Made by a program: the position numbers and the translations under genes. Below are positions 1 to 64,000 of a DNA stretch of 64,000 nt, in pieces; within the stretch, counting starts at the first letter, position 1; each line of letters starts with the position of its first letter. The notes under the pieces were generated by a model. The model was not told the origin of the DNA and did not search any database. It saw nothing but the letters and a program-made list of their open reading frames with translations. The stretch comes from Alphaproteobacteria bacterium (lineage in GTDB: Bacteria; Pseudomonadota; Alphaproteobacteria; Caulobacterales; Caulobacteraceae), in the NCBI GenBank assembly GCA_018826515.1, contig JAHKAM010000034.1:1-64000 (forward strand), given 5' to 3'.

Positions 1-363
1 CCGGCGCGCGGCGACCGCGCCCTGCAGACCGTTATCCTCGCCTGGCCCGACACGCCCCAGGCCCGCGAGGCCTCCAGCCGCCTCGGCGACCTGCGCGTCT
101 CCGCCGGCGACCACGCCGGCGCCGTCTCGGCCTACGCCACCGCCCTGCAGGGCTGGCCGACCGCGCCCTGGGCCGCCTCGACCACGCTGGAGCTGGCCAA
201 TGCGCTCAACGCCACCGACCGCAAGACCCAGGCCTGCACGGCGCTGACCGAATTCACCCGTCGCTACGCCGAAGGCGCCAGCGCCGCCGTGCGCACCCGG
301 GCGGCCGAGGCCCGTACCCGCATCGGCTGCGCCGCCCCGGCCCCCGCCCGGAGACCGGGCTGA
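1..363 (+). CDS. cpoB: CpoB/YbgF, Tol-Pal system protein, C-terminal part
   Basis: The frame is open from the first base of the window to TGA at 361-363, giving the last 120 residues of a longer protein. The visible part is made of tetratricopeptide-like helices, with alternating small and large residues and a motif reading AVSAYATALQGWP followed by LELANALN. CpoB is a periplasmic protein that links Tol-Pal envelope constriction to peptidoglycan synthesis at division. The identification rests on the TPR pattern and on the neighbours: cpoB-tilS-ftsH is a common order in alphaproteobacteria. The N-terminal coiled coil and signal peptide lie outside the window. Confidence 0.8.
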   Translation, partial: PARGDRALQTVILAWPDTPQAREASSRLGDLRVSAGDHAGAVSAYATALQGWPTAPWAASTTLELANALNATDRKTQACTALTEFTRRYAEGASAAVRTRAAEARTRIGCAAPAPARRPG

Positions 364-1721
364 CGTCAGTCCCCGCCGACTGGACCGGCCCCGTCCGGGC
401 CAGCCTGTCCGCGCGGCTTGAGACCGGCGCCGATCGTCCGCTGGCCCTCGCCCTCTCCGGCGGCGGCGACTCCATCGCCCTGCTGCGCGTCGCCGCCGCC
501 TGGGCGGCGGCGAACGGCCGCCGCCTGCTGGCCCTGACCGTCGATCATGGCCTCAGCCCCGACAGCGCCGCCTGGACCGCCTTCGCCGAAGGCGCGGCCC
601 GTGACGCCGGCGCCGACTGGCGCGGCCTGTCGTGGGCCGGTCCGAAACCGGCGACCGGCCTTCCCGCCGCTGCGCGCATGGCCCGCCACCGGCTGATCGC
701 CGGGGCCGCCCGCGAGGCCGGCGCCCGCGTCCTCCTGTTCGCCCACACCGCCGACGACATCGCGGAAGGCGAGGTGATGCGCGCCGAGGGCTCCACGCTG
801 GGCCGCCTGCGCGACTGGTCGCCGTCTCCGGCGTGGCCGGAAGGGCGGGGGTTGATGCTGCTGCGTCCGATGCTGGGGGCGGGAAGGGCGGAGGCGCGGG
901 CGTGGCTGGAAGGGCAGGGGGCGAACTGGATCGACGATCCTGCGAATGAGGATCTGAAATATGCGCGGGGCCGCGCGCGCGTGTCCCTTCTCCCGTTGGG
1001 AGAAGGTGGCCCGAAGGGCCGGATGAGGGTCGATCGAGCGAGTGGCGAAGCCGCCCCGGGACGATCGACCCACACCCTTTCGCGCAAGGACGACGGCTGC
1101 GCCGCCGTGCCCCTAAGCCCTCTCCCAATGGGAGAGGGGACGCTGATCGTCGACCGCGCCACTGACGCCCACACCCTCGCCGCCGCCCTGGTCTGCGTCG
1201 GAGGCGGCGACCGTCCCCCGCGCGGTGACCGCCTGTCCGCCCTCCTGACCCGCCTCCGGTCCCCCGAACCTTTCACCGCCACCCTCTCCGGCGCCCGCAT
1301 CTCAGCCGAAGAGGACCACGCCCTCATCACCCGCGAGGTCGGCGAATTCACCCGCCGACCCCCGCCGCCCCTGCCGCTGTCCCCCGGCGTGGAGACCGTC
1401 TGGGACGGCCGCTGGGCCGTCACGGTTGCGGAACCCGGCTGGTCCGTCGTCCCCGCCGCCGGCCGCATGGCCGCCCTGTCCGACGCCGACCGCGCGACGC
1501 TCAAGGCCCTGCCGCCCGCCGCGCGCGGGTCCCTGCCTGTGCTGATCCGGCACGACGGGACTGCGCCGGTTCTTGCAGGGACGGCGGGCAGGGCGACGTC
1601 GCTGGTCGAGGAACGACTGGCGCTGGCGCTGGACCGAATGACGCACGAACGGGATCTTGGCGACGCCCTCCATGGCGCATCGCCCCGGAACCCCCTATTT
1701 TCAGACGCTGACAGTCACTGA
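360..1721 (+). CDS. tilS: TilS, tRNA(Ile)-lysidine synthetase, with an in-frame palindromic repeat insertion
   Basis: TilS attaches lysine to C34 of the CAU-anticodon tRNA-Ile. The ATP-binding PP-loop SGGGDS is encoded at 456-473 and is followed by VDHGL and the HTADD segment. No ATG, GTG or TTG lies in frame upstream of the PP-loop. The likeliest start is CTG 360, overlapping the cpoB stop as CTGA (ACG 363 is the alternative), giving about 453 residues. Starting at the internal ATG 678 would delete the catalytic loop. Roughly residues 209-261 are encoded by two inverted palindromic repeats (984-1140), which lie just after the conserved DPANED...ARGRAR segment. The normal C-terminal sequence resumes at about DRATDAHTLAAALVC. 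Function is probably kept, because no stop or frameshift is present and tilS is usually essential. Confidence 0.85.
   Translation: MTSVPADWTGPVRASLSARLETGADRPLALALSGGGDSIALLRVAAAWAAANGRRLLALTVDHGLSPDSAAWTAFAEGAARDAGADWRGLSWAGPKPATGLPAAARMARHRLIAGAAREAGARVLLFAHTADDIAEGEVMRAEGSTLGRLRDWSPSPAWPEGRGLMLLRPMLGAGRAEARAWLEGQGANWIDDPANEDLKYARGRARVSLLPLGEGGPKGRMRVDRASGEAAPGRSTHTLSRKDDGCAAVPLSPLPMGEGTLIVDRATDAHTLAAALVCVGGGDRPPRGDRLSALLTRLRSPEPFTATLSGARISAEEDHALITREVGEFTRRPPPPLPLSPGVETVWDGRWAVTVAEPGWSVVPAAGRMAALSDADRATLKALPPAARGSLPVLIRHDGTAPVLAGTAGRATSLVEERLALALDRMTHERDLGDALHGASPRNPLFSDADSH
984..1140. repeat. Palindromic repeat pair inserted in frame in tilS
   Basis: The left unit contains a perfect hairpin at 986-1006 (CCTTCTCCC, loop GTT, GGGAGAAGG) and a second at 1008-1020 (GGCCC, GAA, GGGCC). 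The right unit carries the hairpin CCCTCTCCC-AAT-GGGAGAGGG at 1118-1138. The inner parts are also inverted: GGGTCGATCG at 1027-1036 against CGATCGACCC at 1062-1071. The layout (pyrimidine-rich hairpin, spacer, second hairpin, G-rich tail, then the same inverted) matches the DUF559-linked repeats elsewhere in the window. The exact insertion boundaries cannot be fixed without a homologue lacking it. Confidence 0.85.
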
Positions 1722-1760
1722 CGACCGGGCGCTTCGGCGCACACAAGGACCGAGACGAGA

Positions 1761-3692
<1,932 letters not shown>

Positions 3693-3710
3693 CAGACTGA
3701 GAAGACAGGG

Positions 3711-3743
3711 CCCGCCGTGGGTATCGCTCGCGGCGGGTTCTTT
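3711..3743 (+). terminator. Rho-independent terminator after ftsH
   Basis: CCCGCCG (3711-3717) pairs with CGGCGGG (3731-3737) and is followed by TTCTTT. It lies 19 bases after the ftsH stop. Confidence 0.8.
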
Positions 3744-3750
3744 CTGGTGA

Positions 3751-3773
3751 ACTTGTTTGCATTATAAACAAGT
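3751..3773. promoter_or_regulatory. Perfect 8-bp dyad, probable operator/promoter of the acyltransferase-regulator unit
   Basis: ACTTGTTT (3751-3758) and AAACAAGT (3766-3773) are perfect inverted repeats around GCATTAT. The site is AT-rich in a GC-rich genome and carries a possible -10 element (CATTATAAA). It lies 40 bases before the first gene of an operon whose last gene is a small winged-helix regulator, so autoregulation is the simplest reading (inference). Confidence 0.6.
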
Positions 3774-3814
3774 CTATGAGATATGGCCTCCCATCAAGAG
3801 GGGAGCCCTTCGTC

Positions 3815-5035
3815 ATGTCGTCATCCGAAACCCGTCCATCCGACCGCCTGCACGGTCTCGACGCCCTGCGCGGGACCGCCCTGCTGCTGGGCGTCGTCCT
3901 GCACGCCGCCATGTCGTATTTCCCGGTCACGATCTGGATCGTGCCGGACACCGACAACTCGCCGGTCGCCGGCGTCATCTTCTTCGCCATCCACCTGTTC
4001 CGGATGACGACCTTCTTCCTGATCGCCGGCCTGTTCGCCCATATGATGCTGGGCCGGCGCGGGACCCTCGGCTTCATCAAGGACCGGCTGATGCGCATCG
4101 CCGGACCGCTCGCCGTCTTCTGGACCCCGGTGCTCGCCGCCATCATCGCCGGCCTCGTCTGGATGGCGGCCATCCGCAACGGCGGCTCCATTCCGACCGA
4201 CGGACCGCCGCCGCCGCCGCTGACGCTCGAGACCTTCCCCCTGACCCATCTGTGGTTCCTCTGGGTCCTGCTGATCCTCTACGTCGGCATGCTGGTTCTG
4301 CGCGCGCCGTTCGCCCTGGCGGACCGCGACGGCGGCTGGGGCCGGTTTGTCGACCGCATCACCGGCGCCCTGATCGGTCCCTGGACCCCGGCCCTGATGG
4401 CCGCCCCGCTGGCGCTCGCCTTCTGGCTGGCGCCCAACTGGACGCCCTTCTTCGGCATTCCGACCCCGGACACGGGCCTGGTTCCGAACGCGACCGCCCT
4501 GACCGCCTTCGGGACCGCCTTCGGCCTCGGCTTCCTGCTGGACCGCCGCCGTGACCTGCTGGTGCGCATCGAGCGGCTGTGGCCCGTGTTCACGGTTGTG
4601 GCGCTGGGCGTCGGGACGGCCGCCCTGGTCATGGCCGGCGGACCCGTCCCGGACCTGACGCCGGTCACTGATCCCGCGCTGAAGGCGCCGCTGGCGGCGG
4701 TGATGGCCCTGGCCGTCTTCGCCACGGTCTTCGCGGTCCTGTCGCTGGCCCTGCGTTTCGCCTCAGGATACAGCGCCGTCCGCCGTTACCTCGCTGACTC
4801 GTCCTACTGGGTCTACATCGTCCACCTGCCGCTGGTCATGGTTGGCCAGATCCTGGTGGTGAACGAGACCTGGCCCTGGTTCGTCAAGTTCGGCGTGGTC
4901 ATCGGCGGAACGATGGCGGTCAGCCTGCTGACCTACGAACTGCTGGTCCGTCACAGCTTCGTCGGCGGCTGGCTGAACGGCCGCCGCATGCCCTGGAGCC
5001 GTCAGCGGGACCCGGAATTCTCGCCCGCCGAATAG
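3815..5035 (+). CDS. Acyltransferase-3 family membrane protein (OpgC/MdoC-like)
   Basis: A 406-residue integral membrane protein with about ten hydrophobic segments. It opens with RLHGLDALRGTALLLGVVLHA, the usual signature of the acyltransferase-3 family, in which the early Arg and His are functional. Family members acylate periplasmic glucans, polysaccharides or lipids; the substrate here cannot be told from sequence. ATG 3815 is preferred over the in-frame ATG 3776 because AAGAGGGGAG precedes it at suitable spacing, and the extra N-terminal residues do not look conserved. It is the first gene of a unit with a 214-residue membrane protein and a winged-helix regulator. Confidence 0.85.
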   Translation: MSSSETRPSDRLHGLDALRGTALLLGVVLHAAMSYFPVTIWIVPDTDNSPVAGVIFFAIHLFRMTTFFLIAGLFAHMMLGRRGTLGFIKDRLMRIAGPLAVFWTPVLAAIIAGLVWMAAIRNGGSIPTDGPPPPPLTLETFPLTHLWFLWVLLILYVGMLVLRAPFALADRDGGWGRFVDRITGALIGPWTPALMAAPLALAFWLAPNWTPFFGIPTPDTGLVPNATALTAFGTAFGLGFLLDRRRDLLVRIERLWPVFTVVALGVGTAALVMAGGPVPDLTPVTDPALKAPLAAVMALAVFATVFAVLSLALRFASGYSAVRRYLADSSYWVYIVHLPLVMVGQILVVNETWPWFVKFGVVIGGTMAVSLLTYELLVRHSFVGGWLNGRRMPWSRQRDPEFSPAE

Positions 5036-5048
5036 CTTGCCATTGCCC

Positions 5049-5079
5049 GCCGGCTCGTCCACCCCAGGGACGAGCCGGC
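5049..5079 (+). other. Intercistronic hairpin with 12-bp perfect stem
   Basis: GCCGGCTCGTCC (5049-5060) pairs exactly with GGACGAGCCGGC (5068-5079). The stem ends two bases before the ribosome site (CCGGAG) of the next gene and has no U-run, so it more likely tunes mRNA stability or downstream translation than terminates (inference). Confidence 0.6.
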
Positions 5080-5093
5080 TCCGGAGAATCGTC

Positions 5094-5738
5094 ATGCCCG
5101 CCAAGCCCCGCCTGCATTCCCCCGAGGACGACCTCGCCTTCATGCGCTCGATCGTCGAGGGCGGCGGCCGCCCGCCGATGACGCTGGCGATCTGCTATCT
5201 GGCCGGCGGCCTGCTGTATGGCCTGCAGTGCCTGTTCCACGTCGGTCAGGCGACAGGCCTGATCCGCTGGCCGGACCTGGCCAACCTGGCCTTCGTGGTC
5301 GGGATAAGCGCGACGTTCCTGTCGATCCTGACCTGGGCGATCCTCAAGGATCGCAAGACCGGTGGGTCCAATCGCGGTCCGATGGCGACGCGCACCCTGA
5401 ACGCCGCCTTCAGCGCCACCGGCATGGCCAACTGCGCCGTCATCATCGTCTTCGGCGTGGGTGCCTGGCGCGATCAGGACTTCGCCATCTGGCTCTATTA
5501 CGCCGCCATCGTCTTCGCCCTCCAAGCCGCCGCCTGGTACATGGCCTGGACGCTCAAGCGGAAGGGCTGGATGCTGGCCACCGCCCTGGGCGGCTGGGCT
5601 GCGGCGGTGGCGCTCGGCCTGCTGGTGCGCGAGCCCTTCCTGTATCTCGGCGTCTGCACCGTCGCCCTGTTCCTGCTGTTCGCCCTGCCGGGCTGGATCC
5701 TGTTCCGCGACGCCCGTGCCGGATCGAAGGCGGCCTGA
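5094..5738 (+). CDS. Conserved membrane protein of unknown function
   Basis: A 214-residue protein with about six predicted membrane segments (for example MTLAICYLAGGLLYGLQCLF and LFLLFALPGWILF) after a charged 24-residue cytoplasmic start. I recognise no catalytic motif. ATG 5094 is preceded by CCGGAG; an upstream TTG at 5037 would place the start inside the intercistronic hairpin region. It lies between the acyltransferase and the winged-helix regulator, only 3 bases before the latter, so it is probably part of the regulated output or a sensor for the regulator (inference). Confidence 0.7.
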   Translation: MPAKPRLHSPEDDLAFMRSIVEGGGRPPMTLAICYLAGGLLYGLQCLFHVGQATGLIRWPDLANLAFVVGISATFLSILTWAILKDRKTGGSNRGPMATRTLNAAFSATGMANCAVIIVFGVGAWRDQDFAIWLYYAAIVFALQAAAWYMAWTLKRKGWMLATALGGWAAAVALGLLVREPFLYLGVCTVALFLLFALPGWILFRDARAGSKAA

Positions 5739-5741
5739 ACC

Positions 5742-6044
5742 ATGGGACTGGCCGATCTCGGACGGATCGACGACGTCATCCACGGCCGCATGCGGCTGGG
5801 GATCATGGTCTATCTGTCCGACGCCGACAGCGCCGACTTCACCGAGCTGAAGACCGTGCTCGAAGCGACCCAGGGCAATCTGTCGGTCCACCTCAAGAAG
5901 CTGGAGGAGGCGGGGTTCATCGCCATCGACAAGAGCTTCAAGGCCAACAAGCCCCTGACCCGCGTGTCGATCACCCGTGAAGGCCGCGCGGCGTTTTCCG
6001 CCTACCTCGACGCCATCGGCAGCCTGATCGGGGGCAAGGACTGA
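5742..6044 (+). CDS. Small winged-helix transcriptional regulator (HTH_34/ArsR-MarR-like)
   Basis: A 100-residue, single-domain winged helix. The N-terminal segment IDDVIHGRMRLGIMVYLS, the recognition helix NLSVHLKKLEEAGFI and the wing KPLTRVSITREGR are typical of the HTH_34 family (PF13601), whose members often sit beside membrane-protein genes. It has no ligand domain. The stop overlaps the folP start (TGATG). The perfect dyad at 3751-3773, ahead of the three-gene unit, is the obvious candidate operator. Confidence 0.88.
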   Translation: MGLADLGRIDDVIHGRMRLGIMVYLSDADSADFTELKTVLEATQGNLSVHLKKLEEAGFIAIDKSFKANKPLTRVSITREGRAAFSAYLDAIGSLIGGKD

Positions 6045-6856
6045 TGCTCCGGCCGCGCGTCATGGGCATCGTCAACGTCACCCCCGACAGCTTCTCGGAC
6101 GGCGGCCGGCTCGCCTCCGTCGAGGCGGCCGTCGCCCACGGCCTGAGGCTGGTCGAACTGGGCGCGGACATCCTCGACATCGGCGGCGAGAGCACCCGAC
6201 CCGGCGCCGAACCGGTCGCCGAAGCCGAAGAACTCGCCCGCGTCATCCCCGTCATCGAGGGCCTGCGCACCCGCTGGGCCGGACCGATCAGCATTGATGC
6301 CATGAAGCCGGCCGTCGCTCGCGCCGCCGTCGCCGCCGGGGCCACGATGTGGAACGACGTGACGGCCCTCGGCTTCGCGCCCGACAGCCTCGCGACCGCC
6401 GCCGACCTCGGCTGCGAGGTGGTGCTGATGCATATGCGGGGCGAGCCGCGCACCATGCAGGCCGATCCCCACTATGACGACGTCGTCGCCGAGGTCGCCG
6501 ACTGGCTGGCCATGCGGGCCGACGCAGCCATGGCGGCCGGCGTGGCGCGCGAACGCATCTGGCTCGACCCCGGCATCGGCTTCGGCAAGACAGCGACGCA
6601 CAACCTCGTCCTGACCGCCGGACTGCACCATCTGGCCGCGACGGGATTCCCGATCCTCTACGGCGCCAGCCGCAAGCGCACGATCCAGGCCATAGATCCG
6701 ACCGCAACCGACCCGGCCGACCGCCTCGGCGGCTCGCTGGCCCTGGCGCTCGAGGCGGCGCGCGCAGGCGCCTCCATCATCCGGGTCCACGACGTGCGCG
6801 AGACCGTCCAGGCGCTGGCCGTCCAGGCGGCTGTCGCGACGCCCCGCGGTCGATAG
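6044..6856 (+). CDS. folP: Dihydropteroate synthase
   Basis: FolP condenses 7,8-dihydropterin pyrophosphate with p-aminobenzoate, the sulfonamide-sensitive step of folate synthesis. The 270-residue TIM barrel carries the family signatures: GIVNVTPDSFSDGG near the N terminus, DIGGESTRPGAEPV, LDPGIGFGKT, GASRKR and the final IRVHDVRET. Its ATG overlaps the stop of the upstream regulator gene by one base, so translation is probably coupled although the functions look unrelated. The other folate genes in the window (folB and a FolM-like reductase) are 36 kb away. Confidence 0.97.
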   Translation: MLRPRVMGIVNVTPDSFSDGGRLASVEAAVAHGLRLVELGADILDIGGESTRPGAEPVAEAEELARVIPVIEGLRTRWAGPISIDAMKPAVARAAVAAGATMWNDVTALGFAPDSLATAADLGCEVVLMHMRGEPRTMQADPHYDDVVAEVADWLAMRADAAMAAGVARERIWLDPGIGFGKTATHNLVLTAGLHHLAATGFPILYGASRKRTIQAIDPTATDPADRLGGSLALALEAARAGASIIRVHDVRETVQALAVQAAVATPRGR

Positions 6857-6904
6857 CCTGACGATCGGGCTTGCGCCGCCGCCCGCGATTGGTCATCCAG
6901 CGCC

Positions 6905-7708
6905 ATGTCTTCCTTCCTCGGACGCGTCCTGATCATCGCCGGCTCGGACTCCGGCGGCGGAGCGGGGATTCAGGCCGACATCAAGGCCGTGACCATGCTC
7001 GGCGGCCATGCGGGCACGGCCATCACCGCCGTCACCGTCCAGAACACCCTCGGCGTCCACGGCGTGCATCCCCTGCCGCTCGACCTGATCGAGGCCCAGG
7101 CGCGGGCGGTGCTGGACGACATCGGCGCCGATGCGATCAAGACCGGCATGCTGGGATCGACCGCGGTGGTCGAACGGGTCGCCGTCATCCTCGATTCGTC
7201 GGACGCCCCCGCCGTCGTCGACCCGGTGATGATCGCCAAGGGCGGCGCCGCCCTGCTCGCGGACGAGGCCATCGCCGCCGTGCGGTCGCTGATGATCCCG
7301 CGCGCGACCCTGCTCACGCCCAACGCCCCCGAGGCCGAGGCCCTGACCGGAATCCCCGTCGTCGACCTCGACGGCCAGCGCCGCGCCGGCGAGGCCCTGC
7401 TGGCCATGGGCGCGCGCGCGGTGCTGATGAAGGGCGGCCACGTGCCGGGCGAGACCGTGGTCGATCTTCTGCTCACCCCGACCGGCGAGACCCTGCTGGA
7501 AGGCGAGCGGTTCGAGACCCGCAGCACCCACGGCACCGGCTGCACCCTGGCCAGCGCCTGCGCGGCGGGGATCGCGCAAGGCCTGCCGCTGGAGGTCGCC
7601 GTCGCCAACGCCTGGGCCTATGTCGCCGAGGCGATCCGCCGGGCGCCGGGACTGGGCGGCGGGCACGGACCGCTGGACCACGGCTGGCCCATCAGGGACC
7701 GGACATGA
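6905..7708 (+). CDS. thiD: Hydroxymethylpyrimidine/phosphomethylpyrimidine kinase
   Basis: ThiD phosphorylates HMP and HMP-P for thiamine pyrophosphate synthesis. The 267-residue ribokinase-fold protein shows IAGSDSGGGAGIQADIKA at residues 11-28, the DPVMIAKGG segment and the anion-hole/catalytic motif STHGTGCTLASA near the C terminus. It begins 48 bases after folP and ends in an ATGA overlap with the next gene, so the four genes from folP to the PhzF gene probably share a transcript. Confidence 0.96.
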   Translation: MSSFLGRVLIIAGSDSGGGAGIQADIKAVTMLGGHAGTAITAVTVQNTLGVHGVHPLPLDLIEAQARAVLDDIGADAIKTGMLGSTAVVERVAVILDSSDAPAVVDPVMIAKGGAALLADEAIAAVRSLMIPRATLLTPNAPEAEALTGIPVVDLDGQRRAGEALLAMGARAVLMKGGHVPGETVVDLLLTPTGETLLEGERFETRSTHGTGCTLASACAAGIAQGLPLEVAVANAWAYVAEAIRRAPGLGGGHGPLDHGWPIRDRT

Positions 7709-8286
7709 GCGATCTGGAGGCCCGGCTGGCCGACATCGTCCGCGCCGACCCCGGCCTGATGCACGTCCTGACGACGGTTCGCGGCCTCGGCCTGAATGAC
7801 TGGCGGGTCTTTTCCGGCGCGGTCTATCAGAGCGTCTGGAACGCCGTGACCGACCGGCCCGCCGGCTATGGCCGCAACGACTATGACCTCGGTTACTTCG
7901 ACCCGGATGTCAGCTGGGACGCCGAGGACGCGGTCATCAGACGCGTCGCCGCCGCTTTTGACGAGCCCTTCCGGTCCGAGGTCGAGGTCCGCAACCAGGC
8001 CCGGGTCCACATCTGGTTCCCCGACCGGTTCGGCGAGTCCTACGAACCGCTGACCGACACGGACGAGGCCTTGTCCCGGTTCGTGGCCCCGGCCTTCGCC
8101 GTCGGGGTGCGGCTGGAGGCCGACGATTCGATCAGCGTCGCCGCCCCGTTCGGGCTGGAGGATGTCTTCTCCATGACCCTGCGCCCCAACCCGAACCGGC
8201 CGCTCGCCAAGGGCTGGGACAAGGCCGTGGCCAGCGCCCGGGCGCGCTGGCCGGAACTGACCGTCATCCCGCCGGAGCCCGCCTGA
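7705..8286 (+). CDS. Nucleotidyltransferase-fold protein (COG3575/NTP_transf_6)
   Basis: A 193-residue protein of the COG3575 family. The signature runs [17 protein letters not shown] followed by NDYDLGYFD, which keeps the paired acidic residues of a nucleotidyltransferase active site; [17 protein letters not shown] follows. The biological substrate of the family is not known to me. Its ATG overlaps the thiD stop (ATGA), and its own stop overlaps the next start (TGATG). Confidence 0.85.
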
Positions 8287-9095
8287 TGCGCCAGTGGACC
8301 GTCGACGCCTTCGCCGCCGCCCCGTTCAGGGGCAACCCCGCCTGCGTGGTCGAGCCGTTCGACCAGTGGCCCTCCGACGACTGGATGCAGGCGCTGGCGA
8401 AGGAGAACAACCAGGCCGAGACCGCCTTCCTGCTCAGGACAGCCGATCCGGCCCGATTCGGTCTGCGCTGGTTCACGCCGGGGATGGAGGTCGACCTGTG
8501 CGGCCACGCCACCCTGGCCTCGGCCCATGTGCTGCTGGCGGAAGCCGGGCTCGAGGCGGCGGCCCTGACCTTCGACACCCGCTCGGGCCCGCTGATCGTG
8601 AGCCGCGCGGGCGAGGGCTATGAGATGGACTTTCCCGCCGATCCGCCGCGCCGGACCGCGGCGCCCGAGGGTCTGGTCGAGGCGCTGGGTGTGACGCCGG
8701 TCGAGGTCTGGGCCGGACGTTATCTGGTCGCCGTGCTGTCCGACGCCGCGGCGGTGCGGGCTGTGACGCCCGATATCCGCGCCCTCGCCGCCATCCAGGG
8801 CGAGGCGGGCGAGATCGGCCAGGTGATCGTCTGCGCCCCGGCCGACGCCTCGGACGACGTCGATGTAGTCGACCGCTTCTTCGCGCCGGGCTGCGGCGTC
8901 GACGAGGACCCCGCGACCGGTTCGGCCCACTGCATCCTGGGGCCGCTGTATGCGGACAGGCTGGGTCGGGCGACGGTCCGTTTCCGCCAGGTCTTCCCCG
9001 GCCGGGGCGGCGATATCGAGACCGAGGCCCGCGGCGAGCGGGTCCTGCTGCGGGGCCGCGCCGTGACCGTGATCGAGAGCCGGCTCAGGGTCTGA
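8286..9095 (+). CDS. PhzF family isomerase/epimerase-like protein
   Basis: A 269-residue protein of the PhzF/diaminopimelate-epimerase fold. The N terminus [20 protein letters not shown] is typical, and the catalytic glutamate lies in [10 protein letters not shown] near residue 45. Later motifs include [14 protein letters not shown] and [13 protein letters not shown]. Phenazine genes are absent, so this is one of the widespread housekeeping PhzF-like enzymes of unknown substrate. It is the last gene of the folP-thiD unit and faces a minus-strand gene across a hairpin at 9107-9134. Confidence 0.9.
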
Positions 9096-9106
9096 GACAA
9101 GGAAAA

Positions 9107-9134
9107 GGGGCGCGACCCTTGCGGATCGCGCCCC
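9107..9134 (-). terminator. Hairpin terminator between convergent genes
   Basis: GGGGCGCGA (9107-9115) pairs with TCGCGCCCC (9126-9134). Read on the minus strand the stem is followed by TTTTCC, so it fits termination of the 9163-9576 gene. It may also stop transcripts coming from the PhzF gene. Confidence 0.75.
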
Positions 9135-9162
9135 CGGGACCTTCAGGGCGGAAGGTCAGGCC

Positions 9163-9576
9163 CTAGTAGCGGCGGTTGTCGCGGTCGCGACGTTCGGCGC
9201 GCACCTGCATCGACAGGCGGTCATAGCGGCGGTCGAGCTCGGCCCGCTCGCGCCAGGAGAGACCGCCGCGCAGATAGGAGCGCTCCAGACGCACCAGGGC
9301 GTTCAGTTCGGCGCGAAGCCGGGTCGCTTCCCGACGGCTGAGCTGGCGGTTGCGCTCGCCGACGTCGATGCGGCGGTCCAGCTGGTATTTGCGCTGGCTG
9401 ATGTCCTGCCAGTTGCGGCCGCCGCGATCGTTGTCGTAGCGACCGCCCCGGTCGTCGCGCTCATAGGGCCGCTCGTAGCGGTCGCCCCGATGCTGCGGGC
9501 CGTAGTTCTGGGCCATGGCGGGGACCGCGACGGAGGCCGCGGCCAGGGCGATGGCGGGGATGAGAAACTTCTTCAC
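9163..9576 (-). CDS. Small secreted basic protein with one R-E-A-R-L helical module
   Basis: A 137-residue exported protein. GTG 9576 is chosen because AGGAGACGACAG precedes it and because VKKFLIPAIALAAASVAVPAMAQ forms a clean signal peptide ending in AMA-Q. After a Gly/Arg/Asp/Tyr-rich linker comes a module of about 60 residues, with LSRREATRLRAELNALV and then LSWRERAELDRRYDRL. The same module recurs in the proteins at 30245 and 60602. I know no assigned function. It may be an envelope or stress protein, divergently transcribed from the PepSY-PhoPQ-like set. Confidence 0.8.
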   Translation of the reverse strand: MKKFLIPAIALAAASVAVPAMAQNYGPQHRGDRYERPYERDDRGGRYDNDRGGRNWQDISQRKYQLDRRIDVGERNRQLSRREATRLRAELNALVRLERSYLRGGLSWRERAELDRRYDRLSMQVRAERRDRDNRRY

Positions 9577-9831
9577 CTGTCGTCTCCTTGGCGGTTTCCA
9601 CGCTGACCGGGTGGCCGGCGTTGACTGGAGATGACCACCCGCCGGCTGAGCGCGATCTGAACGGCGAGCGTCAGCTTCCATTCATCACCATGAATTCGCC
9701 GTCACGCCCTGAAACCCCCGGGGCCGCCCCCGATCCTCGCCGCGCGCACGAGGGGGGCGGCGCGAAAGCTGAAACACGTCTACACTGGCTGTTCAGCCAT
9801 CGTTCAGAGCCCGGAGCCTAGACCGCTCTCC

Positions 9832-10137
9832 ATGATCCGTCCGTCCGCCTTCCTGCTTGCAGCCCTGATCGCCGCCGCGCCCCTGTCGCAGGCGGTCGCG
9901 CAGGATCGTGGCTCGCGTGGCGAGCGCCCCGACCGCTCCGAACGCCAGCAACCCGAGGAACGCCCCCGCATCAGCGTGGGCGACGCGGTGCAACGCGCGT
10001 CCTCCGGCCGTTCGGGCCGCTTCCTGGGCGCCAGCAATCGGGGCGACGTCATTGTGGTTCGCTGGGAATATCCCGGCGGCCGTGTCGCCGACATCATGGT
10101 GGACGCCCGCTCCGGTCGGGTCGTGGGAGAACGCTGA
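9832..10137 (+). CDS. Small periplasmic PepSY-like protein
   Basis: A 101-residue exported protein with signal peptide MIRPSAFLLAALIAAAPLSQAVAQ and an Arg/Glu-rich linker. A PepSY-like half follows, ending VRWEYPGGRVADIMVDARSG, a segment typical of PepSY proteins. Such small PepSY proteins are often encoded just ahead of PhoPQ-like systems and may feed back on the kinase. Its stop TGA at 10135-10137 directly abuts the ATG of the response regulator. Confidence 0.8.
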   Translation: MIRPSAFLLAALIAAAPLSQAVAQDRGSRGERPDRSERQQPEERPRISVGDAVQRASSGRSGRFLGASNRGDVIVVRWEYPGGRVADIMVDARSGRVVGER

Positions 10138-10818
10138 ATGCGAGTCTTGCTTGTCGAGGACGACGTTGATCTGTCGCGCCAGCTGAAACTGGCGCTGGGC
10201 GACGCCGGCTACGCCGTGGATCACGCCGCGGACGGCGAGGAAGCCCATTTCCTCGGCGACACCGAACCCTATGACGTGGTCGTGCTGGATCTCGGCCTGC
10301 CCAAGATCGACGGCGTCTCGGTGCTTGAGCGCTGGCGTCGCGACGGCAAGACCACGCCGGTCCTGATCCTGACGGCCCGAGGGGCCTGGTCGGACAAGGT
10401 GTCGGGCTTCGACGCCGGCGCCGACGACTATCTGACCAAGCCCTTCCACACCGAGGAGCTGCTGGCCCGTCTGCGGGCCCTGCTGCGGCGCTCGGCGGGC
10501 ATCGCTTCGGCGACCCTGTCGTGCGGCGGCCTGCGCCTCGACCCGCGCGCCGCCCGCGCCACGGTCAGCGGCGAGCCCCTGCGCCTGACCTCGCTGGAGT
10601 ACCGTCTGCTGCACTATCTGATGATGCATCAGGGCCGGGTTATCAGCCGCACCGAACTGGTCGAACATCTCTACGACCAGGACTTTGATCGCGATTCCAA
10701 CACCATCGAGGTCTTCGTCGGGCGCCTGCGCAAGAAGATTGGTCCTGACCGGATCGAGACCGTCCGCGGGCTCGGCTATCGCCTGACGCCGCTGGCCGGG
10801 GAGTCCGAAGGGGCGTGA
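10138..10818 (+). CDS. OmpR/PhoP-type response regulator
   Basis: A 226-residue two-domain regulator. The receiver has acidic residues D8-D9, phospho-acceptor D51 in VVLDLGLP, and the conserved Thr and Lys in LTARGAW and LTKPF. The C-terminal winged helix (LTSLEYRLLHYLMM to VRGLGYRL) is of the OmpR/PhoB class. It starts directly after the PepSY-like gene and overlaps the kinase gene by 4 bases (GTGA), so the three form one unit. The closest well-known relatives are PhoP-type regulators, but I do not assign a symbol. Confidence 0.93.
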   Translation: MRVLLVEDDVDLSRQLKLALGDAGYAVDHAADGEEAHFLGDTEPYDVVVLDLGLPKIDGVSVLERWRRDGKTTPVLILTARGAWSDKVSGFDAGADDYLTKPFHTEELLARLRALLRRSAGIASATLSCGGLRLDPRAARATVSGEPLRLTSLEYRLLHYLMMHQGRVISRTELVEHLYDQDFDRDSNTIEVFVGRLRKKIGPDRIETVRGLGYRLTPLAGESEGA

Positions 10819-12263
10819 CGGAAGGGGCGGGGGGTGAATCGGCTCCGGCCGATGGCAGAACCTGGGGCCGCTGGTTCGGGCGGCCCGGCCACAGCCTGAC
10901 TCGACGGCTGATCTGGCTGGCGTCGGCCTGGATCGTGCTGGCCCTCGTCCTGACCGGCTGGGCCCTCACCACCCAATACCGGGAATCGGCGCTGCGTCAG
11001 TTGAGCAGCGCGCTCGCCGACACGATCGACGAGGTCGTCTTCGCCACCAATGCAGGTCCGGACGGCGTCGTCGTCGCCGAAATCCGGGACGCCCAGACGG
11101 ATCGCGCCCTGTCCGGCAAATACTGGGCGGTGGCCGAGCTCGATGGCGAGGGCGGCGTGCGGTTCATCGCCGGGTCGCCGTCGCTGGCGGGCGAACAGCT
11201 GGCCGTCCCCATGGATCTGCCGGAACAGCTGCGAACTTCCCGCGGAGACATGATCAGCTTCAGCGATTCCGGCTTTCTGCGCCCCCCGCTGCGCCAGCCG
11301 TTGCGGGTGGCCGCCAGCCTGAAATCCCTGCCGGGCCGGAGCGAACCGCTGGTGTTCATGGCCGCGCTCGACCGGACCAGTATCGAGAACGACACCCGCC
11401 AGTTCGCGACCTTCACCTGGACCTCGCTGCTGATTCTCGGCCTCGGTCTGGTGATCGCCGTCTTTCTGCAGGTGCAGATCGGCCTGCGCCCCCTGTTCAG
11501 TCTGCGGAACGAGATCGCCGACGTCCGCAAGGGCAAGGCGGCCCGCATCGTCCGGAGCTATCCCGTGGAAATCCAGCCCCTGGCTGAACAGGTCAACCGC
11601 CTGCTCGACCACAATCAGGAGACGGTCGAGCGCCAGCGCACCCATGTCGGCAACCTGGCCCACGCCCTGAAGACCCCGCTCTCGGTCATGCTGGCCGAGG
11701 CCGGTTCGCAAACGGGCCTGCTGCCCGACATGGTCCGCAAACAGACCGAGGTGATGAAGGCCCAGGTCGATCACCATCTGCGCCGCGCCCGCGCCGCCGC
11801 GCGCGCCCAGCTGCTGGGCGAACGCACGCCCATCGCCGAGGTGCTGGACGAGCTCGCGGTCATGCTTGAGCGGGTGTTCGAGGAGAAGGCCGTCGAGATC
11901 GACTGGCGGGCGCCCGATGAGCTCGGCTTCCGCGGGGAGCGGCAGGACCTGCAGGAGATCCTCGGCAATCTGATGGAGAACGCCTGCAAATGGGCCAAAC
12001 GGCGCGTGCGCATCTCCGCCGGATCGACCGGCCTGGGCCAGATGGTTTTGGTGGTCGAGGATGACGGCCCCGGCCTGCCGGCCGACCAGCGCGAAGCCGC
12101 CCTCGAGCGCGGCTCCCGTATGGACGAGACAACGCCGGGCTCCGGTCTGGGTCTTTCGATCGTGGTCGAGCTGACGCGCGCCTATGGCGGCAAGATCACC
12201 CTGGCGGACAGCGATCTCGGGGGCCTCAAGGTGCTGCTCGAGCTGCCGGCGGCCGAGGCCTGA
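10815..12263 (+). CDS. PhoQ-like sensor histidine kinase
   Basis: A 482-residue kinase starting at GTG 10815, which overlaps the regulator stop. Membrane segments lie near residues 33-55 and 196-218 and enclose a periplasmic sensor of about 140 residues; a HAMP-like stretch follows. The phospho-accepting His lies in NLAHALKTPLSVM, the N-box in LMENACKWAKR and the G-boxes in DDGPGLP and GSGLGLSIVVEL. Its partners are the PepSY-like protein and response regulator just upstream. The signal is unknown; divalent cations, antimicrobial peptides or acid would fit the PhoQ class. Confidence 0.93.
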   Translation: MTEGAGGESAPADGRTWGRWFGRPGHSLTRRLIWLASAWIVLALVLTGWALTTQYRESALRQLSSALADTIDEVVFATNAGPDGVVVAEIRDAQTDRALSGKYWAVAELDGEGGVRFIAGSPSLAGEQLAVPMDLPEQLRTSRGDMISFSDSGFLRPPLRQPLRVAASLKSLPGRSEPLVFMAALDRTSIENDTRQFATFTWTSLLILGLGLVIAVFLQVQIGLRPLFSLRNEIADVRKGKAARIVRSYPVEIQPLAEQVNRLLDHNQETVERQRTHVGNLAHALKTPLSVMLAEAGSQTGLLPDMVRKQTEVMKAQVDHHLRRARAAARAQLLGERTPIAEVLDELAVMLERVFEEKAVEIDWRAPDELGFRGERQDLQEILGNLMENACKWAKRRVRISAGSTGLGQMVLVVEDDGPGLPADQREAALERGSRMDETTPGSGLGLSIVVELTRAYGGKITLADSDLGGLKVLLELPAAEA

Positions 12264-12344
12264 ATCCTCCGTATCGATAGCGGTTGTTAACCCTGCCCGC
12301 CGATAGTCGGTCGGGCCGGGTTGGGTCCGGTTCGGGGTTTTTCT

Positions 12345-13706
12345 ATGGCCGGGCTTTCTGTCGCCCATCGCGTTGCGCTTACCGCCCTGCTGGCGCGGTG
12401 CCCCGAGACCGCGCTTCGTGCCGTCTCGGCCGCTGTCGCGCCCATGGGCGGCGGCCGAGCGGCGGAACTCCGGATGATCATCGCGGACGAGACCCGGGAT
12501 CGCGCCCGTCGCGCCCGGGTGCTGGCGCCGCTTCTGCCGATGTTCCGCGCCCGCGCCGACGGCGTCGCCGCCATGACCTTTCCGGCCCACGTTCTGCCGC
12601 GCCTGTGGCGCGCCGCCAGCGAGCGCGAGCCGGACCTGCTCCACCATCTCGACCGGGACGAGGATACGACCGTCGCGGTGGCCGACCGCTTCTGCCAGGC
12701 GGCCGCCAGCGTCGTCCGCGACCTGCCCGATCTGGTCTGGCCGCCCGACGGCGATGAGGCGGCGCGGCAAAAGGGCCTCGCTGATCTGGCGGCCTGTCTG
12801 GATCTGGCCCATCTGGCCCGTCGCGGCCTGCCCTCACTCGAAATCTGGCTGAAGCGACCTGACGGCGACCAGATCGCCGAATTGCGACTCTTGCTCAAGG
12901 ACTGCGCCGGCGTGCACCTCGACGGCGCCCAGCGGGTGCTCGAGATCCTGTTCGCCCACCTGGCCGATGCCGTCCTGATCCTGCGGATCGTGATCCAGAC
13001 CTCTCTGGCGGCCGGGCGCGAGGGCTTCCTCAGCGAGTCGGAACTGGCTGGCTTCGTCGACCGCCTGATCGCCGGCGTCGATGTCCGCGCCCACAAGATC
13101 GAGGCGTTCAAACCCGGCGCCGACCTGGATCGGGTCGAGGTGGTGATCGCCGATCTCAACTGGTGCGCCGGCGTGCTCGGCGAGCTTGATGTAACCCTCA
13201 CGCTCAATCCACAAAGCGCATGGGGCAAGTCGGTCCGTGATGCGCGCGTCGCCATCGCCCGGCGCCTGTCCGGCCTGCTTCGCGCCGCCGACAAGGCCGT
13301 CGACGAGGCCCTGCCGCTTGAGCGGGTGCAGCTCGCCGGCCGTATGACGCGCAAGGCGCCCCGTCTGGCCGCCCCGGTGGAGGGACCCACGGTCGACGCC
13401 GCCATCAGCCTGCTGAAACTGGTCGGCTCGGCGCGCGGCCCGGCCTCGACATACGGCTGTGAGGCCGACCGCAAGACCCTGGTCGACGATCTGACCAACC
13501 GGTTGTCGGACTACGCCGACCAGACCTTGCGTCTGATCAATGATGGCGAGACGGAAGACGAGGCCCATGCCCTGGGACTGGTCGAACTGTCGGCGCGCTG
13601 TCTCGATCTGATCGACGCGGTGGAGCCGGCGCGGACGGTGCGGCGTCGGGCCGCGGTCGCCGGCGGCCCCTTAAGGGATGGCGAGGCCTCGTCGCGCGCC
13701 GCCTGA
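12345..13706 (+). CDS. Conserved hypothetical protein, 453 residues
   Basis: A soluble, helix-rich protein with no signal peptide and no membrane segment that I can see. It opens MAGLSVAHRVALTALLARCP and has long amphipathic helical stretches, with two conserved-looking blocks around ADAVLILRIVIQTSLAAGREGFL and LVDDLTNRLSDYADQTLRLIND. I recognise no family. ATG 12345 follows a T-rich stretch and is preferred over TTG 12321. It stands alone between the PhoPQ-like unit and the cytochrome c operon. The TTAACC in its leader could be a half-site for CtrA, but this is weak. Confidence 0.7.
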   Translation: MAGLSVAHRVALTALLARCPETALRAVSAAVAPMGGGRAAELRMIIADETRDRARRARVLAPLLPMFRARADGVAAMTFPAHVLPRLWRAASEREPDLLHHLDRDEDTTVAVADRFCQAAASVVRDLPDLVWPPDGDEAARQKGLADLAACLDLAHLARRGLPSLEIWLKRPDGDQIAELRLLLKDCAGVHLDGAQRVLEILFAHLADAVLILRIVIQTSLAAGREGFLSESELAGFVDRLIAGVDVRAHKIEAFKPGADLDRVEVVIADLNWCAGVLGELDVTLTLNPQSAWGKSVRDARVAIARRLSGLLRAADKAVDEALPLERVQLAGRMTRKAPRLAAPVEGPTVDAAISLLKLVGSARGPASTYGCEADRKTLVDDLTNRLSDYADQTLRLINDGETEDEAHALGLVELSARCLDLIDAVEPARTVRRRAAVAGGPLRDGEASSRAA

Positions 13707-13724
13707 TCGGCTACATCGCCGATA

Positions 13725-14534
13725 ATGATGACATTCTGGATCATGACGGCGCTGCTGACGGCCCTGGCGGGTCTGTCCGTCCTCGCCGCCGCGCGCCGCG
13801 GGGCCGACGGCGACGAGACTGTGTCAGCCTCCGCCGAACTGGCGGAACTGGACCGGCTGAAGGCGCGGGGCCTGCTTGACGAGGCGGGCTGGACCGCCGC
13901 CCGGGCCGAGGCGGGCCGCCGCATCCTCGTTTCCGACCGCGCGGCGGCGCCGGTCCGTGCGGGGCCTCGCGACCGGTTCTGGCTGCTGGGCGGGCTGGCC
14001 GCCGCCGCCGCCGCCGCGCTGGGCCTCTACGCCGTCGTCGGCGCGCCCGGCCTGTCGGACCAGGCCTATGAGCGCCGTGTGGACCAGTGGACGACCGAAC
14101 TCGCCACACTCGAGCCGACCCAGCTGGCCGCCGTCGCGGCCCGCGTGGTGAAGGAACGGCCCGGGGATCATCAGGCCCTGACCATGCTGGGCGCGGCCCG
14201 GTTCGAGGCCGGCGACCCGATTGGCGCCGCCTCGGCCTTCCGCCGTGCACTCGCCGTTCAGCCCGATGACGCCCAAAGCTGGTCGCGGCTGGGCGAGAGC
14301 CTGACCCGGGCCAACGGCGGCGAGGTTGGCGGCGACGCCGAGGCCGCCTTCGCCCAGGCCGTGCGCCGCGACCCCGGCCAGCTGGGCGCGCGCTACTTCC
14401 TCGGCGAGGCCGCGCTGGCCCGCGGCGAGACGGCCATGGTTCGCGCGATGTGGGGGCCGTTGATCGCCGCCCTGGATCCGGCTGATCCGCGCCGGTCTGA
14501 TCTGGAACGGCGCATGCCGGGGGGGACCGAATGA
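13725..14534 (+). CDS. ccmI: CcmI/CycH, cytochrome c maturation TPR protein
   Basis: CcmI holds apocytochrome c and presents it to the haem ligase. The 269-residue protein has two membrane segments (about residues 4-22 and 85-105) joined by a cytoplasmic loop with the typical LDRLKARGLLDEAGW pattern. A periplasmic TPR region follows (RPGDHQALTMLGAARFEAGD and the repeats after it). It is the first gene of ccmI-E-F-H (cycHJKL); each following gene overlaps its predecessor by 4 bases. Confidence 0.92.
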   Translation: MMTFWIMTALLTALAGLSVLAAARRGADGDETVSASAELAELDRLKARGLLDEAGWTAARAEAGRRILVSDRAAAPVRAGPRDRFWLLGGLAAAAAAALGLYAVVGAPGLSDQAYERRVDQWTTELATLEPTQLAAVAARVVKERPGDHQALTMLGAARFEAGDPIGAASAFRRALAVQPDDAQSWSRLGESLTRANGGEVGGDAEAAFAQAVRRDPGQLGARYFLGEAALARGETAMVRAMWGPLIAALDPADPRRSDLERRMPGGTE

Positions 14535-15013
14535 GCTGGCTGCCCAAATCGCCGAAGGCCCGGCGACGCCTCTGGGTCGTCGCCGCTGTCGCGCCGGTCC
14601 TGGCCCTGGCCGTCGGCCTGTCGCTCTACGCCATGCGCGACAACGTCACCTTCTTCTTCTCACCCTCCGAAGCGACGGCCGAGACCGCCCCCACGGGCCG
14701 GGTCATCCGTCTGGGCGGACTGGTCGAGGCCGGCAGCGTGGTGCGCGATGCTGACGGGCAGGTGGCCTTCGCCATCACCGACAACGCGGCGACCACCCGC
14801 ATCGTCTACCAGGGCGACCTGCCCGACCTGTTCCGCGAAGGGCAGGGCGTGGTGACCCAGGGGGCCTTCCTGCCCGACCGCAGCTTCCGCGCCACCCAGG
14901 TTCTGGCCAAGCATGACGAGAACTATATGCCGCGCGAGGTCGCCGACCGGCTCAAGGCCAAGGGCGAGTGGCGGCCCGACGGCGCCCCGGCCACGGGAGC
15001 GCCCCGGACGTGA
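14531..15013 (+). CDS. ccmE: CcmE/CycJ, periplasmic haem chaperone
   Basis: CcmE binds haem covalently and transiently and passes it to CcmF. The 160-residue length is normal. A single membrane anchor spans about residues 14-34, and the beta-barrel domain ends in HDENYMPREV, with haem-binding His128 and axial Tyr132. Start ATG 14531 overlaps the ccmI stop. Confidence 0.97.
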   Translation: MSWLPKSPKARRRLWVVAAVAPVLALAVGLSLYAMRDNVTFFFSPSEATAETAPTGRVIRLGGLVEAGSVVRDADGQVAFAITDNAATTRIVYQGDLPDLFREGQGVVTQGAFLPDRSFRATQVLAKHDENYMPREVADRLKAKGEWRPDGAPATGAPRT

Positions 15014-16995
15014 TCGTTGAACTGGGCGCCTTCGCCCTGATCCTGGCCCTGGCCCTGTCAGCCTTGCAGACAGGCATGGCCGTCGCCGGCCGGTTGCGCC
15101 GCAGCCCGGTGCTCGCCGGCGCTGCCGAGGGCGCGGCCCTGGCCGGCGCGGGCGCCGTCGCCGTGGCCTTCATCGCCCTCGTTTGGGCCTTCGCGGTCTC
15201 GGACTTCTCGGTGGCCAATGTCGCGGCCAACAGCCACACCGACAAGCCGATGCTCTACAAGATCTCCGCCGCCTGGGGCAGCCACGAGGGCTCCCTGCTG
15301 CTGTGGTGTCTGGTCCTGACCGGCTTCGGGGCCATCCTGTCGCGCGCCCGTGGCCTGCCGTTCGGCCTGAAGACCTCGGCCGTCGCGACCCAGGGGCTGC
15401 TGGGCGTGATGTTCCTCGCCTTCGCCGCCTTCACCTCCAACCCGTTCGACCGGCTGAATCCCGCGCCCTTCCAGGGCAATTCCCTGAACCCCTTGCTGCA
15501 GGATCCGGCGCTCGCCTTCCATCCGCCGCTGCTCTACGCGGGCTATGTCGGTTTCTCCGTCTGTTTCTCGCTGGCGGTCGCGGCCCTGATCGAGGGCCGG
15601 GCCAACTCCAGCTTCTGGCCCGCCTGGGGCCGCTGGGTCCGGCCGTGGGCCCTGGCCAGCTGGGCCTTCCTGACCGGCGGCATCACCCTCGGCGCCTTCT
15701 GGGCCTATTATGAGCTGGGCTGGGGCGGCTGGTGGTTCTGGGACCCGGTCGAGAACGCCAGCTTCCTGCCGTGGCTGGCGGGCACGGCCCTGCTGCACTC
15801 GGCCGTGGTCACCGAGCGGCGCGGCGCCCTCGCGGGCTGGACGACCTTCCTCGCCCTGCTGGCCTTCACCTTCTCCATGCTCGGCGCCTTCCTCGTCCGG
15901 TCAGGCGTCCTGACCAGCGTCCACGCCTTCGCCGTCGATCCCGAGCGCGGCCTGATGCTGCTGGCCATCCTCGGCGTCGCCGCCGGTTCGGCCTTCGCCC
16001 TGTTCGCCTGGCGCGCGCCGCATCTCAAGGGCGGGGCCATGTTCGCCCCGATCAGCCGCGAAGGCTCGCTGGTGCTGAACAACGTCTTCCTGACCGCCGC
16101 CTGCGCCACCGTCCTGCTGGGCACCCTCTATCCGCTCATCCTTGAGGCGATAGACGGCTCGGCCATCTCGGTGGGCCCGCCCTATTTCGCCCTGACCTTC
16201 GTGCCCCTGATGGCCGTCGCCCTGCTGATCCTGCCCGCGGGCCCGCTGCTGGCCTGGAAGCGCGGCGATCTGAGGGGGGTCGGTCAGCGCCTCGCGCTCG
16301 CGGCCGGCCTCGCCATCCTGGTCGCGCTGCTGGGCTGGATGGTCTTCGAGCCGAAGAAGGCCCTGTCGGCCGCCGGCATCGGCCTCGGCGCCTGGCTGAT
16401 CCTCGGGACCCTCGCCGAGCTGGCTGAACGGATCCGACTGTTCCGGGCCCCGCTGGCCGAGACGTTGCGACGCGCGCGGGGTCTGCCCCTCGGCGCCTGG
16501 GGCACGACCCTGGCCCACGCCGGCCTGGGCGTCTTCGTCCTCGGGGCGGTGGTCGAGACCGGCTATCGCGTCGAGGCCGCCCGCGCCCTGGCGCCCGGCC
16601 AGACCATCGAGGCGGGCCAATGGGCCGTCCGGCTGGATGAGGTCCGGATCGTCGAGGGGCCGAATTATCTGTCCGAACAGGGCCGGTTGACCGTCACCCT
16701 GCGCGACGGAACGTCGCCGCGGTCCGTCACCGCCGAACGCCGCTTCTTCCCCGCGGGCGGCCAGACCACGACCGAGGTCGGCCTCGATTTCCGCGGACTG
16801 GACGATGTCTATGTCGTTCTGGGCGAGCGCGGCCGGACCGCCGCCGGAGAGCCCGGCTGGACCGTGCGCGTCTGGTGGAATCCCTGGGCGCGCCTGATCT
16901 TCCTGGGCCCGGCCATCATGGCGCTCGGGGGAGGGCTGTCGCTGCTGGACCGCCGGCTGCGTCTGGGCGTGAACCGCCGAAAGGCGGGCTCGTGA
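15010..16995 (+). CDS. ccmF: CcmF/CycK, cytochrome c haem ligase subunit
   Basis: A polytopic membrane protein of 661 residues that joins haem to apocytochrome c, acting with CcmH and CcmI. The tryptophan-rich haem-handling motif WGGWWFWDPVENASFLPW lies near residues 237-254. The segment WGSHEGSLLLW is typical of the family. Start GTG 15010 is chosen because it overlaps the ccmE stop (GTGA) and leads straight into the first membrane helix. An upstream ATG in the same frame would lie within ccmE. Confidence 0.97.
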   Translation: MIVELGAFALILALALSALQTGMAVAGRLRRSPVLAGAAEGAALAGAGAVAVAFIALVWAFAVSDFSVANVAANSHTDKPMLYKISAAWGSHEGSLLLWCLVLTGFGAILSRARGLPFGLKTSAVATQGLLGVMFLAFAAFTSNPFDRLNPAPFQGNSLNPLLQDPALAFHPPLLYAGYVGFSVCFSLAVAALIEGRANSSFWPAWGRWVRPWALASWAFLTGGITLGAFWAYYELGWGGWWFWDPVENASFLPWLAGTALLHSAVVTERRGALAGWTTFLALLAFTFSMLGAFLVRSGVLTSVHAFAVDPERGLMLLAILGVAAGSAFALFAWRAPHLKGGAMFAPISREGSLVLNNVFLTAACATVLLGTLYPLILEAIDGSAISVGPPYFALTFVPLMAVALLILPAGPLLAWKRGDLRGVGQRLALAAGLAILVALLGWMVFEPKKALSAAGIGLGAWLILGTLAELAERIRLFRAPLAETLRRARGLPLGAWGTTLAHAGLGVFVLGAVVETGYRVEAARALAPGQTIEAGQWAVRLDEVRIVEGPNYLSEQGRLTVTLRDGTSPRSVTAERRFFPAGGQTTTEVGLDFRGLDDVYVVLGERGRTAAGEPGWTVRVWWNPWARLIFLGPAIMALGGGLSLLDRRLRLGVNRRKAGS

Positions 16996-17498
16996 AGCGC
17001 GCCCTGTTGATCGCGGTCGCGTCGCTCGGCCTCGTCGCGGGGCCCGCCGCCGCCCAGGAACCTCCGCCCGCGCCGGACCGCCCCCTGCCCGACGCCGCCC
17101 AGGAGGCCCGCGCCCAGGCCCTGTTCGACGACATCCGCTGCGTCGTCTGCCAGCACGAGGCCATCGCCGACAGTCCCGCCGGCATCGCCGCCGACATGCG
17201 CCGCCTGGTGCGCGAGGAGATCGCCGCCGGGCTCAGCGACGAACAGATTCGCACTGACCTGGTCCGCCGCTACGGCGACTTCGTCCTGTTCACCCCGCCG
17301 CTGCGGGGCGCCACCTGGCTGCTGTGGTTCGGGCCGTTCGCGGTCCTGGCGTCGGCGGGCGCCGGGCTGTGGCTGATGTCGCGACGCCGCCCGGTGGAGG
17401 CGACGCCCCTGTCCGTCGCCGAGGAGGCCGATCTGGCCCGAATCCTCGCCGATCAGGCGGTTCGCCCCGATCCTGACGCAAAGCCGACCGACGACTGA
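16992..17498 (+). CDS. ccmH: CcmH/CycL, thiol oxidoreductase of cytochrome c maturation
   Basis: CcmH reduces the CXXCH cysteines of apocytochrome c. The 168-residue protein has signal peptide MKRALLIAVASLGLVAGPAAAQ, the active-site pair C50-V-V-C53 in the motif RCVVCQ, the conserved GDFVLFTPPL segment and one C-terminal membrane helix. GTG 16992 overlaps the ccmF stop. No ccmG (DsbE) lies between ccmF and ccmH, the same as in the rhizobial cycHJKL order. The thioredoxin-like partner must be encoded elsewhere. Confidence 0.95.
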   Translation: MKRALLIAVASLGLVAGPAAAQEPPPAPDRPLPDAAQEARAQALFDDIRCVVCQHEAIADSPAGIAADMRRLVREEIAAGLSDEQIRTDLVRRYGDFVLFTPPLRGATWLLWFGPFAVLASAGAGLWLMSRRRPVEATPLSVAEEADLARILADQAVRPDPDAKPTDD

Positions 17499-17674
17499 CG
17501 TTCGAACCTGATCGTTTGGAGCGGGGCCGCGTCGGCTTCGCCGAAATCGACGTCAGGTTCGCGAGGGTTTTGGAGCCGCCATCTGGCCGTAGCGTTGGTG
17601 AAACCGGGCCCCGCCCTGTATCGTAAGTTCGAACGGGCGCCCGACGCCCGACGAGAGGATCGCAAGACACGCCT
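17499..17674 (+). promoter_or_regulatory. Leader region of degP with two GTTCGAAC palindromes
   Basis: The 176 bases between ccmH and degP carry the 8-bp palindrome GTTCGAAC at 17500-17507 and again at 17627-17634. No terminator is visible. The second copy lies 41 bases before the degP start. No known factor is assigned; the pair may be chance. Confidence 0.3.
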
Positions 17675-19246
17675 ATGATGAAGCGCAAGGAATTCATGCT
17701 GGGGGCCGTCGCAGGCCTGACCTTCGCCGCCGCGGCGACCGCCGGCGGCGTCATCGACTGGCCCTCGGCCCAGGCCGGCCCCGTGGCCGGCGTCTCGGGC
17801 CGTCTGGCGCCCACGGCCGGCGCCGCGGGCCTCGCCTTCGCCCCGCCGCAGGGCGCGCCGCTCAGTTTCGCCGACATCTTCCAGCAGGTCGCGCCGGCGG
17901 TGGTGCAGATCGACGTCAAGACGCGGGTGCGCCGGCCCAGCATGATCCAGATCCCGGGTCTGCCCTTCGCCCTCCCCAATCCCAATTCCGACGGCGGGGG
18001 CGAAGAGGGAGAGGAAGGCGCGGACGGCGAAGGCACGACGGCGCTGGGCGCAGGCTCCGGCTTCTTCATCGCCGCCAACGGCTTCATCGTCACCAACAAC
18101 CACGTGGTCGCCGACGCCACCGAGATCATGGTCAAGCTGGCTGACGGGCGTGAACTGGAAGCCCGCGTCATCGGCCGCGACGAGGCCACCGATCTGGCGG
18201 TCATCAAGGTCGACGGCACGGACTTCCCCTTCGTGACCTTCGAAGAGACGGCCCAGCCCCGGGTCGGCGACTGGGTCATCGCCGTCGGCAACCCCTTCGG
18301 GCTCGGCGGCACGGCCACGGCCGGCATCGTCTCCGCCCAGAGCCGTCAGAACCTCGATGATCCGACGTCCAGCTTCGTGGACTTCCTCCAGATCGACGCC
18401 GCCATCAACCGCGGCAATTCCGGCGGCCCGACCTTCGACATCTACGGCCGGGTCATCGGCGTGAACTCGGCCATCTATTCGCCGACCGGCGGATCGGTCG
18501 GGATCGGCTTCGCCATTCCGGCCTCGGTCGCCAAGCCCATCACCGATCAGTTGATGCGCGGCGGTACGGTCGAGCGCGGCTTTGTCGGCCTGGGCCTCAA
18601 CACCTTCAACCCGGATCGCTGGGAGGCCCTCGGCCAGCCCCGCGACTTCAAGGGCGCCTATGTCGAGTCCGTGACGCCCGGCGGCCCGTCCGATCAGGCC
18701 GGCGTGCAGCAGGGCGACCTTCTGGTCGGCGTGAACGGCCGTCCGGTCGCCAACGGCACCGAGGCCACCCGCGCCGTCGGCGCGGCCCGACCGGGTGAGA
18801 CCATCCGGCTGGAAGTCATCCGCGATGGCAGGCGGCGCACGATCAATGTCCGCTCCGGTGTTCGTCCGTCGGAAAGCGAACTTCTGGCGGATCAGGACCA
18901 GGGTGGCGGCGAAGGCCCCCGGAACGCGCCGATCACGCCCCAGGGCCAGAGCGTTGAAGGCGCGACGGTCAGCGCCATCACGCCTCCCCTGCGGTCGCGC
19001 TTCGGCATCCCGGAAAGCGTCACGGGCGTTATCATTACCGGCGTCGAACGCGGAAGCCCCGCAGCCGAGGCCGGTCTTCAGGCCGGTTTTGTGATCAGCC
19101 GGGTCGGAAACAGGGCGGTCGGATCCGCCGCCGACTTCGCCGCAGCGGTTCAGGAGATCAAGGCGGCGGGTCGCCCGAGCGTCCTCCTGTTCGTCACGGC
19201 CGGGGGTCAGCGGGGCACCCTCGTGTTGAAGTTCGCGGCGGAGTGA
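17675..19246 (+). CDS. degP: DegP/HtrA-type periplasmic serine protease (Do family)
   Basis: Periplasmic protease-chaperone for misfolded envelope proteins, 523 residues. A signal/anchor segment (KEFMLGAVAGLTFAAAATAGG) is followed by the trypsin-like domain with His143 (NNHVVAD), Asp173 (TDLAVIKV) and Ser249 (RGNSGGP). Two PDZ domains start near residues 310 and 430. An acidic stretch (GEEGEEGADGEG) sits in the LA loop. degP directly downstream of cycHJKL is also known in Sinorhizobium, supporting the alphaproteobacterial assignment. Confidence 0.96.
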   Translation: MMKRKEFMLGAVAGLTFAAAATAGGVIDWPSAQAGPVAGVSGRLAPTAGAAGLAFAPPQGAPLSFADIFQQVAPAVVQIDVKTRVRRPSMIQIPGLPFALPNPNSDGGGEEGEEGADGEGTTALGAGSGFFIAANGFIVTNNHVVADATEIMVKLADGRELEARVIGRDEATDLAVIKVDGTDFPFVTFEETAQPRVGDWVIAVGNPFGLGGTATAGIVSAQSRQNLDDPTSSFVDFLQIDAAINRGNSGGPTFDIYGRVIGVNSAIYSPTGGSVGIGFAIPASVAKPITDQLMRGGTVERGFVGLGLNTFNPDRWEALGQPRDFKGAYVESVTPGGPSDQAGVQQGDLLVGVNGRPVANGTEATRAVGAARPGETIRLEVIRDGRRRTINVRSGVRPSESELLADQDQGGGEGPRNAPITPQGQSVEGATVSAITPPLRSRFGIPESVTGVIITGVERGSPAAEAGLQAGFVISRVGNRAVGSAADFAAAVQEIKAAGRPSVLLFVTAGGQRGTLVLKFAAE

Positions 19247-19280
19247 CTGCCGCCAATCTGACAAACGCGTAACTGCCCCC

Positions 19281-19312
19281 ATCGCCGCCGATGCGCTAAC
19301 ATCGGCGGCGAT
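19281..19312 (+). terminator. Hairpin after degP with 12-bp perfect stem
   Basis: ATCGCCGCCGAT (19281-19292) pairs exactly with ATCGGCGGCGAT (19301-19312) across GCGCTAAC. Only TCCGCATTT follows, so termination may be partial. It separates degP from the response regulator that starts at 19335. Confidence 0.6.
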
Positions 19313-19334
19313 TCCGCATTTGAGGGCTGATTCC

Positions 19335-20006
19335 ATGCGCATTCTGGTGGTCGAGGACGACGCTGAAGCCGCGACCGCGATGGTCCGTGGACTGACCGAA
19401 GCCGGTCACGAGCCGACCCACGCCGTCGATGGCGCCTTCGGCCTGCTGGAGGCGCAGAAGGGCGGCTATGACGTCTATGTCGTCGACCGCATGATGCCCC
19501 GCCTCGACGGCATCGGCATGGTCGAGACCCTGCGCAAGGACGGCGACCAGACGCCGGTCCTGTTCCTGTCCGCCCTCGGCGAGGTCGAGGATCGCGTCAC
19601 CGGGCTGAACGCCGGCGCCGACGACTATCTGGTCAAGCCCTACGCCTTCTCCGAACTGATCGCCCGGGTCGAGGCCCTGTCGCGCCGCCGCGAGTCCGGC
19701 AGCGTCGCCACCATGCTCAAGGTCGGCGAGCTTGAGATGAACCTGATCGCCCGCACCGTCCATCGCGCCGGCAAGGAGATCGACCTGCAGCCGCGCGAGT
19801 TCCAGCTGCTGGAATTCCTGATGCGCCACGCCGGCCAGTCGGTGACCCGCACCATGCTGCTGGAGAAGGTCTGGGAATACCATTTCGACCCCCAGACCAA
19901 TGTCATCGACGTTCACATCAGCCGCCTGCGCGCCAAGATCGACAAGGGCTTCGACCACGCCATGCTGCAGACGGTGCGCGGGGCGGGGTATCGGCTGGAG
20001 CCGTAG
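19335..20006 (+). CDS. OmpR-type response regulator
   Basis: A 223-residue regulator with receiver acidic pair E7-D8-D9, phospho-acceptor D51 in YVVDRMMP, the switch residues in LFLSALGEVEDR and LVKPYAFSEL, and a C-terminal winged helix ending TVRGAGYRLEP. ATG 19335 follows GAGGG at 19322-19326; an upstream in-frame TTG at 19320 is less likely. Its cognate kinase starts at 20471, but a DUF559 repeat element of about 450 bp lies between them. Confidence 0.94.
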   Translation: MRILVVEDDAEAATAMVRGLTEAGHEPTHAVDGAFGLLEAQKGGYDVYVVDRMMPRLDGIGMVETLRKDGDQTPVLFLSALGEVEDRVTGLNAGADDYLVKPYAFSELIARVEALSRRRESGSVATMLKVGELEMNLIARTVHRAGKEIDLQPREFQLLEFLMRHAGQSVTRTMLLEKVWEYHFDPQTNVIDVHISRLRAKIDKGFDHAMLQTVRGAGYRLEP

Positions 20007-20012
20007 AGCACA

Positions 20013-20078
20013 AACGTTCTCCCTCCCCCTCCGGGGGAGGGTGGTCGCGTAGCGACCGGGTGGGGAGGGCTCGGCGAC
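20013..20078. repeat. Left inverted repeat of the DUF559 element
   Basis: Hairpin CCCTCCCCC-TCC-GGGGGAGGG at 20021-20041, then T, then hairpin GGTCGC-GTA-GCGACC at 20043-20057, then the G-rich tail GGGTGGGGAGGG to 20069. The segment AACGTTCTCCC just outside (20013-20023) also flanks the solo hairpin at 32271-32299, so the repeat extends outward. A nearly identical copy, inverted, lies at 20413-20467. Confidence 0.9.
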
Positions 20079-20474
20079 ATGGGCGCGACAGCCAGGGCGA
20101 GAAGTCTCCGGAAGAGGATGACTCCCGCAGAGGCGCGTCTTTGGGTTCATTTGCGCGAGCTTCGAAGCGAGGGACTTCACTTCCGTCGTCAACACCCGGA
20201 GCGAGGCTATATTCTGGACTTCGTGTGCCTGGGTCGAGGATTGATTGTGGAGGTTGACGGGACTTCGCACCTTGATCCGGATCGCGCCCGGAAGGACAGA
20301 GTTCGGGATGCGGTGCTCGGCCGCGAAGGGTTCGTGACTATGCGAGTCTCCAACGGGGACATTAGGGAGAGGGTGGAGGAAGTCATTCGAGACGTGCGGA
20401 TGCGTTGCCGAACCCTCCCCACCCGGTCGTCGCTGCGCGCCGACCACCCTCCCCCGGCGGGGGAGGGAGAATGA
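20079..20474 (+). CDS. DUF559 endonuclease-like protein (VSR/PD-(D/E)XK fold)
   Basis: A 131-residue protein of the DUF559 family (PF04480), related in fold to the VSR mismatch endonuclease. The N-terminal motif MTPAEARLWVHLRELRSEGL (residues 14-33) and FRRQHPERGYILDFVC are typical. The likely catalytic acids are D47 (ILDFV), E58 and D60 (VEVDG), all present. The gene lies wholly between two inverted copies of one repeat, and residues from about 112 are encoded by the right copy. Its stop overlaps the start of the kinase gene. No methyltransferase or DNA repair gene is adjacent, so a restriction or VSR role is unsupported. A role in spread of the flanking repeat is inferred. Confidence 0.88.
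   Translation: MGATARARSLRKRMTPAEARLWVHLRELRSEGLHFRRQHPERGYILDFVCLGRGLIVEVDGTSHLDPDRARKDRVRDAVLGREGFVTMRVSNGDIRERVEEVIRDVRMRCRTLPTRSSLRADHPPPAGEGE
20413..20467. repeat. Right inverted repeat of the DUF559 element
   Basis: The reverse complement of this stretch reproduces the left repeat: hairpin CCCTCCCCC-GCC-GGGGGAGGG (20447-20467 on the plus strand), T, imperfect hairpin GGTCG...CGACC (20425-20445) and GGGTGGGGAGGG. It encodes the end of the DUF559 protein and supplies the purine-rich GGGAGGGAGA just ahead of the kinase ATG 20471. Confidence 0.9.
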
Positions 20475-21877
20475 CCCTGCCTTCGATATTCCGCCGCACG
20501 CCCTTTCGGCTGACGCTGCTGTTCCTCGCCCTGTTCGCGGCGGCGGCCAGCGCCATCCTGGCCTGGGTCTATTTCGCCTCGGCCGCCGAGGCCCGAACCC
20601 GGGCCGAGCGCGAGGTGCGCGGCGAGATGGAGGTGCTGAGGGGCATCTATCAGGCGCGGGGTCTGGATGCCCTCAACCGGGCCGTCATCGATCGCACCTC
20701 GCGGGACGGCGCCTTCCTCTATCGGCTGGAGCCGACCGATGGCGGCTGGTCTGCCGGCAATCTGACCATTCTCCCGCTCGAGACCCTGGAGGAAGACCAG
20801 GAATGGACCACCTTCCCCTTCACCGAAACTGACGCCGAGGGCCGGGTGCGCCGACCCGAGGTGCGGGGCGTACAGACCCGGCTGGCAGGCGGGGGAATGC
20901 TCTTCGTCGGCCAGTCCCTGAGCGACACAGAGGCCTATCTGGCCCGCCTGACCCAGGCCCTTTGGACGGCCATGGGCATTGTGCTCCTGCTAGGCCTCGC
21001 GGGCGGGGTGCTGGTCAGCCGCAACCTCGAACGCGCCATGGGTCGGCTGAACAAGGTGGTCACGGCGGTGCAGGAGGGCGATCTCAAGGCCCGCGCCGTG
21101 GTCCGCAACTCCGGCGACGAACTGGACGAACTGGGCGCCGGCCTGAACACCATGCTGGATCGGCTTGAGGGATCGATGGCCTCGATCCGCCACGCCGGCG
21201 ACGCCATCGCCCACGATCTGCGCTCGCCGCTGACCCGGATGCGGGCCAAGCTGGAGGTCGCCCTGATGGACGCCGAGGCGGGCAAGATCGACGGCGTCGA
21301 CGCCGTCCAGCTGGCCCTCGACGAGGCCGACAACCTGCTCAAAACCTTCAACACCGTCCTGGCCATCGCCCGGCTTCAGGCCGCGGCCGGCCGCACGCCC
21401 GACCCGAAGGTGTTCGACGCCGCCGACCTCGCCGCCGACATGGCCGAACTCTACGAGCCCGCCTCGGAGGACAAGGGACTGGAATTCTCCGCCGAGATCG
21501 AACGCGGCCTGATGGTCGAGGGCAACCAGCCCTTCCTCGCCCAGGCCCTGGCCAACATCATCGACAACGCCATCAAATACACGCCCACCGGCGGCGCCGT
21601 GATGCTGCGCGCGCGGCGGCGGTCCTCGGGCGAGATCGAATATTCGGTCACCGACACTGGCCCCGGCGTGCCCGAGGCGGACCGCGAACGGGTCATCGAA
21701 CGCTTTGTGCGTCTGGACAACAGCCGCACCGAGGCCGGCTCGGGCCTCGGCCTGTCGCTGGTCGGGGCGGTGATGGAGGCTCATGGCGGGCGCATCCTTC
21801 TGGATGAGGGTCCCGGTGAATACGGCGGCTTCGGTCCCGGCCTGCGGGTGGCGCTGGTCCTGCCGGCGGCGGAATGA
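20471..21877 (+). CDS. Sensor histidine kinase (HAMP, HisKA, HATPase)
   Basis: A 468-residue kinase. Membrane segments lie near residues 15-37 and 156-178 and flank a periplasmic region of about 120 residues. HAMP follows (residues about 180-235). The His box is DAIAHDLRSPLTRMR, the N-box NIIDNAIKYTP and the G2 box GSGLGLSLVGAVMEAHGG. ATG 20471 is preceded by GGGAGGGAGA, which belongs to the right repeat of the DUF559 element. The partner is the response regulator ending at 20006. Its stop overlaps the glnE start (ATGA). Confidence 0.94.
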   Translation: MTLPSIFRRTPFRLTLLFLALFAAAASAILAWVYFASAAEARTRAEREVRGEMEVLRGIYQARGLDALNRAVIDRTSRDGAFLYRLEPTDGGWSAGNLTILPLETLEEDQEWTTFPFTETDAEGRVRRPEVRGVQTRLAGGGMLFVGQSLSDTEAYLARLTQALWTAMGIVLLLGLAGGVLVSRNLERAMGRLNKVVTAVQEGDLKARAVVRNSGDELDELGAGLNTMLDRLEGSMASIRHAGDAIAHDLRSPLTRMRAKLEVALMDAEAGKIDGVDAVQLALDEADNLLKTFNTVLAIARLQAAAGRTPDPKVFDAADLAADMAELYEPASEDKGLEFSAEIERGLMVEGNQPFLAQALANIIDNAIKYTPTGGAVMLRARRRSSGEIEYSVTDTGPGVPEADRERVIERFVRLDNSRTEAGSGLGLSLVGAVMEAHGGRILLDEGPGEYGGFGPGLRVALVLPAAE

Positions 21878-24762
21878 GCGGCCCGCTCGGCCTCCGGCTC
21901 CAGCCCTGCGGCCCCGCCATCGACGCCGACGCCGCCGAACGCGCGCGTGAACGCCTGTCGGAGGCGGCGAGCGAAGCCGGCTGGCGCGGGACCCTGGACG
22001 CCGCCTGGTCCGCCCTTGCGCCCGTCTTCGCCGCCTCGCCCTATCTGGCCGGTCTCGCCCGCCGCTGGCCCGAACGCCTGCGGCTGACGCTGGACGCGGC
22101 GCCGGAGGACCGGCTGGCGGCGATCCTGTCGGATGCGGACAGCCTGACCGGCGGCGTCGACGAGACGCGCGCGCCGCTGCGCTGGCTCAAGGCCGAACTG
22201 CATCTGCTGACCGCCCTGGCCGACCTCGGCGGCGTCTGGGACCTCGACGCCGTCACCGACGCCCTCAGCCGATTCGCCGACGCCTCGGCCCAGGCCGCCC
22301 TGCGCGCCGTGGCCCATGACCAGCGCGAGCGGGGCAAGCTGGTGTCGGCCGCCGACGATCCGCGCGGCCCCGTCCCCGGCCTGTTCGGCCTGGCCATGGG
22401 CAAGCACGGCGCCTTCGAGCTCAACTACTCCTCCGACATCGACATCAGCCTGTTCTGGGAGCCCGAGGCGCTGCTGGGCGCCCTGGCCGAGGGAGTCGAA
22501 CCGCAGAAATTCGCCGACCGCGCCGCCCACGCCTTCGCCTCGCTGATGCAGGAGCGAACCGGCGACGGCTATGTCTTCCGCGTCGATCTGCGGCTGCGGC
22601 CCGACCCGTCCTCCACCCCGCCGGTCGTCGCCGCCCCCATGGCGCTCGCCTACTATGAAAGCGTCGGCCAGAACTGGGAGCGCGCCGCCTTCATCAAGGC
22701 GCGGCCGGTGATCGGCGATCTCTTCGCCGGGACCGATTTTCTCCGGGCGCTGAGACCCTTCATCTGGCGTCGCAGTCTCGACTATCCGGCCATCCTCGAC
22801 ATCCAGTCGATCAAGCGCCAGATCCACGTCCACAAGACCGGCGAGGGCATGGAGGCCGCGGGCGCCAATCTGAAGCTGGGCCGCGGCGGCATCCGCGAGA
22901 TCGAATTCTTCGCCCAGACCCAGCAGCTGATCCTCGGCGGACGCGACCCCGGCCTGCGCGCGCCCCGCACGGTGGTCGCCCTCGCCGCCCTGCGCGATGC
23001 GGGTCATGTCAGCGCGGTCGCCTGCGCCGACCTGACCGCCGCCTATCAGACCCTGCGCGGGCTCGAGCATCGGGTGCAGATGCTCGACGACGAACAGACC
23101 CATACCCTGCCGGCCGAAGCCGTGCGGCGCGGGGCGGTGGCGGCGCTGGCCGGAGAAGCCGATCTCGCCGCCTTCGATCACGGGGTCGAGGCCTTGCTGA
23201 TCGGGGTCAACCGCACCTATGGCGAGCTGTTCGAGGGCGAGGAGGCCCTGTCGTCTCCCTACGGTTCGCTGGTGTTCACCGGCGTGGAGAACGACCCCGA
23301 GACCCTGGCGACCCTGGCGCGGATGGGGTTCACCGAGCCGGCGGGCGTGGCCGACACGATCCGCAGCTGGCACCACGGCCGCATCCCCGCGACCCGGTCG
23401 GCGCGGGGGCGCGAGCTCTTCACCCGCCTGGCGCCCCGCCTGCTGACGGCCCTGGCCGACACCGGCGCGGCCGACGCCGCCTTCCGCCGTTTCGCCGTCT
23501 TCTTCGCCGGCCTGAACAGCGGGGTGCAGGTCCAGGCCCTGTTCCTGGCCCAGCCGAAACTGTTCGATCTCATCGTCGGCGTCATGGCCTTCGCGCCCCG
23601 GCTGGCGCGCACCCTCGGCCGCTATCCGGCGGCGCTCGACAGCATGCTGGACGCCCGTTTCGGCCAGGCCATCGACGAGGACTCCGGTCTGGTCGACCAG
23701 TTGCAGGCCGACGCGGCCGCCGCCCCCGATTTCGAGACCGCCCTGGACGCCGCCCGCCGCGTGCACCGCGAGCAGATGTTCCGCATCGGCATCCAGAGTC
23801 TCGCCGGCCACGCCGGTCCGGAGGCCGCCGGTCGCGCCTATACTGCCCTGGCCGACGCCGTCATGGGCGCGCTCGCGCCCGCCGCCATGGCCGAGGCCGT
23901 GCGGCAGGGCGGGGTCCTGCCCGGCGGCGCGGTCGCGGTGGTGGCGCTCGGCAAGGCCGGCTCGCGCGAGATGACCGCCAGCTCCGATCTCGATCTGATG
24001 ACGGTCTACGACGCGCCGCCCGAGGCGGTGTCCGACGGCAAGGGCTGGGCCGCCGGGGTCTTCTATTCGCGCTTCACCCAGCGGCTGATCGCGGCCCTCT
24101 CGGCCCATACGGCCGAGGGCGGCCTGTACGAGGTCGACATGCGGCTGCGCCCCGGCGCGGCCAAGGGGCCGGTGTCGCTGCGCCTGTCGGCGGTCGAGGA
24201 CTATTATGCGACCGAGGCCGACACCTGGGAGTTCATGGCCCTGACCCGGGCCCGCGTGGTCTGGACGGATAACCCGGCCTTCGGCGCCCGGGCGTCCGCG
24301 GCGCTCGAGGCGATCCTGCGCCGGCCCCGGCCGGGAATCGATGTCGCCGCCGACGCCCGCCGGATGCGTGATCTGATGGCGCGCGAGCGTCCGGGACAGG
24401 GCCCCTGGGACCTCAAGCTCGCCCCCGGTGGTCAGGTCGATGCCGAGTTCGTCGCCCAGGTCGGGCAACTGACCTCGGCCGGTGCGGGCGGGCCCCTGAC
24501 CGTTTCGACTCTGGAGGCGCTCGCGTCTGAACCTGCCCTCGCCGAGGCGTGGCGGCTGCAACAGGCCCTGAGCCAGATCCTCAGCGCTGCGTTCGACGAG
24601 AGACCCGATCCCGATCAGGAGCCCGAGGGCTTCCGCCGCCGGCTCGCCGAGGTCGCCGACGTCGCCGATTTCGAAACGCTCAAGGCCCGGCTGGCCGAGG
24701 TTCGAACCGCCGCGCGCGCCGCTTTCGAATCGGCCCTGCCGCCGCCGCGCGACGGAGACTGA
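21874..24762 (+). CDS. glnE: GlnE, bifunctional glutamine synthetase adenylyltransferase/adenylyl-removing enzyme
   Basis: GlnE adds or removes AMP on glutamine synthetase according to nitrogen status, signalled through PII. The 962 residues are full length. Two nucleotidyltransferase domains are present: the first with GKHGAFELNYSSDIDIS near residues 176-192 (adenylyl-removing half), the second with GKAGSREMTASSDLDLM near 693-709 (adenylyltransferase half). Both keep the catalytic acidic pairs. ATG 21874 overlaps the kinase stop. Confidence 0.97.
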   Translation: MSGPLGLRLQPCGPAIDADAAERARERLSEAASEAGWRGTLDAAWSALAPVFAASPYLAGLARRWPERLRLTLDAAPEDRLAAILSDADSLTGGVDETRAPLRWLKAELHLLTALADLGGVWDLDAVTDALSRFADASAQAALRAVAHDQRERGKLVSAADDPRGPVPGLFGLAMGKHGAFELNYSSDIDISLFWEPEALLGALAEGVEPQKFADRAAHAFASLMQERTGDGYVFRVDLRLRPDPSSTPPVVAAPMALAYYESVGQNWERAAFIKARPVIGDLFAGTDFLRALRPFIWRRSLDYPAILDIQSIKRQIHVHKTGEGMEAAGANLKLGRGGIREIEFFAQTQQLILGGRDPGLRAPRTVVALAALRDAGHVSAVACADLTAAYQTLRGLEHRVQMLDDEQTHTLPAEAVRRGAVAALAGEADLAAFDHGVEALLIGVNRTYGELFEGEEALSSPYGSLVFTGVENDPETLATLARMGFTEPAGVADTIRSWHHGRIPATRSARGRELFTRLAPRLLTALADTGAADAAFRRFAVFFAGLNSGVQVQALFLAQPKLFDLIVGVMAFAPRLARTLGRYPAALDSMLDARFGQAIDEDSGLVDQLQADAAAAPDFETALDAARRVHREQMFRIGIQSLAGHAGPEAAGRAYTALADAVMGALAPAAMAEAVRQGGVLPGGAVAVVALGKAGSREMTASSDLDLMTVYDAPPEAVSDGKGWAAGVFYSRFTQRLIAALSAHTAEGGLYEVDMRLRPGAAKGPVSLRLSAVEDYYATEADTWEFMALTRARVVWTDNPAFGARASAALEAILRRPRPGIDVAADARRMRDLMARERPGQGPWDLKLAPGGQVDAEFVAQVGQLTSAGAGGPLTVSTLEALASEPALAEAWRLQQALSQILSAAFDERPDPDQEPEGFRRRLAEVADVADFETLKARLAEVRTAARAAFESALPPPRDGD

Positions 24763-24828
24763 GGCCAACGCCGTTTGACTCTCCGGACAGGGATTTGGGC
24801 CGCGTCAGGCGGCCATGGAGACTAAACG

Positions 24829-25455
24829 ATGCAAAAGACCCTTCTCGTCGGCGGCCTGGCCGCCCTGACGCTCGCCGCAGCCGGCGCCGCCTTCGCCCAG
24901 CAGGCCCCGGCCCGCTCGATGCGCGCCGACGCCGACGGCGACAGCCGGGTGAGCCAGGCCGAGTTCGTCAATCAGCGGCTGCAACGCCTCACCGCCATGG
25001 ACGCCGACCGCGACGGCTCGGTCACGGCCGATGAGCGCCGCGCCGCGATGCAGACCCGTATGGCGTCCCGCGCCGACGCCCGCTTCGACCGACTGGACGC
25101 CAATGACGACGGCGCTGTCAGCCGCACCGAATTCGACGCCGCCCGCGAGGCCGGACGCGAAGCCCGCGCTGACCGCGGCCCCCGGCCGATGCGCGCCCAT
25201 CGCGGCCCCGCCCACGGTCAGCGCGGCATGGCCCGTATGGAAGCGCGCGGCCCGCTCGTCATCGCCGACGTCCAGGCGCGCGCCGGGCAGGCCTTCACCC
25301 GCCTCGACGCCGACAACGACGGCTACGTCACCGCCGCTGAAGGTCGCGCCGGCCGTCAGGCCATGCGCGAGCAACGCCGCGCGCGCATGACCGAACGTCG
25401 CGCCGCGCATCAGGCGCAACGGCAGGCGTCGCCTCGGGCGCCCGCTTCGGAGTAA
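24829..25455 (+). CDS. Secreted EF-hand calcium-binding protein
   Basis: A 208-residue exported protein with signal peptide MQKTLLVGGLAALTLAAAGAAFA. It carries four EF-hand loops with DxDxDG spacing: residues 34-45 (DADGDSRVSQAE), 58-69 (DADRDGSVTADE), 90-101 (DANDDGAVSRTE) and 160-171 (DADNDGYVTAAE). The C-terminus is Arg/Ala-rich. It lies just ahead of the ECF sigma factor cluster. The leader contains a small hairpin (GGCCGC/GCGGCC, 24798-24814). Confidence 0.9.
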   Translation: MQKTLLVGGLAALTLAAAGAAFAQQAPARSMRADADGDSRVSQAEFVNQRLQRLTAMDADRDGSVTADERRAAMQTRMASRADARFDRLDANDDGAVSRTEFDAAREAGREARADRGPRPMRAHRGPAHGQRGMARMEARGPLVIADVQARAGQAFTRLDADNDGYVTAAEGRAGRQAMREQRRARMTERRAAHQAQRQASPRAPASE

Positions 25456-25521
25456 GGATGATGTCAGGGACGGCGGTCATGAACCGGGCGACCCTTTCGG
25501 TAATGACGGAAGAGGGCCGGA

Positions 25522-26085
25522 TTGGCGCTGATCGCCGACCCCGACGAGGAACTGGTGCGCCGCGTGGGTCAGGGCGACCCGGCGGCGATCCAGGCCATGG
25601 TGGCGCGCAAGCTGCCGCGCATGCTGGCGCTCGCCCAGCGCATGCTGGGCGATTCGGCCGAGGCGGAGGATGTGGCCCAGGACGCCATGCTTCGGGCCTG
25701 GAAACAGGCCCCGCGCTGGAAGCCCGGTCAGGCCAAGTTCGACACCTGGCTGCACCGGGTCGGGCTGAACCTCTGCTACGACCGGCTGCGGCGACGGCGC
25801 GAGACGCCCACGGCGACGCCGCCGGAGCGGCCCGATACAGGGCCTGCGCCGGACCGGGGATTGCTGGCGGCGGACGTGGGCGTGAGGGTCGATGCGGCCC
25901 TGGCGCGGCTGCCGGACCGACAGCGCGAGGCGATCGTGCTGTGCCACTATCAGGAGCTGACCAATATCGAGGCTGCGGCCCTGATGGAGGTCAGCGTGGA
26001 CGCGCTGGAGAGCCTGTTGTCGCGTGGACGACGGGCGTTGAGACAGACCCTGGCCGACATCCGGCCGGGCGCTGAAGGAGCATGA
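25522..26085 (+). CDS. ECF-type RNA polymerase sigma factor
   Basis: A 187-residue sigma-70 family factor with region 2 (LAQRMLGDSAEAEDVAQDAMLRAWK) and region 4 (LARLPDRQREAIVLCHYQEL to VDALESLLSRGRRALR). TTG 25522 is used as start because AGAGGGCC precedes it and no ATG or GTG suits the frame. The stop overlaps the start of the next gene, a probable anti-sigma factor, and a periplasmic metal-sensor-like gene follows, an arrangement like the cnr nickel-cobalt system. Confidence 0.92.
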   Translation: MALIADPDEELVRRVGQGDPAAIQAMVARKLPRMLALAQRMLGDSAEAEDVAQDAMLRAWKQAPRWKPGQAKFDTWLHRVGLNLCYDRLRRRRETPTATPPERPDTGPAPDRGLLAADVGVRVDAALARLPDRQREAIVLCHYQELTNIEAAALMEVSVDALESLLSRGRRALRQTLADIRPGAEGA

Positions 26086-26519
26086 GTGTGATGACGTCGG
26101 AACGGTTCCTCGCCCTGGTCGCGGCCTGGGGCGCCGACGCGCGGCGTTGGCCCGAGGCTGAACGCGCGGCCGCCCGGGCCTTCGCCGCCGCCGATCCGGC
26201 CGCCGTCGCCCCGGCGCTGGCCGAGGCGGACGCGGCGGACGCCCTGCTGCACGCCTCCCGCGTGGCCCATCCATCCATAGCCTTGCGGGACCGCGTCATC
26301 GCGTCCGCGGCGGAAGCCGGTCTGAAGGCGCGGCGTGAGGGTCGACGCTGGCTTGACCGGCTGGCGATCACCATGGGCGCCGGCTGGGCCGCCGCCGCCT
26401 GCGCCGGCGTCGTCACGGGGGTCATGCTGACCAGCCACCTGACCGCTGACGCTCAGGCCGAGGCCGTCCTCTACCAGGCCTCCCTGCTCGGAGTGGATGA
26501 CGCCGAGGTGTTGGGATGA
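26082..26519 (+). CDS. Probable anti-sigma factor, single-pass membrane protein
   Basis: A 145-residue protein. A cytoplasmic N-terminal part contains LVAAWGADARRWPEAER, a pattern seen in small membrane anti-sigma factors. One membrane segment follows (LAITMGAGWAAAACAGVVTGVML, about residues 91-113), then a short periplasmic tail. Its position between an ECF sigma factor and a periplasmic sensor, with ATGA overlaps at both ends, supports the assignment; no zinc-binding anti-sigma motif is visible. Confidence 0.7.
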   Translation: MSVMTSERFLALVAAWGADARRWPEAERAAARAFAAADPAAVAPALAEADAADALLHASRVAHPSIALRDRVIASAAEAGLKARREGRRWLDRLAITMGAGWAAAACAGVVTGVMLTSHLTADAQAEAVLYQASLLGVDDAEVLG

Positions 26520-27034
26520 GTTCAAAGACCCTGAAAATCGCCCTGGCCGCCTCGGTGGCGCTCAACCTGTTCGCCGTCGCCGCGGGGGCGACCCTGCTCG
26601 TCACCCGCGCCCAGGTCGAGGACCGGGTCGAGGCCCAGCATCGTCCCGCCCGGGCGGGCTCGCCAATGCGGCTGATCGACCAACTGGATCCCGACGTCCG
26701 CGAGCGGGTGCGCGACCAGCTGCGCGCCTCGGCGCTCGAAGCGCGCCCGGATTTCGAGGAGGCGCGGCTGAAGCGGCGTCAGGCCGTCGAAATGGGTCGG
26801 TCCGCGACTTTCGACGCCGCCCGGGCCGAAGCGCTGCTGGCCGAGTCCCGCACCGCGGAACTCCGGGGTCGGGCCCGGCTGGAAGCCGACGCCGTCGCCC
26901 TGCTTGCCACGCTGGAGCCGGACGACCGGCGCGCCCTGTCGGAAATCCTGACCCGCAGGGGTCGCGTCGCCAATCGTGATCGGGGCGGTCGGTCCGCCCC
27001 GGCGGATGCCCCGAAGGCCGCGCCCTCGACCTGA
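26516..27034 (+). CDS. Periplasmic metal-sensor-like protein (CnrX/Spy-type, heavy-metal resistance fold)
   Basis: A 172-residue protein with an N-terminal membrane anchor (IALAASVALNLFAVAAGATLLV). A periplasmic all-helical domain follows, with long charged helices and the segment RRQAVEMGRSATFDAARAEAL, typical of the periplasmic heavy-metal sensor family (PF13801). There are few His or Met ligands, so metal sensing is uncertain. It ends the sigma/anti-sigma/sensor operon and faces the minus-strand kinase only 2 bases away. Confidence 0.8.
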   Translation: MSSKTLKIALAASVALNLFAVAAGATLLVTRAQVEDRVEAQHRPARAGSPMRLIDQLDPDVRERVRDQLRASALEARPDFEEARLKRRQAVEMGRSATFDAARAEALLAESRTAELRGRARLEADAVALLATLEPDDRRALSEILTRRGRVANRDRGGRSAPADAPKAAPST

Positions 27035-27036
27035 GG

Positions 27037-28908
27037 TCAGGCCGCCCGCGCCCGGGCGTGCTCGGCCGGCTGTGTCAGCGGCTGACCCGGCCGCCGGATC
27101 GGCAGATCGAAGCTGACGGTGGTGCCGCGGCCCGGCTCGCTCTCGATGCTCAGCGCGCCGCCGTGCAACTCGATCAGGGATTTGGTCAACGCCAGCCCCA
27201 GACCCGTGCCCTGGGTCGTCTTGGAGTGCTGGCCCTCGACCTGTTCGAACGGTCGCGCCAGCCGGGTCAGGTCCTCGGCGGCGATGCCGATGCCGGTGTC
27301 GGTGACGGCGATCCGCAGCCGCTCATCGTCCTCGCGTGACAGGGCCACGACGATGTGCCCGCCCTCCGGCGTGAATTTCACCGCATTGGATATCAGGTTC
27401 AGCACCACCTGTTTCAGGCCGCGATAGTCCGCCTCGATCTCCGGCAGGTCCGGGGCGTCGACCAGCAGGTTCAACCCCGCCTCCTGGATCTTGCCGCGCA
27501 TCAGCCGGGCGGCGTCGTCGACGACCTCCTTCAACGACACCGTCTCATAGTGCAGCGTCAGCTTGCCGGCCTCGATCTTGGCCATGTCGAGCACGTCGTT
27601 GATCAGCGACAACAGATGCTGTCCGGATTTCAGGATGTCGGCGGCGTATCCCTTGTATTTCGGATCGCCCAGCGGCCCGAACATTTCTCCCGCCATGATC
27701 TCGGAGAAGCCGTTGATGGCGTTCAGCGGCGTCCGCAGCTCGTGGCTCATATTGGCCAGGAATTCCGACTTGGCCTGGTTGGCCGCCTCGGCCCGGGTCA
27801 TCGCCACCTCATATTTCCGCGCCAGCTGGGACAGTTTCTCCTCGCGGTCCTCCAGCTCGGTGATGGTGACGTGCAGCCGTTCGGTGGCGCGCTGGCGCTC
27901 CGCCTCCTTCTGCTTGATGGCGGTGATGTCTGCCGCCGTGACCACCGAGCCGCCGTCCGAGGTGAATCGCTCGACCAGTTGCAGCCAGCGCCCGTCGTGC
28001 AGTTCGACCTCCCGCGCCCCGGCGCGGCCGCCCGTCGCCGGCTGGTCCGACTTGATGGCGAGGGCGGCGATCTGGTTCAGATCCTGTTTGAACACGCCCC
28101 GCCGCAGCATGCCGCTCTCAAAGGCGAAGGCGTCCTGGAAGGCCTGGTTGGACAGGATCAGCCGGCCCTGTTTGTCGAACAGGACGAAGGCGTCGGACAC
28201 GCTCTCGATGCCGTCGCGCAGCCGGCTTTCGGCCGCCTGGGCCTGGGCCTTGGCCCGGCGGGCCTCGGTGGTGTCCAGCGCCACGCCCAGCACGCTGGTG
28301 AAGCCGTCGTCGCCGCGATCACCGCGCGCCTGTCCGCGGGCGTCGATCCACCGCGCCCGGCCCTGGGCGTCCGGGACCGGAAAGCTCACGTCGAAGGCGC
28401 CGAAGGTCTGGGCCTGCCGCAGCGCATGCAGCACCGCATCGTGATATCGCGGATGAATCCGGGCCATCATCTCGTCGGACGGGATCGGTCCGCTGCGGTC
28501 CAGCCCCATCAGCTCGGCCATATAGTCCGAGATCGTGACCTGGTCGGTCTCCGTATCCCATTCCCAGACGCCGCAGCGCGCCGCCTCGACCGCGCCGCGG
28601 AACCGGCGCTCGGACGCCGCCCATTCCCGGCTGATGCCGTGCTGGCGGCGTTGCAGATGCAGGACGAGAGCGAGGGTGAACAGGCCGATGGCGATCGGCG
28701 GGCCCAGCACCCAGAGCTCGCTCCAGCCGATTCCGCCGAGCGGGCTCGACGATTCGGGGCGATCAAGGGTTCGGGCGACCAGCAGAACATGCGCGGTGAT
28801 CGCCAGCGCCAGGGCCAGAATGGCGATGCGGATCCAGCGGGGCGGCCCCCGATGCTGATCGGTGGCGCGCCGTCCCTCGCTGGTTATGCGGCGTTCTTCA
28901 CCCCGCAA
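27037..28908 (-). CDS. PleC-like PAS sensor histidine kinase (orphan)
   Basis: A 623-residue kinase beginning at TTG 28908 after GGGGAGAG. Two membrane segments (about residues 26-46 and 68-86) are joined by a short loop, so the large PleC periplasmic sensor is absent. Two PAS-like domains follow (about 100-220 and 230-345), then a coiled linker. The catalytic core has MSHELRTPLNAINGFSEIM and ILKSGQHLLSLINDVLDM, close to the PleC/DivJ family that controls Caulobacter polarity through DivK and PleD. No response regulator is adjacent. Confidence 0.9.
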   Translation of the reverse strand: MRGEERRITSEGRRATDQHRGPPRWIRIAILALALAITAHVLLVARTLDRPESSSPLGGIGWSELWVLGPPIAIGLFTLALVLHLQRRQHGISREWAASERRFRGAVEAARCGVWEWDTETDQVTISDYMAELMGLDRSGPIPSDEMMARIHPRYHDAVLHALRQAQTFGAFDVSFPVPDAQGRARWIDARGQARGDRGDDGFTSVLGVALDTTEARRAKAQAQAAESRLRDGIESVSDAFVLFDKQGRLILSNQAFQDAFAFESGMLRRGVFKQDLNQIAALAIKSDQPATGGRAGAREVELHDGRWLQLVERFTSDGGSVVTAADITAIKQKEAERQRATERLHVTITELEDREEKLSQLARKYEVAMTRAEAANQAKSEFLANMSHELRTPLNAINGFSEIMAGEMFGPLGDPKYKGYAADILKSGQHLLSLINDVLDMAKIEAGKLTLHYETVSLKEVVDDAARLMRGKIQEAGLNLLVDAPDLPEIEADYRGLKQVVLNLISNAVKFTPEGGHIVVALSREDDERLRIAVTDTGIGIAAEDLTRLARPFEQVEGQHSKTTQGTGLGLALTKSLIELHGGALSIESEPGRGTTVSFDLPIRRPGQPLTQPAEHARARAA

Positions 28909-29010
28909 GGCGCTCTCCCCAAATCGGCGTTGAGAGCTGAATCTAGGCTGCGTCGCGGATTCCTGTCGAGGCTTGGTTGGAAACCATCAACGGTTTGTCC
29001 GCCTCCGCGG

Positions 29011-29586
29011 TCAGGCCGCCCGTGATTCGTGCGCCGGTGCGGGGACTCCATCGGACGGCGCGGCCAGTACGTCGGTGATTGTCTTCAGAACGGTCCTGGC
29101 CTCGCGGGCCAGCGTCTGCAGTTCCGGCGGCGCGTCGTCAGGGGCCTCATCGACCGAGGACGCCAGTTGCGTGGCCAGGGCCATCAGCCGGGGCGCCGCG
29201 GCGATCAGCCGGGCCTGGAATTCGATCTGGTCAGGGTCGCGGTCGTACTCGGCGCCGGGCACCCGCCAGCCGCCCCAGTCCGCCTTGTCGGTCACCACGA
29301 CGGGATAGGTGCCGGGAAAGGGGTGGTGTGGACAGTCATCCGCCAACTGCCATTTGTTGCGCGCCCGCATCAAACGCCAGCTGTCGCCGGTGTTGGCGGC
29401 GGGGTCATCGGTCGGCAGCAGCAGTTCATGGCCGAGGAATTCGCGGCCCAGTCCGACATCATAGGTGACGCGGACCGGCTCCTCGAACCCCTTGGCCCAC
29501 ACCGGCTGGACCTTCTCGATCTGGGCCCACGCGCCGACGCACTCGACCCAGACCTTCTGACCCTTCTGGAACTGCGCGCGCGCCAT
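29011..29586 (-). CDS. Conserved hypothetical protein, 191 residues
   Basis: A soluble protein with no signal peptide; its start ATG 29586 follows GGGAGA. The N-terminal half (QKGQKVWVECVGAWAQIEKV to EFLGHELLLP) looks like a small beta-barrel or SH3-like domain. A tryptophan-rich middle contains DDCPHHPFPGTYPVVVTDKADW. The C-terminal half is helical. I recognise no family and infer no function. Upstream is the CBS-domain gene on the same strand. Confidence 0.75.
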   Translation of the reverse strand: MARAQFQKGQKVWVECVGAWAQIEKVQPVWAKGFEEPVRVTYDVGLGREFLGHELLLPTDDPAANTGDSWRLMRARNKWQLADDCPHHPFPGTYPVVVTDKADWGGWRVPGAEYDRDPDQIEFQARLIAAAPRLMALATQLASSVDEAPDDAPPELQTLAREARTVLKTITDVLAAPSDGVPAPAHESRAA

Positions 29587-29680
29587 TGGCGTCTCCCGTA
29601 TTCGACGGGAAGCCTGTCACGGCCGGATGAACACCCGGTTTGGCGAAAGGGTGAAGCGAACCTTAACGCGCGCGCCCCCT

Positions 29681-30091
29681 TCAGCTGCGGGAGATGTCTT
29701 CCAGCGCCTCGCCGGCGTATTTCTCCTTCACCCGGGTGGACAGGTCGCCCAGCGACACCACCCCGACCAGACGCTGGTCCTTGTCCAGCACCGGCAGGCG
29801 GCGGATCTGCTTCGAGCCCATCGCATCCAGCACGGTTTTCAGGTCGTCGTCGGCATAGGCGGTCTGGGGTTCGCGGCTGATATATTCGACCACCGGCGAG
29901 GTGCAGGCCGCGCCGCCGGCGACGGCGCGCACGGCGATGTCGCGGTCGGTGATCGTCCCGATCAAACGGTCGCCGTCGGCCACGGGCATGAAACCGAAGT
30001 CACCGGCGCTCATCCGCGAGGCGACCTCCTGAAGGGTGTCGCCGGGGCGGGCGACCTGGACGTCCTTGCTCATCACGTCACGAACTTTCAT
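29681..30091 (-). CDS. Tandem CBS-domain protein
   Basis: A 136-residue protein consisting of two CBS motifs only: MKVRDVMSKDVQVARPGDTL with VIGTITDRDIAVR-type second half (residues about 7-58), then YISREPQTAYADDDL with LVGVVSLGDLS (about 70-125). Such proteins bind adenosyl ligands and act as energy or redox sensors. ATG 30091 follows GGAGATTGCCCG; a longer reading to 30160 has no ribosome site. Confidence 0.93.
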   Translation of the reverse strand: MKVRDVMSKDVQVARPGDTLQEVASRMSAGDFGFMPVADGDRLIGTITDRDIAVRAVAGGAACTSPVVEYISREPQTAYADDDLKTVLDAMGSKQIRRLPVLDKDQRLVGVVSLGDLSTRVKEKYAGEALEDISRS

Positions 30092-30244
30092 CGGGCAATC
30101 TCCTTGTGGCCGGTTGCCGAAAGAACACCCGCCCGGCGCCCCGGTTCCTGACAGCCGCACAACGAGCCTCTCAGGTCAGGGTCAGGCCGGCTGTGGTCTT
30201 CTGCCGCCATCGACCGGGATGGTCCCGGCATGAAAGGAACTGCA

Positions 30245-30661
30245 ATGAAGACCGCCACGATCAGGAAAGCCCTGCTCCCCGTGCTGGCGGCGTCCGCGGT
30301 CATGGTATCGACCCCGGCGCTGGCCCAGGATTTCGGGGTGACCCTCAGCTTCGGCTCGCCGGGCTACAGCCAGCCCTATGGCTACGGCCACGGCTACAAC
30401 CGCGGCTACAACCGCGGCTACAGCCCCCGCAACCTTCAGTACCGCGCCCAGGTCCTGTCGCAGCACATCGACCGCCTGGCCTGGAACGGCGCCCTGCATC
30501 GCAACGAAGCCCGCGCCCTCTCGCGCCAGATGCAGCAGTACCGGAACGCCGAGTACCGCTACGCCCGCAACGGCCTGACGGCCCGGGAGTATGCGGCGCT
30601 GGATCAGCAGCTGGATCGCATCCAGTACCGCGTCCAGCGCGTCCAGCGCACCCGCTGGTAG
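30245..30661 (+). CDS. Small secreted protein with R-E-A-R-L helical module and Tyr/Gly linker
   Basis: A 138-residue exported protein. ATG 30245 follows AAAGGA and starts a signal peptide ending STPALAQ. A low-complexity linker with tandem YNRGYNRGY precedes the module HIDRLAWNGALHRNEARALS with LTAREYAALDQQLDRI, which is homologous to modules in the 9163 and 60602 proteins. Function unknown. It ends in a strong terminator at 30681. Confidence 0.82.
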   Translation: MKTATIRKALLPVLAASAVMVSTPALAQDFGVTLSFGSPGYSQPYGYGHGYNRGYNRGYSPRNLQYRAQVLSQHIDRLAWNGALHRNEARALSRQMQQYRNAEYRYARNGLTAREYAALDQQLDRIQYRVQRVQRTRW

Positions 30662-30680
30662 TCGGCCCTGGGCCGATGGA

Positions 30681-30717
30681 AGGGCCGCCCCGGCGACAGG
30701 GCGGCCCTTTCGCTTTG
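30681..30717 (+). terminator. Rho-independent terminator
   Basis: AGGGCCGCCC (30681-30690) pairs perfectly with GGGCGGCCCT (30699-30708), followed by TTCGCTTT. It closes the 30245 gene ahead of amaB. Confidence 0.85.
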
Positions 30718-30762
30718 GCCGCGGTCCCGCTAAGCCGCCCGGGCCAGCCGGAGCCTGAAGCC

Positions 30763-32259
30763 ATGACCGCCGCCGCCGAAAGCCGAGACATCCTGACCCG
30801 CCTCGGCGTGCCCGCCGCCGTGTGGAGCTCCGACGGCTTCGAGGCCCGCTCGCCCATCGACGGCTCGGTCGCCGGCCGCGTGGCCGAGACCGCCGATCTC
30901 GACGCCGTCGCAGCCCGCGCGACCACCGCCTTCCAGCAGTGGAAGCGCATCCCCGCCCCGCGCCGCGGCGAACTGGTCCGCCTGCTGGGCGAGGAGCTGC
31001 GCGCCTCGAAGGAGGACCTCGCCCGTCTGGTCACGCTGGAAGCCGGCAAGATCGTCTCCGAGGGCCTCGGCGAGGTGCAGGAGATGATCGACATCTGCGA
31101 TTTCGCCGTCGGCCTGTCGCGCCAGATCTACGGCCTGACCATCGCCTCCGAGCGCCCCGGTCACCACATGCGCGAGACCTGGCAGCCGCTCGGGCCGGTG
31201 CTGGTCATCTCGGCCTTCAACTTCCCGGTCGCCGTCTGGGCGTGGAACACCTGTCTCGCCCTTGTCTGCGGCGACCCGGTGATCTGGAAGCCGTCGGAAA
31301 AGACCCCGCTCACCGCCCTCGCCACCCACGCCGTCCTCGACCGCGCCATCGCCCGGTTTGGAGACGCGCCGGAAGGTCTGTCCCAGCTGGTCATCGGCGG
31401 CCGCGAGGCCGGCGAGGCCCTGGCTGCCGACCCGCGCATTCCGCTGGTCTCCGCCACCGGCTCGACCCGCATGGGCCGCGCCGTCGCGCAGACCGTCGCC
31501 GCCCGCCTCGGCCGCAGCCTGCTGGAGCTCGGCGGCAACAACGCCATGATCGTGACGCCCAGCGCCGACCTCGACATGGCCGTCCGCGCCATCGCCTTCT
31601 CCGCCGTCGGCACCTGCGGCCAGCGCTGCACCACCCTGCGCCGCCTGCTGGTGCATGAGAGCATCGCCGACGGCCTCATCGCCCGGCTCAAGGCCGCCTA
31701 TGCGACCCTGCCCGTGGGCGATCCTCGCGACGACGGCGTTCTGGTCGGCCCCCTGATCGACGAGGCCTCGGCCCAAGGCTTCGATGCGGCCCTCGCCCAG
31801 GCCGTGGAACAGGGCGGTCAGATTGTGGTCGGCGGCGACCGCGTCGACCGCGACGGCGTCTATGTCCGCCCCGCCATCGTCCGCATGCCGGCCCAGACCG
31901 CGGTGGTCGAGCATGAGACCTTCGCCCCCATCCTCTACGTCCTGACCTGGTCCGACTTCGACGCGGCCGTGGCCATGCAGAACGCCGTGCCCCAGGGCCT
32001 GAGCTCCTGCGTCTTCACCGACAGCGTCCGCGAGGCCGAGGCCTTCCTCTCCGCATGGGGCTCCGACTGCGGCATCGCCAACGTCAACATCGGCCCCTCG
32101 GGCGCCGAGATCGGCGGCGCCTTCGGCGGCGAGAAGGACACCGGCGGCGGGCGTGAGTCCGGCTCCGACGCCTGGAAGGCCTATATGCGCCGCCAGACCC
32201 AGACGGTGAATTTCTCGACCAGCCTGCCGCTGGCGCAGGGGGTGAAGTTCGAGGTTTGA
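30763..32259 (+). CDS. amaB: ALDH7-family aldehyde dehydrogenase, L-piperidine-6-carboxylate (alpha-aminoadipate semialdehyde) dehydrogenase
   Basis: A 498-residue NAD-dependent aldehyde dehydrogenase of the antiquitin/AmaB group, which oxidises alpha-aminoadipate semialdehyde in lysine breakdown. The catalytic Glu255 lies in LELGGNN and the nucleophile Cys289 in GQRCTTLRR. Also typical for ALDH7 are VISAFNFPVAVWAWN and the C-terminal IGGAFGGEKDTGGGRESGSDAWK pattern. ATG 30763 follows a weak GGAGCCTGAAG site. No other lysine-degradation gene is next to it. Confidence 0.9.
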   Translation: MTAAAESRDILTRLGVPAAVWSSDGFEARSPIDGSVAGRVAETADLDAVAARATTAFQQWKRIPAPRRGELVRLLGEELRASKEDLARLVTLEAGKIVSEGLGEVQEMIDICDFAVGLSRQIYGLTIASERPGHHMRETWQPLGPVLVISAFNFPVAVWAWNTCLALVCGDPVIWKPSEKTPLTALATHAVLDRAIARFGDAPEGLSQLVIGGREAGEALAADPRIPLVSATGSTRMGRAVAQTVAARLGRSLLELGGNNAMIVTPSADLDMAVRAIAFSAVGTCGQRCTTLRRLLVHESIADGLIARLKAAYATLPVGDPRDDGVLVGPLIDEASAQGFDAALAQAVEQGGQIVVGGDRVDRDGVYVRPAIVRMPAQTAVVEHETFAPILYVLTWSDFDAAVAMQNAVPQGLSSCVFTDSVREAEAFLSAWGSDCGIANVNIGPSGAEIGGAFGGEKDTGGGRESGSDAWKAYMRRQTQTVNFSTSLPLAQGVKFEV

Positions 32260-32267
32260 TTTCGACC

Positions 32268-32299
32268 TCTCCCTCCCCCGGAGGGGGAGGGAGAACGTT
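32268..32299. repeat. Solo hairpin of the DUF559-linked repeat family
   Basis: CCCTCCCCC (32271-32279) pairs with GGGGGAGGG (32283-32291) and is followed by AGAACGTT, matching the outer edge of the element at 20013-20041. It lies between the convergent ends of amaB and the YcaQ-type gene and may double as a bidirectional terminator. Confidence 0.75.
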
Positions 32300-33489
32300 C
32301 ACTGCGCCTCTCCCAACGCCTCCGCCAGATCCCCCTTCCCGACCACCTCAACGTCCGCAAGCCCCAGCCACCCGGCCATCCGCCGCAGCTCCGCCGCCAG
32401 CTTCGCCGGCGTCTCCGCCGTCGCATCCGGCTCGCGCCATGCGGCCTGCACCCGCAGCACGCCTGCCTGCCGGTCCGACTTCAGATCGACCCGAGCCGTG
32501 ATCGCCTCGTCCTCGAGGAACGGCAGGACGTAATAGCCGTGCGTCCGTTTGTGGGCGGGGGTGTAGATCTCCAGCCGCACCCGCGTCCCGAACAGCCGCT
32601 CGGTCCGGTCGCGGGTCCAGATCAGATTGTCGAACGGCGACAGCAAGGCCGCCCCCGCCACCTTGCGCGGCGTCTTCGCCCCGGCCGCCAGATACGCCGG
32701 ATGCCGCCAGCCCGTCACCGAGACCAGCGTCAGCTCGCCCGCCTCGACCAGCTCCGCTGTCCGCTCCCGCGCATCGGCCAGCGGCAGCCGGAAATAGTCC
32801 CTCAGGTCCGCCGCCGTCGCCACGCCCATGGCCCGTGCTGAAATCCGCACCAGCGCCCGCTGCGCATCGGCCTCGTCCGGCGTCGGCAGGTCGACGATAC
32901 GGGCGGGCAGGGCGCGTTCGGTCAGGTCATAGACGCGCTCGAACCCGTTGCGCGTCTTCGTGGTGATCCGCCCGGCCCAGAACAGCCACTCCAGCGCCCG
33001 CTTGCCGTCCGACCACGACCACCAGCCCGGCGCGCCGCGCGGCGCGTCATTGAAGTCCGCGCCGGTCACCGGCCCCCGCCGTTCGATCTCGGCCAGCACG
33101 CCGTCGATGTAGTCGCGCCGCTCGCGCCCGAACCGGGACAGGCCGGACCACATCGCCCCGGCCTCGGCCCGCGCCATCCGCCAGCGCAACAGCGGCTGCA
33201 GCTCCAGCGGCAGCAGCGAAGCCTCATGCCCCCAGTATTCGAACAGCCCCCGCCGCGCCCCCCAGGCCTCGGCCTCCAGCGCCGCGCGCGGATAGTCGCC
33301 CAGCCGTGAGAAGCCCGGCAGATAGTGGGTCCGCGTGACGACGTTGACGCTGTCGATCTGGATGACCCCCAGCTTCCGCGCGACGTCGCGGACATGGCTG
33401 CGGCCCGGCGCGGCGGGCTGCGCCCGCCCGAACCCCTGGGCGGCCAGGGCGATGCGGCGGGCGGTCTTCGGGGAGAGGGTTTCGGTCAC
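32299..33489 (-). CDS. YcaQ-type winged-helix DNA glycosylase family protein
   Basis: A 396-residue protein of the YcaQ/AlkX family (formerly DUF1006), whose best-known member unhooks interstrand crosslinks. Typical segments are LGVIQIDSVNVVTRTHYLPGF, LFEYWGHEASLLP and LLSPFDNLIWTRDRTERLFG. GTG 33489 is the only suitable start. Its stop abuts the solo hairpin repeat. It probably removes bulky or crosslinked bases, but the lesion is not predictable from sequence. Confidence 0.88.
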   Translation of the reverse strand: MTETLSPKTARRIALAAQGFGRAQPAAPGRSHVRDVARKLGVIQIDSVNVVTRTHYLPGFSRLGDYPRAALEAEAWGARRGLFEYWGHEASLLPLELQPLLRWRMARAEAGAMWSGLSRFGRERRDYIDGVLAEIERRGPVTGADFNDAPRGAPGWWSWSDGKRALEWLFWAGRITTKTRNGFERVYDLTERALPARIVDLPTPDEADAQRALVRISARAMGVATAADLRDYFRLPLADARERTAELVEAGELTLVSVTGWRHPAYLAAGAKTPRKVAGAALLSPFDNLIWTRDRTERLFGTRVRLEIYTPAHKRTHGYYVLPFLEDEAITARVDLKSDRQAGVLRVQAAWREPDATAETPAKLAAELRRMAGWLGLADVEVVGKGDLAEALGEAQ

Positions 33490-33555
33490 CCCGTCAACCT
33501 AGCGGGAGTCTCCCGGCGCGCCAGATGACCCGCGCGCCGGGATGGCGGAAAACGG

Positions 33556-35424
33556 CTACGGCGCCGCCCGCGCCGGCAACCCCTGGGCCGCCCGCACCAT
33601 CTGCACGAACTCGGCCCGTTCGCCGTAGGGATCCTCCCCCCGCGCGCCCTGCGCCTGCTCCAGCACGGCGTCCCAGTCGAAGCCCTCGCCCAGCCAGGGG
33701 TCACCCCGCAGCCGCTGGCCGAAGGCCGCCACGGCGATGGCCCAGCGCGTGCTTTCGGGCGGTTGCGCCCGCGCGGCGCCCGGGTTGGGCGCGTTCGCCA
33801 GCACCCGCTGCATCAGCCGCGAGTCCCGTTCGCCCGGCAGTTTGAAGCGGACCTGGACGAAGCCGACCTCGCCGCTCGGATCCCCCCCGCCGACGCCCAG
33901 GCTGTTGCGGTTCTCCGGATAGCGCCGCTCGCCCATCTGGCTGGGTCCGCCCACCGGGGTGATCTCGTACAGCGCCGTGACCGACGCTCCCGACCCCACC
34001 TCGCCGGCGTCGACGCGATCGTTGTTGAAGTCGGCCTCGTTCAGCAGCCGGGTCTCATAGCCGATCAGCCGGTATTCGCTGACGCGGGCCGGGTTGAACT
34101 CGACCTGGATCTTGACGTCGTCGGCGATGGGGAAGGCCCCGCGGTCAAACGCCGGACCGAACAGCCGCCGCGCCTCTCCCGGATCATCGATATAGGCCGC
34201 CGTTCCGTTGCCGGCCTGGGCGATCGTCTGCATCCGCGCGTCCTGGTAGTTGCCGCGCCCGAAGCCATAGACCGACAGATAGATCCCGGTCTCACGCTTG
34301 GCCTCGACATAGTCCTCCAGCCGCATGTCGTCGGTGACGCCCACGTTGAAGTCGCCGTCGGTGAACATCAGGATGCGGTTGACCCGGTCGCGGGCGAAAT
34401 TGGCCTGGGCCTGGTCATAGGCGTTGGTCATGCCCGTCGCCCCGGCCGTGCCGCCCGAGGCGTACAGGCTGGCCACGGCGCAGCGCAGCTTCAGCTTCTG
34501 GTCTCCCGGCGTCGGAGCGAGGCGCGTGCCCGCCCCCTCGGCGTAGAAGGTCACCGCCGCCGTATCCTGCGGCCGCAGCCGGTCGATGATCAGGTTCATC
34601 GCCTTCTGCGCCAGCGCCAGCTTGTCCGGGCTGTTCATCGAGCCTGACACATCCACCAGGAAGGTCAGGTTCAGCGGCCGGCGCTCGTTCTCGGGCAGCT
34701 CATAGCCCTGCAGCGCGACATGAACGATCTGGCGGCCCTGCGACCAGGGCGAGGCCGTCACCGCCGTGGTGATGGCGAACGGCTGGCTCGCCGCGGTCGG
34801 GCGCTCATAGCCGTAGTCGAAATAGTTGATCAGCTCCTCGACCCGCACCGCGTCGGCGGGCGGCGCCCGGCCCTCGTCGATGAAGCGGCGGACGTTGGAA
34901 TAGCTGGCCGTGTCGACGTCGATCGAGAAGGTCGAGACCGGCTCGTCAGCGACGCGGCGGACGGGGTTCGGGGTGGCGTCGGGATAGCGTTCGGTGTCGA
35001 CGGGTCGCGGTGGAGCGATGATTCCGGCGGGGGAACCGGGGCGCACGCGCGACCCGGACACGACCACTTCGTTCACGGCGCCGGCCGCGGGCGCGGAAAC
35101 GACAGGCGGCCGGGGCAGCGGAGGAGGCGGAGGGGGTGGCGGCGCCGGCGGTGGCGGGGGCGGCGCGACATAGGCGCGGCGATCCTCCTTCCGGCTCGGC
35201 TGGATCGCCATCGGCGGCGGCGGCGTGGGCCTCGATACGACCCGCTCCTCCGGAAGGGTGAAGCCGAAGACGCGGCAGGCGGCGGGCGAAACAACCCCGT
35301 CGGAAGGCTTGTCAGGGTCCACTGCGGGACTGTCCTGGGCGAGAACGGACACGGGCGCCATCGGCGCGGCGAGGGCCAGGCTGACCAGACCGGCGAGGGC
35401 CCGCTTCAACGGAAAGATCGACAT
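33556..35424 (-). CDS. Secreted von Willebrand factor A domain protein (YfbK-like)
   Basis: A 622-residue exported protein; ATG 35424 follows AGGGAGA and starts a signal peptide to about residue 30. A proline-rich stretch (about 88-107) leads to a short VNEVVVSGSR motif (118-127). The usual VWA-associated N domain follows (FSIDVDTASYSNVRRFI), then the VWA domain with MIDAS D258-x-S260-x-S262 and a DUF3520-type C-terminal region. No N-terminal lipobox cysteine is visible. Function in the family is poorly known; metal-dependent protein binding at the envelope is likely. Confidence 0.88.
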   Translation of the reverse strand: MSIFPLKRALAGLVSLALAAPMAPVSVLAQDSPAVDPDKPSDGVVSPAACRVFGFTLPEERVVSRPTPPPPMAIQPSRKEDRRAYVAPPPPPPAPPPPPPPPLPRPPVVSAPAAGAVNEVVVSGSRVRPGSPAGIIAPPRPVDTERYPDATPNPVRRVADEPVSTFSIDVDTASYSNVRRFIDEGRAPPADAVRVEELINYFDYGYERPTAASQPFAITTAVTASPWSQGRQIVHVALQGYELPENERRPLNLTFLVDVSGSMNSPDKLALAQKAMNLIIDRLRPQDTAAVTFYAEGAGTRLAPTPGDQKLKLRCAVASLYASGGTAGATGMTNAYDQAQANFARDRVNRILMFTDGDFNVGVTDDMRLEDYVEAKRETGIYLSVYGFGRGNYQDARMQTIAQAGNGTAAYIDDPGEARRLFGPAFDRGAFPIADDVKIQVEFNPARVSEYRLIGYETRLLNEADFNNDRVDAGEVGSGASVTALYEITPVGGPSQMGERRYPENRNSLGVGGGDPSGEVGFVQVRFKLPGERDSRLMQRVLANAPNPGAARAQPPESTRWAIAVAAFGQRLRGDPWLGEGFDWDAVLEQAQGARGEDPYGERAEFVQMVRAAQGLPARAAP

Positions 35425-35574
35425 CACGCATCTCCCTTGGGTTGTTTCGCCTGTATGAGGCCGCCCGCCCTCGGGCGAAACTGTGGCGCGCTCATCTGAC
35501 GAAGCCTGACGCCCGTGCACTGGCGCAGCGCTGCATCACTCCCCAATATGGTCGCGGGCTGACAGGGGAACGAC
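35425..35574. promoter_or_regulatory. Divergent promoter region
   Basis: 150 bases between the VWA gene and the antiporter gene, transcribed in opposite directions. I see ribosome sites at both edges but no clear operator or sigma-70 hexamers. Confidence 0.4.
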
Positions 35575-37437
35575 ATGGCTGAACCGACCGCGGGGCTTGA
35601 GCTCGGCCATATCGCCGCCCTGTTGGCCGCCGGCGTGGTCGCCGTTCCCATATTCCGGCGCCTTCAGCTCGGGGCCGTGCTGGGTTATCTCTCCGCCGGC
35701 CTCGCCATCGGCCCGTTCGGCGCCGGCCTGTTCCGCGAGCCCGAGGTGATTCTCCACGTCGCCGAGTTCGGCGTGGTCATCTTCCTGTTCATCATCGGCC
35801 TCGAGATGCGCCCGTCCCGATTGTGGAGCCTGCGCAAGGACATCTTCGGCCTTGGCGCGGCCCAGGTGGCGCTCTCCGGCCTGCTGCTGACCTTCACCGG
35901 CATGGCCGCCGGCCTTTCGGTTCCCGTCGCCTTCGTGCTCGCCATGGGCTTTGTGCTCAGCTCGACCGCCGTGATCATGCAGATGCTGGACGAGCGCGGC
36001 GAGCTGGCCGCGCCCCAGGGCCAGCGCGCCGTCTCCATCCTGTTGCTCGAGGACCTCGCCATTGTCCCCCTGCTGGCGGTGGTCGCCGTCATGGCCTCGG
36101 TCATGGGGCTGGCGGGCGAGGCCGCCCCGCCGCTCTGGCGCACGCTCGGTCTGGCCATCGGCGCCGTGGCCATCGTCTTCCTCGCCGGCAAATATCTGAT
36201 CAATCCGGTGTTCCGGGTGCTGGCCCGCTACGGCGGCCGCGAGGTGATGACCGCCGCCGCCCTGCTCGTCGTCGTCGGCGCCGCCTGGCTGATGGACATG
36301 GGCGGCCTGTCCATGGCCATGGGCGCCTTCCTCGCCGGGGTGCTGCTCTCGGAGTCGACCTTCCGGCACCAGCTCGAGGCCGACGTCGAACCGTTCCGCG
36401 CCATCCTTCTGGGCCTGTTCTTCCTCAGCGTCGGCATGTCGCTCGATGTCGCCGTGGTGCTGGCCGACTGGCGCATCGTGGTCGGCGGCGTCATCGCCTT
36501 CATGGCCGTCAAGGCGGTGGCGATCTATGGCGTCGCCCGGTTGTTCAGGGCCAGCGAGCGCGAGGCGGTCGAGCGCGCCGTCCTGTTCGCCCAGGGCGGC
36601 GAGTTCGCCTTCGTCCTCTACGCCGCCGCCCTGACGGCCGGGGTGTTCGACGCCCGCATCTCGGCGGCCGCCACGGCGATCGTCATCCTGTCCATGGTGC
36701 TGACGCCCCTGACCACCCTGGCGGTCGGCCGGCTGATGCCCCCGCCGACCCTCGATCCCGAGGGCGCCGACGGCGTCGACAAGGCGAAGAACCTGCGCGA
36801 ACGGGTCCTGATCATCGGCTTCGGCCGGTTCGCCCAGGTGGTGTCCCAGCCGCTTCTGGCCCGCGACGTCGACGTCTCGATCATCGATCACGACGTCGAG
36901 ATGATCCAGGCCGCCGGCAATTTCGGCTTCAAGGTCTATTACGGCGACGGCTCGCGGCTGGACGTGCTGCGCGCCTCGGGCGCCGCCAATGCCGAAACCA
37001 TCCTCGTCTGCGTCGACAAGCCCGAGACCGCCGATCGCATCGTCGAACTGGTCAAGGCCGAATTCCCCCTGACCAAGCTGTTTGTCCGCGCCTACGACCG
37101 CGGTCACGCCATCCGCCTGGTCCAGGCCGGGGTCGAGTACCAGCTGCGCGAGACCTTCGAGAGCGCCCTGGTCTTCGGCCACCAGGTGCTGATCGACCTC
37201 GGCTTCACCCACGAACAGGCGCGCGAGACCATCGAGGACGTTCGTCGCCGCGACGAGGCGCGCCTTGATCTGCAGATGGTCGAGGGGATCATGGCCGGCC
37301 GCTCGCTGATGCGCGGCAATATCCGGACGACGAAGCCCGAGCCCTACATCAAGCCCCGCCGCGAGGCACAGCCCCTCAATGAGGAGGCCGCCGAGGCCCT
37401 GGAGGATGAGGGCGAACGGGAGACCTCGGGGGTCTGA
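35575..37437 (+). CDS. CPA2-family monovalent cation:proton antiporter with RCK domain (KefB/KefC-like)
   Basis: A 620-residue protein. About twelve membrane segments fill residues 10-380, with the CPA2 signatures FLFIIGLEMRP and LSSTAVIMQML. A cytoplasmic RCK/TrkA-N nucleotide-binding domain starts near residue 403 (VLIIGFGRFAQVV), with the acidic residue of a Rossmann fold in SIIDHDVE. Likely role: potassium (or sodium) efflux in exchange for protons, gated by NAD(H) or glutathione adducts. No KefF/KefG partner gene lies nearby. Confidence 0.93.
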   Translation: MAEPTAGLELGHIAALLAAGVVAVPIFRRLQLGAVLGYLSAGLAIGPFGAGLFREPEVILHVAEFGVVIFLFIIGLEMRPSRLWSLRKDIFGLGAAQVALSGLLLTFTGMAAGLSVPVAFVLAMGFVLSSTAVIMQMLDERGELAAPQGQRAVSILLLEDLAIVPLLAVVAVMASVMGLAGEAAPPLWRTLGLAIGAVAIVFLAGKYLINPVFRVLARYGGREVMTAAALLVVVGAAWLMDMGGLSMAMGAFLAGVLLSESTFRHQLEADVEPFRAILLGLFFLSVGMSLDVAVVLADWRIVVGGVIAFMAVKAVAIYGVARLFRASEREAVERAVLFAQGGEFAFVLYAAALTAGVFDARISAAATAIVILSMVLTPLTTLAVGRLMPPPTLDPEGADGVDKAKNLRERVLIIGFGRFAQVVSQPLLARDVDVSIIDHDVEMIQAAGNFGFKVYYGDGSRLDVLRASGAANAETILVCVDKPETADRIVELVKAEFPLTKLFVRAYDRGHAIRLVQAGVEYQLRETFESALVFGHQVLIDLGFTHEQARETIEDVRRRDEARLDLQMVEGIMAGRSLMRGNIRTTKPEPYIKPRREAQPLNEEAAEALEDEGERETSGV

Positions 37438-37490
37438 CGATCGGGTCCGGTTGGCGTCCGGCCCGCGTTTCGGTGTAGAAGCCGCGCGCC

Positions 37491-38504
37491 ATGAACCGTC
37501 GCTTCTCGATCGCGCCCATGATGGACTGGACCGACCGGCATTGCCGGGCGTTCCACCGCGCCCTGACGGAGCGGGCGCTGCTCTATACGGAGATGGTGAC
37601 GGCCCCGGCGATCCTGCATGGCGACCCGCAGCGGCTGTTGGGTTTCGACGCCGTCGAGCATCCGGTCGCCCTGCAACTGGGCGGCTCGGACCCCGTCCAG
37701 CTGGCCGAGGCCGCGCGCATCGGCGCCGCCTTCGGCTATGACGAGATCAATCTGAACGTCGGCTGCCCCTCCGACCGTGTCCAGTCCGGCCGCTTCGGCG
37801 CCTGCCTGATGCGCGAGCCGGAACTCGTCGCCGACTGCATGGCCGCCATCAAGGAGGCGGTCCCGATTCCCGCCACCGTCAAATGCCGCATCGGCGTCGA
37901 TGATCAGGACCCGCAGGTCTCGCTGTTCGCCACTGTGGACGCCTGCGCCGCCGTCGGGATCGAGATCTTCATCGTCCACGCCCGCATGGCCTGGCTGAAG
38001 GGTCTTTCGCCCAAGGAGAACCGCGACGTGCCGCCGCTCGACTATGGGCTGGTGCGGCGGCTGAAGCGCGAGCGCCCGCATCTGTCCGTCTCGATCAACG
38101 GCGGCATCGCGTCGCTGGACGCGGCCTGGGCGCATCTGGATGACAGCGATGGCGTGGCGCTCGACGGCGTCATGCTGGGCCGCGCCGCCTATCATGAGCC
38201 GGCCATCCTCGGTCAGGCCGACCGCCGCCTGTTCGGCGCCGCCACGCCCGACGTCGACGCCTTCGAAGCCCTCGACCGCTACCGCCCCTATCTGGCGGCG
38301 CGGCTGGAGGAGGGCGTTCCCCTGGCGGCCATGACCCGCCACATGCTGGGCCTGATGCACGGCCGGCCGGGCGCCCGCGCCTTCCGCCGCATCCTGACGG
38401 TCGAGTCCATCGCGCCGGGCGCCGGCCTCGAGGTGATCGACCGCGCCGCCGAGGCGGTGCGCGAAGCCGAGGCGCGAATTGAGATGCGGGGCGAGGCAGC
38501 CTGA
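37491..38504 (+). CDS. dusA: tRNA-dihydrouridine(20/20a) synthase DusA
   Basis: A 337-residue FMN-dependent reductase of uridine 20/20a in tRNA. The start RRFSIAPMMDWTDRHCR is diagnostic for DusA. The catalytic Cys lies in NLNVGCPSDRVQSGRFGA, and the FMN-binding residues are in IVHARMAWLKGLSPKENR and INGGI. Length and motifs are complete. ATG 37491 lies 53 bases after the antiporter stop. Confidence 0.96.
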   Translation: MNRRFSIAPMMDWTDRHCRAFHRALTERALLYTEMVTAPAILHGDPQRLLGFDAVEHPVALQLGGSDPVQLAEAARIGAAFGYDEINLNVGCPSDRVQSGRFGACLMREPELVADCMAAIKEAVPIPATVKCRIGVDDQDPQVSLFATVDACAAVGIEIFIVHARMAWLKGLSPKENRDVPPLDYGLVRRLKRERPHLSVSINGGIASLDAAWAHLDDSDGVALDGVMLGRAAYHEPAILGQADRRLFGAATPDVDAFEALDRYRPYLAARLEEGVPLAAMTRHMLGLMHGRPGARAFRRILTVESIAPGAGLEVIDRAAEAVREAEARIEMRGEAA

Positions 38505-38604
38505 TCCGCGGCCTGTGATTCAATCGCCACACCGTCGCGCGGAGTCTCGCGAACGGGGAACGCCGCGGCGACGCCCGGCATTTGTTCGGGAAGGAGACCC
38601 TTCC

Positions 38605-38916
38605 ATGCCCAAGAGAAACCCCGCCAAGCCCGACCTGCGTCTCGTCTCCGCCGAGGCCGAAATCTACGATCTGATGCGCACCCCGACGACGACGGCGGAC
38701 CGGGTCAAACGGCTGCAGATGGAGGCCCGCGCCCTCGCCGTCGAACAGGTCGAGGCGCTGGAAAAACTGCTGCTTGAGGCCTCGGCCATGGCGCAGGAGA
38801 TCGCCGACGGCGGCGACGCCTATCCTGTCGGCGCGCGCGAGCAGGCCGGTCGTCTGGCCGCCGACCTTCCGGCGCGGGCCCGGACGCTGAAGGCCGTGGT
38901 CAGCCGGAGCGTCTAG
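38605..38916 (+). CDS. Small hypothetical protein, 103 residues
   Basis: A helical, charged cytoplasmic protein; ATG 38605 follows AAGGAGAC. The sequence runs from KRNPAKPDLRLVSAEAEIYDL to a helical EQVEALEKLLLEASAMAQEIAD region. I recognise no family. Its stop TAG shares the palindrome CTAG with the stop of the convergent DUF4126 gene. Confidence 0.7.
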   Translation: MPKRNPAKPDLRLVSAEAEIYDLMRTPTTTADRVKRLQMEARALAVEQVEALEKLLLEASAMAQEIADGGDAYPVGAREQAGRLAADLPARARTLKAVVSRSV

Positions 38917-39539
38917 CTTGTCCGCATGGCGCTGCGGTCGCGGATCCGCCGCGCCAGCCGGAACACCACCACCGCCAGCACGATCAGCACGACCGGTATC
39001 AGGATCGGCGCCAGGAAGGCGACGAGCACGGTCAGGAAGGCCAGCAAATCCTCGACCAGCGACACCAGCGGATTGCCCAGCCCGCCGGTGGTCGCCGTCG
39101 ACCCGACCCGCACCCCCGTCTGCGCCGCATTGAAGGCGAGGGCCGCCGGCGCGCCGACGATCAGCCCCGCGATGGCCGCCGTCGACGGATCGACGTTCCA
39201 GAAGACGCTGCCCGCCGCGATGGCGCCCGCCACCGGCCGGGTGACATAGCCGATCGCGTTCAGCCCGTGATCGATGGCCGGCACCTTGTCGCCCGCGAAC
39301 TCGGCCGCCGTCGCCGTCGCCAGCGCGGCGATGGCCGGCCATGAGACAATCCAGTCCATCTGGTCGATCAGGCGGACACCGAACATCTCGAATTTCGCGG
39401 CCAGGGCCAGCATCAGCAGCGGCAGGAACGTTCTGAGCCCTGTCGCCGACGCCAGCCCCAGCCCCAGCAGCGCCGGCAGCACCCAGGTCTGCAGCGGCCC
39501 CACGGTTGCGCTGATCGAGGACAGGTCGAGATCGGGCAT
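38913..39539 (-). CDS. DUF4126-type membrane protein
   Basis: A 208-residue integral membrane protein with about six hydrophobic segments. The signature GLGLASATGLRTFLPLLMLALA near residues 26-47 and the EFAGDKVPAIDHGLNAIG segment fit DUF4126. The C terminus is basic (RLARRIRDRSAMR). Function unknown. The gene ends on the same CTAG as the upstream convergent gene. Confidence 0.85.
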   Translation of the reverse strand: MPDLDLSSISATVGPLQTWVLPALLGLGLASATGLRTFLPLLMLALAAKFEMFGVRLIDQMDWIVSWPAIAALATATAAEFAGDKVPAIDHGLNAIGYVTRPVAGAIAAGSVFWNVDPSTAAIAGLIVGAPAALAFNAAQTGVRVGSTATTGGLGNPLVSLVEDLLAFLTVLVAFLAPILIPVVLIVLAVVVFRLARRIRDRSAMRTS

Positions 39540-39629
39540 GGGGCGGCTCCGTATTGTCGAACATCACAATGCGCGGGAACGGTTGCGCGCTCCATCGGCT
39601 TTTCCCTGCTCCAGCCAGAGGAGCCCGAC

Positions 39630-40613
39630 ATGGACGACCGTTTCGAACCGCGCGCCGAACGCATCGCCGATCAGGAGCGGAAGATACAGGCGGAGATCGA
39701 CGCCAAGGCCGGCGAGGGCGGCGAAGACTCCGACAAGGCCGTTCAGGCCGGGGCGCGCAGATACCCGGAACCGCCCTTCCCGGAACAGCACCAGAGCAAG
39801 CCCGGGAACGAGGCCGCCCTCGACCCCGCCCCCCTGTACGACGCCCCCTTCTGGAAGGGTTCAGGCAAGCTGGAGGGCATGGCCGCCATCATCACCGGCG
39901 CGGACTCCGGCATCGGCCGCGCCGTCGCCGTCCTGTTCGCGCGAGAGGGCTGCGACGTCGCCATCTGCCATCTCGACGAGGAAGAGGACGCCGCCGACAC
40001 GAAGGCGGCCGTCGAGGCCGAGGGCCGCAAGGCCATCGTGCTCAAGGGCGACGCCGCCGATCCGGCTTTCTCGGAAGCCGCCGTGAAGGCTGCGCTCGAC
40101 GCCTTCGGCCGCCTCGACGTCGTCGTACCGAACGCCGCCTTCCAGGAGCATGTCGAGGCGCTGGAGGACCTGACCCTCGAACATTTCGACCGCACGCTGA
40201 AGACCAACCTCTACGGCTATTTCCACCTCGTGAAGGCGGCGGTGCCCCACCTCAAGGCCGGCGGTTCGATCGTCATGACCGGCTCGGTGACCGGCATCAT
40301 GGGCAATGACAACCTGCTCGACTATTCGATGACCAAGGGCGGCATCCACGCCTTCGCCCGTTCGCTGGGGACGCATCTGGCGCCCCGGGGCATTCGTGTG
40401 AACGTCGTCGCCCCCGGCCCGGTCTGGACGCCCCTGAATCCCGCCGACCGGCAGGCCGACAAGGTCGCGCAGTTCGGCGCGCAGACGGTGATGAAACGCC
40501 CCGCCCAGCCGGAGGAGATCGCGCCCGCCTTCGTCTTCCTCGCCTCGCCCCAGATGTCGAGCTACATCACCGGCGAGGTTCTGCCGGTGATCGGCGGCTA
40601 CAGCGGCGGATGA
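39630..40613 (+). CDS. SDR-family oxidoreductase (YghA-like)
   Basis: A 327-residue short-chain dehydrogenase. An N-terminal extension of about 85 residues with PFPEQHQSKPG is typical of the YghA/general-stress-protein-39 group. The cofactor motif TGADSGIG and catalytic Tyr/Lys (YSMTKGG) are present. The substrate is unknown; family members reduce aldehydes or ketones. ATG 39630 follows AGAGGAGC. Confidence 0.92.
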   Translation: MDDRFEPRAERIADQERKIQAEIDAKAGEGGEDSDKAVQAGARRYPEPPFPEQHQSKPGNEAALDPAPLYDAPFWKGSGKLEGMAAIITGADSGIGRAVAVLFAREGCDVAICHLDEEEDAADTKAAVEAEGRKAIVLKGDAADPAFSEAAVKAALDAFGRLDVVVPNAAFQEHVEALEDLTLEHFDRTLKTNLYGYFHLVKAAVPHLKAGGSIVMTGSVTGIMGNDNLLDYSMTKGGIHAFARSLGTHLAPRGIRVNVVAPGPVWTPLNPADRQADKVAQFGAQTVMKRPAQPEEIAPAFVFLASPQMSSYITGEVLPVIGGYSGG

Positions 40614-40625
40614 ACCCGCCGGGCC

Positions 40626-40913
40626 TCAGGCCCTGAGGTCGTCGAACTCCGGATGCCGCTTCAACCAGGCGACGGCATAGCTGCAGCGCGGCGCCAGTTT
40701 CAGCCCCTCGGACCGCGCGTGCTCGGCCAGGGCCTGCATGAACCGCCCCGCCGCCCCCGTGCCGCGCAAGGCCGGATCAGCCTCGACGTGCAGGATCACC
40801 CGCGTCTGGCCTTGCACGGCGTAATCGGCGAAGACGGAGCGCAGCTGACCTTCGGGATCGGCGAAGCCCTGCTCGAAGCGTTGATCGGTGCGAACGTCGC
40901 GAAAATCGGTCAT
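40626..40913 (-). CDS. Small GNAT-type acetyltransferase (YidJ/NATD1-like)
   Basis: A 95-residue minimal GNAT domain of the Acetyltransf_CG type (PF14542). The acetyl-CoA-binding loop is reduced to LRGTGAAGRFMQALAEHARSEG, and the family's ending is CSYAVAWLKRHPEF. Start ATG 40913. It is convergent with the SDR gene, 12 bases away. Substrate unknown. Confidence 0.88.
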   Translation of the reverse strand: MTDFRDVRTDQRFEQGFADPEGQLRSVFADYAVQGQTRVILHVEADPALRGTGAAGRFMQALAEHARSEGLKLAPRCSYAVAWLKRHPEFDDLRA

Positions 40914-41027
40914 GGGCGGCCTCAGCTATGTCGGGGATCGGACACTGGGCCAACACGGGATTTGCCGCGGTGTTCCCCGAAAACCGTTGAAAGCCGGCTG
41001 CCGTCAGGACGGGTCATCCCGCTGCCC

Positions 41028-41444
41028 TCAGGGCGCGCGGTCGCCCAGCAGGTTGATCAGGCCGATGATGCTCTTGATGGTGAACCAGACGGTCAGGAAC
41101 AGCAGCGCCAGCAGCAGGATGATCGCCAGCGGCACGAGCACGAAACCCGTCGCCGGCTCCATGACGACGCCGACCACGCACGCCCAGAAACCGATCCACA
41201 GCAGGATCGTCCACCAGAACACCGACCAGAACAGGCGGATCTGGGCGTCGATATGGGCTCTCGACAGGCCGTCGGACCCGCCCCGGCCGGCATAGGCGAC
41301 GATCAGGCCGACGATGACCAGCAGGTTCGCGCTGGGCAGGGACAGTATGTACAGCCCCCAGGCGATCAACGCCGCCGGACGTCCCTCCGATTCATGGCCG
41401 GGCGCGAAGCGCGGTTCGACCCGGGCGGGGGTTTCTTCGGCCAT
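41028..41444 (-). CDS. DUF4870-like membrane protein
   Basis: A 138-residue protein with about three or four hydrophobic segments (AALIAWGLYILSLPSANLLVIVG, FWWTILLWIGFWACVVGVVM, FVLVPLAIILLLALLFLTVW) after a charged N terminus. ATG 41444 follows GGAGAGACG. It is the second gene of a pair, 12 bases behind the acidic membrane protein at 41457-42074. Function unknown. Confidence 0.75.
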   Translation of the reverse strand: MAEETPARVEPRFAPGHESEGRPAALIAWGLYILSLPSANLLVIVGLIVAYAGRGGSDGLSRAHIDAQIRLFWSVFWWTILLWIGFWACVVGVVMEPATGFVLVPLAIILLLALLFLTVWFTIKSIIGLINLLGDRAP

Positions 41445-41456
41445 GGCGTCTCTCCG

Positions 41457-42074
41457 TCAGATCCACCAGCCGCGCGGTTGGACGATGGCGCGGCCGGACT
41501 TCAGGGCCCAAACGCCTGAAGCGCCGCGAAGCACCATCCAGATGGCGAGGGCGAACAGGATCGGCACGCCCAGCGCGAACGGCGCCGCCAGCAGGATCAC
41601 CCCGGCCACCGCCGCCACCGCCGCGGCCCACAGGGTGCGCTGCTGATAGATGAAGTGCGAGGACGACAGCTCGTCCTCTGGTCCCGCCCGTCCGGTGACG
41701 GCGAGCAGGCCGATCACCGCCGACACGCCCATGGTCGGCACGGCGAACAGGATCAGGGCGTAGACGGCGTAGAGTCCCATCCCGCCGCCGGGGATTTCGG
41801 CGCCGCGATCCCGCCGCCGGCGGCGCGCCGAAAACTCGCGCGACGGCGCGAAGACGGAGCCGGCCTCGACCGGCGCGGGCTCCGGCGGAAGCGGTTCGTC
41901 CTCGACCGGCTCCGACGCCGCCTCTTCAGGTTCAGGTTCAGGCTCGGGCTCGAGTTCCGGCTCCGGCTCGCGCATGCGCCCCTGCAGCGACGCCGGAGAG
42001 GCGAAGCCGATCAGGTCATCGTCGTGGTCGTCCGCAAGGTCGTCCTTGTGGGGGGGATCGCCGGGTTCGGCCAT
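41457..42074 (-). CDS. Membrane protein with acidic Pro-Glu N-terminal region
   Basis: A 205-residue protein. The cytoplasmic first half is highly acidic, including an EPEPELEPEPEPEPEE repeat, and leads to a basic ARRRRRDR stop. Two or three membrane segments follow (LYAVYALILFAVPTMGVSAVIGLL and TLWAAAVAAVAGVILLAAPFAL). ATG 42074 is chosen because the longer open frame upstream lacks a ribosome site. It pairs with the downstream DUF4870-like gene. Function unknown. Confidence 0.75.
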   Translation of the reverse strand: MAEPGDPPHKDDLADDHDDDLIGFASPASLQGRMREPEPELEPEPEPEPEEAASEPVEDEPLPPEPAPVEAGSVFAPSREFSARRRRRDRGAEIPGGGMGLYAVYALILFAVPTMGVSAVIGLLAVTGRAGPEDELSSSHFIYQQRTLWAAAVAAVAGVILLAAPFALGVPILFALAIWMVLRGASGVWALKSGRAIVQPRGWWI

Positions 42075-42144
42075 CGGATATCCTTCAGTCCGTTCCAAGT
42101 ATTGACCGCGCCTCGCCGCCGGCGCAACCGCGCAGGCATCGCGG

Positions 42145-42552
42145 TCAGCGCGCCAGCACCACTTCGCAGCCGGCGGCCGCGGCGGCGTCCAGCGCGCCCG
42201 GCTTCTCGATCCGTACCGTGCAGCGTTGCACGCGATCGTCGCCCAGGCAGGCCGAAGCCAGCCGTTCGGCGAAGGTCTCGACCAGTCCGACATGGCCCTC
42301 GGCGATGATGGCGTGGGCGGCGGCGGCGACCGTCTCATAGTTGATGGTGTCGGCCAGCCGCTCGACCGGGGCGGGCGCCAGCTCCAGGGTCACATCGATG
42401 ACCAGCGGCTGCAGCCGCCCCTGCTCGTGATCGTGCACGCCGATGCCGGCCTCGACCGTGAGGCCGCGCACGAACACGGTCAGACCCTCGCGGCGCGGCG
42501 CATCGGCGGCGGGCCCATCGACACCGGGAAAGGGCAGGGGGGAAACGGTCAA
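42145..42552 (-). CDS. folB: Dihydroneopterin aldolase
   Basis: FolB cleaves dihydroneopterin to 6-hydroxymethyldihydropterin. The 135-residue protein carries the tunnelling-fold motifs AGIGVHDHEQG, the conserved INYETV, LVETFAERLA and a C-terminal KPGALD. TTG 42552 follows GGAG nine bases upstream. An internal GTG at VFVRGLTVEAG is a possible shorter start. It begins 3 bases after the FolM-like reductase gene. Confidence 0.92.
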   Translation of the reverse strand: MTVSPLPFPGVDGPAADAPRREGLTVFVRGLTVEAGIGVHDHEQGRLQPLVIDVTLELAPAPVERLADTINYETVAAAAHAIIAEGHVGLVETFAERLASACLGDDRVQRCTVRIEKPGALDAAAAAGCEVVLAR

Positions 42553-42555
42553 GGC

Positions 42556-43323
42556 CTACTCCACGATGTCCGGGGTCTTCCAGGCCAGGTGCTGGCCCCC
42601 GTCGACGGCGATCATCTGGCCCGTCACCTGCCGCGCGTCCACCAGCCAGCGCACGGCCTCGGCCACGGCTTCGGGGCTGCCCGGGCGCTGCAGCGGCGTG
42701 GCGCGGGCCTCGGCCTCGAACTCGCCCGCCGCCTGATGCACCGACGGCAGGGTCGGGCCGGGCCCGACGCCGTTGACGCGGATGCGCGGCGCCAGCGCCT
42801 GGGCCATGGTCCGGGTCGCCACCCACAGGGCGGATTTCGACAGGCCGTAGGAGAAGAAGCGCGGATCGGGCTTCAGCACCCTTTGGTCCAGAATATTGAT
42901 GATGACCCCGCCCTCCGGGGCCTGGGCCGCGAATGTCTGCGCCAGCAGCACGGGCGCGCGCAGATTGACGTCCATATGCGCCGACCAGCTGTCGCCGGTG
43001 ATGCTCTCCAGACGGTCGTCCCCGAACACCGAGGCGTTGTTGACCAGCACCGACAGCGGTCCCAGCGCTTCAGCCGCGCGGCCGATCAGGGCGTGGGTGG
43101 CGACCTCATCAGCGAGGTCGGCGGACAGGCTGACGGCGCGCCGGCCCAGGCCTTCGATGTCATGCACGAGATCGGCGGCCTCGTCCGGCGAGGCGCGATG
43201 GTGGATCGCCACGTCGAAACCCGCCGCCGCCAGCTCAAGGCAGATCGCCCGACCGATTCGCTTCGCCCCACCCGTGACAAGGGCGGCGCCCCGGCCACGG
43301 CTGGAGGACGGGGTCTCAGTCAA
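42556..43323 (-). CDS. SDR reductase, FolM/PTR1-like
   Basis: A 255-residue short-chain dehydrogenase with the pteridine-reductase variant of the cofactor motif (TGGAKRIGRA, with Arg), catalytic Tyr/Lys in SYGLSKSAL and a C-terminal GQMIAVDGGQHL. Next to folB this suggests a dihydromonapterin/dihydrofolate reductase role like FolM (inference). TTG 43323 is the only plausible start. Its TTGACTGA overlaps the stop of a 26-codon ORF, so translation is probably coupled. Confidence 0.87.
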   Translation of the reverse strand: MTETPSSSRGRGAALVTGGAKRIGRAICLELAAAGFDVAIHHRASPDEAADLVHDIEGLGRRAVSLSADLADEVATHALIGRAAEALGPLSVLVNNASVFGDDRLESITGDSWSAHMDVNLRAPVLLAQTFAAQAPEGGVIINILDQRVLKPDPRFFSYGLSKSALWVATRTMAQALAPRIRVNGVGPGPTLPSVHQAAGEFEAEARATPLQRPGSPEAVAEAVRWLVDARQVTGQMIAVDGGQHLAWKTPDIVE

Positions 43324-43396
43324 CCCGGCCGAACTCGACGAAATTGATCAGGGCGAGAACGGCGACGAAACCGAGGATGATGTAGAGGGCCAGCAT
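43316..43396 (-). CDS. 26-residue single-pass membrane protein (short ORF)
   Basis: ATG 43396 follows AAGGAG at 7 bases and opens a 26-codon frame, MLALYIILGFVAVLALINFV and then EFGRVD, ending at 43316. This is a complete short transmembrane helix with a polar tail. It overlaps the TTG start of the FolM-like reductase by 8 bases. The strong ribosome site and membrane composition argue for a real gene or a translated leader that controls the reductase. No homology can be tested here. Confidence 0.6.
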   Translation of the reverse strand: MLALYIILGFVAVLALINFVEFGRVD

Positions 43397-43476
43397 GGAA
43401 ACGCTCCTTGAAGGACGCCCGCAATAAAGCGCCGCGCCCCGCTGTTCAAGGCGGCCCGACGGCCTATCGTCGCCTC

Positions 43477-43950
43477 ATGACGACATGGCGCACCCGGATC
43501 GAGCCCTTCACCCGCCCGCTGTTCTTCGCCGTGTCCCGCATGACCCGGGGCATGACGCTCGGCGTGCGCGGCGTGGCCGTCGATTCCGGCGGCCGCGTCC
43601 TGCTGGTCAAACACACCTATCTGCACGGCTGGTGGCTGCCCGGCGGCGGGGTCGAGCGCGGCCAGACCTGCGAGGAGGCCCTGGCCCGCGAGATGCGCGA
43701 GGAGGCCGGCGTCATCCTTGAGGGCCGGCCGGTCCTGCTCAGCGTCCATTCCAATGAGCGCTTCTTCCGCGGCGATCATGTGCTGGTCTATCGCATCGGC
43801 CGCTTCACCCTCACCGACCGCACCAGCCATGGCGAGATCGCCGAAGTCGGCTGGTTCGACCCGGCCGCCCTGCCGGAAGACACGCACCGCGCCACCCGCG
43901 ACCGGTTGGCGGAGATCTTCGGCGGTGCAGACCCCGCGACAAGCTGGTAG
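43477..43950 (+). CDS. Nudix hydrolase
   Basis: A 157-residue protein with a full Nudix box at residues 57-79 (GGVERGQTCEEALAREMREE, then AGV), the Mg-binding catalytic helix for cleaving nucleoside diphosphates linked to another group. The approach strand is VLLVKHTYLHGWWLPGG. ATG 43477 has a weak ribosome site. The substrate is not predictable. It is followed 9 bases later by the DMT-type gene. Confidence 0.92.
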   Translation: MTTWRTRIEPFTRPLFFAVSRMTRGMTLGVRGVAVDSGGRVLLVKHTYLHGWWLPGGGVERGQTCEEALAREMREEAGVILEGRPVLLSVHSNERFFRGDHVLVYRIGRFTLTDRTSHGEIAEVGWFDPAALPEDTHRATRDRLAEIFGGADPATSW

Positions 43951-43959
43951 CCAGAGGCC

Positions 43960-44406
43960 ATGAACCCCTCACTCCTCGCCATGATCGCCGTCGTCCTTGG
44001 CGGCGCCGCCACCGCCCTGCAGGCGCCGACCAATGCGAAGATGATGGGCGCCGTCGGTTCGCCGGTGAACGCCGCTTTCGTCTCCTTCGCCGTGGGCACG
44101 GCGGCGCTGGGCCTCCTCGCCGTCATCCTCCAGACCCGGCCCGACATGGCCGCCTCGCGGGCCCTGCCCTGGTATGCCTGGGTCGGCGGTCTGTACGGAG
44201 CCATCTTCGTCGTCGCGGCGGCCTGGGGCGTGCCGCGGCTGGGGGTGGCCACCACCATCACCCTGATGGTCGCCGGCCAGCTTCTGCTCAGCGTCGGCCT
44301 CGATCATTTCGGGGCCATGGGCGTGCCGAAACAGACGATCAGCTGGGGCCGCGTCGCCGGCGTGCTGATGGTGCTGGGCGGCGTCCTTATGGTTCGCAAA
44401 TTCTAG
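43960..44406 (+). CDS. DMT_YdcZ/DUF606-family membrane protein
   Basis: A 148-residue protein with five membrane segments. LGGAATALQAPTNAKMMGAVGSP at the N terminus and the C-terminal RVAGVLMVLGGVLMVRKF are typical of DUF606 (PF04657), half-size relatives of drug/metabolite transporters. It follows the Nudix gene by 9 bases and ends 16 bases before uvrC. Substrate unknown. Confidence 0.9.
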   Translation: MNPSLLAMIAVVLGGAATALQAPTNAKMMGAVGSPVNAAFVSFAVGTAALGLLAVILQTRPDMAASRALPWYAWVGGLYGAIFVVAAAWGVPRLGVATTITLMVAGQLLLSVGLDHFGAMGVPKQTISWGRVAGVLMVLGGVLMVRKF

Positions 44407-44422
44407 GCCTATATCCGGTCCG

Positions 44423-46312
44423 ATGACCGAGGCCCCGATTCCTGACAACGCGAGCGAGACCGGCGCCCTCAAGGCCGCCGACCTGATCCGCGACGAGGCC
44501 CGCCGCGCGCCCGACAAGCCCGGCGTCTACCGCATGTATGGCGAGGACGGGACCTGCCTCTATGTCGGCAAGGCGCGCTCCATCAAGAAGCGCATCCTGC
44601 AGTACGCCCAGGGCCGGTTCCACACCCAGCGCATCGGCCTGATGGTCTCCCTGACCCGCTCGATGGAGCTGGTCATCACCGCCTCCGAGACCGAGGCCCT
44701 GCTGCTCGAATCCAGCTTCATCAAACAGCTGAAGCCGCGCTTCAACGTCGTGCTGCGCGACGACAAGTCCTTCGCCGAACTGATGATCCGCAAGGACCAC
44801 CGCGCGCCCCAGGTGCGGAAACACCGCGGGGCCCACACCACCCCCGGCGACTATTTCGGCCCCTTCGCCTCGACCTGGGCGGTCAACCGGACCCTGAACA
44901 CCCTGCAGAAGGCCTTCCTGCTGCGGTCCTGTTCCGACAGCGTCTATGAGACCCGCACCCGGCCCTGCATGCTGCATCAGATCAAGCGCTGCTCGGCCCC
45001 CTGCACGGGCCTGATCTCGCTCGAGGACTACGCCGGCCTGGTCGACGAGGCCTCGGCCTTCCTGAAGGGCAAGTCGCGCGCCGTCATCGCCCGCCTGTCC
45101 GACGAGATGAGCGCCGCCGCCGAGGCGATGGACTATGAACAGGCCGCCCGCGTGCGCGACCGCATCCGCGCCCTGTCGGCCATCTCGATGGAGAATTCCG
45201 TCAGCGCCGACAGCGTGGCCGAGGCCGACGTCTTCGCCCTGTTCAGCGAGGGCGGCCAGGCCTGCGTGCAGGTCTTCTTCTATCGCGGCGGCCAGAACTG
45301 GGGCGGACGGGCCTATTTCCCGCGCGTCGACAAGACCGACACGGACCCCGAAATCCTCGCCGCCTTCCTCGGCCAGTTCTACGAGGACAAGCCGATCCCG
45401 CGTCTGATCCTGTCCAACGTCCGGCCGCACGAGCTCGAACTGCTGGAAGAGGCCTTCTCCCTGAAGGCCGAACGCAAGGTCGAGATCGCCAATCCCCGTC
45501 GCGGCGACAAACTCAACCTCGTCGACCACGCCCTGACCAATGCCCGCGAGGCCCTGGGCCGCAAGATGGCCGAGGGCTCGGCCCAGGGAAAAATCCTCGA
45601 CGAGGTCTGCGAGGCCTTCGGTCTGGACAGCCGGCCCGAGCGGATCGAGATCTACGACAACGCCCACATCCAGGGCACCAACGCCGTCGGCGGCATGGTC
45701 GTGGCTGGGCCCGAGGGCTTCCAGAAGTCGCAGTACCGCAAGTTCAACATCAAGGGCGAGGACCTGACCCCCGGCGACGACTACGGCATGATGCGCGAGG
45801 TCATGCGCCGCCGCTTCGGCCGGCTGGTGAAGGACGAGGATGCGGGCGAGGAGGTGGTCCGCCCCGACCTGCTGCTGATCGACGGCGGCGCCGGCCAGCT
45901 GGCCGAGGTGCTGGCCGTGCTGGCTGATCTGGGTCTGGACGACATCACCGCCGTCGGCGTGGCCAAGGGCCCGGACCGCGACGCCGGCATGGAGCGGTTC
46001 TTCATGCCGGGCAAGCCGCCCTTCATGCTGCCGCTGAAATCGCCGGCCCTCTACTACGTCCAGCGCCTGCGCGACGAGGCCCACCGCTTCGCCAACGGCG
46101 CCCATCGGACCCGCCGCTCGATGGATATCAAGAAGAACCCGCTCGACGAGATCGAAGGCATCGGCCCCGGCCGCAAGAAGGCCCTGCTGCACGCCTTCGG
46201 CTCCGCCAAGGGCGTCGGCCGCGCCTCGGTGGCCGATCTGGTCAAGGTCGAGGGCATCAACCAGCCGATGGCGGAGCGGATCTTTGCGTTTTTCCATCCG
46301 GAGGGGCGGTAG
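44423..46312 (+). CDS. uvrC: UvrC, excinuclease ABC subunit C
   Basis: UvrC makes both incisions in nucleotide excision repair. Its 629 residues contain the N-terminal GIY-YIG nuclease (KPGVYRMYGEDGTCLYVGKA, about residues 33-52). The zinc/cysteine cluster follows (CMLHQIKRCSAPC), then UVR helices near residue 235, the RNase H-like half (IEIYDNAHIQGTNAVGGMVV, LLLIDGGAGQ) and tandem HhH motifs at the end. ATG 44423 has little leader. Neighbours are unrelated. Confidence 0.97.
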   Translation: MTEAPIPDNASETGALKAADLIRDEARRAPDKPGVYRMYGEDGTCLYVGKARSIKKRILQYAQGRFHTQRIGLMVSLTRSMELVITASETEALLLESSFIKQLKPRFNVVLRDDKSFAELMIRKDHRAPQVRKHRGAHTTPGDYFGPFASTWAVNRTLNTLQKAFLLRSCSDSVYETRTRPCMLHQIKRCSAPCTGLISLEDYAGLVDEASAFLKGKSRAVIARLSDEMSAAAEAMDYEQAARVRDRIRALSAISMENSVSADSVAEADVFALFSEGGQACVQVFFYRGGQNWGGRAYFPRVDKTDTDPEILAAFLGQFYEDKPIPRLILSNVRPHELELLEEAFSLKAERKVEIANPRRGDKLNLVDHALTNAREALGRKMAEGSAQGKILDEVCEAFGLDSRPERIEIYDNAHIQGTNAVGGMVVAGPEGFQKSQYRKFNIKGEDLTPGDDYGMMREVMRRRFGRLVKDEDAGEEVVRPDLLLIDGGAGQLAEVLAVLADLGLDDITAVGVAKGPDRDAGMERFFMPGKPPFMLPLKSPALYYVQRLRDEAHRFANGAHRTRRSMDIKKNPLDEIEGIGPGRKKALLHAFGSAKGVGRASVADLVKVEGINQPMAERIFAFFHPEGR

Positions 46313-46370
46313 GGCCGTCGTCACCTTCGACCGCTCGATCCAGCGCGGGCGCCGGGCGGATGTTGGGGAC

Positions 46371-46916
46371 CTACCGGGGGCGGGATGGAATATCGTCGTT
46401 TGGGGCCCGTCCCGGCCATCGGCCGACAATCACCGTCAGGGCCATCAGCACGAGCAGGGCGTTGATGACCGCCAGAAAGCCGTCCTGTTCAAGGGCGTGG
46501 AACCCCGCCATGACGGCTGCTTCAACCAGAATGCCCAGGGCGCCGGTCAGCAGGACGGGACGAAAGTCCTCCCAGGAAATCAGGGGCGTGACGACGCTCG
46601 CAGCGAGGCCCAGCTCCATCCAGCCGATCGCGTGAAGCGGGCCGGGGCCGACCTGGCCCGGCCAGGTCATCAGCAGGGCCAACATGGCGTGCGACTGGCT
46701 GAGCTTCGCATAGCCGGCGCCGATGTAGAACAGGGCCAGCCAGGTCTGCAGCACCCAGAGAAACAGGTTCCGGTGGATATTGGCCCGCCGCGTTTCGGCG
46801 CTGGTCGGCGGGCGGCGGCGAGACGATGACCTCTTGGCCCTCGTCGAGAGACTGGAAAACATAAACAGATCCTGGCTGAGGCGGCGACAGGAGGGCCGAC
46901 CGGCCTGATCCCTCAC
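46371..46916 (-). CDS. DoxX-like membrane protein
   Basis: A protein of up to 181 residues with four membrane segments (LWVLQTWLALFYIGAGYAKL, LHAIGWMELGLAASVVTPLI, VLLTGALGILVEAAVMAGFH, INALLVLMALTVIVG) in the pattern of DoxX-like family PF13564. GTG 46916 overlaps the stop of the upstream DUF3313 gene (GTGA). A second candidate, ATG 46862, has CCAGGA ahead of it and would give 163 residues. Function unknown. Confidence 0.75.
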   Translation of the reverse strand: MRDQAGRPSCRRLSQDLFMFSSLSTRAKRSSSRRRPPTSAETRRANIHRNLFLWVLQTWLALFYIGAGYAKLSQSHAMLALLMTWPGQVGPGPLHAIGWMELGLAASVVTPLISWEDFRPVLLTGALGILVEAAVMAGFHALEQDGFLAVINALLVLMALTVIVGRWPGRAPNDDIPSRPR

Positions 46917-47713
46917 TCCCCGGGCATGGGGGCCGGGGCGCCGGTTCCCGACACTTCGGGCGAATAGAGCCCCGTCACCAGGTTGACCGCGATGCCGGCT
47001 GCGGCGCGGCCGATGTCATGGCGCGGCCCGAAGGCGGCGCAGGGGTCGGGCACGGGGTTCTCGGTCACTTCGCGGGCCCGTGTCGCGAAGGCGTCGCCGA
47101 CCGCGTCGCCCATGGGCTCGGCCATCTGCAGCGCGTCGCCGACACGGGACAGCGAGGGTGTATCCATGCCCACCACCTGCGCATTGCGCGCCCAGGAGAC
47201 GGCGCCGATCTGGCGGCCGGTCCCGGCCTCAAGCATCTCGGACTCGACGGCGATGCCGCCGGTGGCGCCGGGGACCCGGAGGTTGACGACGGGCACGAAG
47301 AAACCCGCGGCCGCGCTGAACGCAGAGCCCGCGCGACCGGTCGGGTGCAGACGTACGACAGCCGTCCGCACCCTGGCGGCTTCATGCGTTGGCGCGGACG
47401 CGAGGGAGAAGCGCTCGCTGACCTCGAAACAGATCTGGCGATCCACCTCGTGCAGCACCATGGAGCGCTCCGTCGGGCTCAACTCATCCCCGACCCGGGG
47501 TGCGAAGAGCGCCGGCTCGAGAAACACGCTCCGGACGGCGTCCGAGGCGTCGTCGTCGCGGCGCTGCCGGATGGATGCGTGTCCCGGCCCCCGGGGCGCC
47601 TCCATGCCAGCGTAGCTCACGAGGAAGCCGGAGTCCGGCGCCGGCGTCGTATGACAGGCCGCCAGACCCGTCGCGGCGAGGATGGGTGTGACTGCGCTGA
47701 GGATCTTGATCAT
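46913..47713 (-). CDS. DUF3313-type outer-membrane lipoprotein
   Basis: A 266-residue lipoprotein: signal peptide MIKILSAVTPILAATGLAAC with lipobox LAAC. The mature part starts HTTPAPDSGFLVSYAGMEAP, as expected for DUF3313. Later segments include ERSMVLHEVDRQICFEVSER and EMLEAGTGRQIGAV. ATG 47713 follows AGGAGACC; longer readings to 47836 lack a ribosome site. It is preceded by an unusually AT-rich region and overlaps the DoxX-like gene. Confidence 0.82.
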   Translation of the reverse strand: MIKILSAVTPILAATGLAACHTTPAPDSGFLVSYAGMEAPRGPGHASIRQRRDDDASDAVRSVFLEPALFAPRVGDELSPTERSMVLHEVDRQICFEVSERFSLASAPTHEAARVRTAVVRLHPTGRAGSAFSAAAGFFVPVVNLRVPGATGGIAVESEMLEAGTGRQIGAVSWARNAQVVGMDTPSLSRVGDALQMAEPMGDAVGDAFATRAREVTENPVPDPCAAFGPRHDIGRAAAGIAVNLVTGLYSPEVSGTGAPAPMPGE

Positions 47714-47735
47714 GGAAGGTCTCCTGTGCAGCTGC

Positions 47736-47800
47736 GAATAACATATGCATATATTGAGTATATTGCGGAAATTCGCAGGTGAGATATGCGTAAACGCATG
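47736..47800. promoter_or_regulatory. AT-rich divergent promoter island with two palindromes
   Basis: This is among the most AT-rich stretches of the window. It holds the 10-bp palindrome ATATGCATAT (47743-47752), several TATA-like steps up to 47765, and the dyad ATGCGT-AA-ACGCAT (47786-47799). It lies between the DUF3313 lipoprotein gene and the carbonic anhydrase gene. A regulator site is likely, but its owner is unknown. Confidence 0.5.
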
Positions 47801-47928
47801 AAGGCAATCGACAGGAACCAGGTTCGCGCATTTCACGCGCCGGTCGTCGACGGATCCCTGTCAGCCGCTGCGATCGCGCGGAGCGCCCCCCCCTCCCACT
47901 CCGGGATCGCATTGCCTATACGGGTCCC

Positions 47929-48555
47929 ATGACCGACGAATCCCGCGACGCCCTGCTCTCCGGCTATCGCCGCTTCCGTGAGGACCACTGGCCCGAAGCC
48001 AAGGCCCAGTACGAGGCGCTCGCCGCCGACGGCCAGAAGCCGCACACCCTGGTCGTCGCCTGCTCCGACAGCCGCGCCGACCCCGCCCTGATCTTCGACA
48101 CCGCGCCCGGCCAGCTGTTCGTGGTCCGCAACGTCGCCAATCTGGTCCCGCCCTATGAGCCGGACGGCCTGCTGCACGGGGTCTCGGCGGCGCTGGAATT
48201 CGGGGTCAAGGTGCTGAACGTCTCGCGCATCATGGTCCTGGGTCACGCCCATTGCGGCGGCGTCAACGCCATGCGCTACGGCGCGCCCGACAACTGTCAG
48301 GACTTCGTCGCCCCCTGGGTCGCCCAGGGCGCGCCCGTCGTGCGCCGTGTCTGCGAGGCCTGCGCGCCGGAGGAGGCGGAGCAGGCGGCCGAGGAAGCCG
48401 TGGTCCGCCTGTCGCTGGACAATCTTCGGACCTTCCCGTGGATCGCCGAGCGCGAGGCGGCCGGCACGCTCGCCCTCAGCGGCGTCCATTTCGGCATCGC
48501 CGACGGCGTGCTGCGCTCGCTGCGCGACGGCGCATTCGTGTCCCTGGCGGAGTAG
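47929..48555 (+). CDS. Beta-class carbonic anhydrase
   Basis: A 208-residue zinc enzyme interconverting CO2 and bicarbonate. Zinc ligands Cys45 (ACSDSR), His106 and Cys109 (GHAHCGG) are present, with the catalytic Asp47-Arg49 dyad. The core FVVRNVANLVPPYEP is typical. Start ATG 47929. No transporter gene is adjacent, so this is not one of the SulP-fused types. It probably supplies bicarbonate for carboxylation. Confidence 0.95.
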   Translation: MTDESRDALLSGYRRFREDHWPEAKAQYEALAADGQKPHTLVVACSDSRADPALIFDTAPGQLFVVRNVANLVPPYEPDGLLHGVSAALEFGVKVLNVSRIMVLGHAHCGGVNAMRYGAPDNCQDFVAPWVAQGAPVVRRVCEACAPEEAEQAAEEAVVRLSLDNLRTFPWIAEREAAGTLALSGVHFGIADGVLRSLRDGAFVSLAE

Positions 48556-48622
48556 GGACCGGCCTGAGTCTCGCTTCAGGGAGCGAAGCGTGGCAGATCG
48601 CGTTGAGGTACCGGAGCGCCCC

Positions 48623-49258
48623 ATGACCCCCAATCCCCACGCCAATCCCATTCCCAACATCCTGACCGGCCTGCGGCTGGTCGCCGGGGTGATCATGTTC
48701 CTGATCCTGGCCGGGGCCGCCCCGCAGGGCATTCCCTTCATGTCGGAGTATCTGAGCCCCGACGACCAGTTCCGCTTCGGGCGGACGGCCTTCGTGATCT
48801 TCGTGGTCGCGGCCTCGACCGACTGGGTCGACGGCTATCTGGCGCGGCGCTGGCACAGCACGACCCGCTGGGGCGCCATCCTCGATCCGATCGCCGACAA
48901 GGTGCTGATCACCGGCGCCATCCTCGGCGTCCTGGCCTGGGGCGCCCTGCCGCAGATCGCCATCCCGTGCGGCCTGATCCTGTTCCGCGAGTTCGCCGTC
49001 TCGGCCCTGCGCGAGACCGTCGCCGGCAAGGTCAAACTGCCGGTCACCGTCCTGGCCAAATGGAAGACGGTCCTGCAGATGGTGGCCCTGGCCTGCCTGC
49101 AGCTGGTCCTGCTCTGGGACGGCTTCGGCCTGCCGCTGGAATGGCAGCCCCATTTCCAGACCTTCGCCTACATCCTGATCTGGGTGGCCGCCATCGTCAC
49201 CGTCTGGACCGGCTGGCAGTATTTCTCGAAGGCCCAGCAGAAGATGAGCCAGATCTAG
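48623..49258 (+). CDS. pgsA: CDP-diacylglycerol-glycerol-3-phosphate 3-phosphatidyltransferase
   Basis: PgsA makes phosphatidylglycerol phosphate, the committed step to phosphatidylglycerol and cardiolipin. The 211-residue membrane protein has the CDP-alcohol phosphatidyltransferase motif in the form DWVDGYLARRW...GAILDPIADK, with all conserved Asp and Gly residues. It opens IPNILTGLRLVAGV, typical of PgsA. ATG 48623 follows CCGGAG; GTG 48590 is a less likely longer start. Confidence 0.94.
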   Translation: MTPNPHANPIPNILTGLRLVAGVIMFLILAGAAPQGIPFMSEYLSPDDQFRFGRTAFVIFVVAASTDWVDGYLARRWHSTTRWGAILDPIADKVLITGAILGVLAWGALPQIAIPCGLILFREFAVSALRETVAGKVKLPVTVLAKWKTVLQMVALACLQLVLLWDGFGLPLEWQPHFQTFAYILIWVAAIVTVWTGWQYFSKAQQKMSQI

Positions 49259-49310
49259 GGATTGGCTCCAGCGGCGGCGGTGCGCACTGTCCCAGCCGCC
49301 GCTGCCGGGA

Positions 49311-49438
49311 AGTGGTTAGTGGCTAGTGATTAGTGATGGCCGCTTCACTGGCGGCGGAAGGGCGGCGCTGTCCGTGCCGCGGCCCCGATGGTGGCCAACC
49401 ACTAACCACTAACCACTAGCCACTAGCGACCAGCCACC
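49311..49438. repeat. Heptamer-bounded inverted-repeat element, copy A
   Basis: Left arm of TTAGTGG/CTAGTGA-type heptamers (49311-49337), a GC-rich core (GGCGGCGGAAGGGCGGCGCTG and on), and a right arm of inverted heptamers (CCACTAA, CCACTAG) to about 49438. It fills the gap between the convergent ends of pgsA and the S46 peptidase gene. Confidence 0.85.
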
Positions 49439-49447
49439 GCGTCCGCG

Positions 49448-51535
49448 TCAGCGGACGCCCAGCTCCCGCACCAGCCGTTCCATCCCGTACACATCGCGCA
49501 GCGCCGTCGTCACCGCGCCGGTGGTCACGATCACCGAGCGGTTGACGTTGACGTCATAGCCATAGGCGTTGCGCTGGGTCAGGACGGTGGAGTCGAAATT
49601 GGCGCCCAGAATCTCGCCCGCCGCATTGACCACCGGCGATCCCGAGGAGCCGCCGATGGTGTCGGACGACACCGCCATGTTCAGCACCGTGTCGCCGTCG
49701 ATCCGCCCGCGCGCGGCCAGCAGCTTCGGCGCCACGTCGAACGGAACCGCGCCGGTCGCCCGGTCCCACAGGCCGTCGAAGGTGGTGAAGGGGCCCCAGC
49801 GCTGGCCCGGAACGTCCGTGCCCTCGATCCGGCCATAGGTCAGCCGCAGCGTGCCCGTGGCGTCCGGATAGACGGCGTCGCCATAGGCCGCGAACCGCGC
49901 GGCGGCCAGGCGCTCCGAGGCCCGGGCGGTCGGGGCTTCGACGCGCGCCTCCCAATCCGAACGGATGGCGCGGGTCGGTTCCTGCAAGGCCAGCAGATAG
50001 CGGATCATCGGGTCGTCCGAGGCCTCGATCGCGGCCAGTCCGCCCTCCCACAGCGCCCGGCGCACGGCCGGATCGGCCAGCGAGGTCGTCTCGACCAGTC
50101 GCGCCGAGCGCGCCTCCGGCGACTCCTCGCCCAGCAGGGTCTCGATCCGGGGATCGTCGACCGTCAGCCATTCGCGCGTCTTGGACAGCCACCACTCCAT
50201 CCGCACCTGTTCAAGGCTGGGATAGACCGGCCGTTCGGCGAACAGGCCCGACTGCACCCCGGCCAGCCGGCTGTCGGCGTATTCGGGCAGGCGTTCGGCC
50301 GAGGGCTTCTCCCGTTCCTGGGCGCCCCGCACCAGCGTCCGGGCCCAGCTGAACAGCTGCGAACCGCCGCCGACCGCCGTCGTGCCCACGCCCGTCCCGC
50401 CTTCCAGCAGGGCCATGGCCGGATACAGTTCGCGCAGGATCGGCTGCACCGCCGTCAGCTCGCCCCAGGGATCGCCGATCCGCGCGGTCAGGGCCGCGTC
50501 GGCCGCCACCCGCCGGCGGAACTCCGTCTCGCCCTCGGCGCGCGTGGCCATGAAGCCGGCGTCGATCAGCGCCGCCATCCGCCCGCGCCCGCGCTTGTAG
50601 GTGTTCTCGACGCCCGAGATCGGATCCATGGCGATGAAGGCGTTCTCCTCGCTCTCCTCGGAGAACCGGATCAGCCGTCCGCGCAGTTCGCTGGCCAGCA
50701 GCTGGTCCATCGGCAACACCACGTCGCGGATGGTGAACAGCTGGTCCTGGGTCAGCAGCCGCTGGGTCGAGCCGGGGCTGCCCGAGACGAACACCGGCGT
50801 CCCCTCGACCGGCTGGTCGGCGTTCCAGACGAAATGCGTCGGCGTCGCCGCCGGGGCGCCGTTCTCGTAAAGCCGGATGAAGGCGGCATCGATGGAGAAG
50901 CGGGGGAAGCTGAAATTGTCCAGATCCCCGCCGAAGGTCGCCGCCCGGTCTTCCGGCGCCCAGGCCAGACGCACGTCCGAATAGCGCTTGTAGGTATAGA
51001 GTTTGAACTGGCCGCCGCGATACAGGCTGACCACCTGACAGCGTTTGCCGGCGTCGCCGCCGCAGGCTTCCTGCTCGATCCGGCCCGCCTCGGCGTCGCG
51101 CGCCCGCGTGAAGGCCTGGCCCTCCAGACCCGCGCCGGCGGCCTGCATCCGCGCGGTCACATCGGCGATGTCGGTCAGGATTTCCGCCGTCCCGCCGGGG
51201 CATTTCAGCTCCTCCTCGCGGGTCCGCGGCGTGAAGCCGGTCTCGGCGTAGTTGACGGCCTGGGTCGACAGATTGGCCACGCAGCTGGAGACGCAGTGAT
51301 TGTTCGTCATCACCAGCCCCTCGGCCGAGACGATCCCCGCCGAACAGCCGCCGAACTTGACCGAACTCAGCCGCACCCGGTCCAGCCAGGCCTGGTCGAT
51401 GTTCGTCCCCAGCGTGGCGTTGGCCCGCGCGATCGGGAAATTGTCGAAGGTCCACATGCCTTCCTCGGCCTGCGCCGCGCCTCCGGCGGCGAGGGTCAGC
51501 AGGGCGGCGGCGAGGGCGGGGGTGAGGTGACGCAT
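49448..51535 (-). CDS. S46-family dipeptidyl peptidase (DPP7/DPP11-like), atypical specificity residue
   Basis: A 695-residue exported serine peptidase that would release dipeptides from peptide N termini. Signal peptide MRHLTPALAAALLTLAAGGAAQA is followed by the family start EEGMWTFDNFPI. The catalytic His80 lies in TNNHC and Ser631 in GGSSGSP. Eighteen residues after the nucleophile, where DPP7 has Gly and DPP11 has Arg, this protein has Ser649 (NFDST). ATG 51535 follows GTGGAGATTCCC. It lies in tandem with a second S46 gene, separated by a 138-bp repeat element. Confidence 0.92.
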   Translation of the reverse strand: MRHLTPALAAALLTLAAGGAAQAEEGMWTFDNFPIARANATLGTNIDQAWLDRVRLSSVKFGGCSAGIVSAEGLVMTNNHCVSSCVANLSTQAVNYAETGFTPRTREEELKCPGGTAEILTDIADVTARMQAAGAGLEGQAFTRARDAEAGRIEQEACGGDAGKRCQVVSLYRGGQFKLYTYKRYSDVRLAWAPEDRAATFGGDLDNFSFPRFSIDAAFIRLYENGAPAATPTHFVWNADQPVEGTPVFVSGSPGSTQRLLTQDQLFTIRDVVLPMDQLLASELRGRLIRFSEESEENAFIAMDPISGVENTYKRGRGRMAALIDAGFMATRAEGETEFRRRVAADAALTARIGDPWGELTAVQPILRELYPAMALLEGGTGVGTTAVGGGSQLFSWARTLVRGAQEREKPSAERLPEYADSRLAGVQSGLFAERPVYPSLEQVRMEWWLSKTREWLTVDDPRIETLLGEESPEARSARLVETTSLADPAVRRALWEGGLAAIEASDDPMIRYLLALQEPTRAIRSDWEARVEAPTARASERLAAARFAAYGDAVYPDATGTLRLTYGRIEGTDVPGQRWGPFTTFDGLWDRATGAVPFDVAPKLLAARGRIDGDTVLNMAVSSDTIGGSSGSPVVNAAGEILGANFDSTVLTQRNAYGYDVNVNRSVIVTTGAVTTALRDVYGMERLVRELGVR

Positions 51536-51559
51536 GGGAATCTCCACTAAGGGCGCTCT

Positions 51560-51697
51560 CCCTCCCCCTCGGGGGAGGGTGGTCGCGTAGCGACCGGGCA
51601 GGGAGGGCTGGGCGACGCGAGCGCGTGCCTGTCTCGCCGAAGCGCCCCCACCCTGTCGTCGCTGACGCGCCGACATCCCTCCCCCGGCGGGGGAGGG
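51560..51697. repeat. Compact inverted-repeat element related to the DUF559 element, no gene inside
   Basis: The left end (51560-51607) reads hairpin CCCTCCCCC-TC-GGGGGAGGG, T, hairpin GGTCGCGTAGCGACC, GGGCAGGGAGGG, almost identical to 20021-20069. The right end (to 51697) is the inverted copy ending CCCCCGGCGGGGGAGGG. The first inner bases CTGGGCGAC match CTCGGCGAC ahead of the DUF559 start. The middle is only about 45 bp, so this looks like an internally deleted form. Confidence 0.88.
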
Positions 51698-51710
51698 AGA
51701 CGGGTGGTTG

Positions 51711-53780
51711 TTACTCCACCCCCAGCTCTTCCAGCAGGTGGGGGCTCGGATAGATGTTGCGCAGCGCCTCGGTGATCGCCGCCGTCGACACCGACACCGT
51801 GCGGTTCAGCTCGCCGTCATAGCCGAAAGACCCGCCCAGCGAGTGGATGTTGCCGTCGAAGGCCGCGCCGATGACCTCGCCGGCGGCGTTGATCACGGGC
51901 GAGCCCGAGTTGCCGCCGATGATGTCGTTGGTCGAGACGAAGTCATAGACCGTGTCCATGTTCACCCGGGACTGATTGTCCAGGAAGGCCTGGGCCGCGT
52001 TGAACGGCTCGGCGCCCGTGGCCCGCTCGTACAGCCCGCCCATATAGGTGAACGGCGGCACGGTGACGCCGCGATGGGTCCAGCCCTGGACCTGGCCGTA
52101 GGACAGGCGCAGCGAGAAGGTGGCGTCCGGATACTGGTTGGTGCCGTAGACCGCGAACCGGGCCTGGGCGACCCGTTCCGCCGCGCGGGCGGTCGGGGCG
52201 TCGACCTCGGCGGCCCAGCGCGCGCCGATGGCCTGGGCGGCGTCGTCATTGGCGATGACGAAGGCCAGCAGCGGATCGGCGGCCGCCAGCTCCTCGGTCG
52301 TCATGGTCGCGGCCCGGGCGCGGAAGGCGGCGTCTTCCATCTGGGTGCCGGAAATCAGCCGTTCGGCCAGGGCCTCGGGGCTTTCGCGGCCCAGCATGGC
52401 CTTCACCTCGGCATTGTCGACGGTCAGATATTCGCGGGTCTTCGACAGCCAGTAGCGCAGGCGCAGCTCTTCCATCTCCATCGCGATCGGCGTCTCGGCG
52501 CCCACGGCGGCGACCAGACGCGCGCGCTGCGCCTCGGTCATCGACGTGTTCTTGGACGCCCGGACGATGCCGCGGGCCATCTGGTAAAGGGTCGAACCGC
52601 CGCCGGCGGCCTGCTGCAGCTGACGGACGGGCAGATACAGGTCGCGCGCCGTGGCCTGCACCCGCTCCAGCTCGGTCCAGGGGTCGCCGATCTGCTGCAC
52701 CAGATTGGGGTCGGCGGCGACGCGGGCGCGCAGCTCGGCCTCGGCCTCGCGTTTGGCGGCCATGAAGGCCGGATCGGTCAGGGCCCCCTGCTGGCCGTAA
52801 TAGACCTTGAAGCTGTTCTCGAGACCGAAGATCGGGTCGAACGCCAGCCGCTTGGCCTCATCGCCGGTCAGCGAATATTCCAGCAGGCGGCCGCGCAGCT
52901 CCGAGGCCTGGATCAGCATGACCGGCAGCTGCTGGTCGCGCAGACGCTCCAGCTGGCTCATGGTCAGGAGGCGCGAGGTCGAACCGGGATTGCCGGCCAC
53001 GAAGGTCACGTCGCCCTCGGCCGGGGCGTTCGGGTTCCAGCGCAGGAAGCTGGGGCTCTCGACCGGACGGCCGTCCTCATAGGCGCGCAGGAAGCCGGCA
53101 TCGAGGGCGTAGCGCGGGAAGTTGAAATTGTCGGGGTCGCCGCCGAAGAAGGCCGCCTGGTTCTCGGGCGCGAACACCAGCCGGACGTCGTCATAGCGGC
53201 GGAATTTGTACAGGGCGTAGCGGCCGCCGCGATAGAAGCTGATCACCTGGCAGTTGAATTTCGGGTCGCCGGCGCAGGCTTCGGTCTGGATGGCGCTGGT
53301 CGCGGCCGAGCGGGCGGCGTTGAAGGCCGCGCCTTCCAGGCCTTCGCCGGCCGCCAGGACCCGGTCGGTCACATCGACGATGTCGACCAGCACCTCGGCG
53401 GTCTGGCCCGGGCAGCGGCGCTCTTCCTCGCGGTTGGCGGTCAGGAACCCGTTCTTCACGAAGTCCTGCTCGGGCGTGGACAGTTCCTGCACGCAGCCGA
53501 CGACGCAGTGCCAGTTGGTCAGGATCAGGCCTTCATCAGACACGAAGGAGGCCGAGCAGCCCTGGATGCGGACGGCGGCGTTGCGGACCCGGTCCAGCCA
53601 CGCCTGGTCGATCCGGGTGCCGTATTTGTCGTTCACCGTCTGGATCGGGAAATTGTCAAAGGTCCACATGCCTTCATCGGCGCGGGCGGACGACGGGGCG
53701 CCCAGTATGGCCAGCACGCCGGCCACGGCGGCGATCGAGGCGGTCGCCGAAAAGGCGGCGCGAAGCGAACGAAGCGACAT
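51711..53780 (-). CDS. S46-family dipeptidyl peptidase (DPP7-like)
   Basis: A 689-residue exported serine peptidase. The signal peptide (about 1-34) is followed by DEGMWTFDNFPI. Catalytic His91 is in TNWHC and Ser625 in GGNSGSP. The S1-specificity position, 18 residues later, is Gly643 (AFDGN), as in DPP7 enzymes that prefer hydrophobic P1 residues. ATG 53780 is the start that gives a clean signal peptide. It is paralogous to the neighbouring S46 gene and lies upstream of it on the same strand. Confidence 0.94.
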   Translation of the reverse strand: MSLRSLRAAFSATASIAAVAGVLAILGAPSSARADEGMWTFDNFPIQTVNDKYGTRIDQAWLDRVRNAAVRIQGCSASFVSDEGLILTNWHCVVGCVQELSTPEQDFVKNGFLTANREEERRCPGQTAEVLVDIVDVTDRVLAAGEGLEGAAFNAARSAATSAIQTEACAGDPKFNCQVISFYRGGRYALYKFRRYDDVRLVFAPENQAAFFGGDPDNFNFPRYALDAGFLRAYEDGRPVESPSFLRWNPNAPAEGDVTFVAGNPGSTSRLLTMSQLERLRDQQLPVMLIQASELRGRLLEYSLTGDEAKRLAFDPIFGLENSFKVYYGQQGALTDPAFMAAKREAEAELRARVAADPNLVQQIGDPWTELERVQATARDLYLPVRQLQQAAGGGSTLYQMARGIVRASKNTSMTEAQRARLVAAVGAETPIAMEMEELRLRYWLSKTREYLTVDNAEVKAMLGRESPEALAERLISGTQMEDAAFRARAATMTTEELAAADPLLAFVIANDDAAQAIGARWAAEVDAPTARAAERVAQARFAVYGTNQYPDATFSLRLSYGQVQGWTHRGVTVPPFTYMGGLYERATGAEPFNAAQAFLDNQSRVNMDTVYDFVSTNDIIGGNSGSPVINAAGEVIGAAFDGNIHSLGGSFGYDGELNRTVSVSTAAITEALRNIYPSPHLLEELGVE

Positions 53781-53972
53781 TCTGCGAATTCTCCCGGGGA
53801 CGGCGGTCGTCGCCGCCTGTTGCACACTGATAGACCCGATCAGCGAGGTCCGTCCATCACCTGACGGCGAGGGACGTTGAGGGGCCGGCCGGGGCGCCTT
53901 ACCCCGATTTAACTTGGCCCCGCTCCCTTGCATCGTCAGATAGCTCTCAACGTCAGGGGTCTTTCCGTTTCC

Positions 53973-55145
53973 ATGTCGCTTGCACTTTCAACCCTTCTCT
54001 ATGAGTGGCGCCGCTATATGGCCGCCGTCATGGCCCTCGCCCTGTCGGGCCTGCTGGTCCTCGCCATGACCGGTGTCTTCATCGGCATCGGCAAGGGCTT
54101 CACCGCGACCATTGAACGGTCCAGCGCCGACATCATCATCATGCAGCCCGGGGCCACCAGCCTGATCGGCGGACCGTCGGGCGTGCCCCGGCGCTTCATC
54201 CCCCTGGCCTACCGCAACCCGCAGGTGGTCGAGGTCCAGCCGCTGGACGGCGCGGGCGGATCGTTCCAGTCGGTCAAGAACGTCGACCCCACCATGTCCC
54301 AGGCCGACCGGGCGCGCCAACGCGCGCCGCGCCAGCAGTTCGTCCAGGCCAGCATCATCGACACCACGCCCGGCGCGGTGACCATTCCGACTGACTATTC
54401 CCAGGAACTGGTCGACGCCCTGCGCCAGCCCTACACCGTGGCCATCGACGAGACGGCCGTGACCAAACTGGGCGTCAAGCTCGGCGACAAGGCCCTCTAC
54501 AACGGCCAGACGGTGACGGTGGTCGGCATCACCCGCGGCTATCCCAACATGATGCAGGCCAATATCGTCATGTCCCGCGACACGCTGCGGATGCTCGGCC
54601 AGGCCGACACCGGACCGCGGGTCGGCCCCTTGATGGTCAAGCTGCGCGACCCGGCCCAGGCCGATCGTGTCGCGGCCCAGCTGAACACCCTCGGCGACGG
54701 TCAGTGGAAGGCCTGGACGCGTCAGGAGCTGGCCGACGCCAACGCCGGGGCCATGTTCGAGGAAGGCATTCTCGTCATCATCATCGGCGGCTGCGTGGTC
54801 CTGGGCACCATCATCGGCGTGGCCATCACCTGGCAGACCCTGCGCGGCGCCATCATGGCCAACATCAAGGAGTTCGCCTCGCTGCGGGCCCTGGGCGTCG
54901 GCATGGGCTCGCTGAACCGGATCGTCATGGAGCTCAGCTTCTGGGTCGGCCTCGTCGGCGTCGCCGCCGCCATCGGCCTGACCCTGCTGGTGCAGATGCT
55001 GGCCCTCGCCAACGCTGTGATCATCTCCCTGCCGCCGATCCTGCTGGTCATCGTCGGCGGCGGCCTCGTCGTCATCGCCATGCTGTCGGGCCTGCTGTCC
55101 CTCGGCATTCTCAAGAACAGCCAGCCCGCGGATCTGCTGCGATGA
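53973..55145 (+). CDS. ABC exporter permease (DevC/MacB FtsX-like)
   Basis: A 390-residue permease with one N-terminal membrane helix (YMAAVMALALSGLLVLAMTGVFIGI), a periplasmic domain of about 230 residues and three C-terminal helices of the FtsX/MacB_PCD type. It opens MSLALSTLLYEWRRY like DevC-type permeases. ATG 53973 is preferred over the upstream TTG. The stop overlaps the ATPase start (ATGA), and an adaptor gene follows: a DevBCA-like tripartite exporter that would use a TolC-type outer-membrane channel. Confidence 0.9.
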   Translation: MSLALSTLLYEWRRYMAAVMALALSGLLVLAMTGVFIGIGKGFTATIERSSADIIIMQPGATSLIGGPSGVPRRFIPLAYRNPQVVEVQPLDGAGGSFQSVKNVDPTMSQADRARQRAPRQQFVQASIIDTTPGAVTIPTDYSQELVDALRQPYTVAIDETAVTKLGVKLGDKALYNGQTVTVVGITRGYPNMMQANIVMSRDTLRMLGQADTGPRVGPLMVKLRDPAQADRVAAQLNTLGDGQWKAWTRQELADANAGAMFEEGILVIIIGGCVVLGTIIGVAITWQTLRGAIMANIKEFASLRALGVGMGSLNRIVMELSFWVGLVGVAAAIGLTLLVQMLALANAVIISLPPILLVIVGGGLVVIAMLSGLLSLGILKNSQPADLLR

Positions 55146-55897
55146 CCGCTCATACCAAGGCGCACGGAAAACACGGCGATTTCGCCATCGAGGCCAAGGG
55201 CCTGGTGAAGCGGTTCAAGTCCGGCAAGACCTTCATCGAGGTGTTGAAGGGCGTGGACTTCGACGCCCGCCACGGCGACCTGACCATGGTCATGGGTCCG
55301 TCCGGCTCGGGCAAGTCGACCCTGATCGCCGCCCTGTCCGGCCTGCTGCGGCCGGAAGAGGGCCGGGTCGACACCCTCGACGTCGACGACCTGTGGAAAC
55401 TCTCGTCGGGCAAGATCGACAAATTCCGTCTCGACCACTGTGGCTTCATCTTCCAGGGCTTCAACCTCTTCCCGGCCCTGACCGCCCTGCAACAGGTCGA
55501 GATCGTGCTGAAGTTCCAGGGGATGTCCAAGAGCGAGGCCCGGCGCCAGGCGACCGCCACCCTCCAGGAGGTCGGCCTCGGCCCGCGCCTGCACCAGCGG
55601 CCCTCGATCCTGTCCGGCGGCGAGAAGCAGCGTGTCGCCATCGCCCGCTGCCTGGCCAAGAATCCGCAGATCCTGTTCGCCGACGAACCGACCTCGGCCC
55701 TCGACGGCGAGAACGGGCAGATCGTCATCCGGCTTCTGCGCCGCGCCGCCACCGAACACGGCGCCGCGGTCATCTGCGTGACCCACGATCCTCGCCTCGA
55801 GGAATGGGCCGACCGCGTCATCAAGATCGAAGACGGCGTGATCATCGACGATCAGCGCCGCACCCCCAATCCCGACGCCACGCTGGCGTCGCACTGA
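55142..55897 (+). CDS. ABC exporter ATPase (DevA/MacB/LolD-like)
   Basis: A 251-residue ATP-binding subunit with Walker A GPSGSGKST, Q-loop FIFQGFNLFPALTALQQVE, ABC signature LSGGEKQRVAIARCL, Walker B ILFADEPTSALDG and H-loop VTHDPR. The family is that of LolD/MacB/DevA ATPases. It overlaps the permease gene by 4 bases and precedes the adaptor gene by 20 bases. Confidence 0.96.
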   Translation: MTAHTKAHGKHGDFAIEAKGLVKRFKSGKTFIEVLKGVDFDARHGDLTMVMGPSGSGKSTLIAALSGLLRPEEGRVDTLDVDDLWKLSSGKIDKFRLDHCGFIFQGFNLFPALTALQQVEIVLKFQGMSKSEARRQATATLQEVGLGPRLHQRPSILSGGEKQRVAIARCLAKNPQILFADEPTSALDGENGQIVIRLLRRAATEHGAAVICVTHDPRLEEWADRVIKIEDGVIIDDQRRTPNPDATLASH

Positions 55898-55917
55898 ACC
55901 GCCTCAGGAACTCCACC

Positions 55918-56934
55918 ATGCCCGCCTTCCTCAAGAACAAATGGCTCTGGATCGGCCTCGTGCTGATCGTTGTCGTCATCGTCGGCTTCACCTTCATGCA
56001 GAACGCCGGCAAGGCGAAGAAGGCCGAGGAAGAAAAGGCCGCCGCCACCCGGGTCGAGAGCCCCTATGCGGCCATCGCCAACGGCAAGGTCGACGTCGAG
56101 GGCGGCATCATCCAGATCGCGGCCCGCCGCGGCGGCGTCGTCCGCGAAGTGCTGGTGCAGGAGGGCGACCGCGTCGTCGCCGGCCAGATCCTCGCCCGCC
56201 AGGAAGACGATGAGCCGCGCCTGGCCCTGTCCAGCGCCAACGCCGACGTCGCCCAGGCCGAAAGCCAGCTTCGCCTGATCCAGGTCGACATCCGCACCGC
56301 CCAGCGCGAGCACGACCGCCTGCAGCAGCTGGTGGCCACCAATTTCGTCGCCGCCCAGCGCATGGACCAGGCCCGCGACGCCATCGCCCAGGCCCAGGCC
56401 CGCCTCGCCTCGCAACAGGCCGCGGTCCAGACCGCCCGCGCCCGCCGCGACCAGGCCGCCTACAACGTCGAACTGACCGTGATCCGCGCGCCCCAGTCGG
56501 GCCGCATCGTCCGCCGCTACGCCAACCCCGGCGCCGGCGCCTCGACCCTGAACGTCTCCAACATGTTCGACCTCGAGCCCGACGCCCCCCGCATCGCCCG
56601 CGCCGAGATCGTTGAAAGCGACATCCCCAACATCTCCACCGGCCAGGCCGTCGAGATCACGCCCGAGGGCGACCCCTCCAAGGTCTATGTCGGCACCGTC
56701 CTGCGCCGCGCCGCCGTCTTCGGCGCCCGCAAACTGGCCTCGGACGACCCCTCGCAGCGCTCGGACGAACGGGTCGTCGAGGTCGTCGTCACCGCCGGCG
56801 ACGCCCCCCTGCTGATCGGTCAGCGGGTGCTGGTGAAATTCATGAAGCCGGGCGAGACCGCCGGCGCGCCGCGGGAAGTCGCCGCCGGCGTCCCCGCCAC
56901 CCGCTCGATGCAGGCCCCGGCGCAGGCGGGGTAG
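55918..56934 (+). CDS. HlyD-family periplasmic adaptor of the ABC exporter (DevB-like)
   Basis: A 338-residue membrane-fusion protein. N-terminal anchor WLWIGLVLIVVVIVGFTFM; a split lipoyl domain (GGVVREVLVQEGDRVVAGQILA and IRAPQSGRIVRRYANPGAG); a coiled-coil hairpin between residues about 100 and 180; then beta-barrel parts. ATG 55918 follows CAGGAA. It completes the permease-ATPase-adaptor operon; the exported substrate is unknown. Heptamer element B lies just after its stop. Confidence 0.93.
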   Translation: MPAFLKNKWLWIGLVLIVVVIVGFTFMQNAGKAKKAEEEKAAATRVESPYAAIANGKVDVEGGIIQIAARRGGVVREVLVQEGDRVVAGQILARQEDDEPRLALSSANADVAQAESQLRLIQVDIRTAQREHDRLQQLVATNFVAAQRMDQARDAIAQAQARLASQQAAVQTARARRDQAAYNVELTVIRAPQSGRIVRRYANPGAGASTLNVSNMFDLEPDAPRIARAEIVESDIPNISTGQAVEITPEGDPSKVYVGTVLRRAAVFGARKLASDDPSQRSDERVVEVVVTAGDAPLLIGQRVLVKFMKPGETAGAPREVAAGVPATRSMQAPAQAG

Positions 56935-56939
56935 GGAAG

Positions 56940-57056
56940 AGTGGCTAGTGGCGAGTGATTAGTGGCTGGCCACCGCCTGTGAGGACGCGCGAACTGCGCC
57001 GCCCTTCCGCCGACGGCGACGCTGCAATCACTAGCCACTAACCACTAACCACTCAC
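56940..57056. repeat. Heptamer-bounded inverted-repeat element, copy B (core reversed)
   Basis: It begins GTGGCTAGTGGCGAGTGATTAG and ends CCACTAACCACTAACCACTCAC. Its core is the reverse complement of the core in copies A, C and D (CAGCGTCGCCGTCGGCGGAA and on). Its end overlaps the stop codon of the enoyl-CoA hydratase gene (57053-57055). Confidence 0.85.
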
Positions 57057-57850
57057 TTCCCTTCGAACACCGCCCCCCGCTTCTCCAGCGCCGCCGTCAC
57101 CCCCTCCAGGTGGTCATCGCTCAGGTGCGCCAGCGCCTGCATCGAGGCGGTCATCTCGAGGATCTGGTCGAAGGTCGCGTCGCGGCCCTGGCGCAGCAGG
57201 GCCTTGGTCATGCGCAGGGCCTGGGGCGCGCGGGAGGCGACGTCCGCCGCGATCTCCATCGCCTCGTCCATCAGCCGCTCGGGCGCGACCACCCGGCTGA
57301 CCAGGCCCCAGTCCATCGCCGTCCTCGCGTCCAGCACCCGGGCGGTGAACAGCATCTCGGCGGCCCGGGCATAGCCGATGTTGCGCGGCATCAGCCAGGC
57401 CCCGCCGTCGCCCGGGAGAATGCCCAGCTTCAGGAACGGCACGCCGAAGCTGGCCGTCTCCGAGGCGATGCGGATGTCCGCCAGCCCGGCGATGTCGCAG
57501 CCCAGTCCCATGGCCGGCCCGTTGACCGCCGCCACCAGCGGAACCTCCAGCCCGTACAGCGAACGCACGATCCGGTGCACCACGCGGCGATAGCGCTCCC
57601 GGATTTCGGATCCCGTCCCGGCGAACATGTCGCGCCGGTCCCTCATCGCCTTCAGGTCGCCGCCCGCCGAAAACGCCCGCCCGGCTCCGGTCAGGATCAC
57701 GCAGCGCACCCCGGGGTCGGCGTTCACCGCCTCGCAGGCCGCTGCGAAGGCCTCGCCGTCCTCCAGATCGGGAAGGGCGTTCAGCCGGTCGGGCCGGTCC
57801 AGGGTCCAGAGTTCGATATGGTCGCGGCGGTCTCGGCGGATCAGGGTCAT
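57053..57850 (-). CDS. Enoyl-CoA hydratase/isomerase family protein
   Basis: A 265-residue crotonase-fold protein. The oxyanion-hole segments are GAGRAFSAGGDLKAMRD and NGPAMGLGCDIAGLADIRIAS, with the family's FGVPFLKLGILPGDGGAWLMPR. The second catalytic position is Asp in PGDGG, so the reaction could be hydration or isomerisation. ATG 57850 is chosen because it gives the usual N terminus; codon 57868 is a longer alternative. No other beta-oxidation gene is adjacent. Confidence 0.9.
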   Translation of the reverse strand: MTLIRRDRRDHIELWTLDRPDRLNALPDLEDGEAFAAACEAVNADPGVRCVILTGAGRAFSAGGDLKAMRDRRDMFAGTGSEIRERYRRVVHRIVRSLYGLEVPLVAAVNGPAMGLGCDIAGLADIRIASETASFGVPFLKLGILPGDGGAWLMPRNIGYARAAEMLFTARVLDARTAMDWGLVSRVVAPERLMDEAMEIAADVASRAPQALRMTKALLRQGRDATFDQILEMTASMQALAHLSDDHLEGVTAALEKRGAVFEGK

Positions 57851-57899
57851 GGGACCGGTGTGCCGCACGCGCGGCCCCGCCGCAATCTCGGGCCGGCGG

Positions 57900-58187
57900 T
57901 CAGGTCCGGGACGGCTTGCCCGCGGCCGACCACCAGGCTCTCAGGTCGGGCGTGTCCACGCTTCGGGGCGCCGCGACCGCGTCCGGGCCGGCGAGGTCCG
58001 GCGCCGCCCGGTGCTCATCGATGAAACAGACCGGCTCGGCCGCCGCCGCGTCGGACGCGGCCGGGGGAGGGGGCTCGGGCCGGGCCGTCGCGGCGAGCGA
58101 GAAATCCACCCCGCGGTCCGCGGACCAGCCGGTCCGCCAGGGCCGCGCGAGCGACATGTCGATCAGAGTCGCCTTCAGCCTGAACAT
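57900..58187 (-). CDS. Small hypothetical protein, 95 residues
   Basis: ATG 58187 lies 5 bases after GGTGGAG and opens a 95-codon frame: MFRLKATLIDMSLARPWRTG, then an Ala/Pro-rich middle and the C-terminal DTPDLRAWWSAAGKPSRT. I recognise no family. The ribosome site and the position in line with other minus-strand genes support it. Composition is biased, so it could be a chance frame. Confidence 0.5.
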   Translation of the reverse strand: MFRLKATLIDMSLARPWRTGWSADRGVDFSLAATARPEPPPPAASDAAAAEPVCFIDEHRAAPDLAGPDAVAAPRSVDTPDLRAWWSAAGKPSRT

Positions 58188-58267
58188 GGTCTCCACCCCT
58201 CGAGCCGCGACACTGGCACAGGTCGGCGGCGTCCGCGACTGACCAGGCCTGACAGTGGAATTGCAAA

Positions 58268-58291
58268 GCCCCGGACCTTGCGGACCGGGGC
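58268..58291 (-). terminator. Terminator-like hairpin
   Basis: GCCCCGG (58268-58274) and CCGGGGC (58285-58291) pair. On the minus strand they are followed by TTTGC, consistent with termination after the 51-codon gene at 58318-58473. Confidence 0.65.
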
Positions 58292-58317
58292 TGGGTCGTC
58301 TGCGGCGACGCGGGCGT

Positions 58318-58473
58318 CTAGTCGCGCTTGCGAAGCTTGATGGGCACGAAGTTGGACGGGTGGCTGATCACCCGGTCGCCGGCGCCATGGCCGTTCTTCG
58401 TATTCACCAGCATCCCGCCCCACAGGGCGAAGGACATCATGGCGTGCTGCAGATTGCGGTCTCGATCGTTCAT
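58318..58473 (-). CDS. 51-residue hypothetical protein (short ORF)
   Basis: ATG 58473 follows a near-perfect AAAGGAGG at good spacing. The product is MNDRDRNLQHAMMSFALWGG, then MLVNTKNGHGAGDRVISHPS and NFVPIKLRKRD. It is soluble or weakly amphipathic, with a basic end. A terminator-like hairpin follows its stop. The strong ribosome site and own terminator make a real small gene likely. It is divergent from the DUF1289 gene. No known family. Confidence 0.65.
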   Translation of the reverse strand: MNDRDRNLQHAMMSFALWGGMLVNTKNGHGAGDRVISHPSNFVPIKLRKRD

Positions 58474-58626
58474 GGGGCGCCTCCTTTCGGGTCATCGATG
58501 AAAAGAGACGCGTCGTGCTTTTCGGGAATCTCACCGTCATAGTCGTTTCGCGTCATCGTCAAGCTAACCGCGAAGGGCGAAAAACGCAACTGTTTTTACT
58601 CCGATGCCGGACCATATTTCGTATTC

Positions 58627-58833
58627 ATGTCATCAACTGTCGCAAAAAATCCACACGGCCCGCCCCGCAGCATCGCCAGCCCGTGCGTCAAGGTCTGCGT
58701 CGTCGACGGCGCCACCAGCCTCTGCCTCGGCTGCTGGCGCACCCTGTCCGAGATCGGCGGCTGGAGCGGGTTCACGGATCAGGAGCGGGCGCGGATCATG
58801 GCGGAGCTGCCGGCGCGTGCGCGGGGTGATTAG
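58627..58833 (+). CDS. DUF1289 small cysteine-rich protein
   Basis: A 68-residue protein with the DUF1289 signature SPCVKVCVVDGATSLCLGCW, then RTLSEIGGWSGF, that is two Cys pairs probably binding a metal. Start ATG 58627. Its last codon and stop (GAT TAG) fall inside the first heptamer of repeat element C. Function unknown; members are found in most proteobacteria. Confidence 0.9.
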   Translation: MSSTVAKNPHGPPRSIASPCVKVCVVDGATSLCLGCWRTLSEIGGWSGFTDQERARIMAELPARARGD

Positions 58834-58938
58834 TGGCTGGTGGTTTGTGATTGCAGCGTCGCCGTCGGCGGAAGGGCGGCGCTGCCCGCGCCACCCCACA
58901 GGTGGCGGCCAGCCACTAATCCCTAACCACTAGTCACT
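58826..58938. repeat. Heptamer-bounded inverted-repeat element, copy C
   Basis: Left arm GTGATTAGTGGCTGGTGGTT, core TTGCAGCGTCGCCGTCGGCG and on through GGAAGGGCGGCGCTGCCCGC, right arm GCCACTAATCCCTAACCACT with AGTCACT. It holds the stop codon of the DUF1289 gene. Confidence 0.85.
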
Positions 58939-59044
58939 CGCCTCCCCCTTAACCCCCCGCAAACCACGCCCCTTCACCGCATCCCAACCGCCCTGTGCGA
59001 CACCGGACAGGCCGCAGAAGCGGCGCGTCCACGGCGAGCTGCGT

Positions 59045-59554
59045 ATGCGTGTCGACCTTTCCTCCGCCGGAGTCATGGCCCTGGCCGTGGCCTCCGCCCT
59101 GAGCACAGCCTGGTGGCTGAACCACGCCGACGCGCGGGGGCAGGCGCACGCCGCTGTGCCGGCGCCGGTCCACGCCGCCGCCCACGGCGCCCCGGCCCGG
59201 GTGTTCAAGGCCGCCGACGGCCACTACTGGGCCGAGGCCCGGATCGATGGCGAGGCAGTACGCCTGATGGTCGACACCGGCGCCAGTCTGGTGGTCCTGA
59301 CCCCCGCCGACGCCGCCCGCCTCGGCCTGGGGCTCCAGCCCGGCGACTTCTCGGGCACGGTGATCACCGCCTCCGGCCCCGTCCGCGCCGCCCCGGTCGC
59401 CCTGCGCAGCGTCGCCGTCGCCGGCGCCCGCGTCGAACAGGTCGAGGCCCTGGTCGTCGAGCGCGGCCTGCCCCACAGCCTGCTGGGCATGAGCTACCTC
59501 GGCCGCCTCTCGTCCTTCAGCGCGACGCCGGCCGAGATCACGCTGCGGCCCTGA
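59045..59554 (+). CDS. Retropepsin-like aspartic protease (clan AA, TIGR02281-type)
   Basis: A 169-residue, membrane-anchored or periplasmic protease. An N-terminal hydrophobic segment (SSAGVMALAVASALSTAWWL) is followed by a linker and a single retropepsin-type domain with catalytic Asp77 in LMVDTGASLVVLT and the flap/second motif LVVERGLPHSLLGMSYLGRL. Such proteins act as dimers. Start ATG 59045. Repeat elements C and D flank it on either side. Confidence 0.9.
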   Translation: MRVDLSSAGVMALAVASALSTAWWLNHADARGQAHAAVPAPVHAAAHGAPARVFKAADGHYWAEARIDGEAVRLMVDTGASLVVLTPADAARLGLGLQPGDFSGTVITASGPVRAAPVALRSVAVAGARVEQVEALVVERGLPHSLLGMSYLGRLSSFSATPAEITLRP

Positions 59555-59555
59555 G

Positions 59556-59678
59556 AAGTGATTAGTGGTTAGTGGTTAGTGGTTGTAGCGTCGCTGGCGG
59601 CGGAAGGGCGGCGCTGTCCGCGCTACCCCGCAGGCGGTGGCCAACCACTAGCCACTAACCACTAACCACTAACCACCC
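59556..59678. repeat. Heptamer-bounded inverted-repeat element, copy D
   Basis: Left arm AGTGATTAGTGGTTAGTGG with a further AGTGGTT, core TAGCGTCGCTGGCGGCGGAA through GGCGGTGGCC, right arm of four CCACTAA/CCACTAG units and CCACC. It fits exactly between the protease stop and the stop of the TSUP gene (59679-59681). Confidence 0.88.
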
Positions 59679-60503
59679 CTACAGCGCCTTCCACACCACC
59701 GCCCCCGCCGTCGCCAGCAGCCACAGCGCGAACGCCCGCCGCAGCACGGCCCGGTCCAGCGCGTGCGCCAGCCTCGCCCCCCACGGCGCCACCGCCGTGG
59801 TCAGCACCGCCATCACGATCGCCCCGGGCACGTTGACATAGCCCAGCGACAGCGGCGGCCGGCCGCCCGCGTCCCAGCCGAACACGATGAAGCCCAGGGT
59901 CGCCGCCGCCCCGATGGCCAGGCCGAAGCCCGAGGCCGTCGCCACCGCCTGATGCACCGGCCGTCCGCACAGCATCATCATCATGCCGCCGAAACTGCCG
60001 CCGCCGATCCCCATCATGGCCGACAGCCCGCCGATCACCGTCCCGGTCGCCCGCCGCCCCCAGCCCTCCGGCAGGTCCCGCCGCAACGTCACCCGTTCCG
60101 GCAGCAGCCCCATCTGCGCCGCCACCACCAGCAGACAGACGCCATAGACGATGGCCAGCCCCGTCATCGAGGTCGCGCCCGCCACCGCCGCCCCGATCAG
60201 AGCCCCCGCCGCCACCCACGGCGTCCAGGTCTTCAGCACGACCTCGTCCACCGCCCCGTGCGACCGGTGCGCCTTCAGCGACCGCCACGAGGTGGCGACG
60301 ATGGTCAGCAGCGAGGTCCCGATCGCCGTGTGCAGATTGCCCTCGCCCCCGACGCCGAGCACTTCAAAGGCATAGAAGACCGCCGGCACGATCACCGTCC
60401 CGCCCCCGACCCCGAACAGCCCGGCCACGAGACCGCCCACCAGCCCCGCCGCCGTCAGGGCCGCGAGCAGCAGGAGCATCTCGTTCAGAGGGAGCGCGGT
60501 CAT
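59679..60503 (-). CDS. TSUP-family (TauE/SafE) permease
   Basis: A 274-residue membrane protein with about eight segments. The paired family repeats are GLVGGLVAGLFGVGGGTVIVP at the N terminus and GTVIGGLSAMMGIGGGSFGG in the second half. TSUP proteins carry sulfite, sulfonates or other small organic acids across the inner membrane; no neighbouring sulfur gene points to the substrate. ATG 60503 is chosen over the upstream codon at 60521 because it follows GAGGGAGCG. Confidence 0.92.
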   Translation of the reverse strand: MTALPLNEMLLLLAALTAAGLVGGLVAGLFGVGGGTVIVPAVFYAFEVLGVGGEGNLHTAIGTSLLTIVATSWRSLKAHRSHGAVDEVVLKTWTPWVAAGALIGAAVAGATSMTGLAIVYGVCLLVVAAQMGLLPERVTLRRDLPEGWGRRATGTVIGGLSAMMGIGGGSFGGMMMMLCGRPVHQAVATASGFGLAIGAAATLGFIVFGWDAGGRPPLSLGYVNVPGAIVMAVLTTAVAPWGARLAHALDRAVLRRAFALWLLATAGAVVWKAL

Positions 60504-60601
60504 CGGAAAGGGATAGCGCACCCGGCGCCCCCCGCAACCTTTCGCCGCCGACTGCCGTTCTCTCCGGCAACAGGGTCCCCCTCACCCGGAAAGACATCCC
60601 C

Positions 60602-61690
60602 ATGACCGCCATCACCCACACCCTCTCGGCGCTCGCCGCGGGCGCCCTGCTTCTGTCCGCCGCCGGCGCGGCCCAGGCCCAGACGCCCTACACCGCCTAC
60701 AACAGCCAGGCCCGCGACCTCCCCAACTCGTGCCGCAACGTCCAGCAGCTGGCCAACGGCTATGTCTCGGCCGAGTGCCAGGCCGACGGCGGCTGGCGCT
60801 GGAGCTCGCTGCGTCCGGTGGACTGCCGCTCCTCGATCGCCAACCGCGACGGCGTCCTCAGCTGCACCGGCGCCCGCGCCACGGTCGGCGCCCTCTATCC
60901 TGACAACGGCGGCGGCTACGGCGGTCAGTCCACTGTCCCGATGCAGCAGCCGGGCGGCATCATCGGCGCCTTGTTCGGGGCCGTGTTCGGCGACGCCTTC
61001 GGCAATGACCGGCAGGTCGAGCAGGACTACGACCAGGGCCGTCGCCCCCTGGCCGAGCGCCGCGAGGCGCTGGAAGCCCGCATCGACGCCGGCATCCGCG
61101 ACGGCTCGCTCAGCCGCACCGAGGCCAACCGGCTGGCCTCGGAATACAACGCCCTGGTCCAGCTGGAGGCCCGCTACGCCGCCGACGGCCGGCTGACGAT
61201 CCAGGAACGCACCGACCTGCGCACCCGCTACCGCGCCCTCTCGCAGCGCGTCGGCGACGAGCTCAACGACGGCGGCTATGACGACGGCTACGGCTGGCGC
61301 TCGCTGTCGGACCAGCGCGCGGCCTTCAACGCCCGCATCGATGTCGCCCTCAACGACCGCCGCATCAGCCGCACCGAGGCCAGCCGCCTGCGCAGCGATT
61401 TCGACGCCCTCGTCCGCGTCGAGACCAGCTACCAGCGCGACGGCCTCAGCGACCGCGAGCGTGAGGACCTGACCCGCCGCCTGGCCGACCTCGACCGCCG
61501 CCTCGGCGACGTCGCATACGACGGCGGCTACGGCCAGGACGGCCGCGCCGTCGCCCTGGAAGCCCGCATCACCGCCGCCGAGCGCAGCGGCCAGATCAGC
61601 CGCACCGAAGCCGCCCGCCTGCGTGACGAACTCCGCGACCTGACCCGCCGCTGGGCCGACCTCGAGGCCCGGGTCCAGATCCGCCGCTAA
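60602..61690 (+). CDS. Secreted CVNH-like protein with tandem R-E-A-R-L helical modules
   Basis: A 362-residue exported protein (signal peptide ending AAQA at residue 26). Residues about 40-90 read like one cyanovirin-N homology repeat: SCRNVQ, YVSAECQADGGWRWSSL, NRDGVL, with cysteines 44, 59, 75 and 88. A Gly-rich hydrophobic stretch (GGIIGALFGAVFGDAFG) follows, then two complete modules (about 157-218 and 241-302) and a half module (318-356) homologous to the 9163 and 30245 proteins. CVNH domains bind sugars in known cases, so cell-surface carbohydrate binding is possible (inference). Confidence 0.82.
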   Translation: MTAITHTLSALAAGALLLSAAGAAQAQTPYTAYNSQARDLPNSCRNVQQLANGYVSAECQADGGWRWSSLRPVDCRSSIANRDGVLSCTGARATVGALYPDNGGGYGGQSTVPMQQPGGIIGALFGAVFGDAFGNDRQVEQDYDQGRRPLAERREALEARIDAGIRDGSLSRTEANRLASEYNALVQLEARYAADGRLTIQERTDLRTRYRALSQRVGDELNDGGYDDGYGWRSLSDQRAAFNARIDVALNDRRISRTEASRLRSDFDALVRVETSYQRDGLSDREREDLTRRLADLDRRLGDVAYDGGYGQDGRAVALEARITAAERSGQISRTEAARLRDELRDLTRRWADLEARVQIRR

Positions 61691-61697
61691 AAACAGG

Positions 61698-61729
61698 GAG
61701 GCGGGTCGTCTGCGAAGACAACCCGCCTC
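61698..61729 (+). terminator. Terminator hairpin after the CVNH-like gene
   Basis: GAGGCGGGT (61698-61706) pairs with ACCCGCCTC (61721-61729), and GTCT/AGAC extends the stem past one mismatch. The U-run is poor (ACTTGC), so termination strength is uncertain. Confidence 0.65.
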
Positions 61730-61768
61730 ACTTGCCGCTAGGCTCCCTGTCGAAGGAGTCTCAGCCGC

Positions 61769-63061
61769 ATGACCGACGCCGTCCCCGACACCACCCCCGC
61801 GCCCGGCAGCCGCTGGCGCCTGATTGGTCCGGGCATCGTCGCCGCCGCCACCGGCGTGGGGGCGGGCGACCTCGTCGCGACCCTGATCGCCGGCTCGATG
61901 TTCGGCTACGCCCTGCTGTGGGCGGCCGTGGCCGGGACCCTGCTGAAGATCTCCCTGGCCGAGGCCGTCGGCCGCTGGGCCCTGTCGTCGGGCCGCACCA
62001 TCTTCGACGGCTGGTCCAGCCTCGGGCCGGGCTGGTTCGCCGGGCGGCTCAACTGGGCCACCCTCTATTTCGGCGTCTATGTGGTGCTGTGGGGCTTCGT
62101 CTACGGGGCCACGGCCATGACCGCCTCGGCCCTGCCGCTGGCGGCGTTGCTGGACGGCACGGCCATGGCGCTGGACCTCAAGACCTGGGCCATGATCTGC
62201 GGCGGGGTCGGCCTCGTCCTCGTCTGGTTCAACCGCTATCCGGTGTTCGAGAAGCTGATGACCGGCCTCGTCGCCGTCATGTTCGTCACCGTGGTCGGCC
62301 TGGCCGTCATCGTCGCCCCCGACCTGCCGGCCATGGCCCGCGGCCTGGTCCCGACCCTGCCGGCGGGCTCGGCCTTCTACACCCTCGGCCTGATCGGCGG
62401 GGTGGGGGGGACGATCACCCTGGCCGCCTATGGCTACTGGATCGGCGAGAAGGGCTGGCGCGGCCCGGCCTGGATGCGGGTGATGAAGCTGGACAACCGC
62501 GTCGGCTACGCCGTCACCGGCGTCTTCGTGGTGGCCATGCTGATCGTCGGCTCGGAGCTGCTGTACGCTTCGGGCATCGCCCTGTCGCAGGGCGACCGCG
62601 GCCTGCTCGACCTCGACGACGTGCTGCGCGAGCGGTTCGGCGACGTGGTCGGGATCATGTTCCTGGTCGGTTTCTTCGCCGCCAGCTTCTCGTCCCTGAT
62701 CGGGGTCTGGCACGGAGTCAGCCTGATGTTCGCCGACTTCTTCGCCCATATGCGCGGCCGCGCCGATGAGGCTGCGGCCCGGGGGGAGGGCAGCCCCGCC
62801 TTCCGCGGCTATCTGCTTTGGCTGACCTTCCCGCCCATGGCCCTGCTGTTCATGGACCGCCCCTTCGGCCTGATCGTCGCCTATGGCGCCCTGGGGGCCC
62901 TGTTCATGCCCTTCCTCGCCCTGACCCTGATCTGGCTGCTCAACTCCGACCGCACCCCGGCCGAGTGGCGCAGCCGCTGGCTGTCGAACGGCATGCTGGT
63001 CGCGGGCGGGCTTCTGTTCTGCGTCCTGGCCGGACGCGAGCTAATCGGCCTGTTCGGCTAG
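61769..63061 (+). CDS. Nramp-related transporter with non-canonical metal-binding motifs
   Basis: A 430-residue protein with about eleven membrane segments and clear Nramp-family layout (RLIGPGIVAAATGVGAGDLV; SMFGYALLWAAVAGTLLKI). The TM1 DPGN motif of true Nramp metal transporters is replaced by GAGD, and the TM6 MPH motif is not found; GGTITLAAYGYWIGEKG stands there instead. The protein belongs to a divergent clade whose substrate I do not know, so manganese transport should not be assumed. ATG 61769 follows AAGGAG. Confidence 0.85.
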   Translation: MTDAVPDTTPAPGSRWRLIGPGIVAAATGVGAGDLVATLIAGSMFGYALLWAAVAGTLLKISLAEAVGRWALSSGRTIFDGWSSLGPGWFAGRLNWATLYFGVYVVLWGFVYGATAMTASALPLAALLDGTAMALDLKTWAMICGGVGLVLVWFNRYPVFEKLMTGLVAVMFVTVVGLAVIVAPDLPAMARGLVPTLPAGSAFYTLGLIGGVGGTITLAAYGYWIGEKGWRGPAWMRVMKLDNRVGYAVTGVFVVAMLIVGSELLYASGIALSQGDRGLLDLDDVLRERFGDVVGIMFLVGFFAASFSSLIGVWHGVSLMFADFFAHMRGRADEAAARGEGSPAFRGYLLWLTFPPMALLFMDRPFGLIVAYGALGALFMPFLALTLIWLLNSDRTPAEWRSRWLSNGMLVAGGLLFCVLAGRELIGLFG

Positions 63062-63077
63062 GTCCGAGCGCAGGGTT

Positions 63078-63246
63078 GGTCACGAAGGACACGAAGGCCA
63101 CGGAGGTCACAAAGAGGTCCGGGCGGAGGACAGAGCCAGCCTCGACGTCGCTGAGGTCAAAGGCGGCGAAGCCGCAATTCAGACCCTCGGGGACAGCCGC
63201 TGACGCCGCCGCATCTCCGGTCCCTTCGTGTCCTTCGTGATGAACC
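63078..63246. repeat. Inverted-repeat element bounded by CACGAAGGA nonamers
   Basis: CACGAAGGACACGAAGG (63081-63097) and its exact reverse complement CCTTCGTGTCCTTCGTG (63223-63239) bound about 125 bp. The inner part contains a short inverted stretch around GGCGGCGAAGCCGC. No open frame of note. It occupies nearly all of the gap between the Nramp-like gene and ogt. Confidence 0.8.
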
Positions 63247-63276
63247 AGCCGGCCGCGCGAGGACCCTCCAGACGCC

Positions 63277-63795
63277 CTACAGCAACAACGCCCCTTCATG
63301 GCGCAGCAGCCAGCCCTTGCGCTCCAGTCCGCCGCCGAAGCCGGTCAGCGACCCGTCCGCCCCCACCACCCGGTGGCAGGCCAGCACCAGCGGGATCGGA
63401 TTGCGGTTCAGCGCCGCCCCCGCCGCCTGGGCCGCCCCCGGCTCGCCCGCCCGCTTCGCCATCTCGCCATAGCTGATCGTCGCGCCCGCCGGCACCTTCG
63501 CCAGCGCCGCCCACACCCGCCGCTGAAACCCCGCCGTCGCCGCCCCCTCCAGCGACCAGGCCACCCGCTCCAGCGCCGCCCGGTCCCCCGCGAAATAGGC
63601 CGCCAGCGCCCCGGCCACGGGCTCCGGCGCCGCGCCCTCCGCCAGCACCGCCCCCGGATACTCCCGCCGCATCGCCTTGATCAGTCCGTCTCCGAAGCTG
63701 AGGCCGCGCACCACGCCCGTCGCATCACAGGCCAGCGCCAGCGGCCCGATCGAGCTCCCGATCCGCGACAGGGTCAGGGCCGGGGGCGCGCTCAT
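63277..63795 (-). CDS. ogt: Methylated-DNA-[protein]-cysteine S-methyltransferase
   Basis: A 172-residue suicide repair protein that takes O6-alkyl groups from guanine. Acceptor Cys140 lies in LVLACHRVVG, with Ala instead of the usual Pro before it. Asn130 hinge, the helix-turn-helix PAGATISYGEMAKRAG and the C-terminal TGFGGGLERKGWLL are present. ATG 63795 overlaps the stop of the upstream gene (ATGA). It is a stand-alone Ogt-type enzyme without the Ada sensor domain. Confidence 0.93.
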   Translation of the reverse strand: MSAPPALTLSRIGSSIGPLALACDATGVVRGLSFGDGLIKAMRREYPGAVLAEGAAPEPVAGALAAYFAGDRAALERVAWSLEGAATAGFQRRVWAALAKVPAGATISYGEMAKRAGEPGAAQAAGAALNRNPIPLVLACHRVVGADGSLTGFGGGLERKGWLLRHEGALLL

Positions 63796-64000
63796 TCGAC
63801 CGCCGGCATCAGCGCATTGACCTCCGCCCACCCCATCGCGCCCTCGCCCAGCGGCTCCGACCGCCCGTCCGCCAGAAACGCCTCCGTCAGCGCCGCCGCC
63901 CGGCCCCAGACCGCGCCGCAGATGCCCGAGCCCGCGCTCAGCCGGCGCACGCCCAGCCCCTTCAGCGTCGCCGCGTCCGGCAGGCCCGGCCAGGCCAGAA
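63792..64000 (-). CDS. Isocitrate lyase/PEP mutase family protein, C-terminal part
   Basis: The frame is open from the window edge to TGA at 63792-63794 and gives the last 68 residues: LAWPGLPDAATLKGLGVRRL, SAGSGICGAVWGRAAALTEA and onward. The pattern LGVRRLSAGSG followed by a helical AFLADGR segment is typical of the C terminus of the small ICL/PEP-mutase family enzymes (phosphonomutase-like). The catalytic part lies beyond the window. Its stop overlaps the ogt start. Confidence 0.78.
   Translation of the reverse strand, partial: LAWPGLPDAATLKGLGVRRLSAGSGICGAVWGRAAALTEAFLADGRSEPLGEGAMGWAEVNALMPAVE

Follow-up and report, generated by a model that had tools for sequence, protein, structure and literature searches.

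A DUF559 gene enclosed by inverted REP sequences: a candidate REPIN/RAYT-like unit with a Vsr-fold nuclease

To our knowledge, RAYT enzymes are the only dedicated partners of REP sequences, which are common bacterial repeats. In the 64,000-nucleotide stretch of Caulobacteraceae DNA analysed here (the window), it is a gene for a DUF559 nuclease that lies between two inverted copies of a palindromic repeat. Can an enzyme of another fold occupy the position of a RAYT? A sequence-only reading of the window had proposed that it might. Based on analysis of the locus, of the genus (Brevundimonas) and of more distant genomes, we consider REP-duf559-REP to be probably a discrete mobile unit, REPIN/RAYT-like, with a Vsr-fold nuclease as the partner (probability about 0.65).

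The unit in the window and its protein

The features of the locus, and two related elements elsewhere in the window, are the following:

19335..20006, + strand: response regulator gene (from the ORF list), the upstream neighbour; its stop codon bounds the insertion site on the left
20017..20078, + strand: left REP, with an outer hairpin at 20021-20041, a second hairpin at about 20042-20057 and a G-rich tail on the gene side (placed by its inverted arms)
20079..20474, + strand: DUF559 gene, 131 amino acids, predicted Vsr/EDxHD-fold nuclease (PF04480, E 4.2e-28)
20404..20471, - strand: right REP, an inverted copy, with a hairpin at 20447-20467 (placed by inverted arms, coordinates and upstream sequence)
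20471..21877, + strand: histidine kinase gene (ORF 20405-21877, ATG at 20471), the downstream neighbour and right edge of the insertion site
32271..32291, no strand assigned: orphan outer hairpin with no visible tail (from a hairpin pattern search)
51557..51700, no strand assigned: REPIN, a gene-less inverted pair of the same REP kind, with hairpins at 51560 and 51677 (of the two, the hairpin pattern search lists only the one at 51677)

The left REP, the DUF559 gene and the inverted right REP make up a unit of about 455 bp (20017-20471) which, as had been recognised, splits the response regulator from the histidine kinase. Its inverted arms pair 20017-20047 with 20441-20471 (31 nt, 97% complementary) and 20053-20078 with 20404-20429 (26 nt, 92%). 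The gene is thus enclosed by inverted copies as originally described, although each repeat measures about 62-68 bp and not some 50 bp. The make-up read earlier, namely an outer hairpin CCCTCCCCC-NNN-GGGGGAGGG, a second GGTCG..CGACC hairpin and a tail GGGTGGGGAGGG directed toward the gene, is the one present in the sequence. The right REP codes for residues 109-131 of the DUF559 protein, so that the end of the gene is indeed repeat-coded, over about 23 codons from codon 109 instead of 20. A search of the locus against Rfam, up to E 1, returned no known RNA family.

With its outer end, GGGGGAGGGAGA, the right REP abuts the kinase ATG, and because of this position it may supply the ribosome site of the kinase. 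The right REP hairpin may also exert control over kinase translation. At 20455-20474 the outer end reads GGAGGGAGA directly 5' of the ATG, which the DUF559 stop overlaps (ATGA). Two other loci of the source genome (L005 and L006) match the repeat-coded C-terminus of the window protein alone; there, other open frames run into the same REP.

The gene has 131 codons and intact D47, E58 and D60, as first noted. In 267 DUF559 domains these residues and E18 are conserved at 100% (rounded), and H64 at 99%. The structure of the window protein predicted by AlphaFold2 (pLDDT 87.9) matches 3hrl, I-Bth0305I and Vsr in the PDB, pointing to a Vsr/I-Bth0305I fold; this predicted fold and the conserved E, D, ExD and H residues place the protein in the Vsr/EDxHD group of the PD-(D/E)XK enzymes. 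DUF559 orthologues at the junction of response regulator and histidine kinase (RR/HK) have a median dN/dS of 0.16 (44 of 78 pairs used). The protein belongs to PF04480 and not to PF01797, the Y1/HUH domain with catalytic tyrosine that characterises RAYTs. Of the 61 genus genomes only 1 gave a PF01797 match, and the genome of the window gave none; a RAYT was rejected as the mover on this ground. DUF559 itself came up in 108 of the 299 genomes sampled from the phylum.

Flanking repeats, enzyme clades and REPIN populations

The source genome contains four full DUF559 genes and one remnant. All four intact genes are enclosed by inverted repeats, which comprise four variants of three hairpin types; with the remnant included, five loci lie between inverted palindromes when read by eye, with five variants of four hairpin types. 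The five share one architecture: an outer hairpin, a second hairpin and a gene-facing G-rich tail. The window copy and a copy on contig C1 carry two variants of a single hairpin type. Tails in the sequences read are GGGTGGGG, GGATGAGGGG or similar. The remnant (L007, G000:C51:37306-37446) is still situated within inverted copies of another hairpin type.

Flanks and clustering were scored by custom scripts in which scores and thresholds were fixed. For the genus, 165 loci were assembled from most of the best 150 of 219 matches (fragments included, 61 genomes) and the 30 best loci of another search. Duplicates (7) were dropped, and 4 of the 165 loci were left out of the flank count as truncated, giving 161. 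Matching inverted flanks were found at 116 of these 161 loci, against 3 of 619 shifted controls, and the direct orientation reached the flank threshold at 26 of 161. A REP-like hairpin was present on at least one side of 141 of 156 loci and on both sides of 97, compared with 22 of 609 single windows placed 700-800 bp off. In named genomes inverted flanks occur at 62 of 71 usable loci (9 of 80 were left out as truncated) and at 0 of 396 controls; minus the 11 of the 80 loci shared with earlier sets, the count is 52 of 60. Both sets agree with the suggestion that DUF559 loci would prove to be flanked in this manner. The 45 of 161 genus loci below the inverted-flank threshold count against a mobile unit and set DUF559 apart from RAYT genes, which the accessible part of PMC2817692 describes as always flanked by inverted REPs. 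Several of the genus misses listed have one REP or two different REPs.

Beyond the genus, inverted flanks were found at 30 of 44 loci in other genera of the family, 22 of 42 in the class and, more weakly, 6 of 16 in other classes. Shifted-geometry controls reached the threshold in 0 of 230 cases for the genus, 0 of 170 for the family, 0 of 166 for the class and 1 of 62 for other classes. These control rates of 0 to 1.6%, together with 29 copies of the outer hairpin in the source genome at no more than one mismatch and 0 of a reversed control pattern, exclude a chance origin of the repeats. Repeat partners swapped within a genome reached the threshold in 5 of 68 cases (genus) and 11 of 66 (family). 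The direct orientation also reached it, at 15 of 59 loci in the genus, 13 of 44 in the family and 13 of 42 in the class, and in other classes direct flanks (9 of 16) outnumbered inverted ones (6 of 16); we count both against the mobile-unit reading. Under a looser early scoring, 26 of 31 loci scored 25 or more in inverted and 10 of 31 in direct orientation, as did 8 of 31 controls, each being the highest of 6 shifted windows; this scoring was superseded by the stricter one behind the family, class and 161-locus counts.

Five clade-3 DUF559 genes (L246, L247, L250, L271, L285) are located between two different inverted REPs, of CCCTCTCCC type on the left and CCTTCTCCC type on the right. Such heterotypic pairs resemble a common heterodimer family with 3-nt loops. 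Another locus (L305, G051:C6) has two oppositely oriented DUF559 genes that are 92% identical and separated by about 2.8 kb.

The repeat type can be predicted from the clade of the enzyme. Across 81 of the 161 domains (inverted score at least 24, repeat no longer than 100 nt), enzyme similarity and repeat similarity have a Spearman correlation of 0.40, whereas the best of 999 permutations gave 0.12. Within the Caulobacteraceae (65 loci), repeats were shuffled inside genomes, and 0 of 999 shuffles reached the observed 0.488; the margin is narrow (best 0.483), and the shuffle acts on 29 of the 65 loci, those from the 12 genomes that contribute at least two. The clade of the window (cl1) has a CCCTCCCC-n-GGGGAGGG hairpin in at least one flank at 22 of 22 loci (both flanks at 16), compared with 1 of the 143 other genus loci. 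Among the 165 genus loci, the hairpin type of the respective clade was found in at least one flank for 24 of 25 cl3, 19 of 19 cl5, 33 of 44 cl2 and 9 of 15 cl6 loci. In cl4, 28 of 38 have the hairpin type of cl5 and 8 a related type; as cl4 and cl5 share one type, the correspondence of clade and hairpin is not one to one. A single repeat family for DUF559, as first envisaged, is contradicted by these differences between clades. Similar reasoning has been used in support of RAYT-REP co-evolution (PMC2817692 and PMC3116915, in the portions available).

The repeats are also dispersed as gene-less doublets. In the source genome the pattern of the window hairpin occurs 40 times. In each of two relatives, 24 of 33 listed hairpins (of 45 and 46) pair at a distance of 114-129 bp. 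A set of 20 pairs, selected for being paired, proved to be inverted doublets 134-150 bp in length, with a consensus that folds into a single long hairpin; one of these is the window element at 51557-51700. These REPs occur, like those of REPINs, as inverted doublets with a short spacer that form one hairpin.

Copy number of the window hairpin was compared with the presence of its cognate clade. There are 6-60 copies (median 29) in the 20 genomes with the clade and 0-46 (median 3) in the 41 without it (one-sided Mann-Whitney U test, p 3.5e-6); against other enzyme clades the window hairpin gave no clear relation (p 0.26 and 0.34). That repeat number follows DUF559 is therefore true of the cognate clade, but not as strict presence and absence, and the 9 of 41 genomes that lack the clade and still hold 15-46 window hairpins are counted against the mobile unit. 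One of these nine (G047) has a broken cl1-like piece with 62% identity over residues 2-64 and two stops, and clade presence in this test may miss weak or broken copies, given that the genus locus set is incomplete. Further points on the same side come from genomes in which DUF559 was not detected: hairpins of another type persist in G041 (25), in G013 (17; genome 85% complete) and in G025 (6; genome 70% complete), and G024 alone is free of all three hairpin types. Equally counted against are the weak results for P6 and cl3 (p 0.02, with P6 counts rising with cl1 too, p 0.016) and for P2 and cl4/5 (p 0.009, or 0.06 when the genomes are restricted to those of 90% completeness or more). Independent sister pairs, at thresholds of 10, 13, 15 and 20, followed the expected direction in 3.7, 2.9, 2.9 and 1.7 of 5 pairs and the opposite one in 0, 0, 0 and 0.1; the pairs are too few for this test, with a median p of 0.125 at best.

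Two approaches were discarded. Copy numbers counted with the patterns CCTTCTCCC and CCCTCTCCC were confounded by a second family of hairpins, one with loops of 3 nt, found also where no DUF559 was detected. The derivation of REPIN centres from the gene unit by internal deletion gave a weak signal (mean best match 11.5-11.8 for the cognate and 8.8-10.0 for other clades).

Filled sites, empty sites and multicopy units

A DNA match to the response regulator is found in all 61 genus genomes, and is close (at least 79%) in all except G005 and G023. Of the 30 genomes in which the RR/HK junction was read, 13 have a filled site, 14 a precisely empty one and 3 another kind of inverted-repeat element in this place. 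Repeats resembling the left REP are present in the 13 filled sites. The 14 empty sites, whose existence in sister species had been suggested as a check, are without a REP, and the kinase begins 8-9 bp from the regulator stop in 11 genomes, 6 bp in 1 and at -1 bp (an overlap) in 2. Because these sites carry no REP, it is the whole unit that comes or goes.

With three further genomes filled by coordinates, there are 16 filled RR/HK loci. All 16 have the unit in one orientation, which counts against frequent jumps at this junction and suggests instead one old insertion followed by repeated clean loss. Replacement by recombination is possible. On the regulator tree the filled state changes 8 times, at least 6 of them on well-supported branches, and enzyme identity tracks regulator identity (rho 0.39, 3 of 999). 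In the three genomes with a different element (L223, L234 and L235 in G015, G036 and G059), the junction is occupied by some 130 bp whose inverted ends are of the GAGTGGCGAG type; it would thus seem to attract or tolerate several small repeat elements.

In Caulobacter and close kin, 33 units matching one exact hairpin pattern on both sides were collected, 511-628 bp in length, 27 of them 524-530 bp. They occupy 27 distinct sites, some of which are common to related species. Copies inside one Caulobacter genome are up to 97% identical, and within-genome identity (0.91-0.97) equals or exceeds that of same-site copies across species (0.86-0.94). From these identities, the units seem either to have multiplied since or to have been kept alike by gene conversion; the sites common to related species leave gene conversion as a source of their similarity, which is counted against mobility. 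Among eight unit pairs compared, three lose homology within about 4 bp of the outer ends of the REPs, four remain homologous for a further 8-24 bp on one side or on both, and one loses homology early; the extension past the REPs in half of the pairs tells slightly against the mobile unit. No clear target-site duplication was seen among the 33 Caulobacter units (mean 1.15 nt, 0.74 when shuffled).

A nuclease as probable REP partner, and the alternatives

Similar copies at different sites, and filled as well as empty sites, look like the footprints of a transposable unit as far as genome comparison can tell. We infer that the DUF559 nuclease catalyses the movement of the unit and of the REPINs. 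The Vsr-fold enzyme would recognise its own REP hairpins, either single-stranded at the fork or as cruciforms, and nick at or near the hairpin base; nicking would release or copy the unit in cis and REPINs in trans, and host repair and ligation would seal donor and target. As no covalent tyrosine-DNA link is expected from a DUF559 nuclease, rejoining would have to be the task of the host. We know of no PD-(D/E)XK enzyme that performs strand transfer alone, and this is counted against movement driven by the nuclease. The RAYT role initially suggested for DUF559 is supported by the flanks, copy numbers and empty sites, while the chemical part of that role is conjectural.

The repeats might have been moved by something else. 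REP doublets could be mobilised by another enzyme of the host or of a transposon, with DUF559 as cargo caught between two REPs, and the hairpin populations in the 9 of 41 genomes without the cognate clade, and in G041, G013 and G025 without detected DUF559, would fit such an origin. It would leave unexplained why repeat type matches enzyme clade even within genomes (0 of 999 permutations, by the narrow margin given above), why the active site is invariant and under purifying selection and why DUF559 recurs as cargo in several families, and RAYT, the transposase family scanned for, was detected in only the one genus genome. We think it unlikely that DUF559 is such a passenger. DUF559 might alternatively be a selfish nuclease of the homing type which cuts DUF559-less REPINs or another target and is copied in by recombination, the repeats being the target and not the vehicle. 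I-Bth0305I, an EDxHD homing endonuclease, is intron-encoded and specific for one locus; the DUF559 unit, unlike it, has palindromic ends of its own and many sites. REPIN spacers do resemble gene edges, but only slightly. Since the empty RR/HK sites (14 of 30, with kinase starts from -1 to 9 bp) carry no REP, a REPIN as the homing target is disfavoured, and very similar units at different sites of one genome are not readily accommodated either, making homing quite improbable.

As a third possibility, DUF559 might be a host repair gene, a mismatch nuclease like VsrA of C. crescentus, with hairpins that are regulatory or terminator elements and came along with it. A repair gene would need no matching dispersed repeat, and several divergent DUF559 genes per genome with a hairpin type following the clade, multiplied units and repeated gain or loss are all at odds with it; as the whole explanation it is very improbable indeed. 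A repair role and a REP-linked role of DUF559 are not exclusive. Returning to the mobile unit with its own nuclease, a wider proposal is evenly balanced in our judgement: that such units would form a class of transposable elements in which a Vsr/EDxHD endonuclease, without HUH, DDE or recombinase chemistry, moves its own hairpin-ended unit of about 0.5 kb in cis and REPINs in trans. The clades would be tuned to their own palindromes. Caulobacterales would harbour the class widely, further Pseudomonadota would have it as well, and repair-like DUF559 proteins, C. crescentus VsrA among them, would count as its resident or domesticated representatives.

The unit resembles REPIN/RAYT systems in that the enzyme gene lies between two inverted REPs, in that REPs form inverted doublets folding into one hairpin and in the co-divergence of enzyme and REP. 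It differs in the enzyme, which has a predicted Vsr/EDxHD fold with E-D-ExD-H residues in place of a Y1 (HUH) transposase. It differs also in number: DUF559 genes are usually several per genome, with very similar multicopy units in Caulobacter, whereas a RAYT, according to the available part of PMC3116915, is present as a single copy and cannot mobilise itself. Like IS200/IS605 elements and MITEs, the unit is small and has hairpin ends, no clear target duplication and gene-less derivatives; unlike IS200/IS605, it has ends that are inverted repeats, which those elements lack (PMC2817692, in part), and a Y1 transposase was detected only in the single genus genome mentioned. CGTC-tagged REPs are likewise short dimerising palindromes of Alphaproteobacteria including C. 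crescentus, and are said to be without a dedicated transposase, their mover being left open in the available text of PMC3733652. The repeats described here were rejected as CGTC-REPs, with CGTCATYCC in the flanks of only 6 of 267 DUF559 loci.

Vsr repair endonucleases, including VsrA of Caulobacter crescentus, share the fold and the DUF559 domain. VsrA has been placed in the PD-(D/E)XK superfamily and characterised as a putative mismatch endonuclease unlinked to its methylase, and the part of PMC12907096 that was available mentions neither flanking repeats nor mobility of VsrA. A link between DUF559 of the window type and C. crescentus VsrA is plausible. Inverted REPs flanking an enzyme, and REPINs, are known for RAYT (PMC2817692 and PMC3116915, each in part), and the same arrangement with a nuclease of unrelated fold was not found in the open-licence literature searched; the accessible portions of PMC12907096, PMC9403480 and PMC12308824 make no connection of DUF559 with REPs. 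If the mobile-unit reading is true, a second, unrelated enzyme family is tied to its own REPs, and REPIN-like populations would have evolved more than once. It would also assign a role to DUF559, by name a domain of unknown function, and put the DNA damage that VsrA causes in Caulobacter into a new context. Segments carrying a transposase together with a DUF559 gene were hotspots of recombination when Legionella was evolved experimentally (PMC12308824, in the part available).
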